Assembly (NCBI RefSeq): GCF_000488215.1
Contig: NZ_KI530712.1
Coordinates: 624,881 to 688,880, forward strand
DNA: 64,000 nt
Direction: 5' to 3'
DNA from: Acinetobacter nectaris CIP 110549
GTDB lineage: Bacteria; Pseudomonadota; Gammaproteobacteria; Pseudomonadales; Moraxellaceae
Under the pieces are notes generated by a model. It did no database searches, had not been told where the DNA came from, and was given only the letters and a program-made list of their open reading frames with translations. This document shows, piece by piece, positions 1 through 64,000 of the stretch; the stretch's first letter is position 1, and the number at the start of each line of letters is the position of its first letter. A program made the translations under genes and the position numbers.

Positions 1-2334
1 ACACGTGAAACTGCAGTACAGATGGTCTACCAAGGAAATATAGATGTCGGTATATCTCAGCTTCAACAACTTTTAGACAATGAGCCAACCAACCAAAAAC
101 TTCTTGCTGACTATTTAACACTACGCGCTCACTATCAGCAATTCACAGAAAGTGATCTACAACACCTGAAGCAGATTCATATTTCAGACTATCCGAGCTA
201 TGCCCAAATACCCACAATACAAGGATTAAGAAATAGTAAATATTTTTTAGTTGCTTTAGCATTCACAGAAAAACTCTACAAGCAGTGCCCATCACCAAAT
301 CTTTTATTATTAAAAGCAATTTTAGAGGCAGAAGCACAGCAAATACCTCAAGCTATAGAAGACTTGAAATTATTGCCTGTGGCACAGCTTACTGTAGAAC
401 AGCGCTTACAAGTCGCTTATGTATGGCGTATTACCAGTCACCCATTAAACAGCTTAAATATTTTAGTTCCTCTATTCGAGAGTGATCCAAAAAATAAAAA
501 AATAACCGAAGAGTATATTCAAACACTTATTGCTCTAGGCAACCACTCCAAAGCGTTAGATGCACTAGAAAAGTCAAATTTGTCTCAAGACTTCCCTGAG
601 CTATTCATCAATTTAAAGTTGGCAATTTTCAGCACGAATATCAATGATGCAATTGCACATTATAAATATCTATCTAACAAGGGTGAGCCCGATCAAGTTG
701 CTTTTAAACAGCTCGACGAGACTTTAGATGAAACCAATGATTTAAAAAAAATACTTACAGATCAATCTAAACAATATCTAATGTTTTATTACGACTATGT
801 CTATGCACTTAACTTTAGGAAAAGTTTCTCAGAAGTTCTTAAGTATGCATCCCAACCCCATAAGCCGTACCTACAAATGCCTGCATATGTACGACATGCT
901 ATTGCCAATGCTTATCTTTATTTAAAGCAACCACAATACGCCCAACCATTATATGAAAGTTTACTGCAAGAAAAAAATTATGCTGATATGGAGGTTTATA
1001 GTGGTCTTTACTATGCATATTTAGAACAAGAAAAATATAAAGAAGCAAATGAGCTCATTGTTAAAATTGACCAACTCATTCCAACATTTATTTATAGCAA
1101 TGCACTAGGCACAGACAAGACAACAGCACCCGATCGTTACGAATACATAGAGCTGCAAGGCTTAAACATTGCATATCACAACCAATTAGACTTAGCTGAA
1201 AATCACTTTCAAAAACTTGTCATTAAGTCGCCAAGTAATGCCAGCTACATCAATGATCTTTCAAAAATACAACGTTGGAGAAGCTTACCTCTCACGGCAC
1301 AAGCAACACTTAGACGGCTCAATGGCAAAAACACTATTGACAAATCAACGTTCATTAATAGATTGGAAAACTTCCAAGCACTTGAAAATATTAATGCTTG
1401 GCGGACACAACTTGAGCAGGTAGAAGATCTATACCCTCAAGATACAAGCATACAAAAAAGCCGTAAAGACCTAAATGCAAGAGATAAATTCACAGTTAAC
1501 CATGAAACTCGGCTTGGACGTAATACCAATAATGTTGGACAAGATTTAGAAAGTATTTCTCAAATATATTCACCATGGGTTGAAAATAACTACCGTGCAT
1601 TTTTCACACATCAGTTACGATTAGGAAAATATCAAACACAAAAAATACTTTCTGAAAGCTATCAAACTGGGCTGGAATGGCGTTCAGAAAGAAAACAGTT
1701 TGATATTTCCCTTTCACAATCGAAAAGAACCGGGCTAATGCTAAACTGGTCTGCATGGCTAAATGACCATTGGCAATATAATATGGGCTATAACAGCCAA
1801 GACCCTATTCCTTTACAAGCCATTCAAATGAATTATAAAGGGTTTACCTATACCATAGGTGCGCTATGGCAAAAAAATGAGTCACTCTCTGCTAAATTAG
1901 CTTATCAGTCGACTTACATGTCGGATACAAACCAACAAAATGATTATTCAATTCATCTTACAAAGCGTATTTTTGCATCTCCTCATCATACCACTGAAGC
2001 ACAATTAAACTTCAGTACAGGAACGAATCGTAAACAAAGCTCGGAGTATTTCAGTCCAGCAACATATTTAGATTCAACACTGGTACTACATCATGATTGG
2101 CTAACATGGCGTAATTATGAACAATATTTTAATCAACGCTTTGAACTAGGCCTAGGCATCTATCAGCAAAAAAATACACCGCCGCTTCCATTTTTAAGCC
2201 TCCAATACTTACATGATTGGGCATTAAGCGACTCATGGCATCTTCAATATGGTATGAACTTTACCAACCATCCTTATAACGGTCAGCATGAGAATCAGCT
2301 CTCAGGACTAATAGGCATACAAGGATCTTTTTAA
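1..2334 (+). CDS. pgaA: PgaA, poly-N-acetylglucosamine outer-membrane export porin (5' end outside window)
   Basis: PgaA exports de-N-acetylated poly-beta-1,6-GlcNAc, the biofilm polysaccharide, across the outer membrane. The reading frame is already open at base 1, so the true start and signal peptide lie upstream; 777 residues are visible. The first two thirds are helical TPR-like repeats, which in this family bind PgaB and polymer in the periplasm. The last 270 residues or so are aromatic-rich alternating strands typical of a beta-barrel and end in a C-terminal Phe (IQGSF), the usual outer-membrane assembly signal. The stop overlaps the pgaB start by one base (TAATG). The identity rests on this architecture plus the pgaBCD genes that follow; confidence is high. 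Confidence 0.93.
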   Translation, partial: TRETAVQMVYQGNIDVGISQLQQLLDNEPTNQKLLADYLTLRAHYQQFTESDLQHLKQIHISDYPSYAQIPTIQGLRNSKYFLVALAFTEKLYKQCPSPNLLLLKAILEAEAQQIPQAIEDLKLLPVAQLTVEQRLQVAYVWRITSHPLNSLNILVPLFESDPKNKKITEEYIQTLIALGNHSKALDALEKSNLSQDFPELFINLKLAIFSTNINDAIAHYKYLSNKGEPDQVAFKQLDETLDETNDLKKILTDQSKQYLMFYYDYVYALNFRKSFSEVLKYASQPHKPYLQMPAYVRHAIANAYLYLKQPQYAQPLYESLLQEKNYADMEVYSGLYYAYLEQEKYKEANELIVKIDQLIPTFIYSNALGTDKTTAPDRYEYIELQGLNIAYHNQLDLAENHFQKLVIKSPSNASYINDLSKIQRWRSLPLTAQATLRRLNGKNTIDKSTFINRLENFQALENINAWRTQLEQVEDLYPQDTSIQKSRKDLNARDKFTVNHETRLGRNTNNVGQDLESISQIYSPWVENNYRAFFTHQLRLGKYQTQKILSESYQTGLEWRSERKQFDISLSQSKRTGLMLNWSAWLNDHWQYNMGYNSQDPIPLQAIQMNYKGFTYTIGALWQKNESLSAKLAYQSTYMSDTNQQNDYSIHLTKRIFASPHHTTEAQLNFSTGTNRKQSSEYFSPATYLDSTLVLHHDWLTWRNYEQYFNQRFELGLGIYQQKNTPPLPFLSLQYLHDWALSDSWHLQYGMNFTNHPYNGQHENQLSGLIGIQGSF

Positions 2335-4118
2335 TGACTATTTACAAGCTATCAAAATACTTCTCTTGTTTGCTTCTCAGTCTGAGTACTGCAACAACTC
2401 AAGCTATAGAATTTAATGAAAATCTAAAAAAAGATCAGTCTATTTCTTTTAATTTTCATGATGTAAGAGATGATGTACAAAAACAAGGAGATCGTGACCC
2501 TTATGCTATTCATACAAAAAACTTAACTGCTTTTCTTGACTGGCTTTCCACATCTAAATGGAATCCTGTAACACTACAACAAATTTTAGATGCAAAAGAA
2601 GGTAAACATCCTCTTCCTCAAAATGCAGTTCTTTTAACTTTTGATGATGGCACACTGAGCAATTACACTCATGTTTTTCCACTACTCAAGCAGTATAAAA
2701 TTCATGCTGTATTTGCAATTGTCACGAGTTGGATTGATGGACGTAATTCAGGTGGTGAAACCGCATATGGTAAAAAAAATTTAGTTTCTTGGGATCAACT
2801 TAGAGAAATGCAACACTCTGGATTAGTCGAGTTTGCAAGCCACTCTGACCAACTCCATCAGGGTATATTGGCTAACCCCCAAAACAACCTAGAACCTGCT
2901 GCTATTACTCGACAATATTTCATAAAAGAAAACCGTTACGAAAATGATGATGAATATTACAACCGCATCATTACTGATCTAAAAATATCAAAACAAAGAT
3001 TAGATCATGAGCTAAATATTCAGACCAATACAATTATTTGGCCTTATGGTGCAGTAACACCAGAGTCTGAAAAAATTGCCAAAGATGCTGGCTTACCGCT
3101 ATCTTTTAGTTTAGGACGTTCAGGTATCAATAGCGCACATGACGGTACATTAAAACGACTCTTAGTTACAGACAATGCAACAGCCGAAACTTTAAAAGAG
3201 GAATTATTAAACCTGACGCATTATCATGAAGATTTAATCACTGATCAAAAGCACAGTATCCAATTTAGTTTAGATGACCTCATTTCCCAGCCAACGAATG
3301 ATGTAAATAATAACCTTGGGCTTTTTCTTAATTATGTGCAGGCTTTATCTGTAAATCGTATTTTCATTAATACGATTCAGGACTCATCCGAAGGACCTGT
3401 AACTTTTTTCCCAAATGAAGTATTCCCCATAAAAATGGACTTACTCAACCGAACTATTTGGCAATCTAAAACACGACTCTTTCTTAGTGCTTATGCATCT
3501 ATTCCAATGCATTACTTCTATGCAAACCCTACTCATTTAAATACCTTTGTGCAAAATCTAATGAAGAATAATACGGGTATTTCAGGGTTAGATTTAGATT
3601 TTGGCGATCAACTCTATAATAATTTTATAGCAAATGAGAATGCTCAATGGTTTGAAAAACTACAACACATTAAAGCCACTGCTGAATATTTATCTAATGT
3701 AAGTACAACCTTTAATATTGTATTACATGGTCAGGTATCTCTTACTGAAATGCCTGCATTTAAGCAAAAACTTGCTTATTTAACCCATTATTTTAACTAT
3801 ATAAATATAAATATCCCTACTCTTACAAATAATAAGGAATCTCATGCTTGGATAAATATATTGAAAGACATTCCACAGCATCAAAAAAACAAATTAATTG
3901 TCAGTTTAAATATTAAAAATATCAACCAAGCAAAAGTATGGGAGACTGCTCAAAATTTTCTTCAAGAGCTTGAACGCATAGGTATTCATAATATTAAAAT
4001 TCAACCTTACACCCTCGCAAAAGCAGCAGATATACAAAAGCACTTATACTTTCCAATAAGTGAAAATAGCAGTCCTTTAAGTTATAGAAACCCATTTCCT
4101 GAAGGAGAAAGTCTATGA
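2334..4118 (+). CDS. pgaB: PgaB, poly-beta-1,6-GlcNAc N-deacetylase
   Basis: PgaB partially deacetylates PNAG in the periplasm before export through PgaA. The protein has 594 residues, shorter than the roughly 670 of the E. coli protein. An N-terminal signal sequence ends near TTQA. No Cys sits at a normal lipobox position, so it may not be a lipoprotein as in E. coli. The deacetylase (NodB-like) domain covers about residues 35-300 and shows the metal and catalytic motif TFDDG near residue 103 and a His motif SHSDQLH near residue 166. The C-terminal half corresponds to the PgaB hydrolase-like domain, but the family's paired acidic motif appears only as LDLDFGDQ, so its activity is uncertain. 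It overlaps pgaC by 4 bases (ATGA). Confidence 0.92.
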   Translation: MTIYKLSKYFSCLLLSLSTATTQAIEFNENLKKDQSISFNFHDVRDDVQKQGDRDPYAIHTKNLTAFLDWLSTSKWNPVTLQQILDAKEGKHPLPQNAVLLTFDDGTLSNYTHVFPLLKQYKIHAVFAIVTSWIDGRNSGGETAYGKKNLVSWDQLREMQHSGLVEFASHSDQLHQGILANPQNNLEPAAITRQYFIKENRYENDDEYYNRIITDLKISKQRLDHELNIQTNTIIWPYGAVTPESEKIAKDAGLPLSFSLGRSGINSAHDGTLKRLLVTDNATAETLKEELLNLTHYHEDLITDQKHSIQFSLDDLISQPTNDVNNNLGLFLNYVQALSVNRIFINTIQDSSEGPVTFFPNEVFPIKMDLLNRTIWQSKTRLFLSAYASIPMHYFYANPTHLNTFVQNLMKNNTGISGLDLDFGDQLYNNFIANENAQWFEKLQHIKATAEYLSNVSTTFNIVLHGQVSLTEMPAFKQKLAYLTHYFNYININIPTLTNNKESHAWINILKDIPQHQKNKLIVSLNIKNINQAKVWETAQNFLQELERIGIHNIKIQPYTLAKAADIQKHLYFPISENSSPLSYRNPFPEGESL

Positions 4119-5371
4119 TTTCTTGGCTAGAATATCTCTTTGATTTTTCTTTTTTCTATCCACTACTCATGGCATGGATTTGGATTGTTGGCGGACTATG
4201 GTTCTTCTTTAAACATGAATTTACACCATCACCACTTCCAGTACCAAATACAGAAGAAGGTTGCAGCATTATTATTCCATGCTTTAATGAGGAAGCCCAA
4301 ATACATGAAACTATCCGTTATGCTTTACAAACACAATATCCAAAATTTGAGGTTATTGCCGTAAACGATGGTAGTTCTGACCGTACAGCTGAAATACTTG
4401 ATCAACTACAAAAAGAAAACCCACGTTTAAGAATTGTACATCTAGCTGAGAACCAAGGTAAAGCCATTGCGCTACGTTCAGGAACATTGGTAAGCCAATA
4501 CGAATACTTAATTTGTATTGATGGTGATGCATTACTACACCCGCATGCTGTTCTTTGGATGATGCAACCTTTAGTTTCCCATGCACGTGTTGGTGCAGTT
4601 ACAGGTAACCCACGGATCATTAATCGCTCAAGCATATTAGGAAAACTTCAGGTTGGAGAGTTTTCATCAATCATTGGTTTAATTAAGCGTGCTCAAAGAA
4701 CTTATGGCAGAGTATTTACCATTTCAGGTGTAATTGCTGGGTTTCGTAAAACTGCGTTAGAGCGTGTTGAGTTTTGGTCAGATGATAAAATTACAGAAGA
4801 TATTGATATTTCATGGAAACTACAATGCGACCACTGGGATATTCAATATATTCCTCAAGCACTTTGCTATATCTATATGCCTGAAACGCTTAAAGGATTA
4901 TGGAAACAAAGACTCCGTTGGTCTCAAGGAGGCATTGAAGTTTTAAAGGACTATATTCAAAGAATTTTTAAATGGCGCTTACGAAGAATGTGGCCAATTA
5001 TTCTTGAAGGAATTGTAAGTATTATTTGGGCTTATACCATCGCCCTTATTTTCATTCTCTTTATTCTTGGGCTATTCATACCTCTACCAAATGCAATATA
5101 TATCAAAACATTGTTTCCTGAATGGTATGGTGCAATGCTTGGTTTAACCTGCTTAATTCAATTTGCCATTAGCTTATGGATAGACAAACGCTATGATGGT
5201 CAAAACCGTTTCATACGCAACTACTTTTGGGTGATTTGGTATCCTATCTTTTTTTGGTTACTTACAACACTCACAACTATTACAGCTTTACCAAAAACAC
5301 TCTTACAAAAGAAAAAACGTGCAAGATGGGTAAGTCCAGACCGCGGTTTTAATGGGAACTCATCTCCATGA
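4115..5371 (+). CDS. pgaC: PgaC, poly-beta-1,6-GlcNAc synthase (GT2 family)
   Basis: PgaC is the inner-membrane processive glycosyltransferase that polymerises UDP-GlcNAc into PNAG, working with PgaD. It has 418 residues with one N-terminal membrane segment (about 12-32), a cytosolic GT2 domain (about 48-290) and three C-terminal membrane segments. Visible catalytic motifs are NDGSSDRT, the DGD metal site, TEDID, and the polymerase motif QRLRW followed by SQGG. The start overlaps the pgaB stop (ATGA) and the stop overlaps the pgaD start (ATGA), so translation along the operon is probably coupled. Confidence 0.96.
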   Translation: MISWLEYLFDFSFFYPLLMAWIWIVGGLWFFFKHEFTPSPLPVPNTEEGCSIIIPCFNEEAQIHETIRYALQTQYPKFEVIAVNDGSSDRTAEILDQLQKENPRLRIVHLAENQGKAIALRSGTLVSQYEYLICIDGDALLHPHAVLWMMQPLVSHARVGAVTGNPRIINRSSILGKLQVGEFSSIIGLIKRAQRTYGRVFTISGVIAGFRKTALERVEFWSDDKITEDIDISWKLQCDHWDIQYIPQALCYIYMPETLKGLWKQRLRWSQGGIEVLKDYIQRIFKWRLRRMWPIILEGIVSIIWAYTIALIFILFILGLFIPLPNAIYIKTLFPEWYGAMLGLTCLIQFAISLWIDKRYDGQNRFIRNYFWVIWYPIFFWLLTTLTTITALPKTLLQKKKRARWVSPDRGFNGNSSP

Positions 5372-5829
5372 AAAAAGATCATATAAAACTTGATATTCCT
5401 CAATATATTGATAACCCACACTTTGTGACTAAAAAAAGTAGAGATCATCTCATACAATTTTTAGGTTGGTTCTGTTTTATGGGATTAATACTGCCGCTTA
5501 TCACTCTCCTACTTTGGGCATTTGAGTTCACTACTATTCAACATTATATATTCATTGATGGGCAACACGCACGTCAAAACAATCTTATTCGTACAAGCAT
5601 GGCCACTTTCATCTGCTCGACAATTTTATTGAGTTGGGCATCTTATAATTGGATACGCTTTAGAAACAATGAAAGACGAAAAAAACCATTAAATACCCCC
5701 TTAAACCAACTTGCACAAAGCTTTGATGTTACTGTTCATGAATTAAATGAACTTCAAAAGTGCCAAAATCTCACGTTATATTATGATATTAATGGCAAAT
5801 TAACTCATTTTCGTCAAAATAAAACATAG
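5368..5829 (+). CDS. pgaD: PgaD, PNAG synthase accessory membrane protein
   Basis: This small inner-membrane partner is needed by PgaC; in E. coli the PgaC-PgaD complex is stabilised by c-di-GMP. It has 153 residues with two strong hydrophobic segments (about 30-55 and 75-97) and a polar, basic C-terminal tail. Sequence conservation in the family is weak, so the call rests mainly on size, two-helix topology and position as last gene of pgaABCD. It starts 4 bases inside pgaC. The stop faces the convergent dusB stop with only 4 bases between them, with no obvious separate terminator. Confidence 0.85.
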   Translation: MKKDHIKLDIPQYIDNPHFVTKKSRDHLIQFLGWFCFMGLILPLITLLLWAFEFTTIQHYIFIDGQHARQNNLIRTSMATFICSTILLSWASYNWIRFRNNERRKKPLNTPLNQLAQSFDVTVHELNELQKCQNLTLYYDINGKLTHFRQNKT

Positions 5830-5833
5830 CACA

Positions 5834-6877
5834 TTAGTTTTTCAATAGATCGATAGGTTCAACTTGTACATCACTCATTCTTTCACCGTGGTGTAATAAT
5901 TGATTAAAGTACTGCTCAACAACTTCTGCCTGTTCAGCAGTGCTATCGACCTTATACATTTGTTGACGAAAATCATTACTTGAGTGCAAACCTTTGGTAT
6001 ACCAAGCAATATGCTTCCTTGCGATACGGCATCCTGAATATTCACCATAGAAATCATATAGTTCAGTTAAATGCCCAAGAAGTACATTTCGCACCTCCTC
6101 GATTTCAGGCGCAGCTAAATATTCACCCGTTTTTAAATAGTGAGCGATTTCTCTAAATATCCATGGTCTTCCCTGTGCAGCACGACCAACCATAATGGCA
6201 TCTGCACCAGTTGTATCTAAAACATATTTTGCTTTTTCAGGGCTATCTATATCGCCATTTGCAATTACAGGAATATTAATCGTTTTTTTGACTTCAGTAA
6301 TCAAATCATAACGTGCGGTATTTAAATACATATCTTCACGTGTACGACCATGCAATACGAGTGCTTGTATTCCCGATTTCTCAGCACATTCTGCTACTCT
6401 TAGAATATTTTCCTCACCATTAAGGAAACCTAATCGAGTTTTTAATGTCACAGGCACATCCACAGCTTCAACAACTGCACTAAGTATTTGCTCAACTAAA
6501 CCTTCATCTTGAAGTAATGCTGATCCTGCAAGCTTATTGCATACCTTTTTTGCAGGGCACCCCATATTTATATCAACAATTTGTGCACCGTTAGCAACTT
6601 GATATCGTGCTGCCTCAGCAAGCTCTAGTGGGTCAGAACCTGCAATTTGTGCAGATATTGGTGCAATTTCCCCATCAAAGTTTGCTCTATATAAGCTTTT
6701 TTTTGTCATTCTTAATGTTTTGTCTGCTGTCATCATTTCACTAACAGCATGACCTGCACCAAAATATTTGCATAGTGTTCTAAATGGTCTATCAGTAACA
6801 CCTGCCATCGGTGCAACCCAAATCTTCTTATCTATTGATCTATCAAACAATTCTCTAATTACATTGTTTTTACTCAA
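5834..6877 (-). CDS. dusB: tRNA-dihydrouridine synthase B
   Basis: This flavoenzyme reduces uridine to dihydrouridine in the tRNA D-loop using FMN and NADPH. The protein has 347 residues with a TIM barrel at the N terminus. The FMN-binding start APMAGVTDRPFR lies near residue 22. The catalytic Cys is in the motif NMGCPAKKVC (around residue 105), and phosphate-binding glycines occur in ANGDI and VGRAAQGRPW. The APMAGVTDRPF and VSEMM motifs fit DusB rather than DusA or DusC. In many gammaproteobacteria dusB pairs with fis; no fis gene is present next to it here. About 500 bp without a clear gene lie upstream. Confidence 0.92.
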   Translation of the reverse strand: MSKNNVIRELFDRSIDKKIWVAPMAGVTDRPFRTLCKYFGAGHAVSEMMTADKTLRMTKKSLYRANFDGEIAPISAQIAGSDPLELAEAARYQVANGAQIVDINMGCPAKKVCNKLAGSALLQDEGLVEQILSAVVEAVDVPVTLKTRLGFLNGEENILRVAECAEKSGIQALVLHGRTREDMYLNTARYDLITEVKKTINIPVIANGDIDSPEKAKYVLDTTGADAIMVGRAAQGRPWIFREIAHYLKTGEYLAAPEIEEVRNVLLGHLTELYDFYGEYSGCRIARKHIAWYTKGLHSSNDFRQQMYKVDSTAEQAEVVEQYFNQLLHHGERMSDVQVEPIDLLKN

Positions 6878-7382
6878 TTTTTACAACCTCATTAAAGTTT
6901 GTTTACCCTCATCTTATTAACTTTTAACTCCCTATTTGCCCCTTAAAAAATTATGGTGCAAATAGGGACTATTACTAAACGTCAATAGATAGTACAAATA
7001 AATATCGTGCTCAAGCATGCATACACACACAAAACTTATCCAATAAAAACATTAATTAAAAGCCCCTACCTAAGAATGGCTGAAAAATGAAGCTTAGATA
7101 GAAAAAACCAAAGAAAAATACTTAATCAAAAATGATAAAGCCTAAAACTTTAGCAAATCTCATTAAAAAGTATTTAGAAGAAGTAGGCAGTTTCGCTAGG
7201 ATAAAACTTGGATGCTTAATTAAGTCATTAGTTTAAGCATTTCTGAGAAAAATATCTATTTATTAAAAGTAAGAAAAGCTTAATCTGTGCTTCAAAAGAG
7301 TTCAATTTCAAGAAATATGCAAAAAAAATTTAATTAAATACAATATTATCTTATGCACACATTCTTAAAAATTAACTTTAAC
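6878..7382. other. 505-bp stretch without a supported gene
   Basis: This AT-rich gap lies between the dusB start and the end of a small hypothetical gene. It should contain the dusB promoter. It holds one clear 10-bp inverted repeat (listed separately) and a 34-codon forward frame at 7132-7236 (starts MIKPKTL) without a recognisable ribosome-binding site, which is not called as a gene. Nothing else could be supported. Confidence 0.6.
6930..6967. repeat. 10-bp inverted repeat in the dusB upstream region
   Basis: CCCTATTTGC at 6930-6939 is matched by its exact reverse complement GCAAATAGGG at 6958-6967, with an 18-base AT-rich loop. It sits 53 bases upstream of the dusB start codon on the reverse strand. 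It could fold in a dusB leader transcript or bind a dimeric regulator; nothing in the sequence decides between these. Confidence 0.55.
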
Positions 7383-7715
7383 CTATGCTCTGACTATTGG
7401 AATAAGTTTACCCAGTAACTCTATTAAGCTTGGCGTATCAGGAACGCCAAAATACTCGACATTATCAGCATATAAAGAAAAAATAATAATATATTGATAC
7501 ATATCTGCATTTACAGTTTGTGCGATCAATACAGTAATGTATTTAGGAGAGTTTTCAGGATTAAAATATAAACTAGGATCGCAGATATACCCTAAACGCT
7601 CCATTCCCTCTTCAGGAGTAATGGGTCCATCTGTTGTCTGTAACTCTCTATTTAACTCAGCACTGAAATCATATTTAGCATCTACCCATCCTGTTCTATA
7701 GTTATACTCATACAT
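7383..7715 (-). CDS. hypothetical protein, 110 aa
   Basis: No family is recognised. The protein is acidic and soluble with no signal peptide. The C-terminal half alternates hydrophobic and polar residues, suggesting a small alpha/beta fold, and the N-terminal region is rich in Tyr, Asp and Glu. It is flanked by long AT-rich gaps and reads the same way as the two next small hypothetical genes, but the spacing (about 150-250 bp, with terminators between them) argues for separate transcripts. The start ATG at 7715 lacks a strong ribosome-binding site. Existence as a gene is likely from codon structure; function is unknown. Confidence 0.65.
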   Translation of the reverse strand: MYEYNYRTGWVDAKYDFSAELNRELQTTDGPITPEEGMERLGYICDPSLYFNPENSPKYITVLIAQTVNADMYQYIIIFSLYADNVEYFGVPDTPSLIELLGKLIPIVRA

Positions 7716-7825
7716 CTTTATTCGTTTCCGCTCTCAATGATCTTCAGTGACTCAGTATAGGCTGTTATAGACCGTTAATAAATTTCTTATTTCTCTATTC
7801 GAAATGACTGCGAAGAATAAATAAA

Positions 7826-7854
7826 ATAAAATGCGTAGAGTTTACGCATTTTAT
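7826..7854 (-). terminator. intrinsic terminator after the 7862-8179 gene
   Basis: A perfect 12-bp stem (7826-7837 with 7843-7854) with a 5-base loop lies immediately downstream of the reverse-strand gene ending at 7862. The stem flanks are A/T-rich, so it may work in both directions. Confidence 0.65.
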
Positions 7855-7861
7855 AAAAAAC

Positions 7862-8179
7862 TTAGTTTTGAATATCAATAATCTTATATCTTGTTTCAAG
7901 AAGCAAAGAACCTATTTCTTTTCCAATCTCAGGTTGTTTCAATGCTTCAAGATAGTTATTTTCTTTGATTAATTGTTGATCTTCGTCATACCACTCCACA
8001 ACAGTTACTTGATCACCATTAATTTTTTGCTTGATCACTTCCTGAGCAGACACTTTTAAAGTAGAGCCATCCAGTACTTTTTCTAGCGTAACAATCACTT
8101 CACATTTCCTATGTAACTTTTTAAAGTGCGTTATAGATACCATAGAAAAGGCTATTTGTGATGCAATAAAGTGTTTCAA
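7862..8179 (-). CDS. hypothetical protein, up to 105 aa
   Basis: No family is recognised. The longest frame starts at a TTG (8179); an ATG at 8143 (MVSITHF) would give 93 residues and is a plausible alternative, though neither has a strong ribosome-binding site. The body looks like a small beta-rich domain (IVTLEKV, KVSAQEV, VTVVEWYD) with a helical C-terminal end. It has no membrane segment or clear signal peptide. A strong hairpin terminator follows the stop, which supports an independently transcribed gene. Confidence 0.6.
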   Translation of the reverse strand: MKHFIASQIAFSMVSITHFKKLHRKCEVIVTLEKVLDGSTLKVSAQEVIKQKINGDQVTVVEWYDEDQQLIKENNYLEALKQPEIGKEIGSLLLETRYKIIDIQN

Positions 8180-8382
8180 ACCATTGCATTTCGCTTATTT
8201 AGTTTTTTAAGGCATAAAAAAAACCACGCAATTGGGGTATTAACGTGGCTATAAAAAGAGGGTGGTTAATAAACATCTTTTATAAAAGAATATCTAACCT
8301 ATGAAAAATATTATACCTAATTATTTTTAGTTAATCAATATTGTTGCAATAAAATTTCAATATGTACATTTAGCAACCAAAA

Positions 8383-8404
8383 AACCAAGCAATATTGCTT
8401 GGTT
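8383..8404 (-). terminator. intrinsic terminator after the 8425-8643 gene
   Basis: This is a perfect palindrome: the 11-base arm AACCAAGCAAT is followed directly by its reverse complement. On the reverse strand the stem is followed by a run of T, at the right distance downstream of the stop at 8425. Confidence 0.75.
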
Positions 8405-8424
8405 TAGCTTTTTTTCAAAGATTT

Positions 8425-8643
8425 TTAAGCATCTAGGACTTTATAAATTTTTGAAGATGTATTACTCTGAAATAATAGTTCAATCGAAGGTAATATTTTT
8501 TCACCTTTTACTTCAATAAAGTGAATATGCTGAACTAATGATGTATGCGGAACTCTATTGGCATGTGTTAAATGATTTAAAAAAGCTGTTGCGTAATGAA
8601 TCTTATCAAATTGATCTTTAACTTTTATAAGTAAAGTTTTCAT
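8425..8643 (-). CDS. hypothetical protein, 72 aa
   Basis: No family is recognised. It is a small soluble protein with a basic N terminus (MKTLLIKVKDQF), two conserved-looking His residues in the middle (QHIHFIE) and no membrane segment. It starts with ATG at 8643 and is followed by a strong palindromic terminator, which together support a real monocistronic gene. Nothing in the context suggests its job. Confidence 0.62.
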   Translation of the reverse strand: MKTLLIKVKDQFDKIHYATAFLNHLTHANRVPHTSLVQHIHFIEVKGEKILPSIELLFQSNTSSKIYKVLDA

Positions 8644-8781
8644 CGTTTAAACCCCACTGTTATAAACTGATCATTTTTATAACATGATTTCCCCATGTAT
8701 AAAAAACAAACATTGTAAGAATTTATGGCATAGTTAATAATATTTATCAAATGTAAATAAATCAGAAGAATTACTACCAAC

Positions 8782-9369
8782 ATGCAACCAATTATTGAAA
8801 CTCATCCGTTAGCCCCTTTTTTACCTAAAAAAGCTAAACTACTTATGCTTGGTAGCTTTCCACCCCCTAAAAATAAGTGGAAAATGGATTTTTATTATCC
8901 AAATTACCAAAATGATATGTGGCGCATCATAGGACTATTATTCTTTAAAGATGTATCTTACTTTTTAGATATTGCAAATAAAAACTTTTATCTAGATAAA
9001 ATTAAAGCTTTTCTTCATGAATATCATATTGCTATTTTTGATACTGCATACAAAGTCAAACGTTTGAAAGGAAATGCATCGGATAAATTTTTAGAAGTGA
9101 TTGAACCAAGCAGTCTTACTACATTTTTAACAGCAATACCTGATTGTAAAGCAATCATGACTACAGGAGAGAAAGCGACTCAAACATTAATGCAACACTT
9201 TCCTACCGATACGAAAGCACCAACAATACAGCAGTCAAGTCATGTACATTTCATAAATCGTGATATTAAATTATATAGAATGCCATCAACATCTCGTGCT
9301 TACCCTTTAGCGCTCCAAGAGAAAGCACAAGCATATCAAAAATTATTTAAAGAAATTGGCTTACTATAA
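8782..9369 (+). CDS. uracil-DNA glycosylase superfamily protein (Mug-like)
   Basis: This is a probable base-excision-repair glycosylase of the uracil-DNA glycosylase superfamily, closest in layout to Mug/TDG enzymes. The 195-residue protein has an N-terminal motif LGSFPPP, at the place of the family's active-site GxNPG motif. A central beta strand and loop is seen as AIMTTGEKA, and a C-terminal MPSTSRAY is at the position of the DNA-intercalation loop (NPSGLSR in Mug). The substrate cannot be told from sequence. The gene converges on tmk and the two stops overlap by 6 bases. Confidence 0.75.
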   Translation: MQPIIETHPLAPFLPKKAKLLMLGSFPPPKNKWKMDFYYPNYQNDMWRIIGLLFFKDVSYFLDIANKNFYLDKIKAFLHEYHIAIFDTAYKVKRLKGNASDKFLEVIEPSSLTTFLTAIPDCKAIMTTGEKATQTLMQHFPTDTKAPTIQQSSHVHFINRDIKLYRMPSTSRAYPLALQEKAQAYQKLFKEIGLL

Positions 9370-9972
9370 TTTAGATTCAAAAATCTCTAATACCTGCTTA
9401 AACACTTCCTGCTCAGAACGTGTTGCATCTACCTTATAAATACGTTGAGGTTGTTGCCGATGTAATTCTGCATATCCCTCTCTCACCTTAGAGAAAAAAG
9501 ACAGTTTTTCTTTTTCAAAACGATCTAACTGACCACGTGCACGCGCACGGGACATACCAACTTCAATAGGTGCATCTAACCATAACGTAATATCTGGCAT
9601 TCTTTCTACAAAGGTTTGGTTGAGTATTTCTAATTTTGATTTACTCAATCCACGCCCTTTCACTTGGTACGCAAAACTTGCATCTGTAAAACGATCACTT
9701 AAAACAACTTTACCATCACGAAGTGCAGGTAAAATGACTTTACTTAAATGCTGACTACGTGCTGCATAAATGAGTAAAAGTTCTGTATCAGGACACATGA
9801 CCTCTGTATCATCAACCTGCAATAAAAGATTTCGTACTTTTTCTGCTAAAGCTGTGCCACCAGGTTCACGTGTTAAAATAACTTCTTTATTTTTCTCTAA
9901 GAAATATTCATGTACACGTTTAATTAAAGTGCTTTTACCAACACCTTCTGTACCCTCAAAACTAATAAACAT
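9364..9972 (-). CDS. tmk: thymidylate kinase
   Basis: Thymidylate kinase phosphorylates dTMP to dTDP in the cytoplasm, an essential step of dTTP synthesis. The protein has 202 residues, the normal family length. The P-loop EGTEGVGKST is at residues 6-15, followed by the TREPGGT motif and the DRFTDASFAYQ nucleotide-binding motif. A LID region with several Arg residues (SRARARGQLDRFE) follows. It begins directly after the mltG stop with no spacer and forms the last gene of pabC-mltG-tmk. Confidence 0.97.
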   Translation of the reverse strand: MFISFEGTEGVGKSTLIKRVHEYFLEKNKEVILTREPGGTALAEKVRNLLLQVDDTEVMCPDTELLLIYAARSQHLSKVILPALRDGKVVLSDRFTDASFAYQVKGRGLSKSKLEILNQTFVERMPDITLWLDAPIEVGMSRARARGQLDRFEKEKLSFFSKVREGYAELHRQQPQRIYKVDATRSEQEVFKQVLEIFESKL

Positions 9973-11031
9973 TTATGGTGTTGCTCCATTCTTCTTTGCT
10001 TTTAAAACAGATAAATAACTTTGAACTGCCGCATTGTGCTCCGCGAGTGTCTCACTAAATTTATGCCCACCATTTCCTGTTGCTACAAAATAGACATTTT
10101 TAGAATCATCGGGATGCATCGCAGCTTCTATAGACTTGGTATCTGGTAACGCAATTGGTGTTGGTGGTAAACCATTCATTGTATAAGTATTATATGGTGT
10201 AGGTGTCCGCAGATCTTGCTTTGTAATCGAACCATCGTACTGGTCTCCTAACCCATAAATTACTGTTGGATCTGTTTGTAAACGCATACCATGCTGAAGC
10301 CGACGTACAAACACACCTGAAACTTCATTAAGTTCACTGTCTACACTTGTTTCTTTTTTAATAATAGATGCCATGATCAGCGCCTCATATTTATTTTTAT
10401 AAGGTAGATTGTCAGCACGATTTTCCCATGCATGATCTAAAGCATCCATTTGACGATGGTATAAATTCAAAATAATTCGTTTATCTGTTTCACCCTTATT
10501 AAAAAAATACGTATTCGGTGCTAAAAGTCCTTCTAAACTCTTATAAGGTATTCCAAGCTCTGCCATCATTTGGTCATATGGTAAATTAACAATTGTTTTA
10601 GTCACAAATGGATCTTGACGCAACCGATCCAAAAGCTGTTTAGATGTTGTCCCATCAATCACCATAATTTTATTCATTTGAGAGTTTTCAGCATTAGACA
10701 TAAGCTGTAAAACCTCAAGTACAGTCATTCCTTTTTCAACCTCATAAACACCTGCTTTTAGCGTGCCATGAACCATCAATTTACGATAAATTTTTACAAC
10801 CGTTGGAAAATCAATTTTATTTTGCTGTGCCAATCGGTCGATCAAGCCTGTATATGTTTCACCTTGATTAATAGAAATAAATTGCTTTTGTCCATCAACA
10901 GGATATTGACGCCCTAAACTCAAACCATAAATAATCCAACAACCAGCAACAATGACAAATAGTGCAACAAACCAAAAGCGTATATTGGTTTTTTTCTTTT
11001 CAGGTCTATTTTTTTCCATTCTACTCATCAT
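9973..11031 (-). CDS. mltG: endolytic murein transglycosylase MltG
   Basis: MltG cleaves nascent peptidoglycan strands near the inner membrane and is proposed to terminate glycan polymerisation. The 352-residue protein has a short Lys/Arg-rich cytoplasmic start, one membrane anchor (about residues 20-40) and a periplasmic YceG-type domain. The catalytic Glu is seen in ASIIKKET (around residue 222), followed by the conserved QTDPTVIYGLG and GLPPTPI motifs. The gene lies between pabC (2-base gap) and tmk (adjacent), the classic gammaproteobacterial order. Confidence 0.96.
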   Translation of the reverse strand: MMSRMEKNRPEKKKTNIRFWFVALFVIVAGCWIIYGLSLGRQYPVDGQKQFISINQGETYTGLIDRLAQQNKIDFPTVVKIYRKLMVHGTLKAGVYEVEKGMTVLEVLQLMSNAENSQMNKIMVIDGTTSKQLLDRLRQDPFVTKTIVNLPYDQMMAELGIPYKSLEGLLAPNTYFFNKGETDKRIILNLYHRQMDALDHAWENRADNLPYKNKYEALIMASIIKKETSVDSELNEVSGVFVRRLQHGMRLQTDPTVIYGLGDQYDGSITKQDLRTPTPYNTYTMNGLPPTPIALPDTKSIEAAMHPDDSKNVYFVATGNGGHKFSETLAEHNAAVQSYLSVLKAKKNGATP

Positions 11032-11033
11032 TA

Positions 11034-11849
11034 TTACATTTGGTCTAATTTCAACAGATCAAATAATTGTTTAGTTATTTGATCATCTAATATGTGATTA
11101 TCTATTGTTTGAACAGCTTGCATAGGATGTAGTGCATTACAAAAGAACATTGCCTGAATATTGGTTACTTCATCAATATAAACTTCGCGCTCTTGGCAAA
11201 TAATATGAGATTTTTTCATTCTATCTAATATTTCAGCACGCATTACACCATGTATGCCATTATAACCAAGATAAGGTGTAACCCATTGTCCATTTAACAA
11301 CAAAAAGCAATTACTGCTTATACCTTCAACAATTCTATCTTGAATATCTAAAACAAGTGCTTCTTTAATACCTTTATCTGTTGCTTCTCTTTTCAGAACA
11401 ACTTGTTCCAATCTATTTAAAGACTTGACGCCAACAAGATTTGGCATTGTTATACCAATTTTATTATTTAAAATACTGCATGCTGCTATTGTTGAATATG
11501 GTGTAGCCTTTTGATGACTCGGGAAGAACAATAGATAAATATCTACTTCTTTTTCTCTTGAGAAATCATATCCTCGTTGCCCCTCACCTCGACTAAGTAT
11601 TATTTTTAAAGTGCCATTAAAGTCCCGAATTTCTGACAGAGATATAATCAATTGTTTTTCTAAAGCAGTTTCATCAAAATGAAGCATTAAACATTCAGCA
11701 GATTGATGCAGTCTGTTTAAATGTCTAGACCAGAGCTGTATTTCGCTATTTTTAATGTATGCAGTAGTAAAACAGCCATCTCCATACTGAAAAGCACGAT
11801 CTAATAATGAAGTATGAGTTACGCTTACACCATTTTTAAAACAAAACAT
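11034..11849 (-). CDS. pabC: aminodeoxychorismate lyase
   Basis: PabC is a PLP enzyme that converts 4-amino-4-deoxychorismate to p-aminobenzoate and pyruvate in folate synthesis. The 271 residues fit fold-type IV aminotransferase-like lyases. The start shows the substrate-loop motif RAFQYGDGCFTT. The PLP-binding Lys is expected in GVKSLNRLEQV, and the cofactor phosphate-binding region EGISSNCFLL follows. It is the first gene of the pabC-mltG-tmk operon. Branched-chain aminotransferase and D-amino-acid transaminase share the fold, but the operon position favours PabC. Confidence 0.92.
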   Translation of the reverse strand: MFCFKNGVSVTHTSLLDRAFQYGDGCFTTAYIKNSEIQLWSRHLNRLHQSAECLMLHFDETALEKQLIISLSEIRDFNGTLKIILSRGEGQRGYDFSREKEVDIYLLFFPSHQKATPYSTIAACSILNNKIGITMPNLVGVKSLNRLEQVVLKREATDKGIKEALVLDIQDRIVEGISSNCFLLLNGQWVTPYLGYNGIHGVMRAEILDRMKKSHIICQEREVYIDEVTNIQAMFFCNALHPMQAVQTIDNHILDDQITKQLFDLLKLDQM

Positions 11850-12038
11850 AACTGCCCTCTCTTACTTTTTAATAGTGTAAATTCTTTATTTAAGTTTTTA
11901 TACTTATTTTTATAAAAATGCTTAGATTTTAATAAATTAAAACTATTTTTATGAAGTATTTATCATGTTACATAAGTAAGTCTTATAGATTCAACCATTT
12001 ACATTTATAATTTATGAAAGACATAAGGATTAAAATTA

Positions 12039-12776
12039 ATGACACATTTTAAAATACATGTAATAGATGTTGAAAATAGTCTACAAAATTATATTTGGTT
12101 ACTTGAAGATACCAAAACACATGAGGTCGTGGTAGTAGATCCAACAGAGGGAGAGATTGTTATTGAATACTGTAAGAATAATTATTTAAAAATAAAGCAG
12201 GTATGGCTTACACATTGGCACAAAGACCATACTGCTGGCGTACCAAAACTATTAGAATTCGATGCGAGCTTGCCTATATATGGCCCACAGCTAGAAGAAA
12301 AGAAAATTCCTTTTTTATCTAAGCCTCTCCAGCATCAGGATCAATTTAATTTTAATCATTTTAATATTGAGGTTTTGGCAACACCTGGTCACACCCTAGG
12401 TCATATTGTCTTTTATATTCCAAACATAAACTGCGTATTTGTTGGAGATACACTATTTGCTATGGGTTGTGGTCGCGTTTTTGAAGGGACGCATACTCAA
12501 ATGTATCACTCTTTGCAGTTACTCACAAAACTACCAAATATTACTCAGGTATATTGCACACATGAATATACTTTAAGTAATGCAAAATTTGCATTATCTG
12601 TAGAACCTGATAACTTTATATTACAAGAGCGTGTAGAACACATTGAGTATTTAAGACTGCTCAATAAAATTACACTTCCAACAACCATTGCTCTAGAAAA
12701 AGAAACCAACCCATTTCTACGCGCAGAATCGATTGAATCTTTTTCAAATTTACGTACTCTTAAAGATAATCTATAG
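12039..12776 (+). CDS. gloB: hydroxyacylglutathione hydrolase (glyoxalase II)
   Basis: Glyoxalase II hydrolyses S-D-lactoylglutathione in methylglyoxal detoxification. The 245-residue protein has the metallo-beta-lactamase metal motif THWHKDH near residue 57, where most homologs read THHHxDH. It also has the second metal His in TPGHTLGHI, the bridging Asp in VGDTLFAMGCGR (typical of GloB) and THEYTLSNAKFA with the third His. The C-terminal residues LRAES match the glutathione-binding end of the family. It is transcribed divergently from pabC, with 189 bp between them holding both promoters. Confidence 0.92.
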   Translation: MTHFKIHVIDVENSLQNYIWLLEDTKTHEVVVVDPTEGEIVIEYCKNNYLKIKQVWLTHWHKDHTAGVPKLLEFDASLPIYGPQLEEKKIPFLSKPLQHQDQFNFNHFNIEVLATPGHTLGHIVFYIPNINCVFVGDTLFAMGCGRVFEGTHTQMYHSLQLLTKLPNITQVYCTHEYTLSNAKFALSVEPDNFILQERVEHIEYLRLLNKITLPTTIALEKETNPFLRAESIESFSNLRTLKDNL

Positions 12777-13055
12777 CGGCGTAATATTTGCTTACAGTAT
12801 AACAAAAAGTGTAAATGTAACATTGATAAAATATTTTTATCTAAATATTAATTTTAACTCTATGATTGTATAGAAATATTTATTATTTTAGTAAGAATAT
12901 TTTATTTTACATTTCAAGCCAGATTGTAACCAGTGTTGTTATTTTATAACATTTTTTTTTGAAACGTATTTTTTTCATATTTATTGCAATTCTACCCCTT
13001 TAAAAATACCGTATAGAACCTTATAAATAAGAAAGTACAAATAAGGAGAGAATCC

Positions 13056-13259
13056 ATGAAAAAGGTTGTTAAAGCAAAAAACTTAATTGCTTTTCGCATT
13101 TGGTTAGAAAAATTGGGGTACTCAGTAAAAAGTTTAACTGACAATAAAGGTTTTACATTTAGTTTTAAAAAAGAATATGGTCTTGTGACTTACGATTTAG
13201 GTGGCAACTCATTAGCAATGCAATTGGGCGAAGAGTTTGAAGATCACTTAAAAGCATAA
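13056..13259 (+). CDS. hypothetical protein, 67 aa
   Basis: No family is recognised. It is a small basic protein (MKKVVKAKN...) with a mixed helix-strand pattern and an acidic C terminus (GEEFEDHLKA). The start is convincing: AAGGAGAG lies 5 bases before the ATG. It is followed after about 35 bases by a bidirectional hairpin terminator shared with the reverse-strand tRNA cluster. It is probably a real monocistronic gene of unknown function. Confidence 0.72.
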   Translation: MKKVVKAKNLIAFRIWLEKLGYSVKSLTDNKGFTFSFKKEYGLVTYDLGGNSLAMQLGEEFEDHLKA

Positions 13260-13292
13260 GTCTATTATATGGATCAACTCCGATTAAACACA

Positions 13293-13320
13293 AAAAAGCA
13301 AGACTCTAGTCTTGCTTTTT
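13293..13320. terminator. bidirectional terminator between the 67-aa gene and the tRNA cluster
   Basis: A 13-bp stem (AAAAAGCAAGACT and its reverse complement) around a 2-base centre is flanked by A and T runs. It can end both the forward small gene and the reverse tRNA transcript. A near copy occurs at 13544-13569. Confidence 0.8.
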
Positions 13321-13326
13321 AATATA

Positions 13327-13411
13327 TGGTGGGGATGAAGAGACTCGAACTCTTACACCTTGCGGCGCTGGAACCTAAATCCAGTGCGTCTACCAATTTC
13401 GCCACATCCCC
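13327..13411 (-). tRNA. tRNA-Leu (anticodon UAG), copy 1
   Basis: The reverse strand reads GGGGATG...CATCCCC A CCA, giving a 7-bp acceptor stem, a GGCGAAATTGGTAGACGC D-arm, anticodon loop TTTAGGT (anticodon TAG), a long class II variable arm and TTCGAGT T-loop. The 3' CCA is encoded. The long variable arm and anticodon identify leucine. It is the last tRNA of the reverse-strand cluster, directly before a terminator. Confidence 0.97.
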
Positions 13412-13447
13412 TAAGTTTTACACCTCAGAAATTTTTCTAATAAATAA

Positions 13448-13521
13448 TGGCAGAGGATAAAGGATTCGAACCTTTACGAACGGTTTTGGAGACCGTCATG
13501 CTACCATTACACCAATCCTCT
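13448..13521 (-). tRNA. tRNA-Trp (anticodon CCA), copy 1
   Basis: The reverse strand gives acceptor AGAGGAT/ATCCTCT, a short D-loop, anticodon stem ACGGT/ACCGT with loop CTCCAAA, and T-arm AAAGG TTCGAAT CCTTT, with encoded CCA. With U33 fixed, the anticodon is CCA (Trp). A1-U72, G5-C68 and discriminator G73 are tryptophan identity features, so the alternative reading as Gly(TCC) is rejected. Confidence 0.93.
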
Positions 13522-13543
13522 AAAACTCAAATCTTAATAATAA

Positions 13544-13569
13544 AAAAGCAAGACTGTTATCTTGCTTTT
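13544..13569 (-). terminator. terminator-like hairpin inside the tRNA cluster
   Basis: AAAAGCAAGA (13544-13553) pairs with TCTTGCTTTT (13560-13569) around a 6-base loop. It is a near copy of the hairpin at 13293-13320 and lies downstream of tRNA-Leu copy 2, so it was duplicated with the Leu-Trp unit. It may terminate part of the transcripts before tRNA-Trp copy 1. Confidence 0.7.
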
Positions 13570-13575
13570 AAATAT

Positions 13576-13660
13576 TGGTGGGGATGAAGAGACTCGAACT
13601 CTTACACCTTGCGGCGCTGGAACCTAAATCCAGTGCGTCTACCAATTTCGCCACATCCCC
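13576..13660 (-). tRNA. tRNA-Leu (anticodon UAG), copy 2
   Basis: It appears identical over the tRNA body to the copy at 13327-13411: same GGGGATG acceptor, TTTAGGT anticodon loop, class II variable arm and encoded CCA. It lies 249 bp from copy 1, the period of the tandem unit. Confidence 0.97.
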
Positions 13661-13699
13661 TTTGAGTATTTACTCAGATTTTAGAATAACTTCTAAAAG

Positions 13700-13773
13700 T
13701 GGCAGAGGATAAAGGATTCGAACCTTTACGAACGGTTTTGGAGACCGTCATGCTACCATTACACCAATCCTCT
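13700..13773 (-). tRNA. tRNA-Trp (anticodon CCA), copy 2
   Basis: The body matches tRNA-Trp copy 1, with acceptor AGAGGAT, loop CTCCAAA, discriminator G73 and encoded CCA. It lies 252 bp from copy 1. Confidence 0.93.
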
Positions 13774-13805
13774 ACTATTTTTAACAGCATACTGCTATTA
13801 AAAAT

Positions 13806-13890
13806 TGGTGGGGGCGAAGAGACTCGAACTCTTACACCTTGCGGCGCTGGAACCTAAATCCAGTGCGTCTACCAATTTCGCCACGCCCCC
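13806..13890 (-). tRNA. tRNA-Leu (anticodon UAG), copy 3, variant acceptor stem
   Basis: It has the same body and anticodon as the other two Leu copies, but the acceptor stem is GGGGGCG/CGCCCCC instead of GGGGATG/CATCCCC, with changes on both sides that keep pairing. It is the first gene of the reverse-strand cluster, so it is nearest the promoter. Confidence 0.96.
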
Positions 13891-13998
13891 AATGGCTGTG
13901 TATATTATAGAGAAGTCATTTGTATGACAAGTATTTTTTTCCAAAAGTTATTTCACATGCACAAATAACATTCAAAACATAAGCTTAGCATGCTCCAA

Positions 13999-14775
13999 CT
14001 ACATAAACTTAAAATAAATCGAGTCTTTAAGTGCACCTATTGTTTGAAATCTATTCAATTTTTGTTTTTCTAACAACCCATCAATTATAAATTGTAAACC
14101 GCAATAAACTTTAGGCAGTTGAGCAAAATATTGCTGACAATGCAATTTCGCCCATTCTTCATAAGAATATATATTTAAACGTTGTTGTGCTAACCACTCA
14201 TATAAAACAATACCCAATGCGTATAAATCTGTTTGCACTGTCTTATTTTGACCATGAAAAAGTTCTGGTGCCATATATCTTGGTGTTGCATTTAGATTAG
14301 ATATATTTTCAGAAGAAGCTAAGACCGTATGTTCAAAGTCTAAAAGACAGAAGCGTTCGGCATATTCAACAAAATGTTCTTTTTTTATATCACCATGAAC
14401 ATATCCCGCTTGATGCAAGTTTTCTAAAGGCTCACACAGCTTCAACACTTGTTCTACAATCTCATGAATATTGAATTCACTCGGACTTCTATTCAAAAAA
14501 AATGATTTTGCTTCTGGCAGAATAAAACCAATATTATTTTCTGATAAACCAAACGCATCTAACGTTATAAAATTTGCTTCTTCAAATGGTAATAGAAAAA
14601 GGCTCCTTGGATGTTGAATATAAAAACTGTACTCGCGCTTAAAACCTTGCTTAAACTGTTCATGACCGACATCACTTTGACACTTCAAATAATAAAATTC
14701 GTCTGCCTTTTTAAAGCGAAAAACACGGCGTCCGTATTTTAAACTTTGTGACTTTGAAACTAACTCAGGATTCAT
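13999..14775 (-). CDS. atypical serine/threonine protein kinase-like protein
   Basis: A protein-kinase-fold protein of 258 residues. The catalytic loop reads YVHGDIKKEHF (around residues 124-134): the Asp of HxD is present, but the usual metal-binding Asn three residues after Lys is His. The DFG motif reads DFE (LLDFEHT). The activation-segment end is canonical (TPRYMAPELF), as is the helix F Asp (TDLYALGIVLYEWL). The glycine-rich loop is not obvious. No membrane segment is seen. It could be an active atypical kinase or a regulatory pseudokinase. It starts 11 bases inside the end of the upstream patatin gene, so the two are probably cotranscribed and translationally coupled. Confidence 0.82.
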   Translation of the reverse strand: MNPELVSKSQSLKYGRRVFRFKKADEFYYLKCQSDVGHEQFKQGFKREYSFYIQHPRSLFLLPFEEANFITLDAFGLSENNIGFILPEAKSFFLNRSPSEFNIHEIVEQVLKLCEPLENLHQAGYVHGDIKKEHFVEYAERFCLLDFEHTVLASSENISNLNATPRYMAPELFHGQNKTVQTDLYALGIVLYEWLAQQRLNIYSYEEWAKLHCQQYFAQLPKVYCGLQFIIDGLLEKQKLNRFQTIGALKDSIYFKFM

Positions 14776-16243
14776 CTTTTAATAAATCTGCATGAATTTT
14801 CGTAAGCGTTTTTCCAATACGTGCATAAATCTCTATCATCGATAGCTTAGGCCAAGTTGCACGTTCACCTTCTTTTTGTAGCTTTTTAAATATTTCAGGG
14901 GTTGGATTTTGCAATAAATAGCCATAATGACGAAGGTTATACTTACCAATAATATTAATATCTCCATAATAATATTGGTCAACGATGCCATAACCATGAT
15001 CAAGCAAGCGACGAACTTGTGGCACAGCACCAACACGTTCACGTGTAAAATCCATCACACCTTTGGCAAAGACTTTCCCTTGCCTTCTCACAATGCGCTC
15101 TGGCCAACTTAACAAATCTTGACGATAGCGCTCAACATCACTTTGCATAAAAGGAACAACATGCGGATTTGCCTGACTCGCAATGCTATAATTCACATTA
15201 TACAAGCGTGCAATTTTTTCTTGTGGAAAATCACTTCTTACACTGCCATCCACCCAACGTGTATTTTTCATAAATGGTACGTGTTTACCATCATAACGTT
15301 TTGCAACCAGCTCAATGGGAGAAAATAAAATAGGCACAGCACAAGATGCCAATACAGCACTCCAAATCATTAAATCGGGTGACATATAACGGTTTAATAC
15401 TCGAGGATTTTGTGACGCATTATAAGGTGCTACTGCAATATTAATATCTAGACCTGATTTTTCATACGCTTCTGCAAAAGTAATATCGCCTAAATGCTCT
15501 TGTAAGAAAGTCTTCAAATAATTGACATCCGTAAAACCACTTGGATCTTTTAAAAGCATTTTTAAAGATTTAAACTGAAAAACCTGACTATAAAATTGAT
15601 CGCCTGTAGACAATGCATTAAATTTCTCACTGTCTAATGTACCTAGCATGGCTGTCATAATTGCGCCTGCACTTGAGCCTGATAGTACATTTGGCAAAAG
15701 ATCGTGCTCTTTAAGCGCCTTACAGACACCACTATGAAAAAGTCCTAATGTTGCACCACCTGAAAACATCAATGCAGGCTGACCATATGCGGTCTTACAG
15801 AGCTCAAAAAACTTAACTTTTTCATCCAATGAAATGACTTCATCAGATGCAGCAGCAATATATTTTAAGCTTTGATCAACAGTATCAATATAGTCTTCAA
15901 TAATTTTTTTTGTACCCAAATAAGATACAACAAATAGCATTGGATGGCAGATATTCGCGACATCATAGGTCAGCCCTTCATGCAATATGCCTAAGAGATC
16001 TTTTACCCGACCCTGTTGTTTATATTTTTTGAGTAGAAATAACCGATGTGCAATAACATCACGATCAAAGTATGTCGACTCATCATCTTCCTTCCATGCT
16101 TGTATACCTGATGTTTCATCAAGCTGTTGTGCTATTTCTTTCCATTCATCATAATTATTTGCATGTACAAGCTGCTGTTCCAATCTTTTTATTTTATACG
16201 CATGCTGAAAATTTATCGCATGCTGTGATAGTAGCTTTAACAT
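14765..16243 (-). CDS. patatin-like phospholipase with N-terminal DUF3336
   Basis: A predicted serine lipid acyl hydrolase of 492 residues. The N-terminal 150 residues match the helical DUF3336 region that precedes patatin domains in this family. The patatin domain follows, with the oxyanion-hole loop SGGATLGLFHSG (about 160-171), nucleophile motif GSSAGA (about 191-196) and catalytic Asp motif DGSVRSD (the usual form is DGG or DGA). No secretion signal or beta-barrel is present, so it is probably cytosolic or peripheral at the membrane. It is the first gene of a two-gene unit with the kinase-like gene. Relatives are eukaryotic TAG lipases and bacterial RssA-like proteins; the substrate is unknown. 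Confidence 0.9.
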   Translation of the reverse strand: MLKLLSQHAINFQHAYKIKRLEQQLVHANNYDEWKEIAQQLDETSGIQAWKEDDESTYFDRDVIAHRLFLLKKYKQQGRVKDLLGILHEGLTYDVANICHPMLFVVSYLGTKKIIEDYIDTVDQSLKYIAAASDEVISLDEKVKFFELCKTAYGQPALMFSGGATLGLFHSGVCKALKEHDLLPNVLSGSSAGAIMTAMLGTLDSEKFNALSTGDQFYSQVFQFKSLKMLLKDPSGFTDVNYLKTFLQEHLGDITFAEAYEKSGLDINIAVAPYNASQNPRVLNRYMSPDLMIWSAVLASCAVPILFSPIELVAKRYDGKHVPFMKNTRWVDGSVRSDFPQEKIARLYNVNYSIASQANPHVVPFMQSDVERYRQDLLSWPERIVRRQGKVFAKGVMDFTRERVGAVPQVRRLLDHGYGIVDQYYYGDINIIGKYNLRHYGYLLQNPTPEIFKKLQKEGERATWPKLSMIEIYARIGKTLTKIHADLLKDES

Positions 16244-16425
16244 TCTATGTCCTAAATTTTTACCAAACCCAATCGCTGTTGAGTAAAATTAACTAAGTAT
16301 AACTGTATCTATAAAACATTTTATAAAATATAAAAAGAGCTGAAGTACAGCTTTTATGCTTTACTTGTAAATTGTTTTTAAATATTTTAAAAAGTAATAA
16401 AGCAAACCAATGATAATACAAAATT

Positions 16426-17304
16426 ATGGCACATATAGAACTCCCCGATCATCTTATTGAGTCACTCTCACACGTTTTACAACAACTTAAACAAACCCTA
16501 CCCGAGCTAAAACAAGAAACCGATTTTTCAGCACCTGCCTATAAATGGCAAAACAGACAACTTATTGCTATTCACTCGCCTAAAGCGATGCACCTTAACG
16601 ACCTCAAGGGAATCGAGAGACAAAAAGAAGTCATTATTCAAAATACTGAGCAGTTTTTAAAAGGTCTACCTGCAAATGATATTTTGCTCACAGGCTCTAG
16701 AGGAACAGGTAAATCCTCTATTGTTCGTGCTTTACTTACCCAATATCAAGATCATGGATTAAGACTCATTGAAATCGAACGAGATGATTTATCCGACCTA
16801 CCTATAATTCAAGCACAAATTAAAAATAGACCTGAAAAATTTATTGTTTACTGTGATGACCTTGCATTTAATGCAGAAGATGAAAATTATCGTAGTTTAA
16901 AAAGTGTTTTAGATGGCTCATTACAATCTGGAAACAACAACTTTATCGTATATGCAACCAGTAATAGACGTCATTTACTTCCTGAGTTTATGCATGAGAA
17001 TACACCAACAACTCGGGTAGACGTCCCTCAATATACAGAGTTGCACCCTCAAGAAGCGATTGAAGAAAAAATATCTCTGTCTGATCGTTTTGGCTTATGG
17101 TTATCCTTCTACCCTATGGATCAAAGCTTGTATTTAGAAATCGTGGAACATTATTTAGAAAAGAACGGCTTAGAATTTAATCAAGAAGTTCGCCTACAAG
17201 CATTACAATGGTGTCAAATGCGAGGACAACGTTCAGGACGTGCAGCCTATCAATTTTCAAAGCATTGGATTGGCTCTTCTCAATTAAAATCTCAAAAAAA
17301 TTAA
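16426..17304 (+). CDS. DUF815-family AAA+ ATP-binding protein
   Basis: A predicted P-loop ATPase of 292 residues. Walker A is GSRGTGKSS (about residues 86-94) and Walker B is IVYCDDLAF (about 142-150). The family signature YRSLKSVLDGSL follows, then a sensor-1-like ATSNRRHL. The N-terminal 60 residues are helical and the C-terminal end has the helical lid with an Arg-rich GQRSGRAA. It resembles clamp-loader or Lon-like AAA+ cores, and the cellular role is not established. It is monocistronic, divergent from the patatin gene. Confidence 0.88.
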   Translation: MAHIELPDHLIESLSHVLQQLKQTLPELKQETDFSAPAYKWQNRQLIAIHSPKAMHLNDLKGIERQKEVIIQNTEQFLKGLPANDILLTGSRGTGKSSIVRALLTQYQDHGLRLIEIERDDLSDLPIIQAQIKNRPEKFIVYCDDLAFNAEDENYRSLKSVLDGSLQSGNNNFIVYATSNRRHLLPEFMHENTPTTRVDVPQYTELHPQEAIEEKISLSDRFGLWLSFYPMDQSLYLEIVEHYLEKNGLEFNQEVRLQALQWCQMRGQRSGRAAYQFSKHWIGSSQLKSQKN

Positions 17305-17537
17305 TTATTTAAAATACTATAAAGATATCACTTCTTGCTTCATCAAAGCATGATCTGATATCTCCCATGATATATAGTCTCACTAAATATGTTACTATAA
17401 GTAATGATATGACCTAAAAATATATGTTTTATTACACTTTATATCGCAAGATGAATATGAAAATGGTTTAAGATTTTTCTATTCTATATTCGTATTCATT
17501 TTAATTTTTAAAATTTAATTTGTGTTAGGATAACAAT

Positions 17538-18452
17538 ATGTCTGAATTTTCAATTCCCCTTATGGCGGGTGAAGTCAACGCTATTCTTAGAAAAGAAAAA
17601 CAACAACTCCGTGTGCCAATTCAACCTCAACCACAAAATGCAGAAGAAGCCGCTAAACTGAGTATTCCCTTTCAAATTGGTGATCAAATTTGGATTCAAG
17701 AAAACTGGGCAGCACATTGGTCATATAACGATGCATCTGCTGAAGAATGTAAAAGCCCTAATGTAGATGATGATAACTATTGGTATCAGGCTGATGATGT
17801 TGGATCAAAAGGTTCAAAAGGCAGTCCTGCTTCTTTACGTGGTACATGGCGACTCGCAGAAACGATGCCTAAATTTGTTTCTCGCCTACATCTTAAAGTT
17901 GAAAAGGTTTGGATAGAACAAATTAAAGACATTAGTGAAGAAAGTGCAAAAGCAATGGGCTTCCTACCTGAGTTCTTTAAGAATGTAAAAGAACAAGAGT
18001 TAAGCGAAGACTATGAAGCAACAGCAAAAGATGCTTTTTTAGAAGACTGGGAGCAATTTCGCGGCGCACTTGACTTATGGACTTATGCTGTAGAGTTTAG
18101 TTTAGATACAGACCAGTCAATGCTACACCCTGCTTTCTTAAATGACCGTGAAACTCTCACTTATAAAGTAGATTGCTTAATTACAGACACTAAAAGCGAA
18201 GAAATAAAAGAGCTTAGCTATACAACTGAAGATAAATCATTGGTTTGTGCACTTGAGCATGTATTGGTTGAAGAATTTAAGAATGACTTCAAAGATTTAA
18301 GCCATGACTTTAACCATCTTGGTGAATTCTTCAAAATTATCGATATCGAATCAATTCGTTATGTTCAAGAGCTCAACCATATCGACTTAAACTTTGAAGT
18401 GCGCGCAAAAAACAAACGTGTTGAAATCAAAGTCGAATTACTTTCTTTATAA
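17538..18452 (+). CDS. ASCH-like protein related to phage-borne proteins, 304 aa
   Basis: The first 170 residues follow the pattern of a phage ASCH-type family. It opens with an N-terminal 'ILRKEKQQLRVPIQP' (compare ILxGxKTQTRRP), followed by FQIGDQIWIQENW (compare GDxLWVRETW) and a Trp/Tyr-rich middle. It closes with MPKFVSRLHLKVEKVWIEQ and ISEESAKAMGF. ASCH/PUA-like folds bind RNA or modified nucleotides; that role here is inference. The C-terminal 120 residues are acidic and not recognised. The gene sits in host backbone, is longer than the usual phage relatives, and has a GGAT ribosome-binding site before the ATG. A bidirectional terminator follows. Confidence 0.6.
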   Translation: MSEFSIPLMAGEVNAILRKEKQQLRVPIQPQPQNAEEAAKLSIPFQIGDQIWIQENWAAHWSYNDASAEECKSPNVDDDNYWYQADDVGSKGSKGSPASLRGTWRLAETMPKFVSRLHLKVEKVWIEQIKDISEESAKAMGFLPEFFKNVKEQELSEDYEATAKDAFLEDWEQFRGALDLWTYAVEFSLDTDQSMLHPAFLNDRETLTYKVDCLITDTKSEEIKELSYTTEDKSLVCALEHVLVEEFKNDFKDLSHDFNHLGEFFKIIDIESIRYVQELNHIDLNFEVRAKNKRVEIKVELLSL

Positions 18453-18470
18453 AATATAAAATTAAAAAAA

Positions 18471-18494
18471 AATACCCACATAAATGTGGGTATT
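18471..18494. terminator. bidirectional terminator between the ASCH-like gene and acnB
   Basis: An 11-bp perfect stem (AATACCCACAT / ATGTGGGTATT) with a 2-base centre is followed by eight T on the forward strand and matched by an A run on the other side. It serves two convergent genes. Confidence 0.88.
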
Positions 18495-18511
18495 TTTTTA
18501 ACTGCCTATGT

Positions 18512-21175
18512 CTACGTTAATTGAGCCATCGCAATTTTTTTAGTGTCTACTTTCACAGCAGCATTTTGATAATCGCTCATCTGATCAAAATTCATATATC
18601 TATAAATATCAGATGACATACTATCAATTTGCGATGCATAAGTTTTGTATTCTTCAGGTGTTGGTAATTTACCTAAAACTGCCGCAACCGATGCAAGCTC
18701 AGCAGAAGCAAGGTATACATTTGCTCCCTGACCTAGACGGTTTGGAAAGTTACGTGTAGATGTCGAAACAACAGTTGTATTTGGTGCAACACGTGCTTGG
18801 TTCCCCATACATAATGAACAACCTGGCATCTCTGTTCTTGCCCCAGCACGACCATAGGTATTATAGAAACCTTCTTCCATTAACTGATGTTCATCCATAC
18901 GCGTTGGTGGTGCTAACCAGAGTCTTGTCGATAGCGAACCACTTGGTACTTTATCTAACAATTTACCTGCTGCACGGAAATGACCAATATTGGTCATACA
19001 AGAACCAATAAAGACTTCATCAATTTTTGCACCTTGAACATCAGATAATAATTTTGCATCATCTGGGTCATTTGGACAGCACAATACAGGCTCTTGAATG
19101 TCTGCTAGATCAATTTCATAAACTTTGGTGTATTCAGCATCAGGGTCTGCTTTCAACAAGTTTGGTTCTGCTAACCATTTTTCCATATTTTCTACACGGC
19201 GTGCCATTGTACGTGCATCGCCATAACCCTGCGAAATCATCCACTTCAACATCGTAATATTTGAGCGGAGATATTCAGCTACTTTCTCTTCAGAAAGTGT
19301 AATTGCACAACCAGCAGCAGATCTTTCAGCAGATGCATCTGACAATTCAAAAGCCTGTTCTACTGTTAGCTCATTTTCCATTTCAGTTAAATCAATTTCA
19401 AGAATACGGCCCGAGAAAATATTTTTCTTGCCCTTTTTCTCGATGGTTAAATCACCTGCTTGAATCGCATAATAAGGAATGGCATGTACAAGGTCACGTA
19501 ATGTAATACCCGGCGCCATTTTCCCTTTGAACTTCACAAGAATTGATTCAGGCATATCGAGCGGCATAACACCCGTCGCTGCAGCAAATGCAACCAAACC
19601 AGAACCTGCAGGAAATGAAATTCCTAATGGAAATCGTGTATGAGAATCCCCACCTGTACCCACAGTATCAGGAAGTAACATACGGTTTAACCAAGAGTGA
19701 ATAATACCATCGCCCGGACGTAGTGAAACTCCACCACGATTCATAATAAAATCAGGCAATGTATGTTGCATTTGAACATCAACAGGTTTTGGATAAGCTG
19801 CGGTATGACAGAAAGACTGCATTACTAAATCTGCAGAGAAACCTAAACATGCTAAATCTTTCAATTCATCACGCGTCATTGGGCCTGTGGTATCTTGCGA
19901 CCCAACCGTTGTCATACGTGGCTCACAGTATGTATCAGGGCGCACCCCCTGACCTTCAGGTAATCCACAAGCACGACCCACCATTTTTTGGGCAAGCGTA
20001 AAGCCTTTACCCGAGTCATGCGGTTGTCTTGGCTGACGAAACAATGTTGATGGTTCAAGACCTAATGCTTCACGTGCTTTTGTTGTGAGTCCACGACCAA
20101 TAATTAAATTGATACGACCACCAGCACGCACTTCGTCAAGTAATACAGGTGTTTTCAATTCTGAATCAGCAATTTGCTGACCATTTTTAAACGCTGTAAC
20201 TTTTGCCTCTGCTTTATTCACTTTAAGAAGGATTTCATCCCCCATGTTCATATCAGAAACATCAATCTCTACAGGTAGTGCACCAGCATCTTCCATTGTA
20301 TTAAAGAAAATTGGCGCAATTTTTCCACCTAAACACACACCACCATCTTTTTTATTTGGAATATGAGGTAAGTCTTCACCAAAGTACCAAAGCACCGAGT
20401 TTGTTGCTGATTTACGTGATGAACCTGTACCAACAACATCACCCACATAGGCAACTTGGTTTCCTTTTGCAAGCAATTCTTTAATTTGCTGAATCGGACC
20501 CACTTCACCTTGCTTTTCAGGATGAATACCATCGCGCTCATTCTTTAACATTGCTGTTGCATGTAAAGGAATATCAGGACGGCTCCATGCATCCTGCGCA
20601 GGAGATAAGTCATCAGTATTGGTTTCGCCTGTGACTTTAAAGACAGTAATTTTAATTTCTTCAGGTACATCTTTACGGCTTGTAAACCACTCTGCATCTG
20701 CCCATGACTGTAAAACGGCTTGTGCATTTGCATTGCCCGATTTTGCTTTATCAGCAACATCATGAAATGCATCAAATACGAGTAATGTTTTTTTAAGTGC
20801 AGTTGCTGCAAGTTCGCCAAGCTGCTTATCTTCAAGTAAATCTACAAGTGGCGCTACATTATAACCACCAAGCATTGTACCCAATAAATATACAGCTCTT
20901 TCTTTAGTGATAAGTGGAGACTCTGCATCACCTTTTGCAATTGCCGCAAGAAAAGCTGCTTTCACATAAGCTGCTTGGTCTACACCTGCAGGAATACGGT
21001 TTTCTAGTAAGTTAACTAGATAATCTTCTTCACCTACTGGCGGATTTTTAAGTAATTCAACCAATTCAACAGTTTGCGTATCATTTAATGGTTGCGGTGG
21101 GATTCCGAGTGCGGCACGTTCTTCAACGTGTTGGCGGTAAGCTTTTAGCACGGTTTTCTTCCTCTTTTTTCTCAA
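18512..21175 (-). CDS. acnB: bifunctional aconitate hydratase 2 / 2-methylisocitrate dehydratase
   Basis: AcnB interconverts citrate and isocitrate in the TCA cycle and hydrates 2-methylaconitate in propionate use. The 887-residue protein has the AcnB domain order: an N-terminal HEAT-like region (about 1-160), a swivelling domain (about 165-380) with GDVVGTGSSRKSATNS, and then the catalytic domains. The 4Fe-4S cluster ligands are seen in GSCMTNIGHFRAAG and PGCSLCMGNQ, and the substrate-binding GTGGDSHTRFP is present. It stands alone, bounded by a terminator at its 3' end, and its start is preceded by an AGGAAG-type ribosome-binding site. Confidence 0.97.
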   Translation of the reverse strand: MRKKRKKTVLKAYRQHVEERAALGIPPQPLNDTQTVELVELLKNPPVGEEDYLVNLLENRIPAGVDQAAYVKAAFLAAIAKGDAESPLITKERAVYLLGTMLGGYNVAPLVDLLEDKQLGELAATALKKTLLVFDAFHDVADKAKSGNANAQAVLQSWADAEWFTSRKDVPEEIKITVFKVTGETNTDDLSPAQDAWSRPDIPLHATAMLKNERDGIHPEKQGEVGPIQQIKELLAKGNQVAYVGDVVGTGSSRKSATNSVLWYFGEDLPHIPNKKDGGVCLGGKIAPIFFNTMEDAGALPVEIDVSDMNMGDEILLKVNKAEAKVTAFKNGQQIADSELKTPVLLDEVRAGGRINLIIGRGLTTKAREALGLEPSTLFRQPRQPHDSGKGFTLAQKMVGRACGLPEGQGVRPDTYCEPRMTTVGSQDTTGPMTRDELKDLACLGFSADLVMQSFCHTAAYPKPVDVQMQHTLPDFIMNRGGVSLRPGDGIIHSWLNRMLLPDTVGTGGDSHTRFPLGISFPAGSGLVAFAAATGVMPLDMPESILVKFKGKMAPGITLRDLVHAIPYYAIQAGDLTIEKKGKKNIFSGRILEIDLTEMENELTVEQAFELSDASAERSAAGCAITLSEEKVAEYLRSNITMLKWMISQGYGDARTMARRVENMEKWLAEPNLLKADPDAEYTKVYEIDLADIQEPVLCCPNDPDDAKLLSDVQGAKIDEVFIGSCMTNIGHFRAAGKLLDKVPSGSLSTRLWLAPPTRMDEHQLMEEGFYNTYGRAGARTEMPGCSLCMGNQARVAPNTTVVSTSTRNFPNRLGQGANVYLASAELASVAAVLGKLPTPEEYKTYASQIDSMSSDIYRYMNFDQMSDYQNAAVKVDTKKIAMAQLT

Positions 21176-21306
21176 AAATTACTTACTCATCCTATTGCTG
21201 TAAGTAATGTACTGTTTAAATTTTACTAGAGTTAATTCAAAAAGTTAATGTTATTTGGGTGTTTGTTTGTGATGCTCATTATTTTCTGGCGAAATGGTAT
21301 ATATAA

Positions 21307-21337
21307 AAATAAAGCACTCTATGTGAGTGCTTTATTT
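21307..21337. terminator. terminator after the 111-aa lipoprotein gene
   Basis: A 13-bp perfect stem (AAATAAAGCACTC and its reverse complement) with loop TATGT lies directly downstream of the reverse-strand stop at 21341, with A/T tails on both sides. Confidence 0.8.
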
Positions 21338-21340
21338 CAT

Positions 21341-21676
21341 TTATGGTTGCTGTGCAACACAACTGTCATAGCGTCCTTTGCCAAAGTCAGCCATTGCCTT
21401 TTCTTTATCGGCCATTTGTTCATACAATGGTACTTTATATGCTTCTTCTACAAGACTCACTAAATAGTTACGTGCATGTTCATCTTGAATTTTTTTGGCG
21501 TTGTCTAGTGCTGCACTTTCTGTAATACCTTGTTGACGATCTGTCATAATATTATATGCAGCACTTGGAATCGATTTACAAAACCCTTGCCATGCTTCTT
21601 GCGGAGACACTTGTTTATGTCCGCCACAACCTACCAATAAAATACCACTCACTGCGAGCAATAATAATTTCTTCAT
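21341..21676 (-). CDS. putative lipoprotein, 111 aa
   Basis: A secreted small lipoprotein: a basic start (MKKLLLL) is followed by a hydrophobic stretch and the lipobox LVGC at residues 14-17, then a mature domain of about 95 residues. The mature part is helical with several charged residues and ends in RYDSCVAQQP, leaving one further Cys besides the lipidated one. No family is assigned by eye. Residue 18 onwards (GGHKQ) has no inner-membrane-retention Asp at +2, so outer-membrane sorting is expected. It is monocistronic between the tamB end and acnB, with its own terminator. Confidence 0.75.
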   Translation of the reverse strand: MKKLLLLAVSGILLVGCGGHKQVSPQEAWQGFCKSIPSAAYNIMTDRQQGITESAALDNAKKIQDEHARNYLVSLVEEAYKVPLYEQMADKEKAMADFGKGRYDSCVAQQP

Positions 21677-21759
21677 TCTAGCTCCAAGCCAATATGACTT
21701 TATTTTAATCCATGCAAAGTGCTTAATTATGCTAACACTTTGCCTGATTTATCATGTAA

Positions 21760-24700
21760 TTAAAAGCGCCAGTTATAGAATAAATCGACTGCACGTTCGA
21801 CAGACTCACTCGCTTCTAAATACAAACGTCTGTTTACTTGATAGCGTAATGTTAACGTATTCACTGCTGTAAATACCCCTACACCATAGCGTAAATATAA
21901 GTCAGGTGTAATATAGCCTGTTACACTCACCTGCGTATCATTACCTGTACCTTGTGCATCTAAAGCGAGACCACTCAAGCCAAATGCATGACCAATTTGG
22001 TTTGTAAATGCTCTTGTTCCACCTAGACCCAAGCTAATGCCCGCTGCGGCAAGCGTATTATTCACATCAGATTTAAAACCTTCCGTTTGGCTTAAACTAC
22101 TACTGCCTTCATTAATACGTCCCGTAATTAGAGCATTTAATGCTTCTTGCTCAGATAACCCCCCATCATTATAGATTTGAATATTTGGGGTAGTTGCTGT
22201 GCCTGTAATTCTAACACCTACCGTCGTATTCGAAATTTTCTTCGTTGTATCTATATCTAATGTTGGATTTGCAAGTGGCCCATTAAAACGGGCAATCGCA
22301 CGATTTAAATCTAACGATTGTCCATAAGCTTCAATCTTAACCTTTTGACTCACACCAATCGCTCCATTTGCACTCATTGCGATTTCTGTACCTCGCTGAG
22401 ATAAATATAAACGACCAGTCAAAGGAATTCGGCTATTAAATCCTTGGAAAATAACACGATCACCGAGTGCTAAATCAATATCAGCCTGTATATTCCACGG
22501 TTTTGCTGCTTTTAGAATGGCAATTAAATCGTCACCTGTATGAACTACACGTGCATCTGAAGATACATTAATTACATCAGGGCTTGTTTCGGGCATATTA
22601 ATAATTGCACGAGGAATATCAATTTTACCATTCACAACAATACTTCTAGACATTGGATAAATATCTAAATCTACTTTCGTATTTACAAGTGCTGTTACCA
22701 AAGGTGTTTGTTTAACAAGTAAATTATCGCCTTGTACTTTCAGTTGAACATGTAAATCATCTGCCCAATTAACAAAACCATCAATTTTTCCTGTACCCGG
22801 CCCACTATTAAAGATCCCCATAATACTTGCCTGATCTTGTCTAATTGCAGAATATAGTTGAATATTCGTTAAATTGACTGGCATCGAAATCATACTAATA
22901 GAGCCGTCTTTTAAACGCAGATCACCAGTTGCTAAAGGTTTTGAAAGTGTTCCATTAATTTTTCCAGCAAAATCTAATGTTCCCCCAATACTTCTTACAT
23001 CTGAAATAAATGGTTTTAAAAATTTAAGATCGACCTGTGAAAATGCAACTTCGCCCTGCATCGGTAGACTTTCATCATATGGATTAATCACCACACTTGC
23101 ATAGCCATTACCAATATTTGCTGTTTTTACATCAAAACGCATTAATAAGCCTTGAGCTACACTTTTAGTAATCAAACTCATTTGTTGATAGCTTGTCGTT
23201 GTCGCAGGGTCATCAGGATCATCTGAAGAAACACCAATCTGACCATTTTTTGCAATAATGCTGGCATCAATATTTGGTTTATGACCCTCAGACCAATTTG
23301 CTTTCGCATAACCATCAACCTCTCCAGTCATTGCTAAACCAGTTGGCATAAATGCTGCAAAGTCATTCAAGTTCAAGTTATTGGCAACAAATGAAACATC
23401 TCCACCTGTTGGGCTAATCTGCACAGGCTTATCAAAGCAAAGTTTACTTTGATTACTTGCCCAACAGTGCTCTCCAACATATAGCTGTTTTGTCGCTGTG
23501 CGATATATAACATTTGCATTCGATTGCTGATTTAAAACAGCACGTACAGAGTCAAATGTTCCTTTCTGAATTTGCCCTAACCAATCATTATTGGCATTAA
23601 AACCACCTGCCAACTGAACATAGAACTTAGAATATTTATTCCAAGCTTGTAGGCTAACAATATGTGCTGCTCGCGTACCTGATAAAACTAAGCCACCATA
23701 TTGAATCTGCCTATTACCATAATTCAAATTGGTCAGTTCTGCTTTTAGTGTACTTGGTGTTGTTTCAGAAGTAGGAAGTTCTCCACGAATACGAACTTTC
23801 TCAACATTTAGTTTTCCAGCATATGCAAGATGATCTACATTAATATTTGCCGTCGCTTTCAAATTAGGCTGTGTTTTTAAATGTACTGAACCATAAGCAT
23901 TCCCTGAGAGTCCACCATAAAGATTTGATAATGCAGGTGCATTGAGTTTTACATCTAAATCTTGCGCATTTCCTGTCACTTGAACTTGATTACCTGCATA
24001 AGCAAGGAACAAATCATTTGCTTCAAATTGCTGTGGCACTAAGCTATTATTTTTTGTATTTAAAACTAAACTAAGTTTACCCTTACCACGCAAAATTTGA
24101 CGATTGATAATACCCGCTAAGTTCAAATCTTCTATAGAGATACGCTTTGCCTGATCAGACCATACTCCTTGTGTCTTAATCACACCAGAGACTTCACCTT
24201 GCACATTAGATACAAAATATTGTGGTTTAAACTTCACCAATGAGGCATTCATATTCCAACCAATACCATTATGTAAGTTTACAACACCATTGGCTAAAAC
24301 TTTACCAGCAGTCCCTTCATGTTGGAATTGATTCACTTGAATACTATCTTTCGTACCCGCAATTTTAATATTTAATGCACCATCTGCATCTGGATATTGG
24401 CTAGACTTCAAATTTCCATTATAAATTACACCATAACCGCGTAATCCACCGCCATGCTTTTCATCATTCATTAAAATAGATGCTGTAGTATCACCAGTTA
24501 AACGAATCGTCTCTTTCTGTTGAGCCATTTTTCCAGTGAGATCAATTGCTTTTAACTGAATAATTTGTGCATCTTTTTCAGCATAACCATTTGCTTTCAA
24601 TGACCCATTGAGCAGATCTACAGGTGCAGCATCAGCTACAGTTTGTGGATTAAAGTTTTTAGCCTGTAAATTGGCTTCCCATTTCAATTGTCTTTTTTCA

Positions 24701-26250
24701 TTAGGTAATAATACTTTTGCATCACCTACAAGCCCACCCTGAGGCGTAATATATTTAAACGTAGAAACATCCAAATCATGCGCATTCAACAGTGCATTTG
24801 CAATATATTGCCCTGTAGGTAGCGTTCCCTTTGGATTTTTAATAATATCTAAGTTTGCATTTACTGATGTTTTTTGCCCTTCTAATGCAATATCTGCCTG
24901 TCCTTTAGGGCTATTCAACCACCCAATATAAGGCATAGCACGATTCATATCAGACCATGAAACATTCATTTTAAGTGGCGATACAATGTTTTGATGTGCT
25001 GTGTTCTGTTCATCTTGTATCAGTTTAAATTTAATTTTTTCATATTTATTAAAATCAATAAATGCATTGAGGTGAGTCCCTTTATCTAAATCACCAGTTG
25101 CACCTAACTTACCATCCATATCAGGAGGCAAAAAGTCTTTAATAGAAGTAGGAATTGATTTGTCCGATGCTTTTAGACCATTTAGCTGTCCTTTTACATC
25201 CCAACGTAGCGCCTTTTCCCAATTCAAAATACCTGAGAGATTAATAACACCTCCCATTAAATTACCTTGAAATTGGTTAATCTTCATTTGATGTACATAG
25301 TCCACATATAAATCTGCTCTATAGCTTCCTTTCGGTACATCTTTACCCGACAATTCAGTATTTAAATTAACAGACATATCTGAAGCAGAACCATTTAAAT
25401 AGGCAACTCCCGATGGAATAAATAGTTTTTGGTCTGTTGCGAATGGCAAGTGGTAATTTTTAAAGTTTAATTGACCATTCATCGGCACATTATCACGTAC
25501 AGGGTGAACAATCATTCTTCCTGATACTAAATCTGGAGTATTTGTTGCAAAACCTGCTGCTATTGTGTCTAGCGTCCCTCTTGCATCGACAAAAATATTT
25601 TTAATATTTAATGTATGTAGTGATGGAATATCTACTTGTGCAGTCACATTTAATGGATACTTTTGCTTAAAGTCCATCATACCTTGTGCTTTATTTACAG
25701 CAACGTAATCACCAACCTTTAAGTTTGCTTCTTTAAATGTAAGCTTAGTACCTTTCCAAAGCGTATTCTTCAAATGCAAATCTTTGAGGTCTGTACTTGA
25801 TGTTGTCGTTTTTATACGCAATACATCTAAATTTGCCTGATCTAAACGCAAAGTCACAGGCATATTAATATCACTGAACTCAAAAGGCTTATTGCTTGGT
25901 GGTTTCTTATCAATAATTTGTAGTTCTTGAATATTTGCGCGTGAGAAGTGAACCTCTTGCTCTAAGACAGCGCGCCAACCGATCACCAAGTCTGCACGTT
26001 TAATTTTGATTTCGAGTGAGTCTAAATTGACATCAATATTATTTAAAATAAGACCATCTAAAAAACTACCGCGTTCATACTGATACTTCAACATACTTTG
26101 ATGTGAAAGTACGCGATCTAATAAAAATTTGCTTCCTTTATCTGTTGAAAACATCACAGCAAGTGCTGCTAACAACACAACAAGAATGCTTAATAAGGAA
26201 ATAAATACTCTTTTTAACCAACTTGATTTTGGCTTTTCTTGTACAGTCAT
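21760..26250 (-). CDS. tamB: TamB, translocation and assembly module inner-membrane protein
   Basis: TamB spans the periplasm as a long hydrophobic beta-groove and works with TamA in outer-membrane protein assembly and probably phospholipid transport. I chose the start at 26250 (MTVQEKPKSSW) because GGTGAG precedes it at normal spacing; the open frame extends to 26337 inside tamA. This gives 1496 residues: a single N-terminal membrane anchor (about residues 13-35), then more than 1000 residues of AsmA/TamB-like beta repeats. The conserved DUF490 C-terminal domain contains NPTLDI, GVRITGT and DLYLRYGVGVF and ends in a Phe (YNWRF). It follows tamA by 19 bases. Confidence 0.94.
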   Translation of the reverse strand: MTVQEKPKSSWLKRVFISLLSILVVLLAALAVMFSTDKGSKFLLDRVLSHQSMLKYQYERGSFLDGLILNNIDVNLDSLEIKIKRADLVIGWRAVLEQEVHFSRANIQELQIIDKKPPSNKPFEFSDINMPVTLRLDQANLDVLRIKTTTSSTDLKDLHLKNTLWKGTKLTFKEANLKVGDYVAVNKAQGMMDFKQKYPLNVTAQVDIPSLHTLNIKNIFVDARGTLDTIAAGFATNTPDLVSGRMIVHPVRDNVPMNGQLNFKNYHLPFATDQKLFIPSGVAYLNGSASDMSVNLNTELSGKDVPKGSYRADLYVDYVHQMKINQFQGNLMGGVINLSGILNWEKALRWDVKGQLNGLKASDKSIPTSIKDFLPPDMDGKLGATGDLDKGTHLNAFIDFNKYEKIKFKLIQDEQNTAHQNIVSPLKMNVSWSDMNRAMPYIGWLNSPKGQADIALEGQKTSVNANLDIIKNPKGTLPTGQYIANALLNAHDLDVSTFKYITPQGGLVGDAKVLLPNEKRQLKWEANLQAKNFNPQTVADAAPVDLLNGSLKANGYAEKDAQIIQLKAIDLTGKMAQQKETIRLTGDTTASILMNDEKHGGGLRGYGVIYNGNLKSSQYPDADGALNIKIAGTKDSIQVNQFQHEGTAGKVLANGVVNLHNGIGWNMNASLVKFKPQYFVSNVQGEVSGVIKTQGVWSDQAKRISIEDLNLAGIINRQILRGKGKLSLVLNTKNNSLVPQQFEANDLFLAYAGNQVQVTGNAQDLDVKLNAPALSNLYGGLSGNAYGSVHLKTQPNLKATANINVDHLAYAGKLNVEKVRIRGELPTSETTPSTLKAELTNLNYGNRQIQYGGLVLSGTRAAHIVSLQAWNKYSKFYVQLAGGFNANNDWLGQIQKGTFDSVRAVLNQQSNANVIYRTATKQLYVGEHCWASNQSKLCFDKPVQISPTGGDVSFVANNLNLNDFAAFMPTGLAMTGEVDGYAKANWSEGHKPNIDASIIAKNGQIGVSSDDPDDPATTTSYQQMSLITKSVAQGLLMRFDVKTANIGNGYASVVINPYDESLPMQGEVAFSQVDLKFLKPFISDVRSIGGTLDFAGKINGTLSKPLATGDLRLKDGSISMISMPVNLTNIQLYSAIRQDQASIMGIFNSGPGTGKIDGFVNWADDLHVQLKVQGDNLLVKQTPLVTALVNTKVDLDIYPMSRSIVVNGKIDIPRAIINMPETSPDVINVSSDARVVHTGDDLIAILKAAKPWNIQADIDLALGDRVIFQGFNSRIPLTGRLYLSQRGTEIAMSANGAIGVSQKVKIEAYGQSLDLNRAIARFNGPLANPTLDIDTTKKISNTTVGVRITGTATTPNIQIYNDGGLSEQEALNALITGRINEGSSSLSQTEGFKSDVNNTLAAAGISLGLGGTRAFTNQIGHAFGLSGLALDAQGTGNDTQVSVTGYITPDLYLRYGVGVFTAVNTLTLRYQVNRRLYLEASESVERAVDLFYNWRF

Positions 26251-26269
26251 GCGTTTTCTCACCCAAAAA

Positions 26270-29077
26270 TCAAAGCTCAGAGCCAATAAAGAAGTGTAAA
26301 CGGATTGGATGCCCCGGATCAGAAATACCAGAAGCAATATCTAAACGAATTGGCCCAATAGGAGACTGCCAACGAATACCCGTCCCTATACTATAAGCAA
26401 TTGGGTTACTAAAATTCTTGTTATAGGCATTACCAAAATCGGTAAATATTGCAGCACGCCAACCTTCTTTAAATTGATAGTTATATTCTAATGAACCTAC
26501 AGCTAGTCCTTGCCCACCAATTTTATAACCGTCTTCTTCAGGAGATAATGCTTTATAGTCAAAGCCTCTTAGACTCTGATCTCCACCTGCAAAGAATCTT
26601 AAGTTATATGGAACATTTGCAAAGTCATCGGTAAAAATATAAGCAAGCTTTGCACTGCCAATAAACTGGTGATTATAATTTTCCCCTAACGAATAAATGA
26701 AGCTCCAGTCTGCATTAGCAATTGCCATATTGGCATCTGAAACAACAGATTTTGAGCCTAATTGAAGCTTATATGTTTGCTTAAAACCTTTCACAGGATT
26801 AATTGGGTCATTACTATTGGTTTTAGACAATTGATAACCAAATAATAAAGCCTGTTGTTCAGGGCTAGAACCGGGTCTTAGAAATGCAGCAGGCACATCA
26901 TTGGTATTTACTTGACCAATTTGATGAATTTTATCCAAGCGATAACGGAAACCAAATGACTGTTGCCACCCACCAAAAGGATTACGAATAATACGTTCTG
27001 CACCTGCAATTGCTGTTTCAGTTGTCAGGCTCATATTTGGCCCAACACCATCAAACTTATTACGTTCATAACCAGAAACTAGGTTAAAATAATCATTGAG
27101 TGGATGCTTATATGGAATCGTATAATGCGCATCAATTGCTTGACGAATTTGCGATACTTCCATATTGGCATCAAAAGAATGCCCATAACGGTTAACAATC
27201 GCACGACGATACTGAGTACGCACACGAACCCCTGTATCTGTACCATAACCAATACCTGCTTCTGCACTATTCAGCTTATCTGCATTTAATGTCACAATAA
27301 CAGGGACTTCTTTCGTTTCACGTGCTTGTGCTTTTAATTGATTTTGTTCGTTGTCTTGCAATTTTTGTGGGTCAATTTGACCATCAGCTTTTTTAGTTTT
27401 ATTTTCTGTACCTGCAAACTGTTGCTCATCTACAACATGCTGCTTTACTTCTTTTGAAGAAGGGTCAGATGTTGGCTTAGTCGTTTTACTTTTTGTTGCA
27501 GCATTCTCTGAAAGTGCTTCACTCAGTGTAATTTTTTGCTGATCAACCAACGCTTGAATATCAGGTGGAAGATCAAGTGGTTTTACAATAGGATCTGGCT
27601 TAACAGTTTCAACCAAACTCCAATTAAAGTATCGACTATTGGTTAAGTTGTTTGCTAAAGTATTTACACGCCAAAATGTATAATCATCTCCATTTTCCCA
27701 AGGCACCATACTTTTTAATACATTCATATTTAATGGAAATGGTTTTTTAGCATCACTCATACGAAACTCGACATTCGCCAATTTATAGCGCTGCCCTGTT
27801 TCATAACGTAGATTAATATCTGCCTTATTCTCAGGCAGCTCAATTTTTAAATCGTGTAAGCGCCAATACGCATCAAAATAACCATTATCACTTGCTGCTT
27901 CTACAATTCTTGATTTTGTTTTTTCATATTTTCCTTGATTCAAGATATCACCGATATCTAGGTCAGGAATAAGTCGAATAATTTGAAACTGGGGTGTTGC
28001 CGCACCTTGCCCTGTAAAGTCAATATTTTCCTCAGCAACTTTCACTGGGTCATTCGGTGTAACAAGTACACGTACTTTATTATTACTTATTTTTTGAAAC
28101 TTAAACTGAGCATTATAATAACCTACAGCTTGTGCTGCCTGCGTCGTCTGTGCACGTAATTGTGGTAATGCAGAACTATAATCATCAAAAGCTTCTTGCG
28201 TAAAAGTCGAAAGTTTATTCTTAATATTAGTTTCAAGAAGTGGTGGTGCACCTTCCACTTGTGCAGATATCTTAGGAATAGATAAAGCAGTAATATCACT
28301 ACGTGGCTTTAGACGATAAAACCAACGTTTAAAAAATCCTTTTTCTTTTTCTTCTGGCTGTACTTCAAAAGTCGCATCATCAAAAATAGCACCTTTATTC
28401 TGCCCTGCATTTTTTTGTGCTTGTGTCAGGTCATCTTTATGCGCACTTTCAATAGATTGCATAACTTCATTCACATTAACTGTACTACCTTGAATTTGGT
28501 TTAACTGCTGTTCAGTTTGTGGTGAAATTTTAGTATTTGCAGGTAAGCTCTGTCCTCTATTTAATTGAGCTTGTTGTTTGGCCTGATCTGCATCTTGCAA
28601 TATCTCTTGTGCCATACTTTCGTCTACAGGTGCACTAGATATATTATCTAAATCTTTTAAATCAATTGGCTTAAAATCAGTGAGCGCAGGGTTTTGTTGC
28701 TGTTGTTGTAAAAGTTGCATGCTATCAAGATTTGATGAATTTTTTGCCACACTTAAACTAGAAGCATTGTTATTTGAAGCTGTCGATAGTACATTTTGAC
28801 TTGTATTCGAATCTGCTGTCTGTGCAAAACTATATGAACAGAAACTAAACAACAAACTCGTACATATTAAGCGCTGAAGATCATTCACCTTTAATATAGT
28901 TTGTACATGCTGAACAAGGATCAGCTTTTTAAAATGTTTCTTTAAAAGCATAGAAGCAACAACCAATTTTTTTATTGTCGGAATGATGCTGCATCTGTAA
29001 CAATTTATGCCACGAAGAGGCAGTTCCATCAAGTTTGATCTATCATACATCATTTTAATAATGAGATAATCTATCAT
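26270..29077 (-). CDS. tamA: TamA-like outer-membrane BamA/Omp85 family protein, enlarged
   Basis: TamA is the Omp85 barrel partner of TamB. The C-terminal 350 residues form a 16-strand-type barrel with the Omp85 signature (SLRGFDY near the end) and IGTGIRWQSPIGPIRLD, ending ...FFIGSEL. Three POTRA-like domains precede it. The frame is 935 residues against about 577 in E. coli, because of a low-complexity Gln/Asn/Ser-rich N-terminal region of roughly 180 residues after the signal peptide (cleavage near YSFA) and a Lys/Gln/Glu-rich insertion of about 90 residues before the barrel. The start is uncertain: 29077 (ATG) and 28951 (ATG, MLLKKHF) both lack a clear ribosome-binding site. Confidence 0.88.
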   Translation of the reverse strand: MIDYLIIKMMYDRSNLMELPLRGINCYRCSIIPTIKKLVVASMLLKKHFKKLILVQHVQTILKVNDLQRLICTSLLFSFCSYSFAQTADSNTSQNVLSTASNNNASSLSVAKNSSNLDSMQLLQQQQQNPALTDFKPIDLKDLDNISSAPVDESMAQEILQDADQAKQQAQLNRGQSLPANTKISPQTEQQLNQIQGSTVNVNEVMQSIESAHKDDLTQAQKNAGQNKGAIFDDATFEVQPEEKEKGFFKRWFYRLKPRSDITALSIPKISAQVEGAPPLLETNIKNKLSTFTQEAFDDYSSALPQLRAQTTQAAQAVGYYNAQFKFQKISNNKVRVLVTPNDPVKVAEENIDFTGQGAATPQFQIIRLIPDLDIGDILNQGKYEKTKSRIVEAASDNGYFDAYWRLHDLKIELPENKADINLRYETGQRYKLANVEFRMSDAKKPFPLNMNVLKSMVPWENGDDYTFWRVNTLANNLTNSRYFNWSLVETVKPDPIVKPLDLPPDIQALVDQQKITLSEALSENAATKSKTTKPTSDPSSKEVKQHVVDEQQFAGTENKTKKADGQIDPQKLQDNEQNQLKAQARETKEVPVIVTLNADKLNSAEAGIGYGTDTGVRVRTQYRRAIVNRYGHSFDANMEVSQIRQAIDAHYTIPYKHPLNDYFNLVSGYERNKFDGVGPNMSLTTETAIAGAERIIRNPFGGWQQSFGFRYRLDKIHQIGQVNTNDVPAAFLRPGSSPEQQALLFGYQLSKTNSNDPINPVKGFKQTYKLQLGSKSVVSDANMAIANADWSFIYSLGENYNHQFIGSAKLAYIFTDDFANVPYNLRFFAGGDQSLRGFDYKALSPEEDGYKIGGQGLAVGSLEYNYQFKEGWRAAIFTDFGNAYNKNFSNPIAYSIGTGIRWQSPIGPIRLDIASGISDPGHPIRLHFFIGSEL

Positions 29078-29118
29078 CTATCTATAATTCTACAGTTTTT
29101 TTTGAGCGTATCTACAAT

Positions 29119-30438
29119 ATGGAAAAAAAACAAACGTTACTGACATCTCGGCGCTTTCTTCCAATGTTTTTAACACAATTTTTTGGCGCACTGAATGATA
29201 ATGTGTATAAACAGTCTTTACTCCTTGTAATTACTTACGGCCTCATTCAAAACACAAATAATAATATTAGTATTTTAAATAACTTAGCTGCCCTACTGTT
29301 TATTTTACCTTACTTTATTTTCTCTGCAACTGCTGGGCAAATTGCCGACAAGTTCGAACGGTCTCAGCTCATTCGTTATATCAAACTACTTGAAATTGGC
29401 ATTATGGTTATTGGCTCTTGTGGTTTCCTACTTGGGCATATTTCACTCTTATTATTTTCATTATTCCTAATGGGCGTACATTCAACCTTCTTCGGTCCTA
29501 TCAAATATGCCATTTTGCCTGAAATTCTAAAACCCAATGAGCTCATGACGGGAAATGCACTTTTCCAAACAGGCACATCCCTTGCCATTTTGTTTGGTAT
29601 GATTTTAGGCGGTGCCGTTATTTCTATCTCACATGACCACCTTATATGGGTCTGTATAACAGTTTTAAGTATTGCCCTTTTAGGTTACTTTTCAAGCCGA
29701 TTTATTCTAAAACAACCTGTCAATGACAATCATATTGATATTGATTGGAACTTTTTTCGTACCAGTTGGCAAACTATGTCGTATGCCAAAAGTATTCCTG
29801 TCATTTATCTTATTCTTCTCGGTAATTCATGGTATTGGTTTTACGGCGCATCTTATTTAACACAGATTCCTGAGTTAACACATAAATATCTCAATGCATC
29901 TGAGAATGTTGTCAGTCTACTTCTGACCTTTTTTTCTGTAGGTATTGGTATAGGCTCTTTACTATGCCGCAAAATAGGTGGCTCAGAGGTCAATATTAAA
30001 ATGGTACCAATTGGTGCTATCGGCTTAACTGTGTTTGCTTTTTATCTTGCTGGTGCACTTTACTTTGTACCTGAGCAACCAATTACGTTACAGTTAACCG
30101 ATATATTCACACATGGTCTTGTTTATTACCATGTCATGCTTGCAATTATTTTATTAGGTATCAGTGGTGGTTTCTATATCGTTCCACTATATGCGCTCAT
30201 GCAAGCCTATTCACCACAGTCACATCGTGCACGTATTGTCGCGGCAAATAATATCTACAATGCAATATTTATGGTTGCATCAGCAATCTTTTCGATACTT
30301 ATTTTAAGTATTCTAAAAATAGATATGAAAGTTTTGTTCTGTATCACAGCGATACTGAGTGCTATATTTAGTTTTTGGTTGCTTAAAAAAGTTAGACCAC
30401 TGCTAAAAGAAACCAATGCTTTAGAGGATTACAACTAA
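29119..30438 (+). CDS. MFS transporter, LplT-like
   Basis: A 439-residue multi-helix permease of the major facilitator superfamily with about twelve hydrophobic segments. The start (FLPMFLTQFFGALNDNVYKQSL) matches LplT-type lysophospholipid flippases, which return lysophosphatidylethanolamine to the inner leaflet for re-acylation. The conserved loop between helices 2 and 3 is seen as GQIADKFERSQLIRYIK. The usual fusion or neighbour Aas acyltransferase is not present here, so the substrate is inference. The gene is divergent from tamA with only 41 bp between them. Its stop overlaps the coq7 start (TAATG), suggesting cotranscription. Confidence 0.82.
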   Translation: MEKKQTLLTSRRFLPMFLTQFFGALNDNVYKQSLLLVITYGLIQNTNNNISILNNLAALLFILPYFIFSATAGQIADKFERSQLIRYIKLLEIGIMVIGSCGFLLGHISLLLFSLFLMGVHSTFFGPIKYAILPEILKPNELMTGNALFQTGTSLAILFGMILGGAVISISHDHLIWVCITVLSIALLGYFSSRFILKQPVNDNHIDIDWNFFRTSWQTMSYAKSIPVIYLILLGNSWYWFYGASYLTQIPELTHKYLNASENVVSLLLTFFSVGIGIGSLLCRKIGGSEVNIKMVPIGAIGLTVFAFYLAGALYFVPEQPITLQLTDIFTHGLVYYHVMLAIILLGISGGFYIVPLYALMQAYSPQSHRARIVAANNIYNAIFMVASAIFSILILSILKIDMKVLFCITAILSAIFSFWLLKKVRPLLKETNALEDYN

Positions 30439-31073
30439 TGCGTCATTATTCAGGCATTGATAAAATCATTCAATCATTTGATCAGGGTCTACGTAGCCTT
30501 GTTCCGGGTGCAACGAGTGCACATCGAAAAAATCCTGCTGAAGATCATGTATCTGCTCTTTCTATACGTGAAGCTAGACATGTTGCAGGACTAATGCGCG
30601 TCAACCATAGTGGTGAAGTATGTGCTCAAGCGCTCTATCATGGGCAGGCACTCACAGCGAAACTCCCCAATGTAAAAAAAGAAATGGAACAAGCTGCTAT
30701 TGAGGAGCAAGATCATCTTGCATGGTGTGAAGACCGCTTAAATGAGTTGGAAAGTCTACCAAGTTTTCTTAATCCAATTTGGTATGGCTTATCATTTACT
30801 ATGGGGGCATTTGCAGGTATTGCAGGTGATAAATACAGCTTAGGGTTTGTTGCAGAAACAGAGCGTCAAGTCAGTTTACATTTAGAGGATCATATACAAC
30901 AGCTTCCACCTCAAGATATCCGATCTAGAAAAATTTTAGAACAAATGAATGAAGATGAACTTCACCATCGTGATACTGCACTTGAAGCAGGTGGTGTTGT
31001 ACTCCCACCACCGATTTGCGTTATTATGACAACCGTATCTAAATTAATGACAAAAACCAGTTATTACATCTAG
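30438..31073 (+). CDS. coq7: 2-polyprenyl-3-methyl-6-methoxy-1,4-benzoquinone monooxygenase (Coq7)
   Basis: Coq7 carries out the C6 hydroxylation of the ubiquinone ring and replaces UbiF in Acinetobacter, Pseudomonas and relatives. The 211-residue protein is a carboxylate-bridged di-iron four-helix bundle. Ligand motifs are visible in order: NHSGEVCAQALYHGQ, EEQDHLAWC (ExxH), VAETERQVS and EDELHHRDTA (ExxH). It is translationally coupled to the transporter upstream. It converges with folK, whose stop lies 1 base away. Confidence 0.96.
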   Translation: MRHYSGIDKIIQSFDQGLRSLVPGATSAHRKNPAEDHVSALSIREARHVAGLMRVNHSGEVCAQALYHGQALTAKLPNVKKEMEQAAIEEQDHLAWCEDRLNELESLPSFLNPIWYGLSFTMGAFAGIAGDKYSLGFVAETERQVSLHLEDHIQQLPPQDIRSRKILEQMNEDELHHRDTALEAGGVVLPPPICVIMTTVSKLMTKTSYYI

Positions 31074-31074
31074 T

Positions 31075-31542
31075 TTAATTTTTTATACATTGTTGTAGTG
31101 GTAAAAATACGGTGCGGTAGTTCGATTTATACTGAAACATCAGCGTTGGATGTTGAATAAGCTCTGAAAGTGGAATTTTAACATCTAACGCGAAAGGCAT
31201 TTTCTTTACATTAAACTGCCAACTCTCTTTTTCATCAGCATTTTTCCATGCAATTAAATCGATATCTAAAGAAATTTGATGCGATGGCCTTACCCTGCCC
31301 GAATCCTGCTCAAGTGCTTTAATCAATATATTTAAACACTCTAGGTTCATATTTGACGTACGCAATAAACAGGCACAGTTAAGGTAATCCTCTCCCACAT
31401 CATCTCTACATGGAATTTGAAACACGCGAGAGAGGGTCAGATTCCCATATTGCATCAGCTGTTCTAAAGCCCAAGTCAAATTATTTTGAGCATTCAAATT
31501 ACTCGCAAGTGCGAGTGCAAAAGTCATTTCGTTGGCGTTCAA
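31075..31542 (-). CDS. folK: 2-amino-4-hydroxy-6-hydroxymethyldihydropteridine pyrophosphokinase
   Basis: FolK pyrophosphorylates 6-hydroxymethyl-7,8-dihydropterin in folate synthesis. At 155 residues it matches family length. Motifs are the start ALALASNLNAQ, EDYLNCACLL, and the ATP/Mg motif with SLDIDLI, where most homologs read RTLDLDLL; the Arg is replaced by Ser and the preceding GRVRPSH keeps the loop Arg. The start may be ATG 31542 or 31527 (MTFALA); neither has a strong ribosome-binding site, as expected if coupled to folB, which it overlaps by 44 bases. Confidence 0.85.
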   Translation of the reverse strand: MNANEMTFALALASNLNAQNNLTWALEQLMQYGNLTLSRVFQIPCRDDVGEDYLNCACLLRTSNMNLECLNILIKALEQDSGRVRPSHQISLDIDLIAWKNADEKESWQFNVKKMPFALDVKIPLSELIQHPTLMFQYKSNYRTVFLPLQQCIKN

Positions 31543-31879
31543 GGCGAATTCCTACTGAATTTGCTTGCGCGATAATCGCAGGCTTACGAATTGTAATAGT
31601 AATTTTTTCAATACCATTAAATGTTTCAAATAGCTTTTCTAATACAAGCTGTGCAGCATGTTCAATCAATTTTGGCTGAGTTTTTTGTATAACCTCAGCA
31701 CTCAACTCACAAATTTGAGCATAATTGATTGTATCATTTAAATCATCAGAAATTGCTGCCTTCGATAAGTCATGATAGATCATTAAATCTAACATTAGTG
31801 GCTGATGAATTTGTCTTTCCCAAGCAAAGCATCCAACCACTGTATCTACTTTTAGACCTTCAACTAAAATTACATCCAT
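31499..31879 (-). CDS. folB: dihydroneopterin aldolase
   Basis: FolB cleaves 7,8-dihydroneopterin to the FolK substrate and may also epimerise it. The 126-residue protein shows the family pattern ILVEGLKVDTVVGCFAWER at the start, DDLNDTINYAQI in the middle and ITIRKPAI near the end, with the catalytic Lys in the last motif (RKP). It forms a two-gene folB-folK unit downstream of the ABC1 kinase gene (13-base gap). The upstream spacing suggests all three are cotranscribed. Confidence 0.93.
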   Translation of the reverse strand: MDVILVEGLKVDTVVGCFAWERQIHQPLMLDLMIYHDLSKAAISDDLNDTINYAQICELSAEVIQKTQPKLIEHAAQLVLEKLFETFNGIEKITITIRKPAIIAQANSVGIRLERQRNDFCTRTCE

Positions 31880-31892
31880 ATTGAGTATTAAC

Positions 31893-33167
31893 CTACGATG
31901 ATTGAAGCATTTTCAGACGTTCATCTGCATAAATATCCGCATATGGTGCAAGTACTTTCATAAACCGATCGAAATACAATATCTGCTTAAATAATAATGC
32001 GAAATCTCTTGGGAAATGAATACCGTGCTTTTCACCCACTCCTACAATATCTAACATAATTTCATTTAAATCTGCAGGATTGCTTGCAAGTATTTTCTGA
32101 GGGTCTGTCAGCGCAACCCCATTAAAAAGGCGTTCAATATCTTGTGCAAGCTGTTGAATATTTACTTTTTGGTTTGTCATACCCATCTGTAGCATACTTT
32201 CTGCCATATCCATATATTTTGTATGCTGTAATGCATCCATAAATGAAATACAAGCTTGCCACACTTTTGGTTTTAAGATACCAACGATCCCAAAATCAAT
32301 AAATCCAACGCGCCCATCTTCAAGTAACATAAGATTGCCCGCATGCAAGTCAGCATGAAAGCTTTTACACATCATCAAGCTACCAAACCATGTATTCATA
32401 ATGGTTATTAAAGTTTGTGAAGCGTCTTTACTGTATTTTTCAACAAGCTTAAAATCGGTCAAAGGGACACCATACAAACGTTGCATGGTTAAAACACGGC
32501 GTGTTGAATATTGTTGGTACACTTTCGGTGCAACAACATCTTTGTTATCTGTTGCATGAAGATATTGCACAAAATCATCTAAATTATTGGCTTCCTCTAA
32601 GAAGTCAACTTCACGTACCATACGATTTTTTATTTCTTCAACAATATCTGCTAAAGATGCAAATTTCAGTTTTGGGATAAACCGCTCTAAAATTTTAGTT
32701 GACCAATGTAAAACACTTAGGTCGGTATATAAAATATTCTCAACCCCAGGCTTCTGTACTTTAATGACAACATCTTCACCAGTCACAAGTTTACCAGCAT
32801 GAACTTGTGCAATAGATGCAGAAGCAAGCGGTGTTTCATCAATAAATGAGAAAATCTGATTTAATGGTTTATTTTCAAATTCTTCTTTTAGTACAGATTC
32901 AATATAGCTATATGGAAGTTTAGGCGTCTGATCTAAACAACCTTGAAACTCCTCTACAAATTCTCGAGGAAATAGAGATGGTGTACTTGCAATAAACTGC
33001 CCAAGTTTAATATATGTTGAACCAAGCTCTTCAAACGTTTCTCGCATTAATTTTGCAGTACTCGGTTTATCAGTCGCATACTTAATTCCAGCCTTCGCCG
33101 CCACGAATGTTGTTTCACTTATACGGGCGACAGATTGAAGACCATTTAATAATAAGCTTTTCTTCAT
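31893..33167 (-). CDS. ABC1/UbiB-family atypical kinase
   Basis: A 424-residue ABC1 (ADCK/UbiB) protein-kinase-like ATPase. Visible family motifs are the KxGQ motif in YIKLGQFIASTPS, the Ala-rich nucleotide loop ASIAQVHAG, VVIKVQKPG with the ATP-binding Lys, and the catalytic HADLHAGN followed by IDFG. It lacks the two C-terminal membrane helices of true UbiB and is shorter (UbiB is about 540 residues), so it is probably a paralog with a quinone or lipid role rather than UbiB itself. It heads the folB-folK run. Confidence 0.88.
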   Translation of the reverse strand: MKKSLLLNGLQSVARISETTFVAAKAGIKYATDKPSTAKLMRETFEELGSTYIKLGQFIASTPSLFPREFVEEFQGCLDQTPKLPYSYIESVLKEEFENKPLNQIFSFIDETPLASASIAQVHAGKLVTGEDVVIKVQKPGVENILYTDLSVLHWSTKILERFIPKLKFASLADIVEEIKNRMVREVDFLEEANNLDDFVQYLHATDNKDVVAPKVYQQYSTRRVLTMQRLYGVPLTDFKLVEKYSKDASQTLITIMNTWFGSLMMCKSFHADLHAGNLMLLEDGRVGFIDFGIVGILKPKVWQACISFMDALQHTKYMDMAESMLQMGMTNQKVNIQQLAQDIERLFNGVALTDPQKILASNPADLNEIMLDIVGVGEKHGIHFPRDFALLFKQILYFDRFMKVLAPYADIYADERLKMLQSS

Positions 33168-33219
33168 ATATTTTAACGTTAGTTGCAGTTTACTCAGTTT
33201 AACAAAAAAAGGTTTTTAA

Positions 33220-34011
33220 TCATATTTTTAATCGACAAATCGAGCAATCTTCATCTTTTTCAAACTTAACAATACGTTGAGACATCGTTAAGCCATTCCA
33301 CAATAATATTTTTTGTACTAAAGGCGCTTTTCCTAAACCTAGATAAAGAAGTGCATGATGCGCTTGTAATGCACCCATCACATTAGGAACAGTTGCTAAG
33401 ACACCTGTTTCACTACATCGCTTTGCATCGTCTTCCTGTTGTGCATACGGAAATAGACACTCATAACATGCAGATTGTGGCTGTACCATAAGCAACTGCC
33501 CCTCATAGCCTATTGCTGATGCACTCAGTAAAGGAATGTTGAATTGATAAGCATGACTATTCACCAAGTAGCGTGTTTTAAAGTTATCACATCCATCAAG
33601 TATAAGGTCTTGCCCTTGAAATAACGAATCAACATTGCTCTCATCAAGTGCATGAGTCACGGAAATAATATCAATATGGGGATTTATTTCCTTTAGTTTT
33701 GTAGCCATAACATCCGCTTTAAAAAAACCAACATCTTGCCGACCAAATCCAACTTGCCTTTGTAAATTACTTACATCAACTTGATCTTGATCTATAAGTG
33801 TTATTTTACCAACGCCCGCACGTGCCAAAAGCTCAGCAGTAATACAGCCTATTCCTCCCACACCAACAATCAGTATATTAGATAGTTTTATTTTCTCTTG
33901 CGCATCAATATCCCAATCATCTAAAAAAATTTGTCGGCTGTATAACTCCATTTCTTCATCTGAAAGTGTCTGCCAAATTTCCGCTAGATGATCAGTCATA
34001 TAATATTCCAT
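33220..34011 (-). CDS. moeB: HesA/MoeB/ThiF family adenylyltransferase (MoeB-like)
   Basis: This enzyme adenylates the C-terminal Gly of a ubiquitin-like sulfur carrier (MoaD or ThiS). The 263-residue protein has the nucleotide-binding GVGGIGCITAELLARAG, the DQDQVDVSNLQRQ motif, and the Arg-rich QRQVGFG. Two Cys pairs for structural zinc are present, CYECLF and CSICRL near the C terminus. MoeB and ThiF cannot be separated safely by sequence alone, and no moa or thi genes are adjacent. A 19-bp inverted repeat lies 22 bases upstream of the start. Confidence 0.85.
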   Translation of the reverse strand: MEYYMTDHLAEIWQTLSDEEMELYSRQIFLDDWDIDAQEKIKLSNILIVGVGGIGCITAELLARAGVGKITLIDQDQVDVSNLQRQVGFGRQDVGFFKADVMATKLKEINPHIDIISVTHALDESNVDSLFQGQDLILDGCDNFKTRYLVNSHAYQFNIPLLSASAIGYEGQLLMVQPQSACYECLFPYAQQEDDAKRCSETGVLATVPNVMGALQAHHALLYLGLGKAPLVQKILLWNGLTMSQRIVKFEKDEDCSICRLKI

Positions 34012-34032
34012 AATTTATGCTATGCATGAATA

Positions 34033-34078
34033 ATTATACTAATTCTTCTATGAGAAAAAATAGAAGAATTAGTATAAT
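34033..34078. repeat. 19-bp perfect inverted repeat upstream of moeB
   Basis: The arm at 34033-34051 (ATTATACTAATTCTTCTAT) is matched exactly by its reverse complement at 34060-34078, with an 8-base loop GAGAAAAA. On the reverse strand it sits between the moeB start and its upstream region. It could be a leader hairpin, an operator or a mobile-element remnant. No long T run follows on the moeB-sense strand. Confidence 0.8.
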
Positions 34079-34167
34079 GTAATGACATCTAACTACGTAA
34101 TGAATGACAATTCCACTCATAAGCCGAATAAATATTAGTCATATAATTTTTCATTAAATAATTTTTC

Positions 34168-34196
34168 TTGTTTTTCAATTTTCTTGCCGCTATTAT
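34168..34196 (+). promoter_or_regulatory. sigma-70 promoter for tRNA-Val
   Basis: TTGTTT (34168-34173), a 17-base spacer and TATTAT (34191-34196) lie 11 bases before the tRNA 5' end. Spacing and position fit a short-leader tRNA promoter. Confidence 0.55.
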
Positions 34197-34207
34197 TCTT
34201 TGCATAT

Positions 34208-34284
34208 AGGCGTATAGCTCAGTTGGTTAGAGCGCTACGTTGACATCGTAGAGGTCTCCAGTTCAAATCTGGATATGCCTACCA
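34208..34284 (+). tRNA. tRNA-Val (anticodon GAC), prophage integration site
   Basis: Acceptor AGGCGTA pairs with TATGCCT (one G-U), discriminator A and encoded CCA. The D-arm holds AGTTGGTTAG, the anticodon stem CTACG/CGTAG has loop TTGACAT (anticodon GAC, valine), and the T-arm is TCCAG TTCAAAT CTGGA. A tyrosine integrase gene begins 240 bases downstream in the same orientation, so the tRNA 3' half is the probable attB/attL core. Confidence 0.95.
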
Positions 34285-34293
34285 ATATAAAAC

Positions 34294-34335
34294 AAGGGTT
34301 TACAAGCAATTTCAATGACTTGTAAGCCCTTTTTT
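34294..34335 (+). terminator. terminator after tRNA-Val
   Basis: AAGGGTTTACAAG (34294-34306) pairs with CTTGTAAGCCCTT (34319-34331) with one G-U, followed by a run of T. It ends the tRNA transcript and lies at the prophage boundary. Confidence 0.75.
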
Positions 34336-34397
34336 AATTTCTGCAATGTTGCATATGTTTTATTTGTTGCATTAAATAGTCCAAATAAACCCTATTT

Positions 34398-34440
34398 TGT
34401 GTCATGATTGTGTCAGGATTTGTGTCAAGAAATCGTGTCG
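34398..34440. repeat. four phased TGTGTCA-type direct repeats before int
   Basis: TGTGTCA occurs at 34398, 34409 and 34421, and a diverged copy CGTGTCG at 34434, spaced about 11-13 bases, close to one helical turn. The position between tRNA and int fits integrase arm-type or excisionase binding sites. Confidence 0.6.
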
Positions 34441-34466
34441 AGCGCTTAAAATTAAACGTAGCGCTC
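34440..34466. repeat. 7-bp inverted repeat upstream of int
   Basis: GAGCGCT (34440-34446) and AGCGCTC (34460-34466) form a perfect inverted repeat with a 13-base spacer, about 60 bases before the int start. It may be an operator or leader hairpin controlling int. Confidence 0.5.
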
Positions 34467-34524
34467 AAATAACATGTATTTTTTACATAAATTTACAATT
34501 CATCAATAAATGGAGTTTTTAGGC

Positions 34525-35538
34525 GTGAAATTACCTAAGCCTCGTCAACGTGGAAATAGTTGGTCTATCTCAATTACTGTTCACGGTAAACGAGAATACT
34601 GTACTCGTGATACTGCTCAAGAATGTTTACATTGGGCGATGAATCGTACTATCGAGGCAAACTCTACCCCAAAAGAAGAAATCGAAGAAAAAAAGAAAGT
34701 CGTTACAACTTTTCAAGATTTATTTTCCATGTATTACAAAGCACATGGTCAAGATACAAAGTCTAAAAAATACATCAAAGAACAACTCTCCTCTTTTGAT
34801 AAAAAGTTTGGCAGCCTTGCTCAAAAGAATATCCTGGATATTACTGCACAAGATCTAACGCACTGGCGCAATAAAAGACAAAAAGAAGTATCTGATGGAA
34901 CCGTACTAAAGGAAATTTCTCTCTACAGTGCAGTATTCACTTATGCTCACAAAGAACTGTTTTTACTTGATACAAATCCATTCTTTGGTCTTAAGAAACC
35001 AAAAAGACCAAAAGCTAGGAATAGACGAATACTTCAGAGTGAAATCGAACTTCTATTAGAGAGTTTTAATTACGAAGTCGGAAGCTCACCAAAGACCAGT
35101 GGTCAATACGTTGCATGGGCATTCTTATTTGCATTAGAAACTGCAATGAGACGTGGTGAAATATTGGCAATACGCAAGAGTCATATATTTGACGATCATA
35201 TCCATCTTGAAGACACAAAGAATGGTGAAAGTCGTGATGTGCCCCTTACTAAGCAAGCACGGCAGTTATTATCCCTTATAACTCATAATGACAATAGACT
35301 GATTCCATTAACTGAAAATGCTTTTAGGCTTCAATTTGAAAGAACAAAAGCCAAAGTTGGCTTGGATGATTTACACTTTCATGATACTAGACACGAAGCT
35401 ATTACAAGGCTAGTAAATGCAAGAAAGCTACCTGTTGAGGTTTTAGCTAAAATAACAGGCCACAAGACAATTAAAGTGTTAGTAAATACTTATTACAACC
35501 CTAATGTCTCAGATATAGTTAAGATGCTAGATGATTGA
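34525..35538 (+). CDS. int: tyrosine-type site-specific integrase
   Basis: This catalyses prophage integration and excision at the tRNA-Val site. The N-terminal arm-binding region is basic (LPKPRQRGN), a core-binding SAM-like domain covers about residues 60-150, and the catalytic domain about 180-335. The catalytic residues are visible: Arg in ETAMRRGE, HxxR in FHDTRHEA, His in TGHKT and the nucleophile Tyr in NTYYNP. I chose GTG 34525 because GGAG lies 9 bases upstream; an in-frame ATG at 34510 would add five residues but has no ribosome-binding site. It is the only clearly forward-strand prophage gene in the window. Confidence 0.93.
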   Translation: MKLPKPRQRGNSWSISITVHGKREYCTRDTAQECLHWAMNRTIEANSTPKEEIEEKKKVVTTFQDLFSMYYKAHGQDTKSKKYIKEQLSSFDKKFGSLAQKNILDITAQDLTHWRNKRQKEVSDGTVLKEISLYSAVFTYAHKELFLLDTNPFFGLKKPKRPKARNRRILQSEIELLLESFNYEVGSSPKTSGQYVAWAFLFALETAMRRGEILAIRKSHIFDDHIHLEDTKNGESRDVPLTKQARQLLSLITHNDNRLIPLTENAFRLQFERTKAKVGLDDLHFHDTRHEAITRLVNARKLPVEVLAKITGHKTIKVLVNTYYNPNVSDIVKMLDD

Positions 35539-35616
35539 TTTTAGTATTACAGTTTTTATGCAGCAAAACATGAGAAAACATACATCATACGCAATTTTTT
35601 AGTAGGGTTTTGACAA

Positions 35617-35682
35617 TTATTGCTAAATCACACATTTGTCAACCAAGATTTATTGCTAAAGATGGGATTTGTCAACCAAACG
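35617..35682. repeat. 33-bp imperfect tandem repeat at the end of the Rz1 gene
   Basis: Units 35617-35649 and 35650-35682 share TTATTGCTAAA and ATTTGTCAACCAA at the same phase (24 of 33 identical). The period is eleven codons, giving a repeated WLTN in the Rz1 C terminus; the first unit carries the stop. Confidence 0.8.
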
Positions 35683-35996
35683 CCTTGTGTCTTGATGAGT
35701 GCATCATGCCTGTACTTGCAGTCATTATATTTCTTCACCGTATCCACCGACCAAAGAATCCACGCCTTTCCTGTATTTTCATCTAACGTTTGAAGATCAG
35801 GACAAGGCTGTAATAAGTTACTTGGTATCTGTACTGGTGGTTTGACTTGATTTGATGAGGTCATTGAGCTGCACCCGACCATCGTCATCGATGCACACAT
35901 TACGATAGACAGGGCGATCAATGTATTTATTGATTGTCCTAGTGACGTATTCAACTTTTGTTGCTTGCTCAGCTTTAAGCTTTTCATAATCTGCAC
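35628..35996 (-). CDS. Rz1-like outer-membrane spanin lipoprotein, overlapping Rz
   Basis: This is the o-spanin of the lysis cassette, which with Rz fuses the inner and outer membranes in the last lysis step. The frame is up to 122 residues; a hydrophobic stretch leads to the lipobox MVGC (about residue 42), followed by Ser/Pro-rich mature protein (QVKPPVQIPSN), typical of Rz1. About 180 bases overlap the 3' part of the Rz gene in another frame, the classic Rz/Rz1 arrangement. The start is uncertain because the region before the signal is long and Lys-rich; ATG at 35996 or an internal start are both possible. Confidence 0.8.
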   Translation of the reverse strand: MQIMKSLKLSKQQKLNTSLGQSINTLIALSIVMCASMTMVGCSSMTSSNQVKPPVQIPSNLLQPCPDLQTLDENTGKAWILWSVDTVKKYNDCKYRHDALIKTQGVWLTNPIFSNKSWLTNV

Positions 35997-36204
35997 TCAC
36001 CTTGTTCATTTCGATTTGCTGTTGTTGAGCAGCTTCTAAATATTTCTGTCTTTGTTCCTGTATATAAGCAATATGCTCTTGCTTCTGCTTTTCAATCACT
36101 TCATCTTTATGATTCAAAATCATAAGTAAGCACAGAATTAAAAAAGCGAGTAATGCAATGAAGCACTCTCGCCAGTACTTCAAAGCAAGTAATAAATAAG
36201 TCAT
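35818..36204 (-). CDS. Rz-like inner-membrane spanin
   Basis: This is the i-spanin of the lysis cassette. The start at 36204 (MTYLLLALK) follows GGAGG at normal spacing; a longer frame to 36222 reads through that site. The 128-residue protein has an N-terminal membrane segment (about 8-28) and then a long Gln/Glu/Lys-rich coiled coil (about 30-85), the standard Rz layout. It ends in a Cys- and Asp-containing tail. The start overlaps the endolysin stop by 4 bases, and Rz1 begins inside it. Confidence 0.85.
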   Translation of the reverse strand: MTYLLLALKYWRECFIALLAFLILCLLMILNHKDEVIEKQKQEHIAYIQEQRQKYLEAAQQQQIEMNKVSADYEKLKAEQATKVEYVTRTINKYIDRPVYRNVCIDDDGRVQLNDLIKSSQTTSTDTK

Positions 36205-36713
36205 TGGTTTGCCTCCATGCATTTCTCATAACGGTTATTTTGACGTACATACACGCCATAGCAGTTATTAGATCGAATTGAACAGTCACGCCCTGCGGTG
36301 TATTTATATTTCAGAAGTGCTTTACAGGCTTGGACGTAATTGCCTTGAAGTAAGTTGGTTCTGATTGAGGACTGATTGAAAGTGCCAATACCGAACTGGT
36401 ACACGAAATCGATGTAAGCGTCATACTCGCTTTGAGCGAGTTTTACATTCGGAATGGATTGTTTGAATTGTTTCTCTACTTTTGAGATATGGTCTTTTAA
36501 GTAGTAGTCGGCAGTTTGTCTTGAAATTGGTTTATCATGCATGGTGACTGCTTTGCCATTTGGATAGACCGTGGTGCCGTGGCCGATGGTAGGTACATCA
36601 CCTTGCGTTGGCCGAACAGGTTTGGAGGTAAAACCTTCATCAGTTCGTACACCATAAAACAGTGCGCTTGATGCAGTGAGTAGACCTATAATAATCTTAT
36701 GTTTATTTTCCAT
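36201..36713 (-). CDS. phage endolysin, lysozyme GH24 family (SAR-type N terminus)
   Basis: This muramidase degrades the host peptidoglycan at lysis. The 170-residue protein has a weakly hydrophobic N terminus rich in Gly, Ala and Ser (about 7-20) without a clear signal-peptidase site, which suggests a signal-arrest-release anchor. The catalytic Glu is in RTDEGF (near residue 27), and PTIGHGTT supplies the conserved Thr. At the position of the second catalytic Asp or Cys of T4/P21 lysozymes there is a Thr or Pro (RPTQGD), as in a known subfamily. It overlaps the holin by 11 bases and Rz by 4. Confidence 0.9.
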   Translation of the reverse strand: MENKHKIIIGLLTASSALFYGVRTDEGFTSKPVRPTQGDVPTIGHGTTVYPNGKAVTMHDKPISRQTADYYLKDHISKVEKQFKQSIPNVKLAQSEYDAYIDFVYQFGIGTFNQSSIRTNLLQGNYVQACKALLKYKYTAGRDCSIRSNNCYGVYVRQNNRYEKCMEANQ

Positions 36714-36999
36714 TTTCCAGTTCCTGAGACTCTTTGAGTAGTTTCTGCATCTCTAATCGATGACGCTCTTCAGCACGTATTTCTTCCCGTTTTCTAAAGC
36801 GCCAATTTGACCAAACACTGATAACCGCAATACAAAAACCACCTACCGTCGTGCATGTGGTGATGATAGTTATCAGGTCGTGGTGTGAAATGAGTGCGAT
36901 AAAGCCAGAGCCAACCGTAGTTGCTGAGCTTGTGAGTGTTGTTGATTTACTAGCAATAACTGAACTTGCTGCATCGACAAGTGGTTGTTGATCCGACAT
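36703..36999 (-). CDS. putative class II holin
   Basis: A small membrane protein that probably permeabilises or depolarises the inner membrane to activate the endolysin. I chose the start at 36999 (MSDQQPL) because AGAGGG precedes it; the frame runs open to 37029. It has 98 residues with two weakly hydrophobic segments (about 28-45 and 50-68) and a strongly charged C-terminal tail rich in Arg and Glu, the layout of phage P21-type holins. It lies directly upstream of, and overlaps, the endolysin gene. Confidence 0.78.
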   Translation of the reverse strand: MSDQQPLVDAASSVIASKSTTLTSSATTVGSGFIALISHHDLITIITTCTTVGGFCIAVISVWSNWRFRKREEIRAEERHRLEMQKLLKESQELENGK

Positions 37000-37034
37000 T
37001 TTTCCCTCTGATTTATGATTTTTAGGCAATAAAA

Positions 37035-37055
37035 AACCGCTCAGATAGAGCGGTT
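37035..37055 (-). terminator. terminator after the tailspike gene
   Basis: AACCGCTC pairs with GAGCGGTT around loop AGATA; on the reverse strand the stem is followed by six T. It separates structural genes from the lysis cassette. Confidence 0.82.
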
Positions 37056-37073
37056 TCGTATTTAACTAATTGA

Positions 37074-39461
37074 CTAGATATTATTATTACTTAATTGCAT
37101 AAATATATCGTATGTAATAGGTGAACTAGGGATTGTTGTACATGTACCTATACCTGATAGCTCACCATTGTTTCCTGTACGAGATAGTGATGGTGTTGCA
37201 AGTCCATTCTTAATATCATCACCATTATTGTAAGCAACTTTAGCATCGGTAATTCCTGGTATATATGAATTATAGTTAGTATTGCTCACTTGTGTATTCA
37301 TATACTTTACTAAGTTCATACTTGTACTGATGGCTGTTGCTGTAATTCTCATTAGCGATGGGTAGTTAAAAAAGTTTTGTCGAGCAACTTGTTTTGAGTC
37401 AAATGCCATAGGATAGAGAATCCCATTTAAACCACGTGTAATATTCAGCACAAAACTACTTGATGTTCCTGCATCCCCCCAGTCAAAACCTACATTTACA
37501 AGAGGAGTATCCCAACTTAGCTTAAACATATTGAAATTATCTAAGGTGATATTAATATCAGCATTATCCATATAACGTGTATGGAAATCGAAAGGTGTTT
37601 TAGTTGTTGTGAACATACTCATATCAACTTTACTTTCTTTGAAATTAAATCCCTCGACAATATTTCTTGCTGAGTTCAATGTGCTGAAATTGGCTATGCT
37701 ATAGACTTGAATTTTTAAATTGTCTCTAAAAGTTAGATTCTTAGGAACAAAGCTATTGTCACTAATACCTATTAAACAGCTTGTACTTCCAGTAGAGAAA
37801 TTCGAAGAAAAGCTATAGTCATAATTTGTTGGATCTTCTGCAATAATATTGTTGTAGATTGCAATAAGCTCTGAACTTGCTTGTGTCGTCTGAGTGTTGG
37901 CATTATAAACATTAAACCATAATCTAGAGCTTTGCTTATTATACCATGTCATACCCTGCTCATTTGACGTTAGATAACGACATGATGTGAATTCATTATC
38001 ATGGATCAAAATTGGTTTAATATTCGTAAATTCTTGAGCCATATCAAATTGAATAAAATTACACATGGTATGTATTTTATTATCATAGAAATGTATGCCG
38101 CCTTTTTGACCACTTGGGTCATAATGCTCACGTGTTTCAAACGCAACAATCATAGAGTTTTTATAACCACTCACGTAGTTATTATAAAGTTTATGTCCAA
38201 AGTTATGTGCTTCCCATACCGACCCAATAAGAGACATTTTTGGACATACTGTTTGATCTGAAATAAAATTATTGTTGTATCCAATTGCATTGGTTGCAAG
38301 AATATAAACTGATGAATGATCAGTGTTAATTGTACTATTGCAGACTAAGTTCTTAAATGTACAGTTGGAGACAACAACATTATCACCATAGATCTTATTA
38401 GTTAAATTGCCAATTGCATTTGTTAAATCGCCATTTGTAGCATTGCCAACAAAGGTCAATCCATCAATTAAAATATTACTGCTACGAACCATTAATAGAG
38501 CATAACGAGTTTGATAAGCCGTTGTACCCATATTTCCTGATTGCGTGAAATCTATGGTACCACCGCCATAAATTGATACATTATCTACAGCAGTTGCCTC
38601 TACATCACTTCCACCACCAACCCATGTTTTATTTGCATCTGAATGAAGTCCAAAAAGGATAAGATGAGGGGCATTGGGCTTGTTGTAATCAAAATTTGAA
38701 CCAACGATAAGCGTTGCTGTTTTATCAACCATGAAATTCATGTTTGATGCGAGCTCTATAATTGAAGGGTAACTTTTATTATAAGAGGAAGCCATTTGAC
38801 GGTTGACTAAAAACTTACCATTTGTTAGCTGTACTTCACCAAAACCAAGCTTATAAATTGCCTGTAAACATCTTTCGATATATGGCTGGTCATCAGTAAC
38901 CCCATCACCATATGCGCCAGCTTGATAAGCATTAATGGTGTTATGGCTATCTAGGTGGAGAGCCCAGCCATTAATAATAGTGACATTATCATTTTGGTTA
39001 CTAAGAGCACTTCTATATGTAAAGGTTCCACCACCTCTATAAGTTGGCAATGAGCTAGTTGGTTTATAGTACCCTTTAACACTTACCGTTCTACCTTCCC
39101 AAGCATCTAAACCCGCTAAATCTGCAACACTTTCGACGGTAGTCACACCCTTTTGGTTGAATAGGTCTTGTGTTTGGGCATCAGTAATTTTTGTTGCGAC
39201 AATATCTGTAATCCAACCATTTGCACCAGCACCTGCTGCCTTAGCCACCTCAAGTGTTTCTTTTAACTGATTAAGTGCATCAACTTGTTTTGAGTCAAAA
39301 TTGCTTGTTGCTTGATTCACCTGAGAATCAATATTTGCTAATATCCCATCAATATCTAATTCGGATAATTTATCTGTCTGCCCCAATATTTTTCTTAAAA
39401 TAGCCAATACATCATTTAAGTTTTTAGTGTTGCTTAAGATCGTATTCCAGTTCGTTGCCAT
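37074..39461 (-). CDS. tailspike protein with right-handed beta-helix (candidate capsule depolymerase)
   Basis: A 795-residue receptor-binding protein. The first 120 residues are helical and coiled, likely trimerising and attaching to the baseplate. Near residue 165-185 the motif YGDGVTDDQ is the pectate-lyase-like beta-helix entry signature, followed by about 400 residues rich in Asn, Gly and Ser in short repeated strands with many NNxxI-type turns. The C-terminal 150 residues are probably a distal trimer domain. Tailspikes of this build in Acinetobacter phages often cleave capsular polysaccharide; the substrate here cannot be predicted. The gene is followed by a terminator. Confidence 0.85.
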   Translation of the reverse strand: MATNWNTILSNTKNLNDVLAILRKILGQTDKLSELDIDGILANIDSQVNQATSNFDSKQVDALNQLKETLEVAKAAGAGANGWITDIVATKITDAQTQDLFNQKGVTTVESVADLAGLDAWEGRTVSVKGYYKPTSSLPTYRGGGTFTYRSALSNQNDNVTIINGWALHLDSHNTINAYQAGAYGDGVTDDQPYIERCLQAIYKLGFGEVQLTNGKFLVNRQMASSYNKSYPSIIELASNMNFMVDKTATLIVGSNFDYNKPNAPHLILFGLHSDANKTWVGGGSDVEATAVDNVSIYGGGTIDFTQSGNMGTTAYQTRYALLMVRSSNILIDGLTFVGNATNGDLTNAIGNLTNKIYGDNVVVSNCTFKNLVCNSTINTDHSSVYILATNAIGYNNNFISDQTVCPKMSLIGSVWEAHNFGHKLYNNYVSGYKNSMIVAFETREHYDPSGQKGGIHFYDNKIHTMCNFIQFDMAQEFTNIKPILIHDNEFTSCRYLTSNEQGMTWYNKQSSRLWFNVYNANTQTTQASSELIAIYNNIIAEDPTNYDYSFSSNFSTGSTSCLIGISDNSFVPKNLTFRDNLKIQVYSIANFSTLNSARNIVEGFNFKESKVDMSMFTTTKTPFDFHTRYMDNADINITLDNFNMFKLSWDTPLVNVGFDWGDAGTSSSFVLNITRGLNGILYPMAFDSKQVARQNFFNYPSLMRITATAISTSMNLVKYMNTQVSNTNYNSYIPGITDAKVAYNNGDDIKNGLATPSLSRTGNNGELSGIGTCTTIPSSPITYDIFMQLSNNNI

Positions 39462-39473
39462 CTTTATAATTCC

Positions 39474-39974
39474 TTATAGTTTCATAGCCTGTTGCCACAT
39501 TTGGTCAACTTGATCGTCAGTTAATTGCAACAGATTTACCATATAGAGCACAGAGTCGCTTTGTCTTTCAAATGAACCCGCATAGTTATATTCAATATTG
39601 ATTTGAGATTTCTTGGTAGAATCAGAAATAGCATTAATTGCTGCTTCGGTTTTATCCAAGAGGTTGTTCTGTAAAAGAGCCAACTTAAATTGACGTTGAG
39701 TTAGAGGACTAAGTGTTGCCAAATAATCCTCTCTCTTTTGTATATCTGTTCTAGAGTCAACCCATACACCATTTTCCAACTTTGAATATGCTGATGGTCT
39801 TGGTGTAGATATCGTTAAATCTTTAAAAAAAACACACTGATTGTTAATTGCCGTATATAGCTTATCGTGCTCATCAGAAGATATGAGTTGATAGCCATCA
39901 CCTAGATCTGCATCAGATTGTCGAATATCTAGTGCTTGCTTGTCTACATTTGCAAAATAAAATACATTGTCCAT
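39474..39974 (-). CDS. putative tail fibre assembly or accessory protein, 166 aa
   Basis: A soluble, acidic protein of 166 residues between fibre and tailspike genes. The N-terminal part has short strands with aromatic residues, the middle carries NGVWVDSRTD, and the C-terminal half is helical with LTQRQFKLALLQ. This layout resembles phage tail fibre assembly and DUF4376-like proteins, whose C-terminal 'RxQxRxAL' helix this mirrors. It overlaps the upstream fibre gene by one base (TAATG-type). A chaperone role for the tailspike or fibre is inference from position. Confidence 0.6.
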   Translation of the reverse strand: MDNVFYFANVDKQALDIRQSDADLGDGYQLISSDEHDKLYTAINNQCVFFKDLTISTPRPSAYSKLENGVWVDSRTDIQKREDYLATLSPLTQRQFKLALLQNNLLDKTEAAINAISDSTKKSQINIEYNYAGSFERQSDSVLYMVNLLQLTDDQVDQMWQQAMKL

Positions 39975-40627
39975 TAAAATATTCCCACAACAATAGCTTT
40001 AGCGGTAATTGGCTCATCATTCATGCCAGTCCATCTACTAAATCGAGCACATAATTGTGTCTGTGCACTTGTACCTCGATATCCGTCATACATCACATTA
40101 ACAAGCCATTCCATCGCTTCTAGGAAATACTCTGCCGTTGCACCTTCCTCACTTAATTTGATTGATGAGGACATGCGTTTTTTTAATGTAATTGGTAGAG
40201 CAAAAGTAGCAACTCGACAGTTTGATCGACCATTATCGCCAGTCGTCTGGTTAACAACACTATCATTTGTCCAAAGCGACATTTCAATGATTGCTATACG
40301 TCGTGCATCATCATAGGTGATGGTGTAGTTATTGCCTGTGACCACTCTCAGAGCATCAGTATTGGCACTCACTGAAATATTGGCTGTAGATGAGCCATCA
40401 AATACTGCTGAACCATTGACCGCACCACTCACTTTAACTGTTGCTGAGTTGTCTAGTTTCTTATCAATAACTTCGTTTATCTTTAAGAAAGTTGCATTGA
40501 ACAAATAGTTAAACCATTGTCTAGCTGGACGTATACGTGATGGGAATCCAAGTGGCAGATTTAGATTATCAGTACCCTTTGATGCAGTAGGGTCAGTAGC
40601 GAAATCAGGCAGTTTATCAATACTCAT
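39974..40627 (-). CDS. phage tail fibre or collar protein, 217 aa
   Basis: The start at 40627 (MSIDKLPDF) follows GAGGG at good spacing; an ATG two codons upstream is also possible. The N-terminal 75 residues contain LPLGFPSRIRPARQWFNYLFNA and KINEVIDKK, typical of the baseplate-attaching start of phage tail fibres. The rest is beta-rich (SGAVNGSAVFDGSSTANIS) with a compact C-terminal domain. It overlaps the DUF2612 gene by 11 bases. It probably connects the tailspike to the baseplate. Confidence 0.7.
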   Translation of the reverse strand: MSIDKLPDFATDPTASKGTDNLNLPLGFPSRIRPARQWFNYLFNATFLKINEVIDKKLDNSATVKVSGAVNGSAVFDGSSTANISVSANTDALRVVTGNNYTITYDDARRIAIIEMSLWTNDSVVNQTTGDNGRSNCRVATFALPITLKKRMSSSIKLSEEGATAEYFLEAMEWLVNVMYDGYRGTSAQTQLCARFSRWTGMNDEPITAKAIVVGIF

Positions 40628-41207
40628 TTTCACCCTCGAATATTAGTTTTACGCCCGAAGGCAATGGAAACATCATTCTCACGAGCTCTCTTTCCCATGC
40701 CTCATAGCTATCAAGAAAGGTGAATGTGATTGACATATCCAGGTTATCTGTAAATTTGAATTTTTTAGTTAGAATTAATGACAAGATATCAATTGCAGAT
40801 TGTTCAGAGCAGTCCGACTGATTTAAAAGAATCTTGGCATAAATTACGTTGCGAAATAGACCGGTATCCATAACCTTTGCTGTGGAGTCATTCATACCTG
40901 ACTCACGCCAGTAACCACCGACTGTAGGATCATCTAGCTCGCCAAAAGGTAATGACCCGTCTTGATCATCAAAACCAAAGAACGGAATAGGAATTGCATT
41001 AGGTATCGCGTTTGGTGCACCGACCCAATCTGCAATAATCTGTAATTGATCCCCTGTTGCAGTGGCTAAGTCAAACCTCCCATTCATTGACTGCAAGCAG
41101 TTAATAACATCTATAATCGGCTCAATTGATGCTCGAACTGCTGCATTAAATTTTGGTTGTGGTCGGTGCTGGCTTGTAATGAGAGATAAGAAACTTGATG
41201 AGTCCAT
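40617..41207 (-). CDS. DUF2612 family baseplate protein
   Basis: A 196-residue phage baseplate protein of the DUF2612 family, placed as the counterpart of P2 gpI/TmpU-type proteins that follow baseplate J. Family features seen are the N-terminal helix with SLITSQHRPQPKF, the phrase GDQLQIIADWVGAPN (compare GxxLDxIGxxxGxxR), and the C-terminal IYAKILLNQSDCSEQSAIDIL. It begins directly at the end of the baseplate J gene with no spacer. Probable role: wedge component joining the baseplate to fibres. Confidence 0.83.
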   Translation of the reverse strand: MDSSSFLSLITSQHRPQPKFNAAVRASIEPIIDVINCLQSMNGRFDLATATGDQLQIIADWVGAPNAIPNAIPIPFFGFDDQDGSLPFGELDDPTVGGYWRESGMNDSTAKVMDTGLFRNVIYAKILLNQSDCSEQSAIDILSLILTKKFKFTDNLDMSITFTFLDSYEAWERELVRMMFPLPSGVKLIFEGENEY

Positions 41208-42389
41208 TTACCCCCCTGCGATACTGATATCTATGTTCTTTGTTTCACAATATGCCACTTCATTAAAACTTAATAAGAAGTCACCGGAAATCTGCTGTCC
41301 ATCAACTGTGATAATGATTGATGAAATATCGTAGGTCATTGAATCAAGACCACCGTACAGACCCGCAGGAACATAGATTTTATTGAGTGCAATCTTGTCA
41401 CCAATGTCTAGCTGATTCACATAGTTAGCTATTGCTTGCTTGATTGAATCGCCAATATCACTCGTGTAGTCCACAGTGCTTTGAGCGCCAATGATAAAAC
41501 CGATACTTCTAACATTTGGTCGATAAAACTGTACGATGACAGCCTCACCAAAGTTGTCATTGACAGAAACACTGGTATTGCCATACCACCCACAACCCAA
41601 TGACTTCTTAGAGCGCATGGTCTGAGCGATAGCATTTGCGTCGCCGCCTGAAATCACTACACATAACGTATTTGGAGGCAATCCAAGGCTATTGGTTTGC
41701 TTGGTATCATTCTCATAGGTTTTACAGCGTGATACACCTGCGAGGCTGAATAAAGCACCCTTAATACTGTCTGTTTTAGACTGAGATGGGATTGCAACTG
41801 ATAAGGCTTGTCGCTGCTTTAAATGAGCATCTTGCTCTACTGCTGTTCCGAGTGTAGATGATGCAACATTTGTTACACTCTGCCACCCTCTTGTTGGCTT
41901 CCCTATGGTTGTTACTGATCCAGCCATTGCCAATATTGCACCTGCTTGAGATGCTGTTGCAGTCACTACAATTGAGCCACTAGATGGGATAGTCACTGTT
42001 GCTGGTAATATCCATTGATTGTTATTCTTGTCCACTGCATAGCCATTCGTAATCACTGTTCCTGATGTGCCCGTAATGGTCAGATCAACAGTTGAGTAAG
42101 TAGGTAGTGCACGTTTAATGCCGTTAATCGCGACATTTCTTGAGAGTGCATCACCTGTAGCTGTTTTTGGTGAGAATGTTGAATATGCATCTACACATGC
42201 AGCACCACAGTCTGAGACAACACGAGCAATCACACCAAGCCACTGTCCATCTTGGCTATCATTTTCTAAGTAGGCATCATCACCATAAATAGCCTTATAC
42301 TGGTCTTTTAGATAATCTAGCGCCTCAAAGTAAGTAGGTGCAGATACACCTGAGTCCGTAATTTGAGGAGCTATCGTGGTTAACGTCAT
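41208..42389 (-). CDS. baseplate J-like protein
   Basis: A 393-residue wedge protein of the contractile-tail baseplate, homologous to P2 gpJ and T4 gp6 cores. The sequence begins with a typical N-terminal region (ALDYLKDQYKAIYGDD, GQWLGVIARVVSD). The beta-rich centre has SGSIVVTATASQAGA, and the C-terminal part has KQAIANYVNQLDIGDKIALNKIY, which is the family's conserved tail. It overlaps the preceding gp25-like gene by 4 bases (ATGA). Confidence 0.92.
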   Translation of the reverse strand: MTLTTIAPQITDSGVSAPTYFEALDYLKDQYKAIYGDDAYLENDSQDGQWLGVIARVVSDCGAACVDAYSTFSPKTATGDALSRNVAINGIKRALPTYSTVDLTITGTSGTVITNGYAVDKNNNQWILPATVTIPSSGSIVVTATASQAGAILAMAGSVTTIGKPTRGWQSVTNVASSTLGTAVEQDAHLKQRQALSVAIPSQSKTDSIKGALFSLAGVSRCKTYENDTKQTNSLGLPPNTLCVVISGGDANAIAQTMRSKKSLGCGWYGNTSVSVNDNFGEAVIVQFYRPNVRSIGFIIGAQSTVDYTSDIGDSIKQAIANYVNQLDIGDKIALNKIYVPAGLYGGLDSMTYDISSIIITVDGQQISGDFLLSFNEVAYCETKNIDISIAGG

Positions 42390-42745
42390 CTGTTAATTTC
42401 CTCATCCAATGAATATGTGCCATAAATCGTGTTTATTGTCATGGTGACTGTAAGCTTTCTTATGTTTGGATCAGTTTGGCTTTCAAAGTCCTCAATACTC
42501 AAAACACCCTGCGTTTCCAAAACACGCTGTCTAAGTGCTAGCTCGTATAAGTTCCCAGCTTTCTTGCCAAGTACGGCTTGATTCCAACCCGTACCATCTG
42601 AAGTATCTGCAAACCATTCCCCAATCCAAAGGTTGAGCCGTGTTTTTACTGATTGTGCAACCGCTTCAGCAGAATCAACATAGAAGTCGTTTGCACTAGA
42701 ACCAAATACGTGGTCCCCGTCTTGATCTTGCTTTCTATAACGCAT
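42386..42745 (-). CDS. gp25/W-like baseplate wedge protein, 119 aa
   Basis: A small baseplate protein placed immediately before baseplate J, as are P2 gpW and T4 gp25 homologs. The 119 residues show SAEAVAQSVKTRLNLWIGEWF followed by GxGW, GVLSIEDFES and TVTMTINTIYG, which follow the pattern of DUF2634/gp25-like wedge proteins (lysozyme-like gp25 fold). The function is inferred from position and this pattern. A hairpin lies just upstream of its start. Confidence 0.72.
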   Translation of the reverse strand: MRYRKQDQDGDHVFGSSANDFYVDSAEAVAQSVKTRLNLWIGEWFADTSDGTGWNQAVLGKKAGNLYELALRQRVLETQGVLSIEDFESQTDPNIRKLTVTMTINTIYGTYSLDEEINR

Positions 42746-42747
42746 AA

Positions 42748-42766
42748 AAAAAGACGCTTTCGCGCC
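42748..42766 (-). terminator. GAAA-tetraloop hairpin between spike and gp25-like genes
   Basis: On the reverse strand GGCGC-GAAA-GCGTC (one G-U pair) is followed by seven T. It lies 40 bases after the spike gene stop and just before the next start codon, as with other hairpins in this late operon. Confidence 0.6.
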
Positions 42767-42784
42767 CCTCTATCTTGATTAAAA

Positions 42785-43459
42785 CTATTGTGGCCCACTA
42801 CTGGTTGATCCACCGCCTTGAACACCACCATGCTTATGACTAAACAGACTGATTGTTTTTGCAATCACATCAGCAAGTGATTTAATAATGCCTGTTACAG
42901 TCAGAGTTTGAGTCATCTCTACAGGGCAGTTAAATGTTGCTTTTTGACCAAAGAAGTTAATCTCACCGTTTGGAGTCATCTGTATCTTGCAACTACCATC
43001 ATCAGTTCTAATTTCTAGATTATCTGTTGATATATCAGATATTTTATTAAGCTGAGATTGTGGCCTAAAGAATGCAAAACCATCTGATAGGTCATGCTTT
43101 CTCATGTCAAATGGGTCTTGTATACCACCTGATTGCCACCACAGATCAATATTTCTATCGCCAAAATTAACGAGACACTCATCACCTTCTCGAATAGGAT
43201 GGGTAATAGTAAAACCACCCGCACAAGTGAACATCACAGGCACATCAAGTAGCATTGGTAAATTGACTGTTTGAATACTGCCATCTTGCTGTCTAATTGG
43301 AATCTTAATCAATGGCTGAACATCGACTGTGACATTATCAGGGTTATAAGACATGACCTCACAAGGTAAACAAGTCCACAGGTGTGCTATCTCATCTCGT
43401 ATCGACTCTTTAATGATATTGAGATGTGTTGGGGCTTGTTCTTCATAACTAAGTGCCAT
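42785..43459 (-). CDS. Gp138-type baseplate spike protein
   Basis: A 224-residue protein that forms the membrane-piercing tip at the centre of the baseplate. The start at 43459 (MALSYEEQ) has GGGAG nine bases upstream; an ATG two codons earlier is possible. The N-terminal region matches the Gp138 N-terminal OB-fold pattern: VTVDVQPL, LPMLLDVPVMF, GDECLVNFGDRN. The C-terminal third has short repeats like a beta-helix spike and ends with HKHGGVQGGG, a His motif typical of metal-binding spike tips. Confidence 0.87.
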   Translation of the reverse strand: MALSYEEQAPTHLNIIKESIRDEIAHLWTCLPCEVMSYNPDNVTVDVQPLIKIPIRQQDGSIQTVNLPMLLDVPVMFTCAGGFTITHPIREGDECLVNFGDRNIDLWWQSGGIQDPFDMRKHDLSDGFAFFRPQSQLNKISDISTDNLEIRTDDGSCKIQMTPNGEINFFGQKATFNCPVEMTQTLTVTGIIKSLADVIAKTISLFSHKHGGVQGGGSTSSGPQ

Positions 43460-44420
43460 TGTCATCTACTCCCGATATCAATAGACCTGATTTTGGAACA
43501 ACTGTATCAACACCGACACAAATAAGTGTGCTGTAACATTCATCACCACGCATATCGCCATAGTGCTCTACAGAAACAATAATAAATGTCCCTTGAGCAT
43601 TGGTTGCTAGGTTTTGGTTTTTAAATGGCTGATCAACACCCTGTTGTCCATATTGCACATCGTAACTTTCTGTCTGTAGATTTGATAAATCAATCTGTAT
43701 TCGACCATTACGTTTGAACTTAGGATTAATCAGTGAAGTTACTTGCACCCCTTCACTTGTGAGCCTTGGCATGCCGATCATTCCGTTCTCTTTATTCAGA
43801 GACAGCATCGGAATGACACTATATTTACCGAGTGGAATAGCGTTAAAAGTATCGTCATCTACAGAACAACTGGTGTTATTGTCTTTATAGAATTGATTGG
43901 CATGACGATCTAAAGACCCAAAAAACACTCGCCCTCTTGGGTATCTTTGTTCAGCTAATTGAGGCGTTTCACCAATATCAATACCATAGCTACTGTATTG
44001 CTGAAGAATGAACTGCTGCATGTCATTGAGTGATGTTCCTGCTGGCAGTGAGTTATTTACAACAGCAGCGCTTTTTACCGTATCAGCACATTGAGCAAGA
44101 ATACATAGCCAAGTATCTGTCTGGTTGTCTCGACCCTTTCTAAACTGAAATGATGTCCCTCTAAATAGAGTTTCTAATGGCCCTGATTTATAGCCAACTT
44201 CAAGAATGACTTGAGTATCCTTATTTTGACTATTCTCACCTGCAAGCGTATTCATTGTTTTGTGAGACATATTATAAATATATATCTCAGCGTACTTGGG
44301 TTGTTCCGTTGTTGGCTGTGCTACATGGAATACAATTCTAAACTCGGATAGATCAAGTGCTTGTGGCTGATCCTTATTGATTTGAACAGTAAGCCTACAT
44401 TGCCGAATCCATTGCTCCAT
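43449..44420 (-). CDS. baseplate hub protein, 323 aa
   Basis: A 323-residue beta-rich protein located between the plug and spike genes, where the baseplate hub (gpD/gp27/gp44-like) is encoded in contractile phages. It starts with WIRQCRLTVQ, has SEFRIVFHVAQPTT and ETLFRGTS, and a later domain with NGRIQIDLSNLQTES and FIIVSVEHYGD that resembles late-control-D proteins. The identification is by position and general pattern. It overlaps the plug gene by one base and the spike gene by about 11 bases. Confidence 0.72.
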   Translation of the reverse strand: MEQWIRQCRLTVQINKDQPQALDLSEFRIVFHVAQPTTEQPKYAEIYIYNMSHKTMNTLAGENSQNKDTQVILEVGYKSGPLETLFRGTSFQFRKGRDNQTDTWLCILAQCADTVKSAAVVNNSLPAGTSLNDMQQFILQQYSSYGIDIGETPQLAEQRYPRGRVFFGSLDRHANQFYKDNNTSCSVDDDTFNAIPLGKYSVIPMLSLNKENGMIGMPRLTSEGVQVTSLINPKFKRNGRIQIDLSNLQTESYDVQYGQQGVDQPFKNQNLATNAQGTFIIVSVEHYGDMRGDECYSTLICVGVDTVVPKSGLLISGVDDNGT

Positions 44421-44716
44421 TAGCTATCACTCCAGTACAGGGTAATTTTATCGCCCAAATCACTAAAGTTTTGTGCTTCACTATCATTCACATTGACGAC
44501 ATATAAAGAGCCTGGTAGAACATGCTGATGTTGAACAAGTAAATCATCACCCATCACCATTGGAATTCCTAGCACCAATGGATTTTCAGCAGTATCCAAT
44601 ATGTCTAGAAACCATTTTTGTGAACGATAGATTAAGCGGAGTTTATAAGTTGTACTTCCCAAAACCACATTCAGTTTTTGGTTGTTGCTAGTGAGTGGGA
44701 TATTAAAATAAGCCAT
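44420..44716 (-). CDS. phage baseplate plug protein (DUF6983-like)
   Basis: A 98-residue beta protein matching the phage baseplate plug family. It starts MAYFNIPLTSNNQKLNVVLGSTTYKL, has WFLDILD and then VLGIPMVMGDDLL, a pattern shared by these proteins. The family member in related phages closes the tail tube at the baseplate. It lies 2 bases after the Dit-like gene and overlaps the hub gene by one base. Confidence 0.82.
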   Translation of the reverse strand: MAYFNIPLTSNNQKLNVVLGSTTYKLRLIYRSQKWFLDILDTAENPLVLGIPMVMGDDLLVQHQHVLPGSLYVVNVNDSEAQNFSDLGDKITLYWSDS

Positions 44717-44718
44717 AA

Positions 44719-45378
44719 CTAACTCCCAAAAGGATTAAGCAATGTGTATGCACCGCCTTTAGCCCCACCCATCATTTGAGATAACCAAGACTCATTTGTT
44801 GCTTGCTTTTGTACCGTTCCATTGTCTTGAACCTGAGAGGTCTTAGATGGATCGGATTGTTGCTCTAAGAGTACTGTTGCTTCTGAGGTTTTCACGATAT
44901 TCACTTTTTTAAATGTGATATCAATCATCAAAACATTTTCTGTTTCAGGATCCGTTGTACACTCAAGCGTTTTAATAATCATATTGGTGTACAGTCGCTT
45001 GCCTGTAGAAACGATAAGGCGTGTGTATTTATCTTGAAGTGTTTGGAGTACTTCATATATTGCGACAAGGCCCGTACTCCCTGACAGCAATGAATCACCA
45101 ACTAGACTATTTAAGCGACCAGCACTTTCAGACCAACCTACCTTAATTGAGACTTCAGGCGGTATTTTGTAGGCATGGTCAGAGATTGGAGAACCTGTTT
45201 CAACCGGGTGCTCTGTAATTTGCACTTCATCTTTATGCTTTTCTTCAATAGTTACATCGGCAAACAACCCCATGATTGTTCTACCTTTGCCGGCAAGCAA
45301 TAAAGAGGCAGCTTTCTCTGTATAAGGTGAGCTCGAAGCAGTGCTGTAAGCTGAACTTAGTAAAGACTCTATTCCCAT
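44719..45378 (-). CDS. Dit-like tail/baseplate protein, 219 aa
   Basis: A 219-residue protein whose central domain follows Dit-like N-terminal proteins: GLFADVTIEEKHKDEVQITEHPVE is followed by GSPISDHAYKIPPEVSIKVGWS. The next stretch has LQTLQDKYTRLIVSTGKRLY and MIIKTLECTTDPETENV. It is known as a distal tail or baseplate adaptor in this phage type. The C-terminal 60 residues are low complexity. It begins the baseplate gene run; accessory genes lie upstream. Confidence 0.78.
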   Translation of the reverse strand: MGIESLLSSAYSTASSSPYTEKAASLLLAGKGRTIMGLFADVTIEEKHKDEVQITEHPVETGSPISDHAYKIPPEVSIKVGWSESAGRLNSLVGDSLLSGSTGLVAIYEVLQTLQDKYTRLIVSTGKRLYTNMIIKTLECTTDPETENVLMIDITFKKVNIVKTSEATVLLEQQSDPSKTSQVQDNGTVQKQATNESWLSQMMGGAKGGAYTLLNPFGS

Positions 45379-45413
45379 ATTTCACCTATAAAACACCATT
45401 CAGATGCTAATTT

Positions 45414-45527
45414 TTACTTCACAACTTCTATTAATTTAGCAATTGCATTAATAATATTTGGCGCTTGCCATAAGAGAATTGCAAATAAGCAAACTCCTGT
45501 TACTTTCCAAAATCCATGTTTTTCCAT
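45414..45527 (-). CDS. small membrane protein, 37 aa
   Basis: A short gene in the gap upstream of the Dit-like gene. On the reverse strand AGAGGTG lies 4 bases before the ATG, an excellent ribosome-binding site. The peptide begins MEKHGFWKVTG and has one hydrophobic segment (VCLFAILLWQAPNIINAIAKLI) and a short charged end. The codon stop is TAA at 45414. Two terminators lie upstream, so it may have its own promoter in the 45528-45617 stretch. No family is recognised. Confidence 0.62.
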   Translation of the reverse strand: MEKHGFWKVTGVCLFAILLWQAPNIINAIAKLIEVVK

Positions 45528-45617
45528 AATCACCTCTACTTTATGTAGAATTACTGCTATACTTTTAGACATGAATATTTATTTTCCTCTTGTTCTTGTC
45601 TGTTCAAGTTGAAATAC

Positions 45618-45652
45618 AAAAACCCCTGATGCGACCAACATCAGGGGTTTTT
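45618..45652. terminator. bidirectional terminator in the accessory block
   Basis: A 14-bp perfect stem (AAAAACCCCTGATG and its reverse complement) with a 7-base loop, with A and T tails. It lies between the small membrane protein gene and the DUF2335 gene. Confidence 0.85.
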
Positions 45653-45668
45653 CTTTGGGCATAAAAAA

Positions 45669-45685
45669 CCACCCATAAAGGGTGG
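45669..45685 (-). terminator. terminator after the DUF2335 gene
   Basis: CCACCC pairs with GGGTGG around loop ATAAA; on the reverse strand six T follow. It lies 33 bases after the stop of the 176-aa gene. Confidence 0.75.
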
Positions 45686-45717
45686 CTTCGATTACTTAAT
45701 TTAATAAATAATTTGAA

Positions 45718-46248
45718 TTAACTATCATCATCTTTTTTGTTTTTTTGTAAAAACATAACAATAGCGAGCGAAACAATTATTCCTATGCATGCAGTTGCAA
45801 GTAAAGGGTAACCCATACTTGCAAAAACAACTGATATTCCCAACAAAGATAATGTTGTGAGCAAAGCAAACCACTGACCTATAGATTTTATCCGTAGCTC
45901 ACCTTTACGCAGCTCAGATACTGCTTTCATTTCAGCAATATTGGCATCATTAATTTTTATATTTTCAGTGTGATTTAGTTTTTGTATTTCCATTTCATGC
46001 CTAGACTTCTCCATAGAAAATCTTTGATGCTCAAATGTTAAACTCATTAATTCTCTAGCCATCCCTGGATATATTTCATCATATTGTTTAAGGATGTTAG
46101 GCGGCAGATAAGGGGATCTTACTGTATGTTGTTCAACATGGAGTGTATGATGCTTTTGGTTTGGCATGCGTGGTGGCTTGATGTATTCATTATCATCTAG
46201 TTTTTGGAAGCCTCCATCAATCTCAAAGCTATTTTCATCTTTTTCCAT
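45718..46248 (-). CDS. DUF2335 family membrane protein, 176 aa
   Basis: The N-terminal 50 residues are polar. The family signature LPPNILKQYDEIYPGMARELM follows at about 51-71, with a coiled region rich in Glu, Lys and His (HQRFSMEKSRHEMEIQ). Two membrane segments end the protein (about 122-165), with a cytoplasmic Lys/Asp tail. DUF2335 proteins are frequent prophage and mobile-element cargo with no assigned function. It overlaps the 80-aa gene upstream by 14 bases and is followed by two terminators. Confidence 0.82.
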   Translation of the reverse strand: MEKDENSFEIDGGFQKLDDNEYIKPPRMPNQKHHTLHVEQHTVRSPYLPPNILKQYDEIYPGMARELMSLTFEHQRFSMEKSRHEMEIQKLNHTENIKINDANIAEMKAVSELRKGELRIKSIGQWFALLTTLSLLGISVVFASMGYPLLATACIGIIVSLAIVMFLQKNKKDDDS

Positions 46249-46477
46249 ATTGATTCTTTAACTCTGAGCTTAGATTCTTAGTCAATAGAGTTTGGAAGCT
46301 CTCCTGTTGAAAAGCAACAACTGCATGAACACTCTCTTGCTGAACAGATACAACAGAGTATGCATTGCCTGGTGATGTTTCTCTAGCTCTTAGTACTCGT
46401 GCTTTATAGTTCTTTTTCTGAGGAAACATATCAAAAGCAGATATGACACCAGATGCAAATGCACTTAGATAAGTCAT
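46235..46477 (-). CDS. hypothetical prophage protein, 80 aa
   Basis: No family is recognised. The 80 residues have a basic stretch (PQKKNYKARVLRARE), several Gln-Glu-Ser repeats (QQESVHAVVAFQQESF) and a hydrophobic start that could be a weak membrane segment. A GGGAG ribosome-binding site lies before the ATG at 46477. It overlaps the DUF2335 gene by 14 bases, so the two are likely translated from one message. Confidence 0.6.
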   Translation of the reverse strand: MTYLSAFASGVISAFDMFPQKKNYKARVLRARETSPGNAYSVVSVQQESVHAVVAFQQESFQTLLTKNLSSELKNQYGKR

Positions 46478-46590
46478 AATAATCTCCCTCTTTTAAAAAC
46501 ACATCACATAGATATCTATGTAAAACTTATTTTATGATTATAACAAATAATACTAACTAAGAAATATACTATAGATCTATAGCAAAACAA

Positions 46591-47031
46591 CTACATGACA
46601 GTGCAGTTATTTAAATTTAAGACATTTACACTCACAGTTGACAAACTATTACAAATAACTTTTACAGTAACGCCCCCATCTTGACTGAGATTATAGTCAT
46701 CAGAATCAGCATTTCTATAGTCAATTGCATTTAAAAATATTGGCTTACTTGGGTTATCTGTAGAAGCTTCAAGTGCATACATGTGAGCTGCTTTTTGCTT
46801 ATTAACTAATGTTATACTGCCTTCGTTTGGTGTAATTTTAGTCAGTGTAATACTATTAATTTCAATTCTTTTATCTTTGTATTTTTGCATAAATAGTTCT
46901 TGATTATTATCAAACTCTTGTTGCAAGTTCTCAGCACTACTAAAAGTTTCTAGCTGTTTTGTTTCTTTTGCAAAAGTAAATGATGAAGCTAATGCTACAA
47001 ATGCAATTGTCAATAACTTCTTATTTATCAT
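46591..47031 (-). CDS. predicted secreted protein, 146 aa, possible OB-fold (tRNA_anti-like)
   Basis: It has a clear signal peptide (MINKKLL... cleavage near TFA, residue 21). The mature part has the helix-strand pattern QEFDNNQELFMQKYKDKRIEINS and then alternating strands (GSITLVN, GGVTVKVICN), which resembles the tRNA_anti-like OB-fold family of bacterial periplasmic proteins. Two Cys near the end could pair. It lies with two other secreted proteins in the accessory block between tape measure and baseplate genes. No function can be assigned; the fold call is tentative. Confidence 0.6.
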   Translation of the reverse strand: MINKKLLTIAFVALASSFTFAKETKQLETFSSAENLQQEFDNNQELFMQKYKDKRIEINSITLTKITPNEGSITLVNKQKAAHMYALEASTDNPSKPIFLNAIDYRNADSDDYNLSQDGGVTVKVICNSLSTVSVNVLNLNNCTVM

Positions 47032-47167
47032 GAATAATTACTCAAAAAATATGTATTAAATATAAGCTGCAAAAATAAATGGCGCAAGAGCAGAAACAAC
47101 AAAGTATTGCAAACAGTACTGATCCAAGCGAAACTCTACATATATCGACAACAATTAGGCATAACAA

Positions 47168-47860
47168 CTAATCTCTTTTTAGTCTACTCCCAACTTCTTT
47201 CTCAGTCTTTGATAGACAGTAGCTATAGTTCTTACTGTCTATTAAATCACAATCACTCCCCAAATCGACTTCTGATGCTGTTTTCATAATTGAGGCTAAT
47301 TTTTCATTTGATGCAACAATCTTACTTACTTTATCTAGTGCGAAATCATTTAGATGATCTTGAAAATAATCTACAGAGAACATTCTTGTTGGGCTTTTAA
47401 ACATTGAGCATCTAGCTATTAAATCACCATCTTGTTCAACTACACTTTTACACATTAATGCTATAGGTTTGCTTAAATCTATGTCTTCAGCTTCATTCCT
47501 TGTTAGGCCACTAATGTATAAGTGATTTAAATATCCAACATCAAAAACACCTATAGGATTGCCATAGCTATCTTTTTGAATGCTTGCAAAATTACCAACT
47601 ATTCGCTGATATTTTTGACGGTACATCTTTTCTGATGAAAATGAATTTTTCTGAAAGTTTGCAAAAACTTCTATTGGGGACTCAATACCCGGATCAAGTG
47701 AAATATCTTTCTGAGCAATACCTGACCAATTAAAAAGCGAACTCCCTGATGAGAGCCAAGCCTCCATATCATTCATAAGTAAGAGCTTTTGAGATTGATT
47801 AAAATCAGCATTTGATAGGGTTGGTAAGATAGCTATTAATGCAGTAATTATTTTTCTCAT
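47168..47860 (-). CDS. predicted secreted protein, 230 aa, possible OB-fold domain
   Basis: The start MRKIITALIAILPTLSNA is a signal peptide (cleavage near residue 18). About residues 65-155 follow the same pattern as the 146-aa neighbour: KMYRQKYQRIVGNFASIQKD, GNPIGVFD and then LMCKSV and LIARCSMF, again like tRNA_anti-like OB-fold domains. Four or five Cys suggest disulfides in the periplasm. The C-terminal 75 residues are helical and charged. The start overlaps the 112-aa gene stop by 4 bases (ATGA), so the two are coupled. Function unknown; possibly lysogenic conversion. Confidence 0.6.
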   Translation of the reverse strand: MRKIITALIAILPTLSNADFNQSQKLLLMNDMEAWLSSGSSLFNWSGIAQKDISLDPGIESPIEVFANFQKNSFSSEKMYRQKYQRIVGNFASIQKDSYGNPIGVFDVGYLNHLYISGLTRNEAEDIDLSKPIALMCKSVVEQDGDLIARCSMFKSPTRMFSVDYFQDHLNDFALDKVSKIVASNEKLASIMKTASEVDLGSDCDLIDSKNYSYCLSKTEKEVGSRLKRD

Positions 47861-48195
47861 GTTGTCTTAAAGCATCCAGTTAATTTATTATCATTACTAG
47901 ATGTACAGTAAAAACCATCTTTTTTAAACTCTTTGGCATCCACAGTATTATCAGAATTTGCACCTATAGATAGTGCGCAGTTATCACCAGAACAATCGCT
48001 TTCGACATAAATAGAATCTTTTTTTGATTTTAAAATGTAATAACTACCTCCAGCACCGCCACCATTTTCGATAGTGCACGGTGTTGGCTCACTTCCATTG
48101 AAAGTACATATGCCTTTTTTATTTGGAAAATCATGTGCAAATACATTAGTCCCGCAAAGGAGTAGTGCTAGAAGATAGTATTTCATATTGTTCAC
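47857..48195 (-). CDS. predicted secreted protein, 112 aa
   Basis: A signal peptide (MNNMKYYLLALLLCGTNVFA) is followed by a mature domain of about 92 residues with six Cys (GICTFNG, TPCTIEN, SDCSGDNC, YCTSS, GCFKTT), which suggests three disulfides. A Gly-rich hinge (ENGGGAGGSYYI) is present. No family is recognised. It starts one base downstream of the tape measure stop and is coupled to the 230-aa secreted protein, so it is the first member of the accessory block. Confidence 0.62.
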   Translation of the reverse strand: MNNMKYYLLALLLCGTNVFAHDFPNKKGICTFNGSEPTPCTIENGGGAGGSYYILKSKKDSIYVESDCSGDNCALSIGANSDNTVDAKEFKKDGFYCTSSNDNKLTGCFKTT

Positions 48196-48196
48196 C

Positions 48197-50170
48197 TTAA
48201 GCCATTACGCCCCTAGTATTTCGTGCTAGAAATATCTTGGCATTATCTTGGCTTCTCTTTACAGCATTAGCAGACTCTTGTGGATCTTTAGCGCCATTCA
48301 CTGTCATTGTTGTATTGTATTCTTGATGAATAGTAACATTAGATGCAAATGATTTAGTAGAGTTTATTTGTGACTTATTAGGATTACCTCTTGGTGGAGC
48401 AAAACTATTTATTTGCGGACTGCCAATACCAAAGTTGGGCTTGGAGAAGTAACTTCTTTGATGAGCCTTAAAGGATGGATTCTGCACCATTTCCCCTTTG
48501 GTAATTATACCATCGTGATTTGAGTCCCAAACTTTGTTTAAATCATATGCTGCTGTCGCTTTTTTATACCCCCAACCTGTAACAGCACCATAAACATCTC
48601 CAACAGAGTATGATCCACCCTCTTTGAATCCTCTCTCCTTATAATACCGCTCGACATATTTCATTTGTTCAGCAAAAGATAATGATGAGAATTGATCACG
48701 AGTCATGCCATAGTACTTATTTTTCACGCCACCAATACCTTTCATAAATTGGATTAACCCTGTAGCCGATGACTTTTTGTTTTTTGCACTAGGACTGAAT
48801 GTTCCACCTGTTTCAAATGAAATTACCGCAGCTAGATCATTTGGATCAACACCTATTCTTTTCGCTGTTTCCTGAATTACTTTCGCCTTTTCATTGGTAA
48901 AGTTTTTACTTGTGTAATTTTGACTATATTGGGTTGCAGCACCTTTCACCCCACCAACCGCAGCATGAGCAGTACCTCTTGTCCAGTTTATAAAATCACG
49001 TGCTAAATGAACTGTGCCGTCCTTTATATCCTTGAGTGTACCTTTTGGGTCATGTACAAGCTTTTGAACAAACTCAATTGCCTTACCAGTCAGACTGGAA
49101 ATCAAATCCATAAAATCTTTAATTTTTTGGGTTACCCAATCAATCTCTTTTGTCCATTGAGACCAATCAAGAAAAGACTTTCCGCCCTCTTTCCATGTTT
49201 TGTAATCATCATAGAGTGCAAGGATTCCTGCAGCTAAAGCAGCAATAATACCGAGTGGTGTGGCAAGGAAGGCAACCCGCAATAAACCAAGAAGGCGAAT
49301 AAAGAATTTCAATGGTGCTATGAACAGAAGGAACAAGCCAAATGCTCTTGCCACACTACTGAATACTGTAGCCAGTAGCGCAAACCGAAGACCAATCACC
49401 AAACCTTCTTTAATTTTAGGATTCATCTGACTAAAGGCATGTACCCCCATAAGAACAAGGTGATTCAAACCTTTAAGCACTGGAATAAGCGCCTTACCGA
49501 CCTGCATAACAATGACTTGAAACCCTGTCTTAGTAATCATAGACAAATCACGGTATTCACTCATGAAATCGTTACCAGACTTCACAAGTTTGTCATTCAT
49601 ACCAAGTTCTTTTTGAATCTTTTGGTACTTCTCCATATTGCCGATGAATTTATCATCACGCATGGCTAAAAGTGTTTTTTGATCTATTCCCAAAGAATTT
49701 GCATAGGCATTAGCTTGATATGACGGCATTTTAGCAAGGGTTGTGCTTAGGTCTTTCATGACTTCAACACGATCTCTCAATGCACCATTTGAGTCCTTGG
49801 TTTTTACACCAAGACTATTAAGCATTCCCTCATATCCGGGAGAGTTACGCATTTTCTCAGCAAGGCTTTCTAAAGTGCCTATCGCGTCCTCTGCACTACC
49901 ACCCATTTGAGAAATAGCATTACCGTACGCATTAATGTTTTCAGCACTTGCACCTATACGTTTTGATGAGAAGTAGAGTTTATCGAGTTCACTTGCCGTT
50001 TGACGGACTGCGAGAACAGCACCAACAGCAAGCGCACCTAAAGCCATATTGAGGGATTTAGCTTTAAGCTCAACACCCTGTAATGCTCCTTGCATCTTCG
50101 CAAGGCCTGCATTGTCTGTTTTGAATCCCAATGCAACGAGGAAGTCTTTAATTGTAGCTGCTTGTGCCAT
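48197..50170 (-). CDS. tail tape measure protein with lytic transglycosylase domain
   Basis: This protein sets tail length and helps DNA entry. I chose the start at 50170 (MAQAATIKD) because the longer frame's GTG lies inside a terminator stem. This gives 657 residues. The first 260 residues are helical with a tape-measure pattern (GASAENINAYGNAIS, GMLNSLG). Several hydrophobic segments follow (about 255-330). The C-terminal part carries an SLT-like muramidase domain: DLAAVISFETGGTFSP, ATGLIQFM and the Tyr-rich KYVERYYKERG, with the catalytic Glu in FETGG. The usual helical repeats are moderate, so the tail is probably short to medium. Confidence 0.9.
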   Translation of the reverse strand: MAQAATIKDFLVALGFKTDNAGLAKMQGALQGVELKAKSLNMALGALAVGAVLAVRQTASELDKLYFSSKRIGASAENINAYGNAISQMGGSAEDAIGTLESLAEKMRNSPGYEGMLNSLGVKTKDSNGALRDRVEVMKDLSTTLAKMPSYQANAYANSLGIDQKTLLAMRDDKFIGNMEKYQKIQKELGMNDKLVKSGNDFMSEYRDLSMITKTGFQVIVMQVGKALIPVLKGLNHLVLMGVHAFSQMNPKIKEGLVIGLRFALLATVFSSVARAFGLFLLFIAPLKFFIRLLGLLRVAFLATPLGIIAALAAGILALYDDYKTWKEGGKSFLDWSQWTKEIDWVTQKIKDFMDLISSLTGKAIEFVQKLVHDPKGTLKDIKDGTVHLARDFINWTRGTAHAAVGGVKGAATQYSQNYTSKNFTNEKAKVIQETAKRIGVDPNDLAAVISFETGGTFSPSAKNKKSSATGLIQFMKGIGGVKNKYYGMTRDQFSSLSFAEQMKYVERYYKERGFKEGGSYSVGDVYGAVTGWGYKKATAAYDLNKVWDSNHDGIITKGEMVQNPSFKAHQRSYFSKPNFGIGSPQINSFAPPRGNPNKSQINSTKSFASNVTIHQEYNTTMTVNGAKDPQESANAVKRSQDNAKIFLARNTRGVMA

Positions 50171-50190
50171 ATCTATCGCCCGTAAAAAAA

Positions 50191-50204
50191 CCACCCGAAG
50201 GTGG
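50191..50204 (-). terminator. UUCG-type tetraloop hairpin before the tape measure gene
   Basis: On the reverse strand CCACC-TTCG-GGTGG is followed by seven T; UUCG loops are especially stable. It sits between the chaperone frames and the tape measure start. The same hairpin sequence recurs at 62041-62054. Confidence 0.72.
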
Positions 50205-50212
50205 TCGTCAAA

Positions 50213-50395
50213 CTACTTGTTCGCTGCTTCTCTCTCCCTTGCTTTTTCAACAAGGTATTCATTGTCAGCAACAACATCTAAAGCATCATTCATTAATGAA
50301 ATATCATGTAAATCGATAGTTCCATCTTTTAATGACTCAAACTTACACATGCCTTTCATGACCGGTCTTAATAACCAATCTTCACCGTCAGGCAA
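50213..50395 (-). CDS. DUF6889-like tail assembly chaperone extension (-1 frame)
   Basis: This frame has 60 residues if it starts at the weak TTG at 50395. It contains the family-like phrase WLLRPVMKGMCKFESLKDGTIDL followed by MNDALDVVADN. No normal ribosome-binding site precedes it. The frame is open upstream in the -1 phase back to the AAATTTT heptamer near the end of the preceding gene, so it is probably made as the C-terminal half of a fusion of about 232 residues, as with lambda gpGT. It lies between the chaperone gene and the tape measure gene, the standard place. Confidence 0.78.
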   Translation of the reverse strand: MPDGEDWLLRPVMKGMCKFESLKDGTIDLHDISLMNDALDVVADNEYLVEKAREREAANK

Positions 50396-50406
50396 GCTTT
50401 TATAAT

Positions 50407-50910
50407 TTACGTGGACTGCTCCTGCAAAGCTCTCGCCTTGGTAAACAGCCCTTGAATAAAATTTCCCATGCTGTCACGAATTACCGCAACAACGAGTGCA
50501 AGCATCTGCCCCAACTCCAAATCATCAAACATGATTGTATTGTTTTGACAAACCTTTGCACCATTTCGAGTGCAAACTGATAAACACTTGTGAATCACAT
50601 AGTCCACATCTTCTTGAGGAAGCTCGGCAAATGATTTTGTGAGTGGAGATAGTGCACCTGATAAACCATTTAGGGATTTGAGATCAACTTTGTTAAGCAA
50701 GTCATCAATGTTATTAATATCAAGCTTTTCAATATCTAGCTCTTCATCAATTTTCTTTAGTGTTTTAACCAAACCACCATGCATAATTTCAGAAATCACA
50801 GGAATGATATGCGGTGTCATCGGTGATATTTTTCTTGATACGTGTAGTTGATCAAATGCATTTAGCTTTTGAATCGCGTACATTTGTCCGCCAATTTCTA
50901 AAGTCATCAT
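50407..50910 (-). CDS. tail assembly chaperone, 167 aa
   Basis: This is the counterpart of lambda gpG: a helical protein of 167 residues coded between the tail tube and the tape measure, with an acidic middle (DEELDIEKLDINNIDD) and a C-terminal helix ending in FIQGLFTKARALQEQST. It would coat the tape measure during tail assembly. Near the 3' end the codons GGA AAT TTT form the in-phase heptamer A AAT TTT, so a fraction of ribosomes may shift -1 into the next frame. It starts 6 bases after the tube gene. Confidence 0.8.
   Translation of the reverse strand: MMTLEIGGQMYAIQKLNAFDQLHVSRKISPMTPHIIPVISEIMHGGLVKTLKKIDEELDIEKLDINNIDDLLNKVDLKSLNGLSGALSPLTKSFAELPQEDVDYVIHKCLSVCTRNGAKVCQNNTIMFDDLELGQMLALVVAVIRDSMGNFIQGLFTKARALQEQST
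50458..50464 (-). promoter_or_regulatory. candidate -1 ribosomal frameshift heptamer AAATTTT
   Basis: On the reverse strand the sequence A AAT TTT is in phase X XXY YYZ with the chaperone frame (codons GGA AAT TTT). The -1 frame is open from this point to the stop at 50213, with no stop codon between, and the downstream frame lacks a credible start. Confidence 0.72.
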
Positions 50911-50916
50911 ATTTAA

Positions 50917-51360
50917 TTACTCGTATGTACCCAATTTCATATCAATTTTGATTGCATCAAACACCCAGTCAACTGTTGCACCATCTTCTGCTGCGTTGTA
51001 ATCAGGTGCTTTTTGAAAAGCAAGCTTGGTGCCTGTGACGTTATCGCCTGAAGCATCGTTGTTTAAAGTAAAATTATTCTTTCCCCATTTTTTAGAACTT
51101 GCCGACTGTGTGTTATACAAATTCATCAGTTTGGCATTTGCAGGAGATGTTTTTAAAAGACGTACTGTAATTGTCCCAGACTTACTACAGTGTAGAGAGT
51201 GCATCCCTTCGCCATCTGCACCAGTTGTCATCGTGTTTTTGTTTTCTGACATGGAAATGGTGATACCTTCTTTTGCAATCGCAGCACCATAACCCAAGTC
51301 AATCGAACCATCATCGCTAACCAATGTGGCATGTGTGTCCATAAAAGACCAAGTTGACAT
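50917..51360 (-). CDS. DUF3277 family tail tube protein
   Basis: A 147-residue protein of the DUF3277 family, the tail tube of this phage type. Its pattern is present: SFMDTHATLVSDDGS, then IDLGYGAAIAKEGITIS, ENKNTMTTGADGEGMHSLHCSKSGT and LKTSPANAKLMNLYN. It follows the sheath gene by about 10 bases and precedes the tail chaperones, as in other DUF3383/DUF3277 phages. A ribosome-binding site GGAGAAAA lies before the ATG. Confidence 0.87.
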   Translation of the reverse strand: MSTWSFMDTHATLVSDDGSIDLGYGAAIAKEGITISMSENKNTMTTGADGEGMHSLHCSKSGTITVRLLKTSPANAKLMNLYNTQSASSKKWGKNNFTLNNDASGDNVTGTKLAFQKAPDYNAAEDGATVDWVFDAIKIDMKLGTYE

Positions 51361-51370
51361 TATTTTTCTC

Positions 51371-52492
51371 CTAGCGGTTTACTGACACAATCACATCAGC
51401 AAAGTGTGTTGCATCTGCAAGTTTTGAGGCGATTTGGAATACTGGTGATTTACGTGCTTCACGATCTGCTTGAAGTTGATCATCCAAACTATTGGCAAAG
51501 ACGTAATAACCCTTTGTGAGATAGTCACCTGATTTAAGTGTTCCAAACTCATCACCATTCCATACACCACCTGCAAGCAATCCATTGGTAACGCCTTGCT
51601 CACTTACTTTTTCAAGTACGGCACATTGACGATTTACACCTGCAGGTGTTTGCGGAATTTTGGTCGTTGTTGTGTAGTAAAGATTCCATAATGCGGTTTC
51701 TAAGGCATTTTGGTACCAATCCAAACCATGGACTTCATCAAAGAATGAACCATTAGACATTACGCCTTCTTGCAGAATTGCCGTGTCATTGTTGTACTCA
51801 GCAAAGACATTGCCATTATTTGCAGTGATATTGGCTGCTTGTGAAACTTTCAGGTCTTCAGGAGTGATACCAGGTAGTTGCTTAAACTTTAGCGTAATGG
51901 TGGTATTTGTACCCTCAAAATTCACAGTAAAGGCACGACCAAATACTGAGACATCAGCATATTTAGTAGAACTTGAGTAAATCCAAAATGTACGTTTATA
52001 CCCTGCTTTAGATAACTTCACACCAATGTTGTCAGTGTTTGTCTTATCAAGCACATTTACATCTTGTGTTGTGTGGCCATATAAACGACTCGGGCTTGCA
52101 GCTTCAATCAGTGATGCAACCGATAGAACATCACTATCAACAAGATCATCTACAATAACAAGTCCATACCATTTTAAGGAGTCCAAACATGCAGATACCG
52201 CATCAGTAACCTTTTCAGGTGTTGCAGATGTTTTATCCCAGTGCCCGATATATAACGTACGTGGCTTTGGTGATTGAGAGAAGTAAACAACTGCAGCCTT
52301 GTATTCAGGTGAGTCTGTACCAAAATCATTGCCTACAGATACAGCATCTGAATATAGGCGAATACGCTCAGTTGTACTAATTACGTTTGGCGTGGTACCT
52401 AAAATAAGTAGAGAGCCAAATGATCGTGGCCCTGCCGCTAAAGCAGCAATAGAAACGCTGACATTTACGACATTAGAAGTAGGGAGTGTCAT
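51371..52492 (-). CDS. DUF3383 family tail sheath protein
   Basis: A 373-residue protein of the DUF3383 family, which acts as the contractile tail sheath. The start VVNVSVSIAALAAGPRSFGSLLILGT is a family hallmark, followed by IRLYSDAVSVGNDFGTDSPEYKAAVVYFSQSP and PRTLYIGHW. Later strands have LKFKQLPGITPEDL and the C-terminal domain has DYLTKGYYVFANSLDDQLQADREARKSPV. Its presence with a tube and baseplate J is the main evidence for a contractile phage. Confidence 0.9.
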   Translation of the reverse strand: MTLPTSNVVNVSVSIAALAAGPRSFGSLLILGTTPNVISTTERIRLYSDAVSVGNDFGTDSPEYKAAVVYFSQSPKPRTLYIGHWDKTSATPEKVTDAVSACLDSLKWYGLVIVDDLVDSDVLSVASLIEAASPSRLYGHTTQDVNVLDKTNTDNIGVKLSKAGYKRTFWIYSSSTKYADVSVFGRAFTVNFEGTNTTITLKFKQLPGITPEDLKVSQAANITANNGNVFAEYNNDTAILQEGVMSNGSFFDEVHGLDWYQNALETALWNLYYTTTTKIPQTPAGVNRQCAVLEKVSEQGVTNGLLAGGVWNGDEFGTLKSGDYLTKGYYVFANSLDDQLQADREARKSPVFQIASKLADATHFADVIVSVNR

Positions 52493-52501
52493 TGATGACT
52501 C

Positions 52502-53038
52502 CTAGCTATTTTTTAAGTTAATTTGAAAGTTTTCAAATGTGCGAATTGGAACTGTTCGTTGTGTTTTGCGTCTGAATGTGGCGGTCATGTCATGCCGCTG
52601 CACCCACTGTTGGTTTAGAAAGTCAGGTGCAGCAATGATTTGATCAACAGAAACGAACTTAATTTGAAATTGACTGAGTTGAGCGATATTTTGTGGAATT
52701 GCTAATCCATCTTTGAGTAAGTTGATATTGCTTTCAGATGATGGGCCATAAAATGAAATCAGCACTTGTATAGACTCATGCCGAATAGATACGGCTGAAT
52801 CATCTTGCTGTTCAAAGTATGGGGAATCGTTTGGCTCTGTAACCTTTACGCCAAAAGCGCACCAATCTGTATTGATGTCAGGTGTAGGTAAAGGAACCTG
52901 TTGCCATCGTGGGCGAACCAAAGTGCCATCCATTGCAACGACTGCACGAATGAAAGCTTGGAATATATCTCTTAACTCTTGATCGTAAGCAACCCCACCT
53001 GTTGGCACAATGTAGCCACCAGTTGTGGAGTCTGTCAT
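52502..53038 (-). CDS. neck terminator / LIC_12616-like tail completion protein
   Basis: A 178-residue protein matching the LIC_12616-type neck or tail terminator family: GGVAYDQELRDIFQAFIRAVV is followed by RPRWQQVPLPTPDINTDWCAFGV. The middle has SIRHESIQVLISFYGPSSE, and the end is basic, NLKNS. It sits just upstream of the sheath gene, where the tail terminator is coded. It probably caps the tail tube or joins it to the head. Confidence 0.83.
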   Translation of the reverse strand: MTDSTTGGYIVPTGGVAYDQELRDIFQAFIRAVVAMDGTLVRPRWQQVPLPTPDINTDWCAFGVKVTEPNDSPYFEQQDDSAVSIRHESIQVLISFYGPSSESNINLLKDGLAIPQNIAQLSQFQIKFVSVDQIIAAPDFLNQQWVQRHDMTATFRRKTQRTVPIRTFENFQINLKNS

Positions 53039-53041
53039 GGT

Positions 53042-53413
53042 CTATCCTGAAAGTGGTTTTAGCTCACAAACTGCCTTAACAAAACCTTGTCCAAAGTGAG
53101 CATTTGAGAGCACCTGTGAAACAATATAGGTCTTTCCTCGCCACTGAATTTCATCGGCACGAGTCGAGCTATCACCTGAAGTGAGATTGAACTGTGTATG
53201 AATGTTAATAGCACCTTTAATCAAAGTACCATCTTCTCTACGATCCATATTCAGACCATTATTTGTCGTCACAACACCTGCAAATGGAGTGCTTTGTAGT
53301 GAGGTACTAGCAGTACCATTCTGTTGAGGAACCACCTGAATGCGATTGCAAATTAAATCAGTCGTCATAAAGTCAGGATCAAGTAATACATCAGACACAT
53401 CAAGATTGGGCAC
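53042..53413 (-). CDS. head-tail connector-region protein, 123 aa
   Basis: A 123-residue protein in the connector run between the gp10-like gene and the neck terminator. It starts LDVSDVLLDPDFMTTDLICNR and has a beta-rich second half (GKTYIVSQVLSNAHFGQGF). The pattern resembles phage proteins listed as head closure or minor structural proteins (first-strand 'DPDFxTT', C-terminal 'WRGKxYxV'). No family name is assigned with certainty. It overlaps the preceding gene by 14 bases. Confidence 0.68.
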   Translation of the reverse strand: MPNLDVSDVLLDPDFMTTDLICNRIQVVPQQNGTASTSLQSTPFAGVVTTNNGLNMDRREDGTLIKGAINIHTQFNLTSGDSSTRADEIQWRGKTYIVSQVLSNAHFGQGFVKAVCELKPLSG

Positions 53414-53906
53414 GATTCACCTCCTTATCCCCATCCATGACAATGTATGTTTGAGAGTTTCTATATTGACCTGTATCTACAAGCGGTTTTGTTGAAGTTC
53501 TACCACGAGATAAGCGATTACGAATCGTTGCGGGTGCAAGTGGAATAAAATCACCTTCATTGATGATATTTTTAACACTACTCATTGCTTTCATGCCCGC
53601 AGTATTCAAATAGAAATACATTTTCTTTTGGTTGCCATCGAGCGCTGCATCTATGGCTTTTGTAAGCTGTTGTGAAATAAAGCCCTGAACCTCTTCAACA
53701 CCTCTCACCAAATGAGGGCGAGGCGGTAAATTTGTTGCTGGCGATCCATTCTCTAGCAAATAACCAATTTGGGCATTGGTTAATTCACTATCTGTTCTTT
53801 CAGCACCACTATCAGGAACACCTACAAGTACATCTGTTTTTGAGAGTTGTGAGACTGCTTCTAAAATATCAATCAGCCCCACACCTGTTGATGTGACACT
53901 ACTCAT
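53400..53906 (-). CDS. HK97 gp10-like virion morphogenesis protein, 168 aa
   Basis: A 168-residue connector protein. The core phrase NAQIGYLLENGSPATNLPPRPHLVRGVEE is shared by phage morphogenesis and gp10-like proteins (N-x-x-x-A-x-x-x-E-x-G-x-P-P-R-P). Near the C terminus it has LAPATIRNRLSRGR and KPLVDTGQYRNSQTY, the conserved 'PLxDTGxxxxSxxY' end. It probably joins the head or tail tube. It overlaps its neighbours by 4 and 14 bases. Confidence 0.85.
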   Translation of the reverse strand: MSSVTSTGVGLIDILEAVSQLSKTDVLVGVPDSGAERTDSELTNAQIGYLLENGSPATNLPPRPHLVRGVEEVQGFISQQLTKAIDAALDGNQKKMYFYLNTAGMKAMSSVKNIINEGDFIPLAPATIRNRLSRGRTSTKPLVDTGQYRNSQTYIVMDGDKEVNRAQS

Positions 53907-54289
53907 AATTGAACACCACCTGCACCCACCATTCTAGCAAGTTGCAGAAATTGAATGCCCCATGTTGTTTGATTCCATTGCCCTGCATCATCAAGCGTTA
54001 CGCCTGATACATCCATTGACTTAGAAACACTATCAACAGACTTGGAAGTTTCATTGCCCACAACCTTTCCTGTATCAGCACCAATGAGTGCAGCACTCAT
54101 TGTGCGTTTATATAGTGTTAGGTAATGAGCAATAAAAAAGGTTAATCCCTCATCCAACAGATCATCCCATCGTTTTTCAGGCAACAACTTCACACCGTAA
54201 TTTAGGTAAAAATTAAACTGTGATGATGGGTAAGCATTTACATCTGCAAACATCGGCATTGATTCACGAAAAGATGATTCTGTTAACAT
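53903..54289 (-). CDS. DUF4054 family head-tail connector protein
   Basis: A 128-residue helical connector protein of the DUF4054 family: the start is FRESMPMFADVNAYPSSQF, followed by LPEKRWDDLLDEGLTFFIAHYL and the C-terminal WNQTTWGIQFLQLAR. In related phages it lies downstream of the capsid and is proposed to be the gp6/gp15-like connector. It starts 2 bases after the STY1053-like gene and overlaps the following gp10-like gene by 4 bases. Confidence 0.86.
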   Translation of the reverse strand: MLTESSFRESMPMFADVNAYPSSQFNFYLNYGVKLLPEKRWDDLLDEGLTFFIAHYLTLYKRTMSAALIGADTGKVVGNETSKSVDSVSKSMDVSGVTLDDAGQWNQTTWGIQFLQLARMVGAGGVQL

Positions 54290-54291
54290 GA

Positions 54292-54561
54292 TTACTTCGC
54301 CTTAGTATCTTCGATTTGTTTTTGCAGATCGGCAATCGTTTTTTGTGCAGCAGCAAGTTCCGCCTTTAAAGATTCGACCTCTTTTTTATGAGCATCGTCC
54401 TTAACTGCATCTGATGTGATTGGCTGAGAATGCGCTTTGACGTACCAATGGTCGGCAATATCTTGCTCGACCTCTTGTAGCCCCGACTTTAATTCGACTG
54501 GATCTTCAGCAGAAAGATGGATCAGCAAATCTTTGGATAAGAGAATCTGTACTTTTGACAT
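54292..54561 (-). CDS. STY1053-like phage protein, 89 aa
   Basis: An 89-residue protein that follows the major capsid gene. The N-terminal half is compact (VQILLSKDLLIHLSAEDPVELKSG), with DIADHWYVKAHS, and the second half is a predicted coiled coil (KKEVESLKAELAAAQKTIADLQKQIED). This matches the STY1053-type phage-associated family placed next to DUF2184 capsid genes. Function unknown; a scaffold or capsid-associated role is possible. Confidence 0.78.
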   Translation of the reverse strand: MSKVQILLSKDLLIHLSAEDPVELKSGLQEVEQDIADHWYVKAHSQPITSDAVKDDAHKKEVESLKAELAAAQKTIADLQKQIEDTKAK

Positions 54562-54571
54562 GTCTTACTCC

Positions 54572-55576
54572 TTAGATACCATCTGCATAGAATGCTGTTT
54601 CAGGGTATACCCATTCGACAACACCTAAACGACCATAGTAAGTCACAAGCTGACGTAAATCGCGATATTCAAGCGGTGTGCGTTGTAGTGGTACCAATGG
54701 TAATCGAACACGGTTTTTATCTTTTGTGTAAGCAACCATACGATCTGTACCACCAACCCCACGACCTGATAACCACTTCAATGGTTGAATATCTAAAGGA
54801 CGGCCATTGGCACTGTTTGATAAGCTGTTTGCTTTTAAAAATTCTAGAACTGAAATATTGCCAGCTTCTGATACTTTACGAGTAACCAATAAGCTAAATT
54901 GTGTCGGTGAAATTAGAAGCTTGTCAGGAACAATCGCAAAACCTGTTGCAACCCATGATTGATTTAGTACCAAGTTCACATCTGCAAGAATTTCATCAGC
55001 AGTTTTGCTCTTCCAGTCAGCTTTACCTGATGCCCCAACAGGAACATTGGTTGAGCCAACTTTGCTGCTAGTTACAAGGCCTTCGACACCCAAAATATCA
55101 TCGCCAATATAAGCTTGCTCATCAACATCCATATTATATTTCAGCATCATGCCGCTATATTTTTGCGTATCAATTGGACGGCCAACTTGTTGAGCAGATG
55201 CAAGCTCTGGAAGCGTCCAACCTAATTGCATCCCCCATAAAGTTAATGGGTTTGCTGTTTTACTAATATCCAAAGCTAAGCCATGAATTGCATCAGTTTC
55301 TTTACCAATCCAAGATTTACCATTTGGCGATGCACCACCAGCAGCTGCAAAAGTTGAGTTAGTAAATGATGAGACCTCATCAGCAATCGATACATCTTCA
55401 CGTAAATCAATATCACGAGTCCACGTCACAGATGCCAGTGGATCATGCATGGTCTGATCTAGTCGCTCTAGCTCACCAATAACAAAAGCACCTGCACTAT
55501 CAACAGTTTGAGCATCAAACGTCTGCCACGAATCACGTGTTTGAGCACGAGTTTTAGGTAAAATTAAAGAACCCAT
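54572..55576 (-). CDS. major capsid protein (DUF2184 family)
   Basis: A 334-residue HK97-fold capsid protein of the DUF2184 family. Features: an N-terminal arm with RELERLDQ-like helix (ELERLDQTMHDP), PLASVTWTRDIDLREDVSIADE, then the spine and A-domain region GLVTSSKVGSTNV and ending with GVVEWVYPETAFYADGI. It lies after the cement protein gene and before the connector genes. A GAAA-loop hairpin lies just upstream of its start. Good ribosome-binding site GGAGATAAATA before the ATG. Confidence 0.9.
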   Translation of the reverse strand: MGSLILPKTRAQTRDSWQTFDAQTVDSAGAFVIGELERLDQTMHDPLASVTWTRDIDLREDVSIADEVSSFTNSTFAAAGGASPNGKSWIGKETDAIHGLALDISKTANPLTLWGMQLGWTLPELASAQQVGRPIDTQKYSGMMLKYNMDVDEQAYIGDDILGVEGLVTSSKVGSTNVPVGASGKADWKSKTADEILADVNLVLNQSWVATGFAIVPDKLLISPTQFSLLVTRKVSEAGNISVLEFLKANSLSNSANGRPLDIQPLKWLSGRGVGGTDRMVAYTKDKNRVRLPLVPLQRTPLEYRDLRQLVTYYGRLGVVEWVYPETAFYADGI

Positions 55577-55603
55577 ATTTATTTATCTCCGCACATAAAA
55601 AAA

Positions 55604-55617
55604 GCACCTTTCGGTGC
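55604..55617 (-). terminator. GAAA-tetraloop hairpin before the major capsid gene
   Basis: On the reverse strand GCACC-GAAA-GGTGC is followed by seven T. It lies 20 bases after the cement gene stop and 28 bases before the capsid start. Confidence 0.72.
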
Positions 55618-55636
55618 TGTGCATATTTGGTATTTT

Positions 55637-56113
55637 TTAAATGTTGTAAGCGATTTCTACATTGCCATTAGCATCGGCATCAGCCATGAAATATGCATCA
55701 ACTGCAATGGTCTCATTTGTTGTCGCAATAGCCTCAATACCACCTAACGGCTTAGCAGCAGAGTCATTAGCTACACGCACATAAACAGGTGCACCTTTTT
55801 TCGCAACACCCGCATTATTAAGTACAGTCATGTATCCACGTTTCAGAACATCATTAATTGTTCCTGATGTTGGAGCAGATGAACCGAGTGATGTTGCTTG
55901 ACCTTGAAATGGATAGTCACGAACCAGTATTCCGTATGGTTTGGTTGTGTCTGCTGTTGGCGGGACAAAACTACCATTTGCATCAATGATGCCGAACAAT
56001 CCGCATGATGCAAACTGAGCACCTAAATGGTGTGCTTCGATAGTTGATTGTGATTTACGAGAAACATCACCCGGAATGCCTGAAGGCATGCGGTATAGAA
56101 ATGAATTACCCAT
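55637..56113 (-). CDS. structural cement (capsid decoration) protein, gp24-like
   Basis: A 158-residue beta-rich protein coded just before the major capsid gene. The start is GNSFLYRMPSGIPGDVSRKSQSTIE, a family pattern, then FGIIDANGSFVPPTADTTKPYGILVRDYPFQG and KRGYMTVLNNAGVAKKGAPVYVR. These match gp24-type cement proteins, which bind the outer capsid surface to stabilise it. It follows the DUF2213 gene by 12 bases. Confidence 0.84.
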   Translation of the reverse strand: MGNSFLYRMPSGIPGDVSRKSQSTIEAHHLGAQFASCGLFGIIDANGSFVPPTADTTKPYGILVRDYPFQGQATSLGSSAPTSGTINDVLKRGYMTVLNNAGVAKKGAPVYVRVANDSAAKPLGGIEAIATTNETIAVDAYFMADADANGNVEIAYNI

Positions 56114-56125
56114 ATTATAGAGTCC

Positions 56126-57490
56126 TTATTTATTCCAAAATTCGCGGTTTTTTGCATTGATATCGGCAATGCTCATTGGTGCACGACCAAAATCTTTAGT
56201 TGAAACGCCTGAGCGGATACCTTTTGCATTATTTTTTAATTTAATGAGTTCTGATGCTCCAACAAACGCAGCATCAATGGTATGACTTGGCAATTTGTCA
56301 AAATCAGTACTACCACCTGTAAATGGTGTGATTGCACTTAATCCATCTTGTGTTTTAACTGCCTGTTTTAGTACTTGGCGCTTTGTATTTAATACAGCCT
56401 TGCCATTGTTTGCACTGTCAAATGTTGGGGTACGAAATCCCGGTGAAAGGATTTCTGCACGAGACAACACTTCTGTAAGAGAGTCGCCTGTATATGTACG
56501 AACACCTTCATCAGAAAGCTTTTTACCTGCGCCCGGTTCCGTTAGATCTTCACCATCTTTGGTTTCTTTTGGGTCGCCATCTTCATCAGAAGTTTCCTTA
56601 CCTTCTTCACCCTCATCCTTGGTCTTATCTTTTGCCTGTGAGCGAATGAAAGCATCCATAGTTTTCATCAGTTTTCGCATATCACTACGAAGTGCTGCAT
56701 CACCTGTTTTGGTTTTTCCTTCTTCCTCTTCATCAGAAGTTTTTTCAGGTTCTTCATCTGAAGTTGGTCGATCCTGTTCTGGATCTCGGTTTTCTTCATC
56801 TTCAACTTGTTTAGCGATTTTTTCTGCTTCATCAGCATCACGAGTAAAAACAAGACTACGAATTCGATCACCAATACTTACTCGTTTTTTAGTGGGCTTT
56901 GTCGCCATAAAACTATCTCCTATACGGCATCGTGAACCACAACGCCCTTTATCAACTAATGCAACGTGATTACCTAAAATGTTGCTCTGAACCCCTTTAC
57001 CCACACTAACTTCTTGATAGTCAGCATCGTAGCCAAGAGAAATTTCAACTTTTCCATCCATAACTTTATCGATGGTTTCTTTATCTGTAATAAGTAGATC
57101 AGCAAGCAAAAATTCATCATCAGGGCTTTCACCACGATGAACATTTTGTGTTGTACCTACTGTGAGTTCTTTCCAATTTTCAGGACTTACCCATTCGTTA
57201 GGATGGTCATCTGTAACTGACTTTCCCTCAAAACTTGAAATCGTTTTTGGATCGAATAACTCATCTTCACCACGCTCAATCAAGATCAAACCTGTATTGT
57301 CAGCAGTAACAGGAACTTCACCTTTGCCATATTGCAGAACACCAATTCGTGCGACAGCAACATCACGACATAGCAAATAACCTTCAGGTGTGGTTTCGCG
57401 TGTACGTCCAATCTTGCCAGTGGTATAAAGATTTGATCGATCTAGGGTTCGACTATCTTTCGTTTTCTTTTTAAACATGATTTCATTCAT
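56126..57490 (-). CDS. DUF2213 prohead protease with acidic scaffold-like region
   Basis: A likely capsid maturation protease with scaffold, 454 residues if started at 57490 (MNEIMFKKKTK); a start at 57478 (MFKKK) is also possible. The N-terminal DUF2213 protease domain (about 15-210) has TDDHPNEWV, the Ser motif VEISLGYDADY and the His motif ILGNHVALVDKGRCG. A very acidic Glu/Asp/Thr/Ser-rich region (about 225-330, EEEEGKTK) resembles a scaffold domain. The C-terminal part is helical. It overlaps the small gene upstream by 8 bases, suggesting translational coupling. Confidence 0.85.
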   Translation of the reverse strand: MNEIMFKKKTKDSRTLDRSNLYTTGKIGRTRETTPEGYLLCRDVAVARIGVLQYGKGEVPVTADNTGLILIERGEDELFDPKTISSFEGKSVTDDHPNEWVSPENWKELTVGTTQNVHRGESPDDEFLLADLLITDKETIDKVMDGKVEISLGYDADYQEVSVGKGVQSNILGNHVALVDKGRCGSRCRIGDSFMATKPTKKRVSIGDRIRSLVFTRDADEAEKIAKQVEDEENRDPEQDRPTSDEEPEKTSDEEEEGKTKTGDAALRSDMRKLMKTMDAFIRSQAKDKTKDEGEEGKETSDEDGDPKETKDGEDLTEPGAGKKLSDEGVRTYTGDSLTEVLSRAEILSPGFRTPTFDSANNGKAVLNTKRQVLKQAVKTQDGLSAITPFTGGSTDFDKLPSHTIDAAFVGASELIKLKNNAKGIRSGVSTKDFGRAPMSIADINAKNREFWNK

Positions 57491-57635
57491 CTTTTTTGGG
57501 TGATTGGCTTTGAGGCACTCCATCACAGATATAGGAAACCAAAGGCTCAAGTACTCTTACAATATAGTCATGGTTAATTATTCTTTGCTCTAATGCTTGC
57601 TGAACAAGTATTAAACGTACTTCATTTCTAGTCAT
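57483..57635 (-). CDS. small phage protein, 50 aa
   Basis: A short gene between the MuF-like gene and the DUF2213 gene. The start at 57635 (MTRNEVRLILVQQ) is favoured because AAGGAAAA precedes it; the open frame runs further upstream to 57728 without a better start. The product is helical and ends in SPKKDE. No family is recognised. It is translated from the late message and its stop overlaps the next start. Confidence 0.62.
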   Translation of the reverse strand: MTRNEVRLILVQQALEQRIINHDYIVRVLEPLVSYICDGVPQSQSPKKDE

Positions 57636-57660
57636 ACTATTTTCCTTGGGCAATAAAAAA

Positions 57661-57674
57661 GAGCCTTTCGGCTC
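57661..57674 (-). terminator. GAAA-tetraloop hairpin at the end of the MuF-like gene
   Basis: On the reverse strand GAGCC-GAAA-GGCTC is followed by six T. It overlaps the last base of the MuF-like stop codon, so only an imperfect or regulated stop of the late message is expected. Confidence 0.7.
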
Positions 57675-58408
57675 TAGTAATCTTCGGGAACAACAGGTTC
57701 GGCATAACACCGACAATTTGGAAAGCATCCAGCATGACCTGTCATATTGTCTAACGTTGGTGGACTATCCCATCGCACAAATTTTCCATCCATTTCCTGA
57801 TGACTATGACGAACATCAGTATCTTTACTTGTACGCCAAATATAACCTTCAGAACCTAAATGCTCGGCACGTGCTTGCGTAAAGCTTGTTTGCGCTCTGC
57901 TTATCTCGGTTCGTGCGATTGTATTTGCTCTAGAATTTGCAACAGGGCCAGTTTCCATAACCATGTCGACGATTTCTTTTGTACGACCCCCACCGATAAC
58001 GGCTTTGGTTGCGAGATTTTGAACACGCTGGGCAGATTCTAAAGGCAAAGATTTAATGAGATTGACTTGCTCATCAAGCAGCTGCTGATACGTTGCACCT
58101 ATAGGTGTATTTCGTATCTCATGCTGAACGCCTTTTGAAATATCCTTTGCATAAATAAGCCATGTCTTTTGATCCCGCAAAGCCACATCCATCATGATGC
58201 GACCTGCGGTATTTACAGCCCATTCATGCAATGTCGATGCATATTGGTTAAGTGCATTTGCAATGATGGGATAGTTATCTAGATTATTTAAATCAAATCC
58301 TTTAACAATCGTATCAATGTAAAACGCTATCTTTCGAAGCTGCTGGCTGTACCGTATCTCCACCTTCCTCGCTCGATGGGGGTTGATCCGTGTCAGTTGG
58401 TTTTTCAT
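57674..58408 (-). CDS. MuF-like minor head protein (SPP1 gp7 family)
   Basis: A 244-residue minor capsid protein. The N-terminal two thirds are helical, then the conserved SPP1 gp7/MuF core ANTIARTEISRAQTSFTQAR, GYIWRTSKDTDVRHSHQEMDGKFVRWDSPP and the Cys motif GCFPNCRCYAEPV near the C terminus. It usually binds DNA ends or internal capsid. It begins 95 bases inside the 3' end of the portal gene, in another frame, and has only a weak ribosome-binding site, so coupling to portal translation is likely. Confidence 0.88.
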   Translation of the reverse strand: MKNQLTRINPHRARKVEIRYSQQLRKIAFYIDTIVKGFDLNNLDNYPIIANALNQYASTLHEWAVNTAGRIMMDVALRDQKTWLIYAKDISKGVQHEIRNTPIGATYQQLLDEQVNLIKSLPLESAQRVQNLATKAVIGGGRTKEIVDMVMETGPVANSRANTIARTEISRAQTSFTQARAEHLGSEGYIWRTSKDTDVRHSHQEMDGKFVRWDSPPTLDNMTGHAGCFPNCRCYAEPVVPEDY

Positions 58409-59751
58409 TTGTCATCTCACTTGGAGGCGGTGGATCGTCCTCAGCTTGATCAATCTCTTCATCAGTAATATGAGAGAAAATGTTGGTTACTTCTGATGAT
58501 TGACGTAGCTCTTTCAACGCTGTTTGACGGGAAATCAATCCATCTTCTACCGCTCGAGAAACCGCAGTAGATACTTTATCTGCAACATTTGCCTTAGTTT
58601 CATCATCAATTTGCCAAAGCGATGCAAAGTCAAACTTAAATGAGCTAGGCAATGGTTTGCCAAGTTTAGACATCGAAATAACTTCTAAAAGTATATTCAG
58701 CGGTGTTCTTAATCGGCCTTCTTGAGATTGATTAATCCCATCGTAGTAGTTAGATAGATCACTTTCGCCCGTTGCGTTAAACCCAGCAGGAGATTGTCCA
58801 AATAACTTCACTAGCGGAATACCTAGCGCACCTGATAACTGCTGTCCAAATTGGATCAAAATATTATCAAGGCCTGCAAAGCTGTACTGGTGGGTTGCGA
58901 ACTCATCCTTAGAGTCCATCAGGGTCAAGCCCTCATTGGACTGCCATAAACGGATCTGCTGAATTTGCTTAACCAAGCCCTCAAAAGCTCGACCACCTGT
59001 CGCAATAATGTCACGCAGCTTATCTACCTTATACGTACGTAAATGCGCCTTATAAACAAGTTGCCCTGCACCGAGTGTCGCATATCAAAAATCGTTAAAC
59101 GATCCTCTAAGCGCTCAATAACAGACTGTCCCCATAGATTCTCAGCAATTGACTGCCAGTATGGGAGTTTCACACCATCAATACGAATCACCCGTGAGTA
59201 GTGAATTCGCTCATTGCATAATCCAACTGAATCAGAAAACACATCATAGTATTTAGGCTTGCCATAATGTGGCCCATACTCAGTAACTAGATCTTGCAAT
59301 GTGGGTTGAACCATCCAACGATCAAGAACAAGTAGTCCTTTGAATTGATCTTTACCGACAGTTTTTAGATTAAGTGGTGTTGAGTTATCCTGCCCATCAA
59401 TAAGCATGACCGCCAATGCACCACCGTATAAACGACCCCATTTAATGGTTTCATTTAGACGATCCCAAACTTCTAGTTGGTCCATCGTGTCATTGATAAT
59501 CTCAGCTTCACTTGGATCATCTAAACCGCGGATATTGGTACCTTCGCGTGTCATATCATCAGCAACAACATCAATCGCTTGACCAACTACCCAACTTGAG
59601 CGATACATTGCTTCAAGTTTTAAGCGGTTGCGACTTAGAAAGTTAAAGCCATACGTTGAATCGTCATGCTGATTTCCTGTGCCCAAGCCAACCCGAGCCG
59701 CAAAGTTCTGAAAACTATCAGTAGTACAGTAGTACGTTTTAAGATATTCAT
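58314..59751 (-). pseudogene. phage portal protein (DUF1073 family), disrupted by two frameshifts
   Basis: The portal is the head vertex ring through which DNA enters. The intact product would be about 479 residues, starting MNILKRTTV at 59751. After eight or nine codons the frame moves by one base into TTDSFQNFAARVGLGTGN (loss of one base near 59727-59735, within a repeated GTACTACT). The next frame runs to about residue 230 (RLTIFD) and shifts again near 59081-59085 into ATLGAGQLVYKAHLRTYKV, which continues to TGESDLSNYYDG, typical of DUF1073. Both changes are single-base losses (1438 bases, two short of a multiple of three) with no slippery heptamer, so either the gene is broken or the assembly has errors. 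Confidence 0.85.
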
Positions 59752-59763
59752 ATAAGACTCGAA

Positions 59764-61419
59764 TTAAAGCTTACTCCAAACATCAATGTTTGAGAGTTGC
59801 GGGTTATAGCAAATCATTACAGCATCAGCTCGGTTAGGTGATTTCGAGCCATCAGGCTGTTTGTCTACAAGTATTTTCCCCACACCATTTTTACTGTATG
59901 TCGGTTGTGATAATTCCATAATGAGCTGTGTTATCTCATTCTTATCAAGGTCATCACTAGAGATTGAAATAAGATTGTCTGCATCATAATCACGATCATT
60001 TAAAGCACGATGCGTATTTTGGAAGCGTAGTCGTAAAGACCACCAAGACTGTGCCTTAAGGTTTGCAAAGAAGTCTTTATTTAGACGTTTCTCTACCATC
60101 TCACCATCTGGATCATGTACTGATGCAGAACCACGGAATGATTCAACTGTGATTTCTGTTCGACCAAGTTCACGACTTTTTTCATTGATGACTCGTGCAT
60201 CACCACGACATCCGGCACCTAAGCCATCAGCATCGTAGAACAATGTTGAATAAGCGTCATCGATACAGATATCCATGGCTTTTTGTGTGGTGCCAAAAAT
60301 ATCATCGCCTTTGCCTGACCATGTATCTAAGCGTTTGAGTAATATCCCATGACGACCAGCAAATGAGTTTTTATCTTTACCTTCATCTGCCACATCGAGA
60401 CCACCAATCTTGTCGCCAGTCGGTTCGATATTTAATATCTTATGAGCATCTATCGCAGAACGAACCCATTCAGCAGGAATAAGCACACCCTCAACCGAAG
60501 CCGCATAGTTAATATCTACTTCTTGAGCAAGAACAACATCATCTAATGTGGCAAGTTGCTTTTCATACCATGGGTGAATCTTTTTACCCTTGTATTCAAC
60601 TGACCAATTCTTATCAGGGTTATCACGCCAAGGCATTGTAAAAATAGGATAACGACCACTAAAACGATCTTGATAAAATCGATCACCAATACCGTTTGGC
60701 GTTGAACCTTTGATGTGTACGTTTGTATTTTGAGATATTGCAGCATCCACAGCATTTTGACGCTCTGTAAATGCCCACTCATCAAGTAAGTACATCGAGG
60801 TACGACCACCACGACCAATATTGTCACCTGCCTCACCTGTAATGGTTGCCCCATTATCAGGGTTCACAATACGCAAATAATTGTCATGGTCGCGCTCACT
60901 AAAACCTTTAGGCTTCATCCATGAGGGCATCTTAGAGAACATGTCTCTAAACTTATGAAGTAGCGTTTTAGGATCGCCTTTCTTATCAACTAGGTCTTCT
61001 TTACGACTTCCAACACCTGCAGCAAAACCATCAACAAAAAGCCAATGATGTAGAAAAAATCCAAGCACGACATAAGACATTCCCTCATCACGAGACTTTT
61101 CAATTAGACCACTGGTCTGCGTATCTTCTCGATCAAGTAGCCATTCAACCAATTCAACTTGTTTGGGTCTAAGTACAAAAGGCAGATTCGCTGGCAAACC
61201 ATAAGCCATACCACGAGGATCATAAGTCCATATCCAGTGATTAAACCAATGAACAGGGTCTTTTCTGCATTTCTCGATTTCTGCTTTCTTGGATTCTTCT
61301 GATTGCTCAGTGACTGCTTTGTAGTAGTACCGTCTAGTCATCTCAGCAATGACTTCAGGAAGTCTTGTATTGATTGTCCAGTCTTTTAAGAGAGGTGTGA
61401 TTTCTTCAAGTGCATACAT
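59764..61419 (-). CDS. terminase large subunit
   Basis: The motor ATPase and nuclease that packages phage DNA, 551 residues. The ATPase region has an adenine-binding start (LRPKQVELVEWLLDRE), a deviant Walker A SRDEGMS (about 105-112) and Walker B MYLLDEWAF (about 208-216). The C-terminal RNase-H-like nuclease shows GGLDVADEGKDKNSF and FYDADGLGAGCRGD, with the acidic metal-binding residues. It starts at 61419, overlapping the small-subunit stop by one base, and precedes the portal gene. Confidence 0.93.
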   Translation of the reverse strand: MYALEEITPLLKDWTINTRLPEVIAEMTRRYYYKAVTEQSEESKKAEIEKCRKDPVHWFNHWIWTYDPRGMAYGLPANLPFVLRPKQVELVEWLLDREDTQTSGLIEKSRDEGMSYVVLGFFLHHWLFVDGFAAGVGSRKEDLVDKKGDPKTLLHKFRDMFSKMPSWMKPKGFSERDHDNYLRIVNPDNGATITGEAGDNIGRGGRTSMYLLDEWAFTERQNAVDAAISQNTNVHIKGSTPNGIGDRFYQDRFSGRYPIFTMPWRDNPDKNWSVEYKGKKIHPWYEKQLATLDDVVLAQEVDINYAASVEGVLIPAEWVRSAIDAHKILNIEPTGDKIGGLDVADEGKDKNSFAGRHGILLKRLDTWSGKGDDIFGTTQKAMDICIDDAYSTLFYDADGLGAGCRGDARVINEKSRELGRTEITVESFRGSASVHDPDGEMVEKRLNKDFFANLKAQSWWSLRLRFQNTHRALNDRDYDADNLISISSDDLDKNEITQLIMELSQPTYSKNGVGKILVDKQPDGSKSPNRADAVMICYNPQLSNIDVWSKL

Positions 61420-62018
61420 TAAATCTCCCCATTAATTGCTAATCGAGATAACTCTTGAGCTGTAAGTTTTGAGAGTTCTTCAGGTGTAAGTTTTGGTTTA
61501 GCTTCTACTGAGTGTTCAATAGGTCCACCGTCCTTACCTGTATGCTCTAAACGATCCTTGAATGCACCAACCGCAATATGTTTACCGAGTAGCTCGAGGT
61601 TTTTAACTTTATCTGGCCATTTGATTTTCTTAACAGCGCCATTAACATCAGACAATTCGATGCTTTCAAAGTTAGAAATGTACTGTCGCCAAATCTTTGG
61701 CCATTCACTTAGTGGTAGCAATTTACCGCTATCATCCATGATGTCTAATGCATCCATTTGATCAATTTCAACCAACCGCTGTAAGACGTAATCAGCGTCA
61801 ACTTGAACTCGATTCAAGCGATGGCCATTTAAGTACTGGATACGCTCTTGAACTTCTTCACGGTTATAAACATCAAAACCATGCTGTTTAGCTGAGCGCT
61901 CACTAAACCCTGCACGAACGGCAGCTTGTGAAATATTTAGGTCTTTTAAATACTCTTGGCAGAACAACTCATGACGCTCATTTTTAAGTTGTTCAGCGCC
62001 TTGTGTTGCGTCTGTCAT
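61419..62018 (-). CDS. terminase small subunit
   Basis: The DNA-recognition subunit of the packaging machine, 199 residues. The helix-turn-helix region NISQAAVRAGFSERSAKQHGFDVYNREEVQERI is a terminase-small (Nu1/COG3728-like) hallmark, and the long middle ends with HIAVGAFKDRLEHTG. The C terminus LTPEELSKLTAQELSRLA probably contacts the large subunit. It lies directly upstream of the large subunit, with a one-base overlap, and a UUCG hairpin lies before its start. Confidence 0.92.
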   Translation of the reverse strand: MTDATQGAEQLKNERHELFCQEYLKDLNISQAAVRAGFSERSAKQHGFDVYNREEVQERIQYLNGHRLNRVQVDADYVLQRLVEIDQMDALDIMDDSGKLLPLSEWPKIWRQYISNFESIELSDVNGAVKKIKWPDKVKNLELLGKHIAVGAFKDRLEHTGKDGGPIEHSVEAKPKLTPEELSKLTAQELSRLAINGEI

Positions 62019-62040
62019 TTTGTTTTTCCCATAAAAAAAA

Positions 62041-62054
62041 CCACCCGAAGGTGG
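62041..62054 (-). terminator. UUCG-tetraloop hairpin before the terminase genes
   Basis: On the reverse strand CCACC-TTCG-GGTGG is followed by eight T, the same stem and loop as at 50191-50204. It lies 8 bases after the stop of the 72-aa gene and 22 bases before the small terminase start. Confidence 0.75.
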
Positions 62055-62061
62055 CTTTTAT

Positions 62062-62280
62062 TTACTTGGTATAGTTTAGCTTATCTAAGAACTCATTCAT
62101 TTCTTCAGACGATTCAAATTTCAACGTAACCGCATCATCTTTACTAAAATGAATATCTACTTCATATCTAGGATTACCTGTACCCATATATTTGTATCCA
62201 TCCGTAATAAAAATATAATTTATTAATGCTGTATTGATGATTTTTTCTTGAATCTTTATAAACATAGCTTTGCAGTCCAT
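62062..62280 (-). CDS. hypothetical prophage protein, 72 aa
   Basis: No family is recognised. The 72 residues are a small alpha/beta pattern: an N-terminal helix (FIKIQEKIINTALINYIF), two strands (RYEVDIHFSKD, AVTLKFES) and a C-terminal helix (SEEMNEFLDKLN). It has no membrane segment. It lies between NinB and the terminase genes and is followed by a UUCG hairpin. Confidence 0.62.
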   Translation of the reverse strand: MDCKAMFIKIQEKIINTALINYIFITDGYKYMGTGNPRYEVDIHFSKDDAVTLKFESSEEMNEFLDKLNYTK

Positions 62281-62315
62281 TGATTAAATAAAGTCTAATC
62301 ATGAACCCAAATAGA

Positions 62316-62804
62316 TCAACTTTCAACCGCCCACTTCAAATCATCAGGCGTTTCTAAATACTTCCCCTGCACCACACAAAAATCATGGATGTTGTTTAGA
62401 TACTCACTCATCTGAACCACTGTCGCTTTTGTTGTACTTGTCATCCGAATAACATGCTGAGCTATTGCTTCATACTCTTCTTGCTCATTATTTTTAAGCT
62501 GTTTTATCGCTTGGCACATCTCAGCAAATTCAGCATCGTCCCTATTATATATCCCTATAAGAAACTTCTTCTTAAAGAAGTAATGCTCTGAGTCTTTATC
62601 TGATCCAATATGCTTAGACCACTCATTAAGCCACTTCCAGTACAGTCTATTTTGTGCTGTACTTCGATCTTCTTGTTTAGTTGATATTTTAACAATGAGA
62701 GGTGTCTTATTTTCCAAAGCTTCCTCTCTGTTTCTGCTTAAGCAGTCTTGAACTCGTAACTGGTCAGTATGAGACTTAATGACGAATGTTTGTTTTAGAT
62801 CCAT
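62316..62804 (-). CDS. NinB-like recombination protein
   Basis: A homolog of lambda NinB (Orf), which binds single-stranded DNA and helps recombination proteins RecA and exonuclease during phage recombination. The start at 62804 (MDLKQTFVIKS) is favoured because GGGG lies 8 bases upstream; other in-frame starts run to 62858. The 162 residues hold the family phrase RSTAQNRLYWKWLNEW, followed by DSEHYFFKKKFL, STTKATVVQMSEYLNNIHDFCVVQG. It is an early or middle gene. Confidence 0.86.
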   Translation of the reverse strand: MDLKQTFVIKSHTDQLRVQDCLSRNREEALENKTPLIVKISTKQEDRSTAQNRLYWKWLNEWSKHIGSDKDSEHYFFKKKFLIGIYNRDDAEFAEMCQAIKQLKNNEQEEYEAIAQHVIRMTSTTKATVVQMSEYLNNIHDFCVVQGKYLETPDDLKWAVES

Positions 62805-62870
62805 CGTCATTTCCCCACGTTTAGTTACCCAAAATATAAGGGCGTGGCAATAAGCCATACCCTTTAAAAA

Positions 62871-63410
62871 TCATTGTTCAAATGGCAAACACGGTTGCAT
62901 AAGTCGCTCTACTTCAGTAAGCGCAGTCACTAATACATCACGTTTCTTTCTATAACTACCAAGAATATGCCCTGCTAGACTTGCATCAGCTTTTTCCATA
63001 CCCAGCTGCAATGAAATCTTATTGTGAATATTGTTATAAGTCTGATCCTGAGATTGGATAAATGCTCTTGCTTCAAAGAATGATCTAACCAGTGCTTTCT
63101 TAAACTCAATAACTTTTGGACTGTTTCGCATAAGCGTCATTAAGAAAGTAGCTTGTTGTTCGTTTAGTACAGCATATCGAGTATGGCGGCCTCGGCTAGA
63201 CTCACGATCTGAATTCGCCATTTCAAATGCGGAATTGCTTGATTCAAATCTAACCTTCCCGAATTCCTGCATATCTGGAAAATAAGTTCTTACAAGCTGA
63301 ATCACAGATTTATGTGTTAACCCTAAACCGAATGCAATCTGCAAAGTATTTGTTACTGGCTCACCCTTATCAACACTAACAATGTCAATCGGCTTTAATA
63401 TCGCATTCAT
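62871..63410 (-). CDS. Rha-family phage regulatory protein
   Basis: A phage regulator of the Rha (pRha) family. The start at 63410 (MNAILKPIDIV) has AAGGAG six bases upstream. The 179 residues match the family: IAFGLGLTHKSVIQLVRTYFPDMQEFGKVRFES, RGRHTRYAVLNEQQATFLMTLMRNSPKVIEFKKALVRSFFEARAF. Rha interferes with phage development in hosts lacking IHF in the lambdoid example. No ANT domain follows the Rha domain; the C-terminal 45 residues are helical. Confidence 0.88.
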   Translation of the reverse strand: MNAILKPIDIVSVDKGEPVTNTLQIAFGLGLTHKSVIQLVRTYFPDMQEFGKVRFESSNSAFEMANSDRESSRGRHTRYAVLNEQQATFLMTLMRNSPKVIEFKKALVRSFFEARAFIQSQDQTYNNIHNKISLQLGMEKADASLAGHILGSYRKKRDVLVTALTEVERLMQPCLPFEQ

Positions 63411-63478
63411 AAGTAACTCCTTTTGAGTTAAGTTAAGCTTGAGTGCAGAACGCAACTAAACACTCAGGCATAAAAAAA

Positions 63479-63493
63479 GAGCCCTATTGGCTC
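63479..63493 (-). terminator. hairpin between Rha and HNH genes
   Basis: GAGCC pairs with GGCTC around loop CTATT, with seven T following on the reverse strand. It lies 26 bases after the HNH gene stop (63519) and about 70 bases before the Rha start. Confidence 0.65.
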
Positions 63494-63518
63494 CATATTA
63501 AAAACTACAAATTTCGGA

Positions 63519-63797
63519 CTAGAATATTTCTGTCTCGTCCATTGCTAGCATTCGATTCGTCTTAGCCAGCATCTGTTCAAACCACAACTTCGACTCATCA
63601 CGTTTCATACTTGAGTACGTATCGAATTCATAGTGGTGTTGTCTACATAAGGGGATAACAAATTCATCACTTGCCTTTATTCCTATGCCCTTACCATACT
63701 CAGACCAATTTGCATGACACGCTTCACTTGGTGCTGGCTTACCACACTTCACACAAGGCAATGATCTAACCGCGTTTAAACGTTGATTACTTCGCAT
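63519..63797 (-). CDS. HNH-like zinc-binding phage protein, 92 aa
   Basis: A small phage protein with HNH/treble-clef features: a Cys pair at SLPCVKCGK, then EACHANWS, and PLCRQHHYEFD. These Cys and His residues resemble DUF968/NinG-like or Ref-type nucleases that process recombination intermediates. The spacing HANW ... CRQHH fits an HNH-type nuclease core, but the metal-dependent activity is not proven. It lies with NinB and Rha in the early or middle block. Confidence 0.72.
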   Translation of the reverse strand: MRSNQRLNAVRSLPCVKCGKPAPSEACHANWSEYGKGIGIKASDEFVIPLCRQHHYEFDTYSSMKRDESKLWFEQMLAKTNRMLAMDETEIF

Positions 63798-63822
63798 AGT
63801 TGCTCATCCTTGAGCTGTTGGA

Positions 63823-64000
63823 TTAAAGAAACTTAATCGCAAGTGTTAAAAGTTCAGACTTAGCATCAGGGCCTAGAAAATCAACGCCATGTTGGATGAA
63901 GTTGTAAGCCGCTTCTAAATCTTCAACACCTTTTTTAATTACACCTTCTGCTTCTGTTGCGATAGTTGTAATTGTGCTTTCTGTAGATTGTTCAGTTGTT
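63823..64000 (-). CDS. hypothetical prophage protein (N-terminal part outside window)
   Basis: A reverse-strand frame is open from the right edge of the window to a TAA at 63823-63825. The visible 58 residues include a Thr/Ser/Glu-rich start (TTEQSTESTITTIATE) and a helical end GVDFLGPDAKSELLTLAIKFL. No family is recognised. Its start is beyond the window. Confidence 0.6.
   Translation of the reverse strand, partial: TTEQSTESTITTIATEAEGVIKKGVEDLEAAYNFIQHGVDFLGPDAKSELLTLAIKFL

Follow-up and report, generated by a model that had tools for sequence, protein, structure and literature searches.

Organization of the tail chaperone locus

The window, by which we mean the whole stretch of 64,000 nucleotides that was analysed, contains the contractile-tail module of a prophage, in which a gene for a tail assembly chaperone lies between the genes for the tail tube protein and the tape measure protein (Table 1). 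This gene order, which is of the G/GT type and had been proposed in the initial annotation, was borne out by matches of the upstream neighbour to KPP10_Orf10 and the tube protein of Pam3, and of the downstream neighbour to the tape measure family phrog_2276 (1.1e-68). The downstream gene also matched phrog_3824 (3.1e-149), for which no function is given, and two Pfam families, PhageMin_Tail (1.3e-5) and SLT (0.0015), each below its own cut-off. Directly downstream of it, and still inside the tail module, three small ORFs at 46591-48195 on the reverse strand have hydrophobic N-termini resembling signal peptides and look like morons.

The frame 0 product of the chaperone gene matched the Pfam family Phage_TAC_15 (PF21822; 2.3e-25, 90 bits against a cut-off of 22) and phrog_1688, annotated as tail assembly chaperone (3.1e-36). 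A second frame overlaps its distal end in the -1 register. The last -1 stop before the overlap is a TGA at 50476-50474, from where the frame is open to its terminal TAG; its translation begins KFYSRAVYQGESFAGAVHV and continues, and its distal part matched DUF6889 (PF21829; 1.6e-18) and phrog_4364 (9.2e-23). AlphaFold models of the two products had pLDDT values of 71 (chaperone) and 82.5 (second frame). Neither model had a match in the PDB at E 0.001 or better (best E 0.56 for the chaperone and 8.2 for the second frame), VIA-align gave Z of 2.5 at most for the chaperone model, and with a profile built from the chaperone alignment no PDB sequence scored below E 0.06.

Table 1. Features of the tail chaperone locus (positions in the window)
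Feature	Position	Strand	Remarks
Tail tube protein gene, upstream neighbour	50917..51360	(-)	Pfam KPP10_Orf10 1.8e-50; Pam3 tube protein (PDB) 4.1e-8
Tail assembly chaperone gene, frame 0; putative G-like short form, 167 aa	50407..50910	(-)	Pfam Phage_TAC_15 and phrog_1688
-1 frame with DUF6889, putative T-like extension	50213..50473	(-)	Stop TAG 50215-50213; Pfam and phrog_4364
Slippery heptamer G GGA AAT, overlapping A AAT TTT	50461..50467	(-)	In phase
Slippery heptamer A AAT TTT, probable main shift site	50458..50464	(-)	X XXY YYZ phase
Spacer ATTCAA, 6 nt, heptamer to stem	50452..50457	(-)	
Stem 5' arm GGGCTGTTT	50443..50451	(-)	Conserved core GGGCTG
Stem 3' arm GAGCAGTCC	50413..50421	(-)	Conserved core CAGTCC
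Frame 0 stop TAA	50407..50409	(-)	
Tape measure gene with SLT-like domain, downstream neighbour	48197..50194	(-)	ATG probably 50171

Within the overlap of the two frames lies the heptamer A AAT TTT, in the X XXY YYZ phase of a -1 frameshift signal, as the initial annotation had described it. Its further statements, that the -1 frame runs without a stop from the heptamer into the DUF6889 frame and that the fusion would have about 232 residues, also proved correct: the open stretch is 83 codons long and, by the coordinates, 151 codons of frame 0 would be joined to 81 codons of the -1 frame, giving 232 residues. Two features went beyond that description, namely the overlapping heptamer G GGA AAT and a downstream stem-loop with compensatory changes.

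As a check on chance occurrence, we searched 12 genes of the window (2959 codons), which contained 17 in-phase heptamers. The -1 frame was open for 83-84 codons after the two at the chaperone site and for 2-40 codons after the other 15. Overall, an open -1 frame of at least 83 codons followed 0.44% of the codon positions in these genes, the median being 6 codons.

A terminator-like hairpin (GACCACC TTCG GGTGGTT followed by a T run, 50206-50184 on the reverse strand) lies in the gap that separates the second frame from the start of the tape measure gene. The region contains four terminator-like sites against a mean of 4.3 in shuffled sequences, i.e. they are not enriched, and some terminator-like hairpin of varying sequence was present at the homologous gap in 15 of 67 loci.

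Conservation of the probable shift site

Among 50,697 phage records searched at the protein level, 36 contained the chaperone and 38 the second frame; 20 of the listed phage places were taken for comparison. A scan of IMG/VR gave at least 600 candidate stretches; 560 of them encoded a relative, and from these we retained the 80 best. DUF6889 was present in 7 of the 199 genomes searched from the host family, including the window's own, and in 2 of 369 genomes from the class, one being the window's own and the other having a match below the curated cut-off. The comparison set comprised 105 loci with both frames, the window counted in. Left out of all counts were four copies of the window locus (L001, L002, L023 and L106), L019, for which tblastn gave no match to the chaperone frame, and L110, a later addition. 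For counting we used 68 nonredundant loci with at most 95% identity over 150 nt; this set was fixed before the position of the site in L092 was corrected, and the corrected L092 still has no heptamer. As the loci are related by descent, the counts given below overstate their independence.

The second frame was in the -1 register in all 105 loci. Over the 72 nt past the site, the -1 frame was open in 68/68 nonredundant loci and the +1 frame in 15; over the 72 nt ahead of it, the -1 frame was open in 13. An X XXY YYZ heptamer was present at the homologous codon in 63/68 loci and in 30 of 33 clusters formed at 75% identity. The most common heptamer, A AAT TTT, was found in 48 loci, of which 22 also had G GGA AAT, 10 had both G GGA AAT and T TTT TTG, and 16, phage MD-2021a (L005) among them, had A AAT TTT alone. 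Another 13 loci contained C CCT TTT, so that one or the other of these two was present in 61/68, and single loci had T TTT TTT (1/68) or G GGA AAT as the sole heptamer (Bordetella phage IFTN9, L008). Examining in-phase heptamers by codon offset, we counted 61/68 loci at the site, 35 and 11 at its two overlapping neighbours and 4 at two codons upstream, with 0 or 1 of 68 at the remaining 38 of the 42 offsets.

The initial annotation had suggested comparing the heptamer among homologous phages and had taken its loss in close relatives that keep both frames as evidence against frameshifting. Loss with retention of both frames was confined to five loci (L017, L080, L087, L092 and L095), all of them distant (24-38% chaperone identity) and all retaining T TTT at the site, a tetramer found there in 67/68 loci overall.

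The codons at the site were invariant: Asn was encoded by AAT in 49/49 cases, Pro by CCT in 15/15 and Phe by TTT in 67/67. The mean background shares of the codons used were 0.56 for AAT and 0.48 for TTT, and their fixation in AT-rich loci is no great surprise, since they are common codons there. In 13 of the 15 loci of the Pro type, however, TTT made up only 3-41% of the Phe codons of the same locus. Fixation of the codons at the site exceeds what background usage would give, and GC-rich loci show this best. One codon earlier, the wobble base follows the codon that comes next, being A before AAT in 49/49 loci and C before CCT in 13/15, a match that is demanded by an X XXY YYZ site and not by the frame 0 protein.

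Right after the site, the -1 frame encodes the motif F[YF]xR in 64/68 loci, and F2, Y3 and R5 showed no variation among 39 aligned second frames out of the 45 from IMG/VR and the window. The last T of the site may also be kept by the aromatic residue that comes next in the -1 frame. Frame 0 overlaps the motif, so its conservation may be partly derived from frame 0.

Two of the loci left out of the counts were inspected individually. In L019 (Caudoviricetes ctfzr933), the very divergent chaperone gene contains an in-phase T TTT TTT at 1504-1510, and the -1 frame opens only at the site, which suggests that the arrangement extends beyond the loci compared. L110 comes from a different family within the class; its region has a frame of 194 aa and, in another frame, a part with weak similarity to DUF6889 (22.3 bits, below the cut-off).

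A stem-loop downstream of the heptamer

In the window, a spacer of 6 nt separates the heptamer from an outer stem formed by 50451-50443 and 50421-50413. The 50 nt following the heptamer folded with -20.4 kcal/mol (z -4.1), and the corresponding folds in the 68 loci had a mean z of -1.74, with 47% of them below -2. Extending the stretch to 70, 80 and 100 nt gave z values of -1.5, -1.5 and -3.4 in the window and means of -0.84, -0.84 and -1.80 for the 68 loci.

For the analysis of covariation, loci were grouped by stem, by hand and after viewing the single folds, into 30 of Acinetobacter type, two sets of 11 of Burkholderia/alpha type and 11 of enteric type, which includes Providencia and Elizabethkingia phages; L008, L017, L076, L077 and L084 were left ungrouped. 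In the Acinetobacter-type alignment (30 loci, 27 distinct rows), 93.4% of the cells were paired, compared with 86.3% in shuffled and 29-54% in slid alignments. Five of the nine pairs showed changes on both sides, a number reached in 1 of 500 shuffles, and the cells with both-side changes numbered 21 against 6.1 in shuffles (0/500 as high). RNAalifold, unaided, recovered a 6-bp core with compensatory changes in four of the six pairs.

In the loci of Burkholderia and alpha type the 5' arm is the same, and its partner is displaced to other registers. When 23 of these loci were folded as a single alignment, no consensus pairs emerged, because the 3' arm occupies two registers; after division in two, 93.8% and 85.2% of the cells paired, with weak covariation in both parts. 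The enteric-type consensus fold contained only three weak pairs.

We also applied the rule that a stimulatory hairpin starts 4-10 nt past the site (PMC4066793), using the position and not the energy part of the rule; the hairpin of the window lies within this interval. Among non-enteric loci, 53/57 had a stem of at least 6 bp starting in it, whereas 24 other offsets gave 18.1 on average and 26.5 at most; among enteric-type loci the count was 0/11. The enteric-type loci carry three overlapping heptamers in 10/11 cases and T TTT TTT in the remaining one. An upstream Shine-Dalgarno stimulator was detected in 6/68 loci and is absent from the window; being an optional feature of frameshift signals, it is not decisive for membership.

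Probable frameshifting, alternative explanations and related systems

We consider it very probable that a programmed -1 ribosomal frameshift produces the fusion, so that two tail assembly chaperones would be made from one gene. This was also the reading of the initial annotation, and it is supported by the constant phase of the second frame in all 105 loci, by the heptamers and by the covarying stem. The short form of 167 aa would come from the majority of ribosomes, which read frame 0 to its stop at 50407. A minority would be stalled by the stem-loop 6 nt downstream while AAT is occupied by Asn-tRNA and TTT by Phe-tRNA, slip back by one base to AAA TTT, and translate the -1 frame as far as 50213, yielding a 232-aa form with DUF6889 in its last 81 residues.

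The sequence itself shows the two frames, their phase, the heptamer, the stem and the conservation; the shift, its rate, the choice of A AAT TTT over G GGA AAT as main site and the binding partner of the extension are inferred. In lambda, gpG and gpGT are made at about 30:1, neither of them is part of the virion, and both bind the tape measure protein, the tube subunit being bound by the T part (PMC5009743). By analogy, the shared part of the two forms may coat the tape measure protein and the extension may recruit tube subunits, roles that are predicted from gene order and family.

In a variant of this explanation, the shift is real and takes place mainly on G GGA AAT (50467-50461), which we regard as unlikely. 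That heptamer is in phase, the -1 frame is open there and it is the only one available in phage IFTN9. The slippery motif of lambda is G GGA AAG, to which G GGA AAT is closer than the A AAT TTT that it overlaps here. It occurs in 33/68 loci, however, against 48 for A AAT TTT, which stands without it in 16. The efficient heptamers of E. coli include the classes V_VV.A_AA.R and H_HH.U_UU.Y, and U_UU.Y tetramers shift given a strong stimulator (Sharma et al. 2014, PMC4066793). The class H_HH.U_UU.Y covers A AAT TTT, C CCT TTT and T TTT TTT, whereas G_GG.A_AA.U falls outside V_VV.A_AA.R; U_UUU would still be available in the five loci that lack a full heptamer. On the assumption that the host behaves like E. 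coli, these classes and the conservation counts favour A AAT TTT as the main site in the window. Mass spectrometry cannot tell the two heptamers apart, because slippage of both tRNAs would give the identical residues GNFYSR in either case.

Improbable, in our view, is that the DUF6889 frame encodes a separate small protein, translated from TTG 50395 or an internal ATG and perhaps coupled to the chaperone stop. The frame has a CDS of its own in the annotation of several records, and 52/68 loci have some start codon that leaves at least 45 residues; in 16/68, on the other hand, there is no such start, and 36/68 are without an ATG. The initial annotation had credited the frame in the window with only a TTG and no ribosome-binding site, of which the second part held, there being no Shine-Dalgarno core, but the first did not, as two in-frame ATGs lie further in, within the DUF6889 part. 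A Shine-Dalgarno core of at least 4 bases accompanies a second-frame start in only 10/68 loci, although the measure is weak, given that the chaperone's own start reaches it in just 35/68 (26 with 4 and 9 with 5 bases). Efficient independent initiation, which had been named as evidence against a shift, is thus poorly supported. In the window, moreover, the F[YF]xR motif lies upstream of the first start, even if part of its conservation may stem from frame 0, and a separate protein would leave the fixed codons of the heptamer unexplained.

Joining of the frames by transcriptional rather than ribosomal slippage could yield a related fusion, and we consider it highly improbable: the longest run at the site in the window is of four T, whereas the runs named for such slippage are of more than 7 A or more than 8 T (PMC3711429), and neither the codon phase nor the stem would be explained. 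A sequencing error or a decayed gene, which a single window alone could not rule out, is refuted by the identical -1 arrangement in 105/105 loci (68 nonredundant) from separate records.

Frameshifted tail chaperones as a kind are textbook knowledge from lambda G/GT and many other tailed phages. In lambda, as here, the chaperone gene precedes the tape measure gene and gives short and long forms with a common N-terminal part (PMC5009743). Unlike lambda, the present locus belongs to a contractile-tail module, has a downstream stem-loop and encodes proteins of other families, Phage_TAC_15 and DUF6889. Closer relatives are Burkholderia phage Magia and Klebsiella phage Mulock, which have homologous chaperones (33.5% and 33.7% identity in tblastn), the DUF6889 frame in the -1 register and GenBank annotations reading 'tape measure chaperone frameshift product'. 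The site is C CCT TTT in Magia and G GGA AAT TTT TTG, without such a stem, in Mulock. Identification of a programmed translational frameshift is stated in the announcement of Magia (PMC7883833), and a search for the words 'frameshift' and 'chaperone' in the Mulock paper was negative for both.

For the myophage chaperones of Pakpunavirus phage Adele and TAC-N/TAC-NC of Andersonviridae, a -1 shift has been inferred from open frames and a T-rich motif that are both conserved (PMC12846349, 2025). These belong to a different phage group with the motif GTTTTT, and stem covariation does not appear in the part of that report consulted (PMC12846349). A -1 fusion of tail chaperones has also been proposed for gp12/gp13 of the Acinetobacter siphophage Loki, where the motif AAAAAAC stands beside the stop codon (PMC5313236); we liken it to the present case by its description and not by protein comparison. 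For KS10, a Mu-like phage of Burkholderia, in contrast, the consulted part of the report records that no shift site was found in its chaperone gene (PMC2628397). We found no paper in the open literature naming Phage_TAC_15, DUF6889, PF21822 or PF21829, although an earlier report on the family could have escaped our notice. To this the present analysis adds the stem-loop, the finding that the heptamers are interchangeable, and an interpretation of DUF6889 as the probable frameshift-encoded end of the chaperone.

It is possible, though we hold it with some doubt, that a single modular shift cassette is common to the entire Phage_TAC_15/DUF6889 family, its parts having been swapped without loss of function. 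The core U_UUU would be near-universal and the P-site triplet exchangeable among AAA, CCC and UUU, with the preceding wobble base following. Many lineages would use a stem 6 nt downstream, the enteric type would have a longer run of overlapping heptamers instead, and a few members (5/68) would have lost re-pairing in the P site and would shift by slippage of the A-site tRNA-Phe alone. Natural exchanges of slippery codons and of stimulators within the family could serve to study the rules of frameshifting in bacteria beyond E. coli.

DUF6889 is listed as a family of unknown function and can now be read as the probable frameshift-encoded end of a tail chaperone. Records in which it is entered as a separate gene or under another function, or is missing, could be corrected accordingly. 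Acinetobacter phage AbTJ (L007), although described as podovirus-like (PMC7077233), carries this chaperone of long-tailed phages with the frameshift site and a large gene at the tape measure position. In two Klebsiella prophage records (L021 and L022, 1962-2114), the DUF6889 frame is labelled 'NTP pyrophosphohydrolase', which is probably a misannotation.
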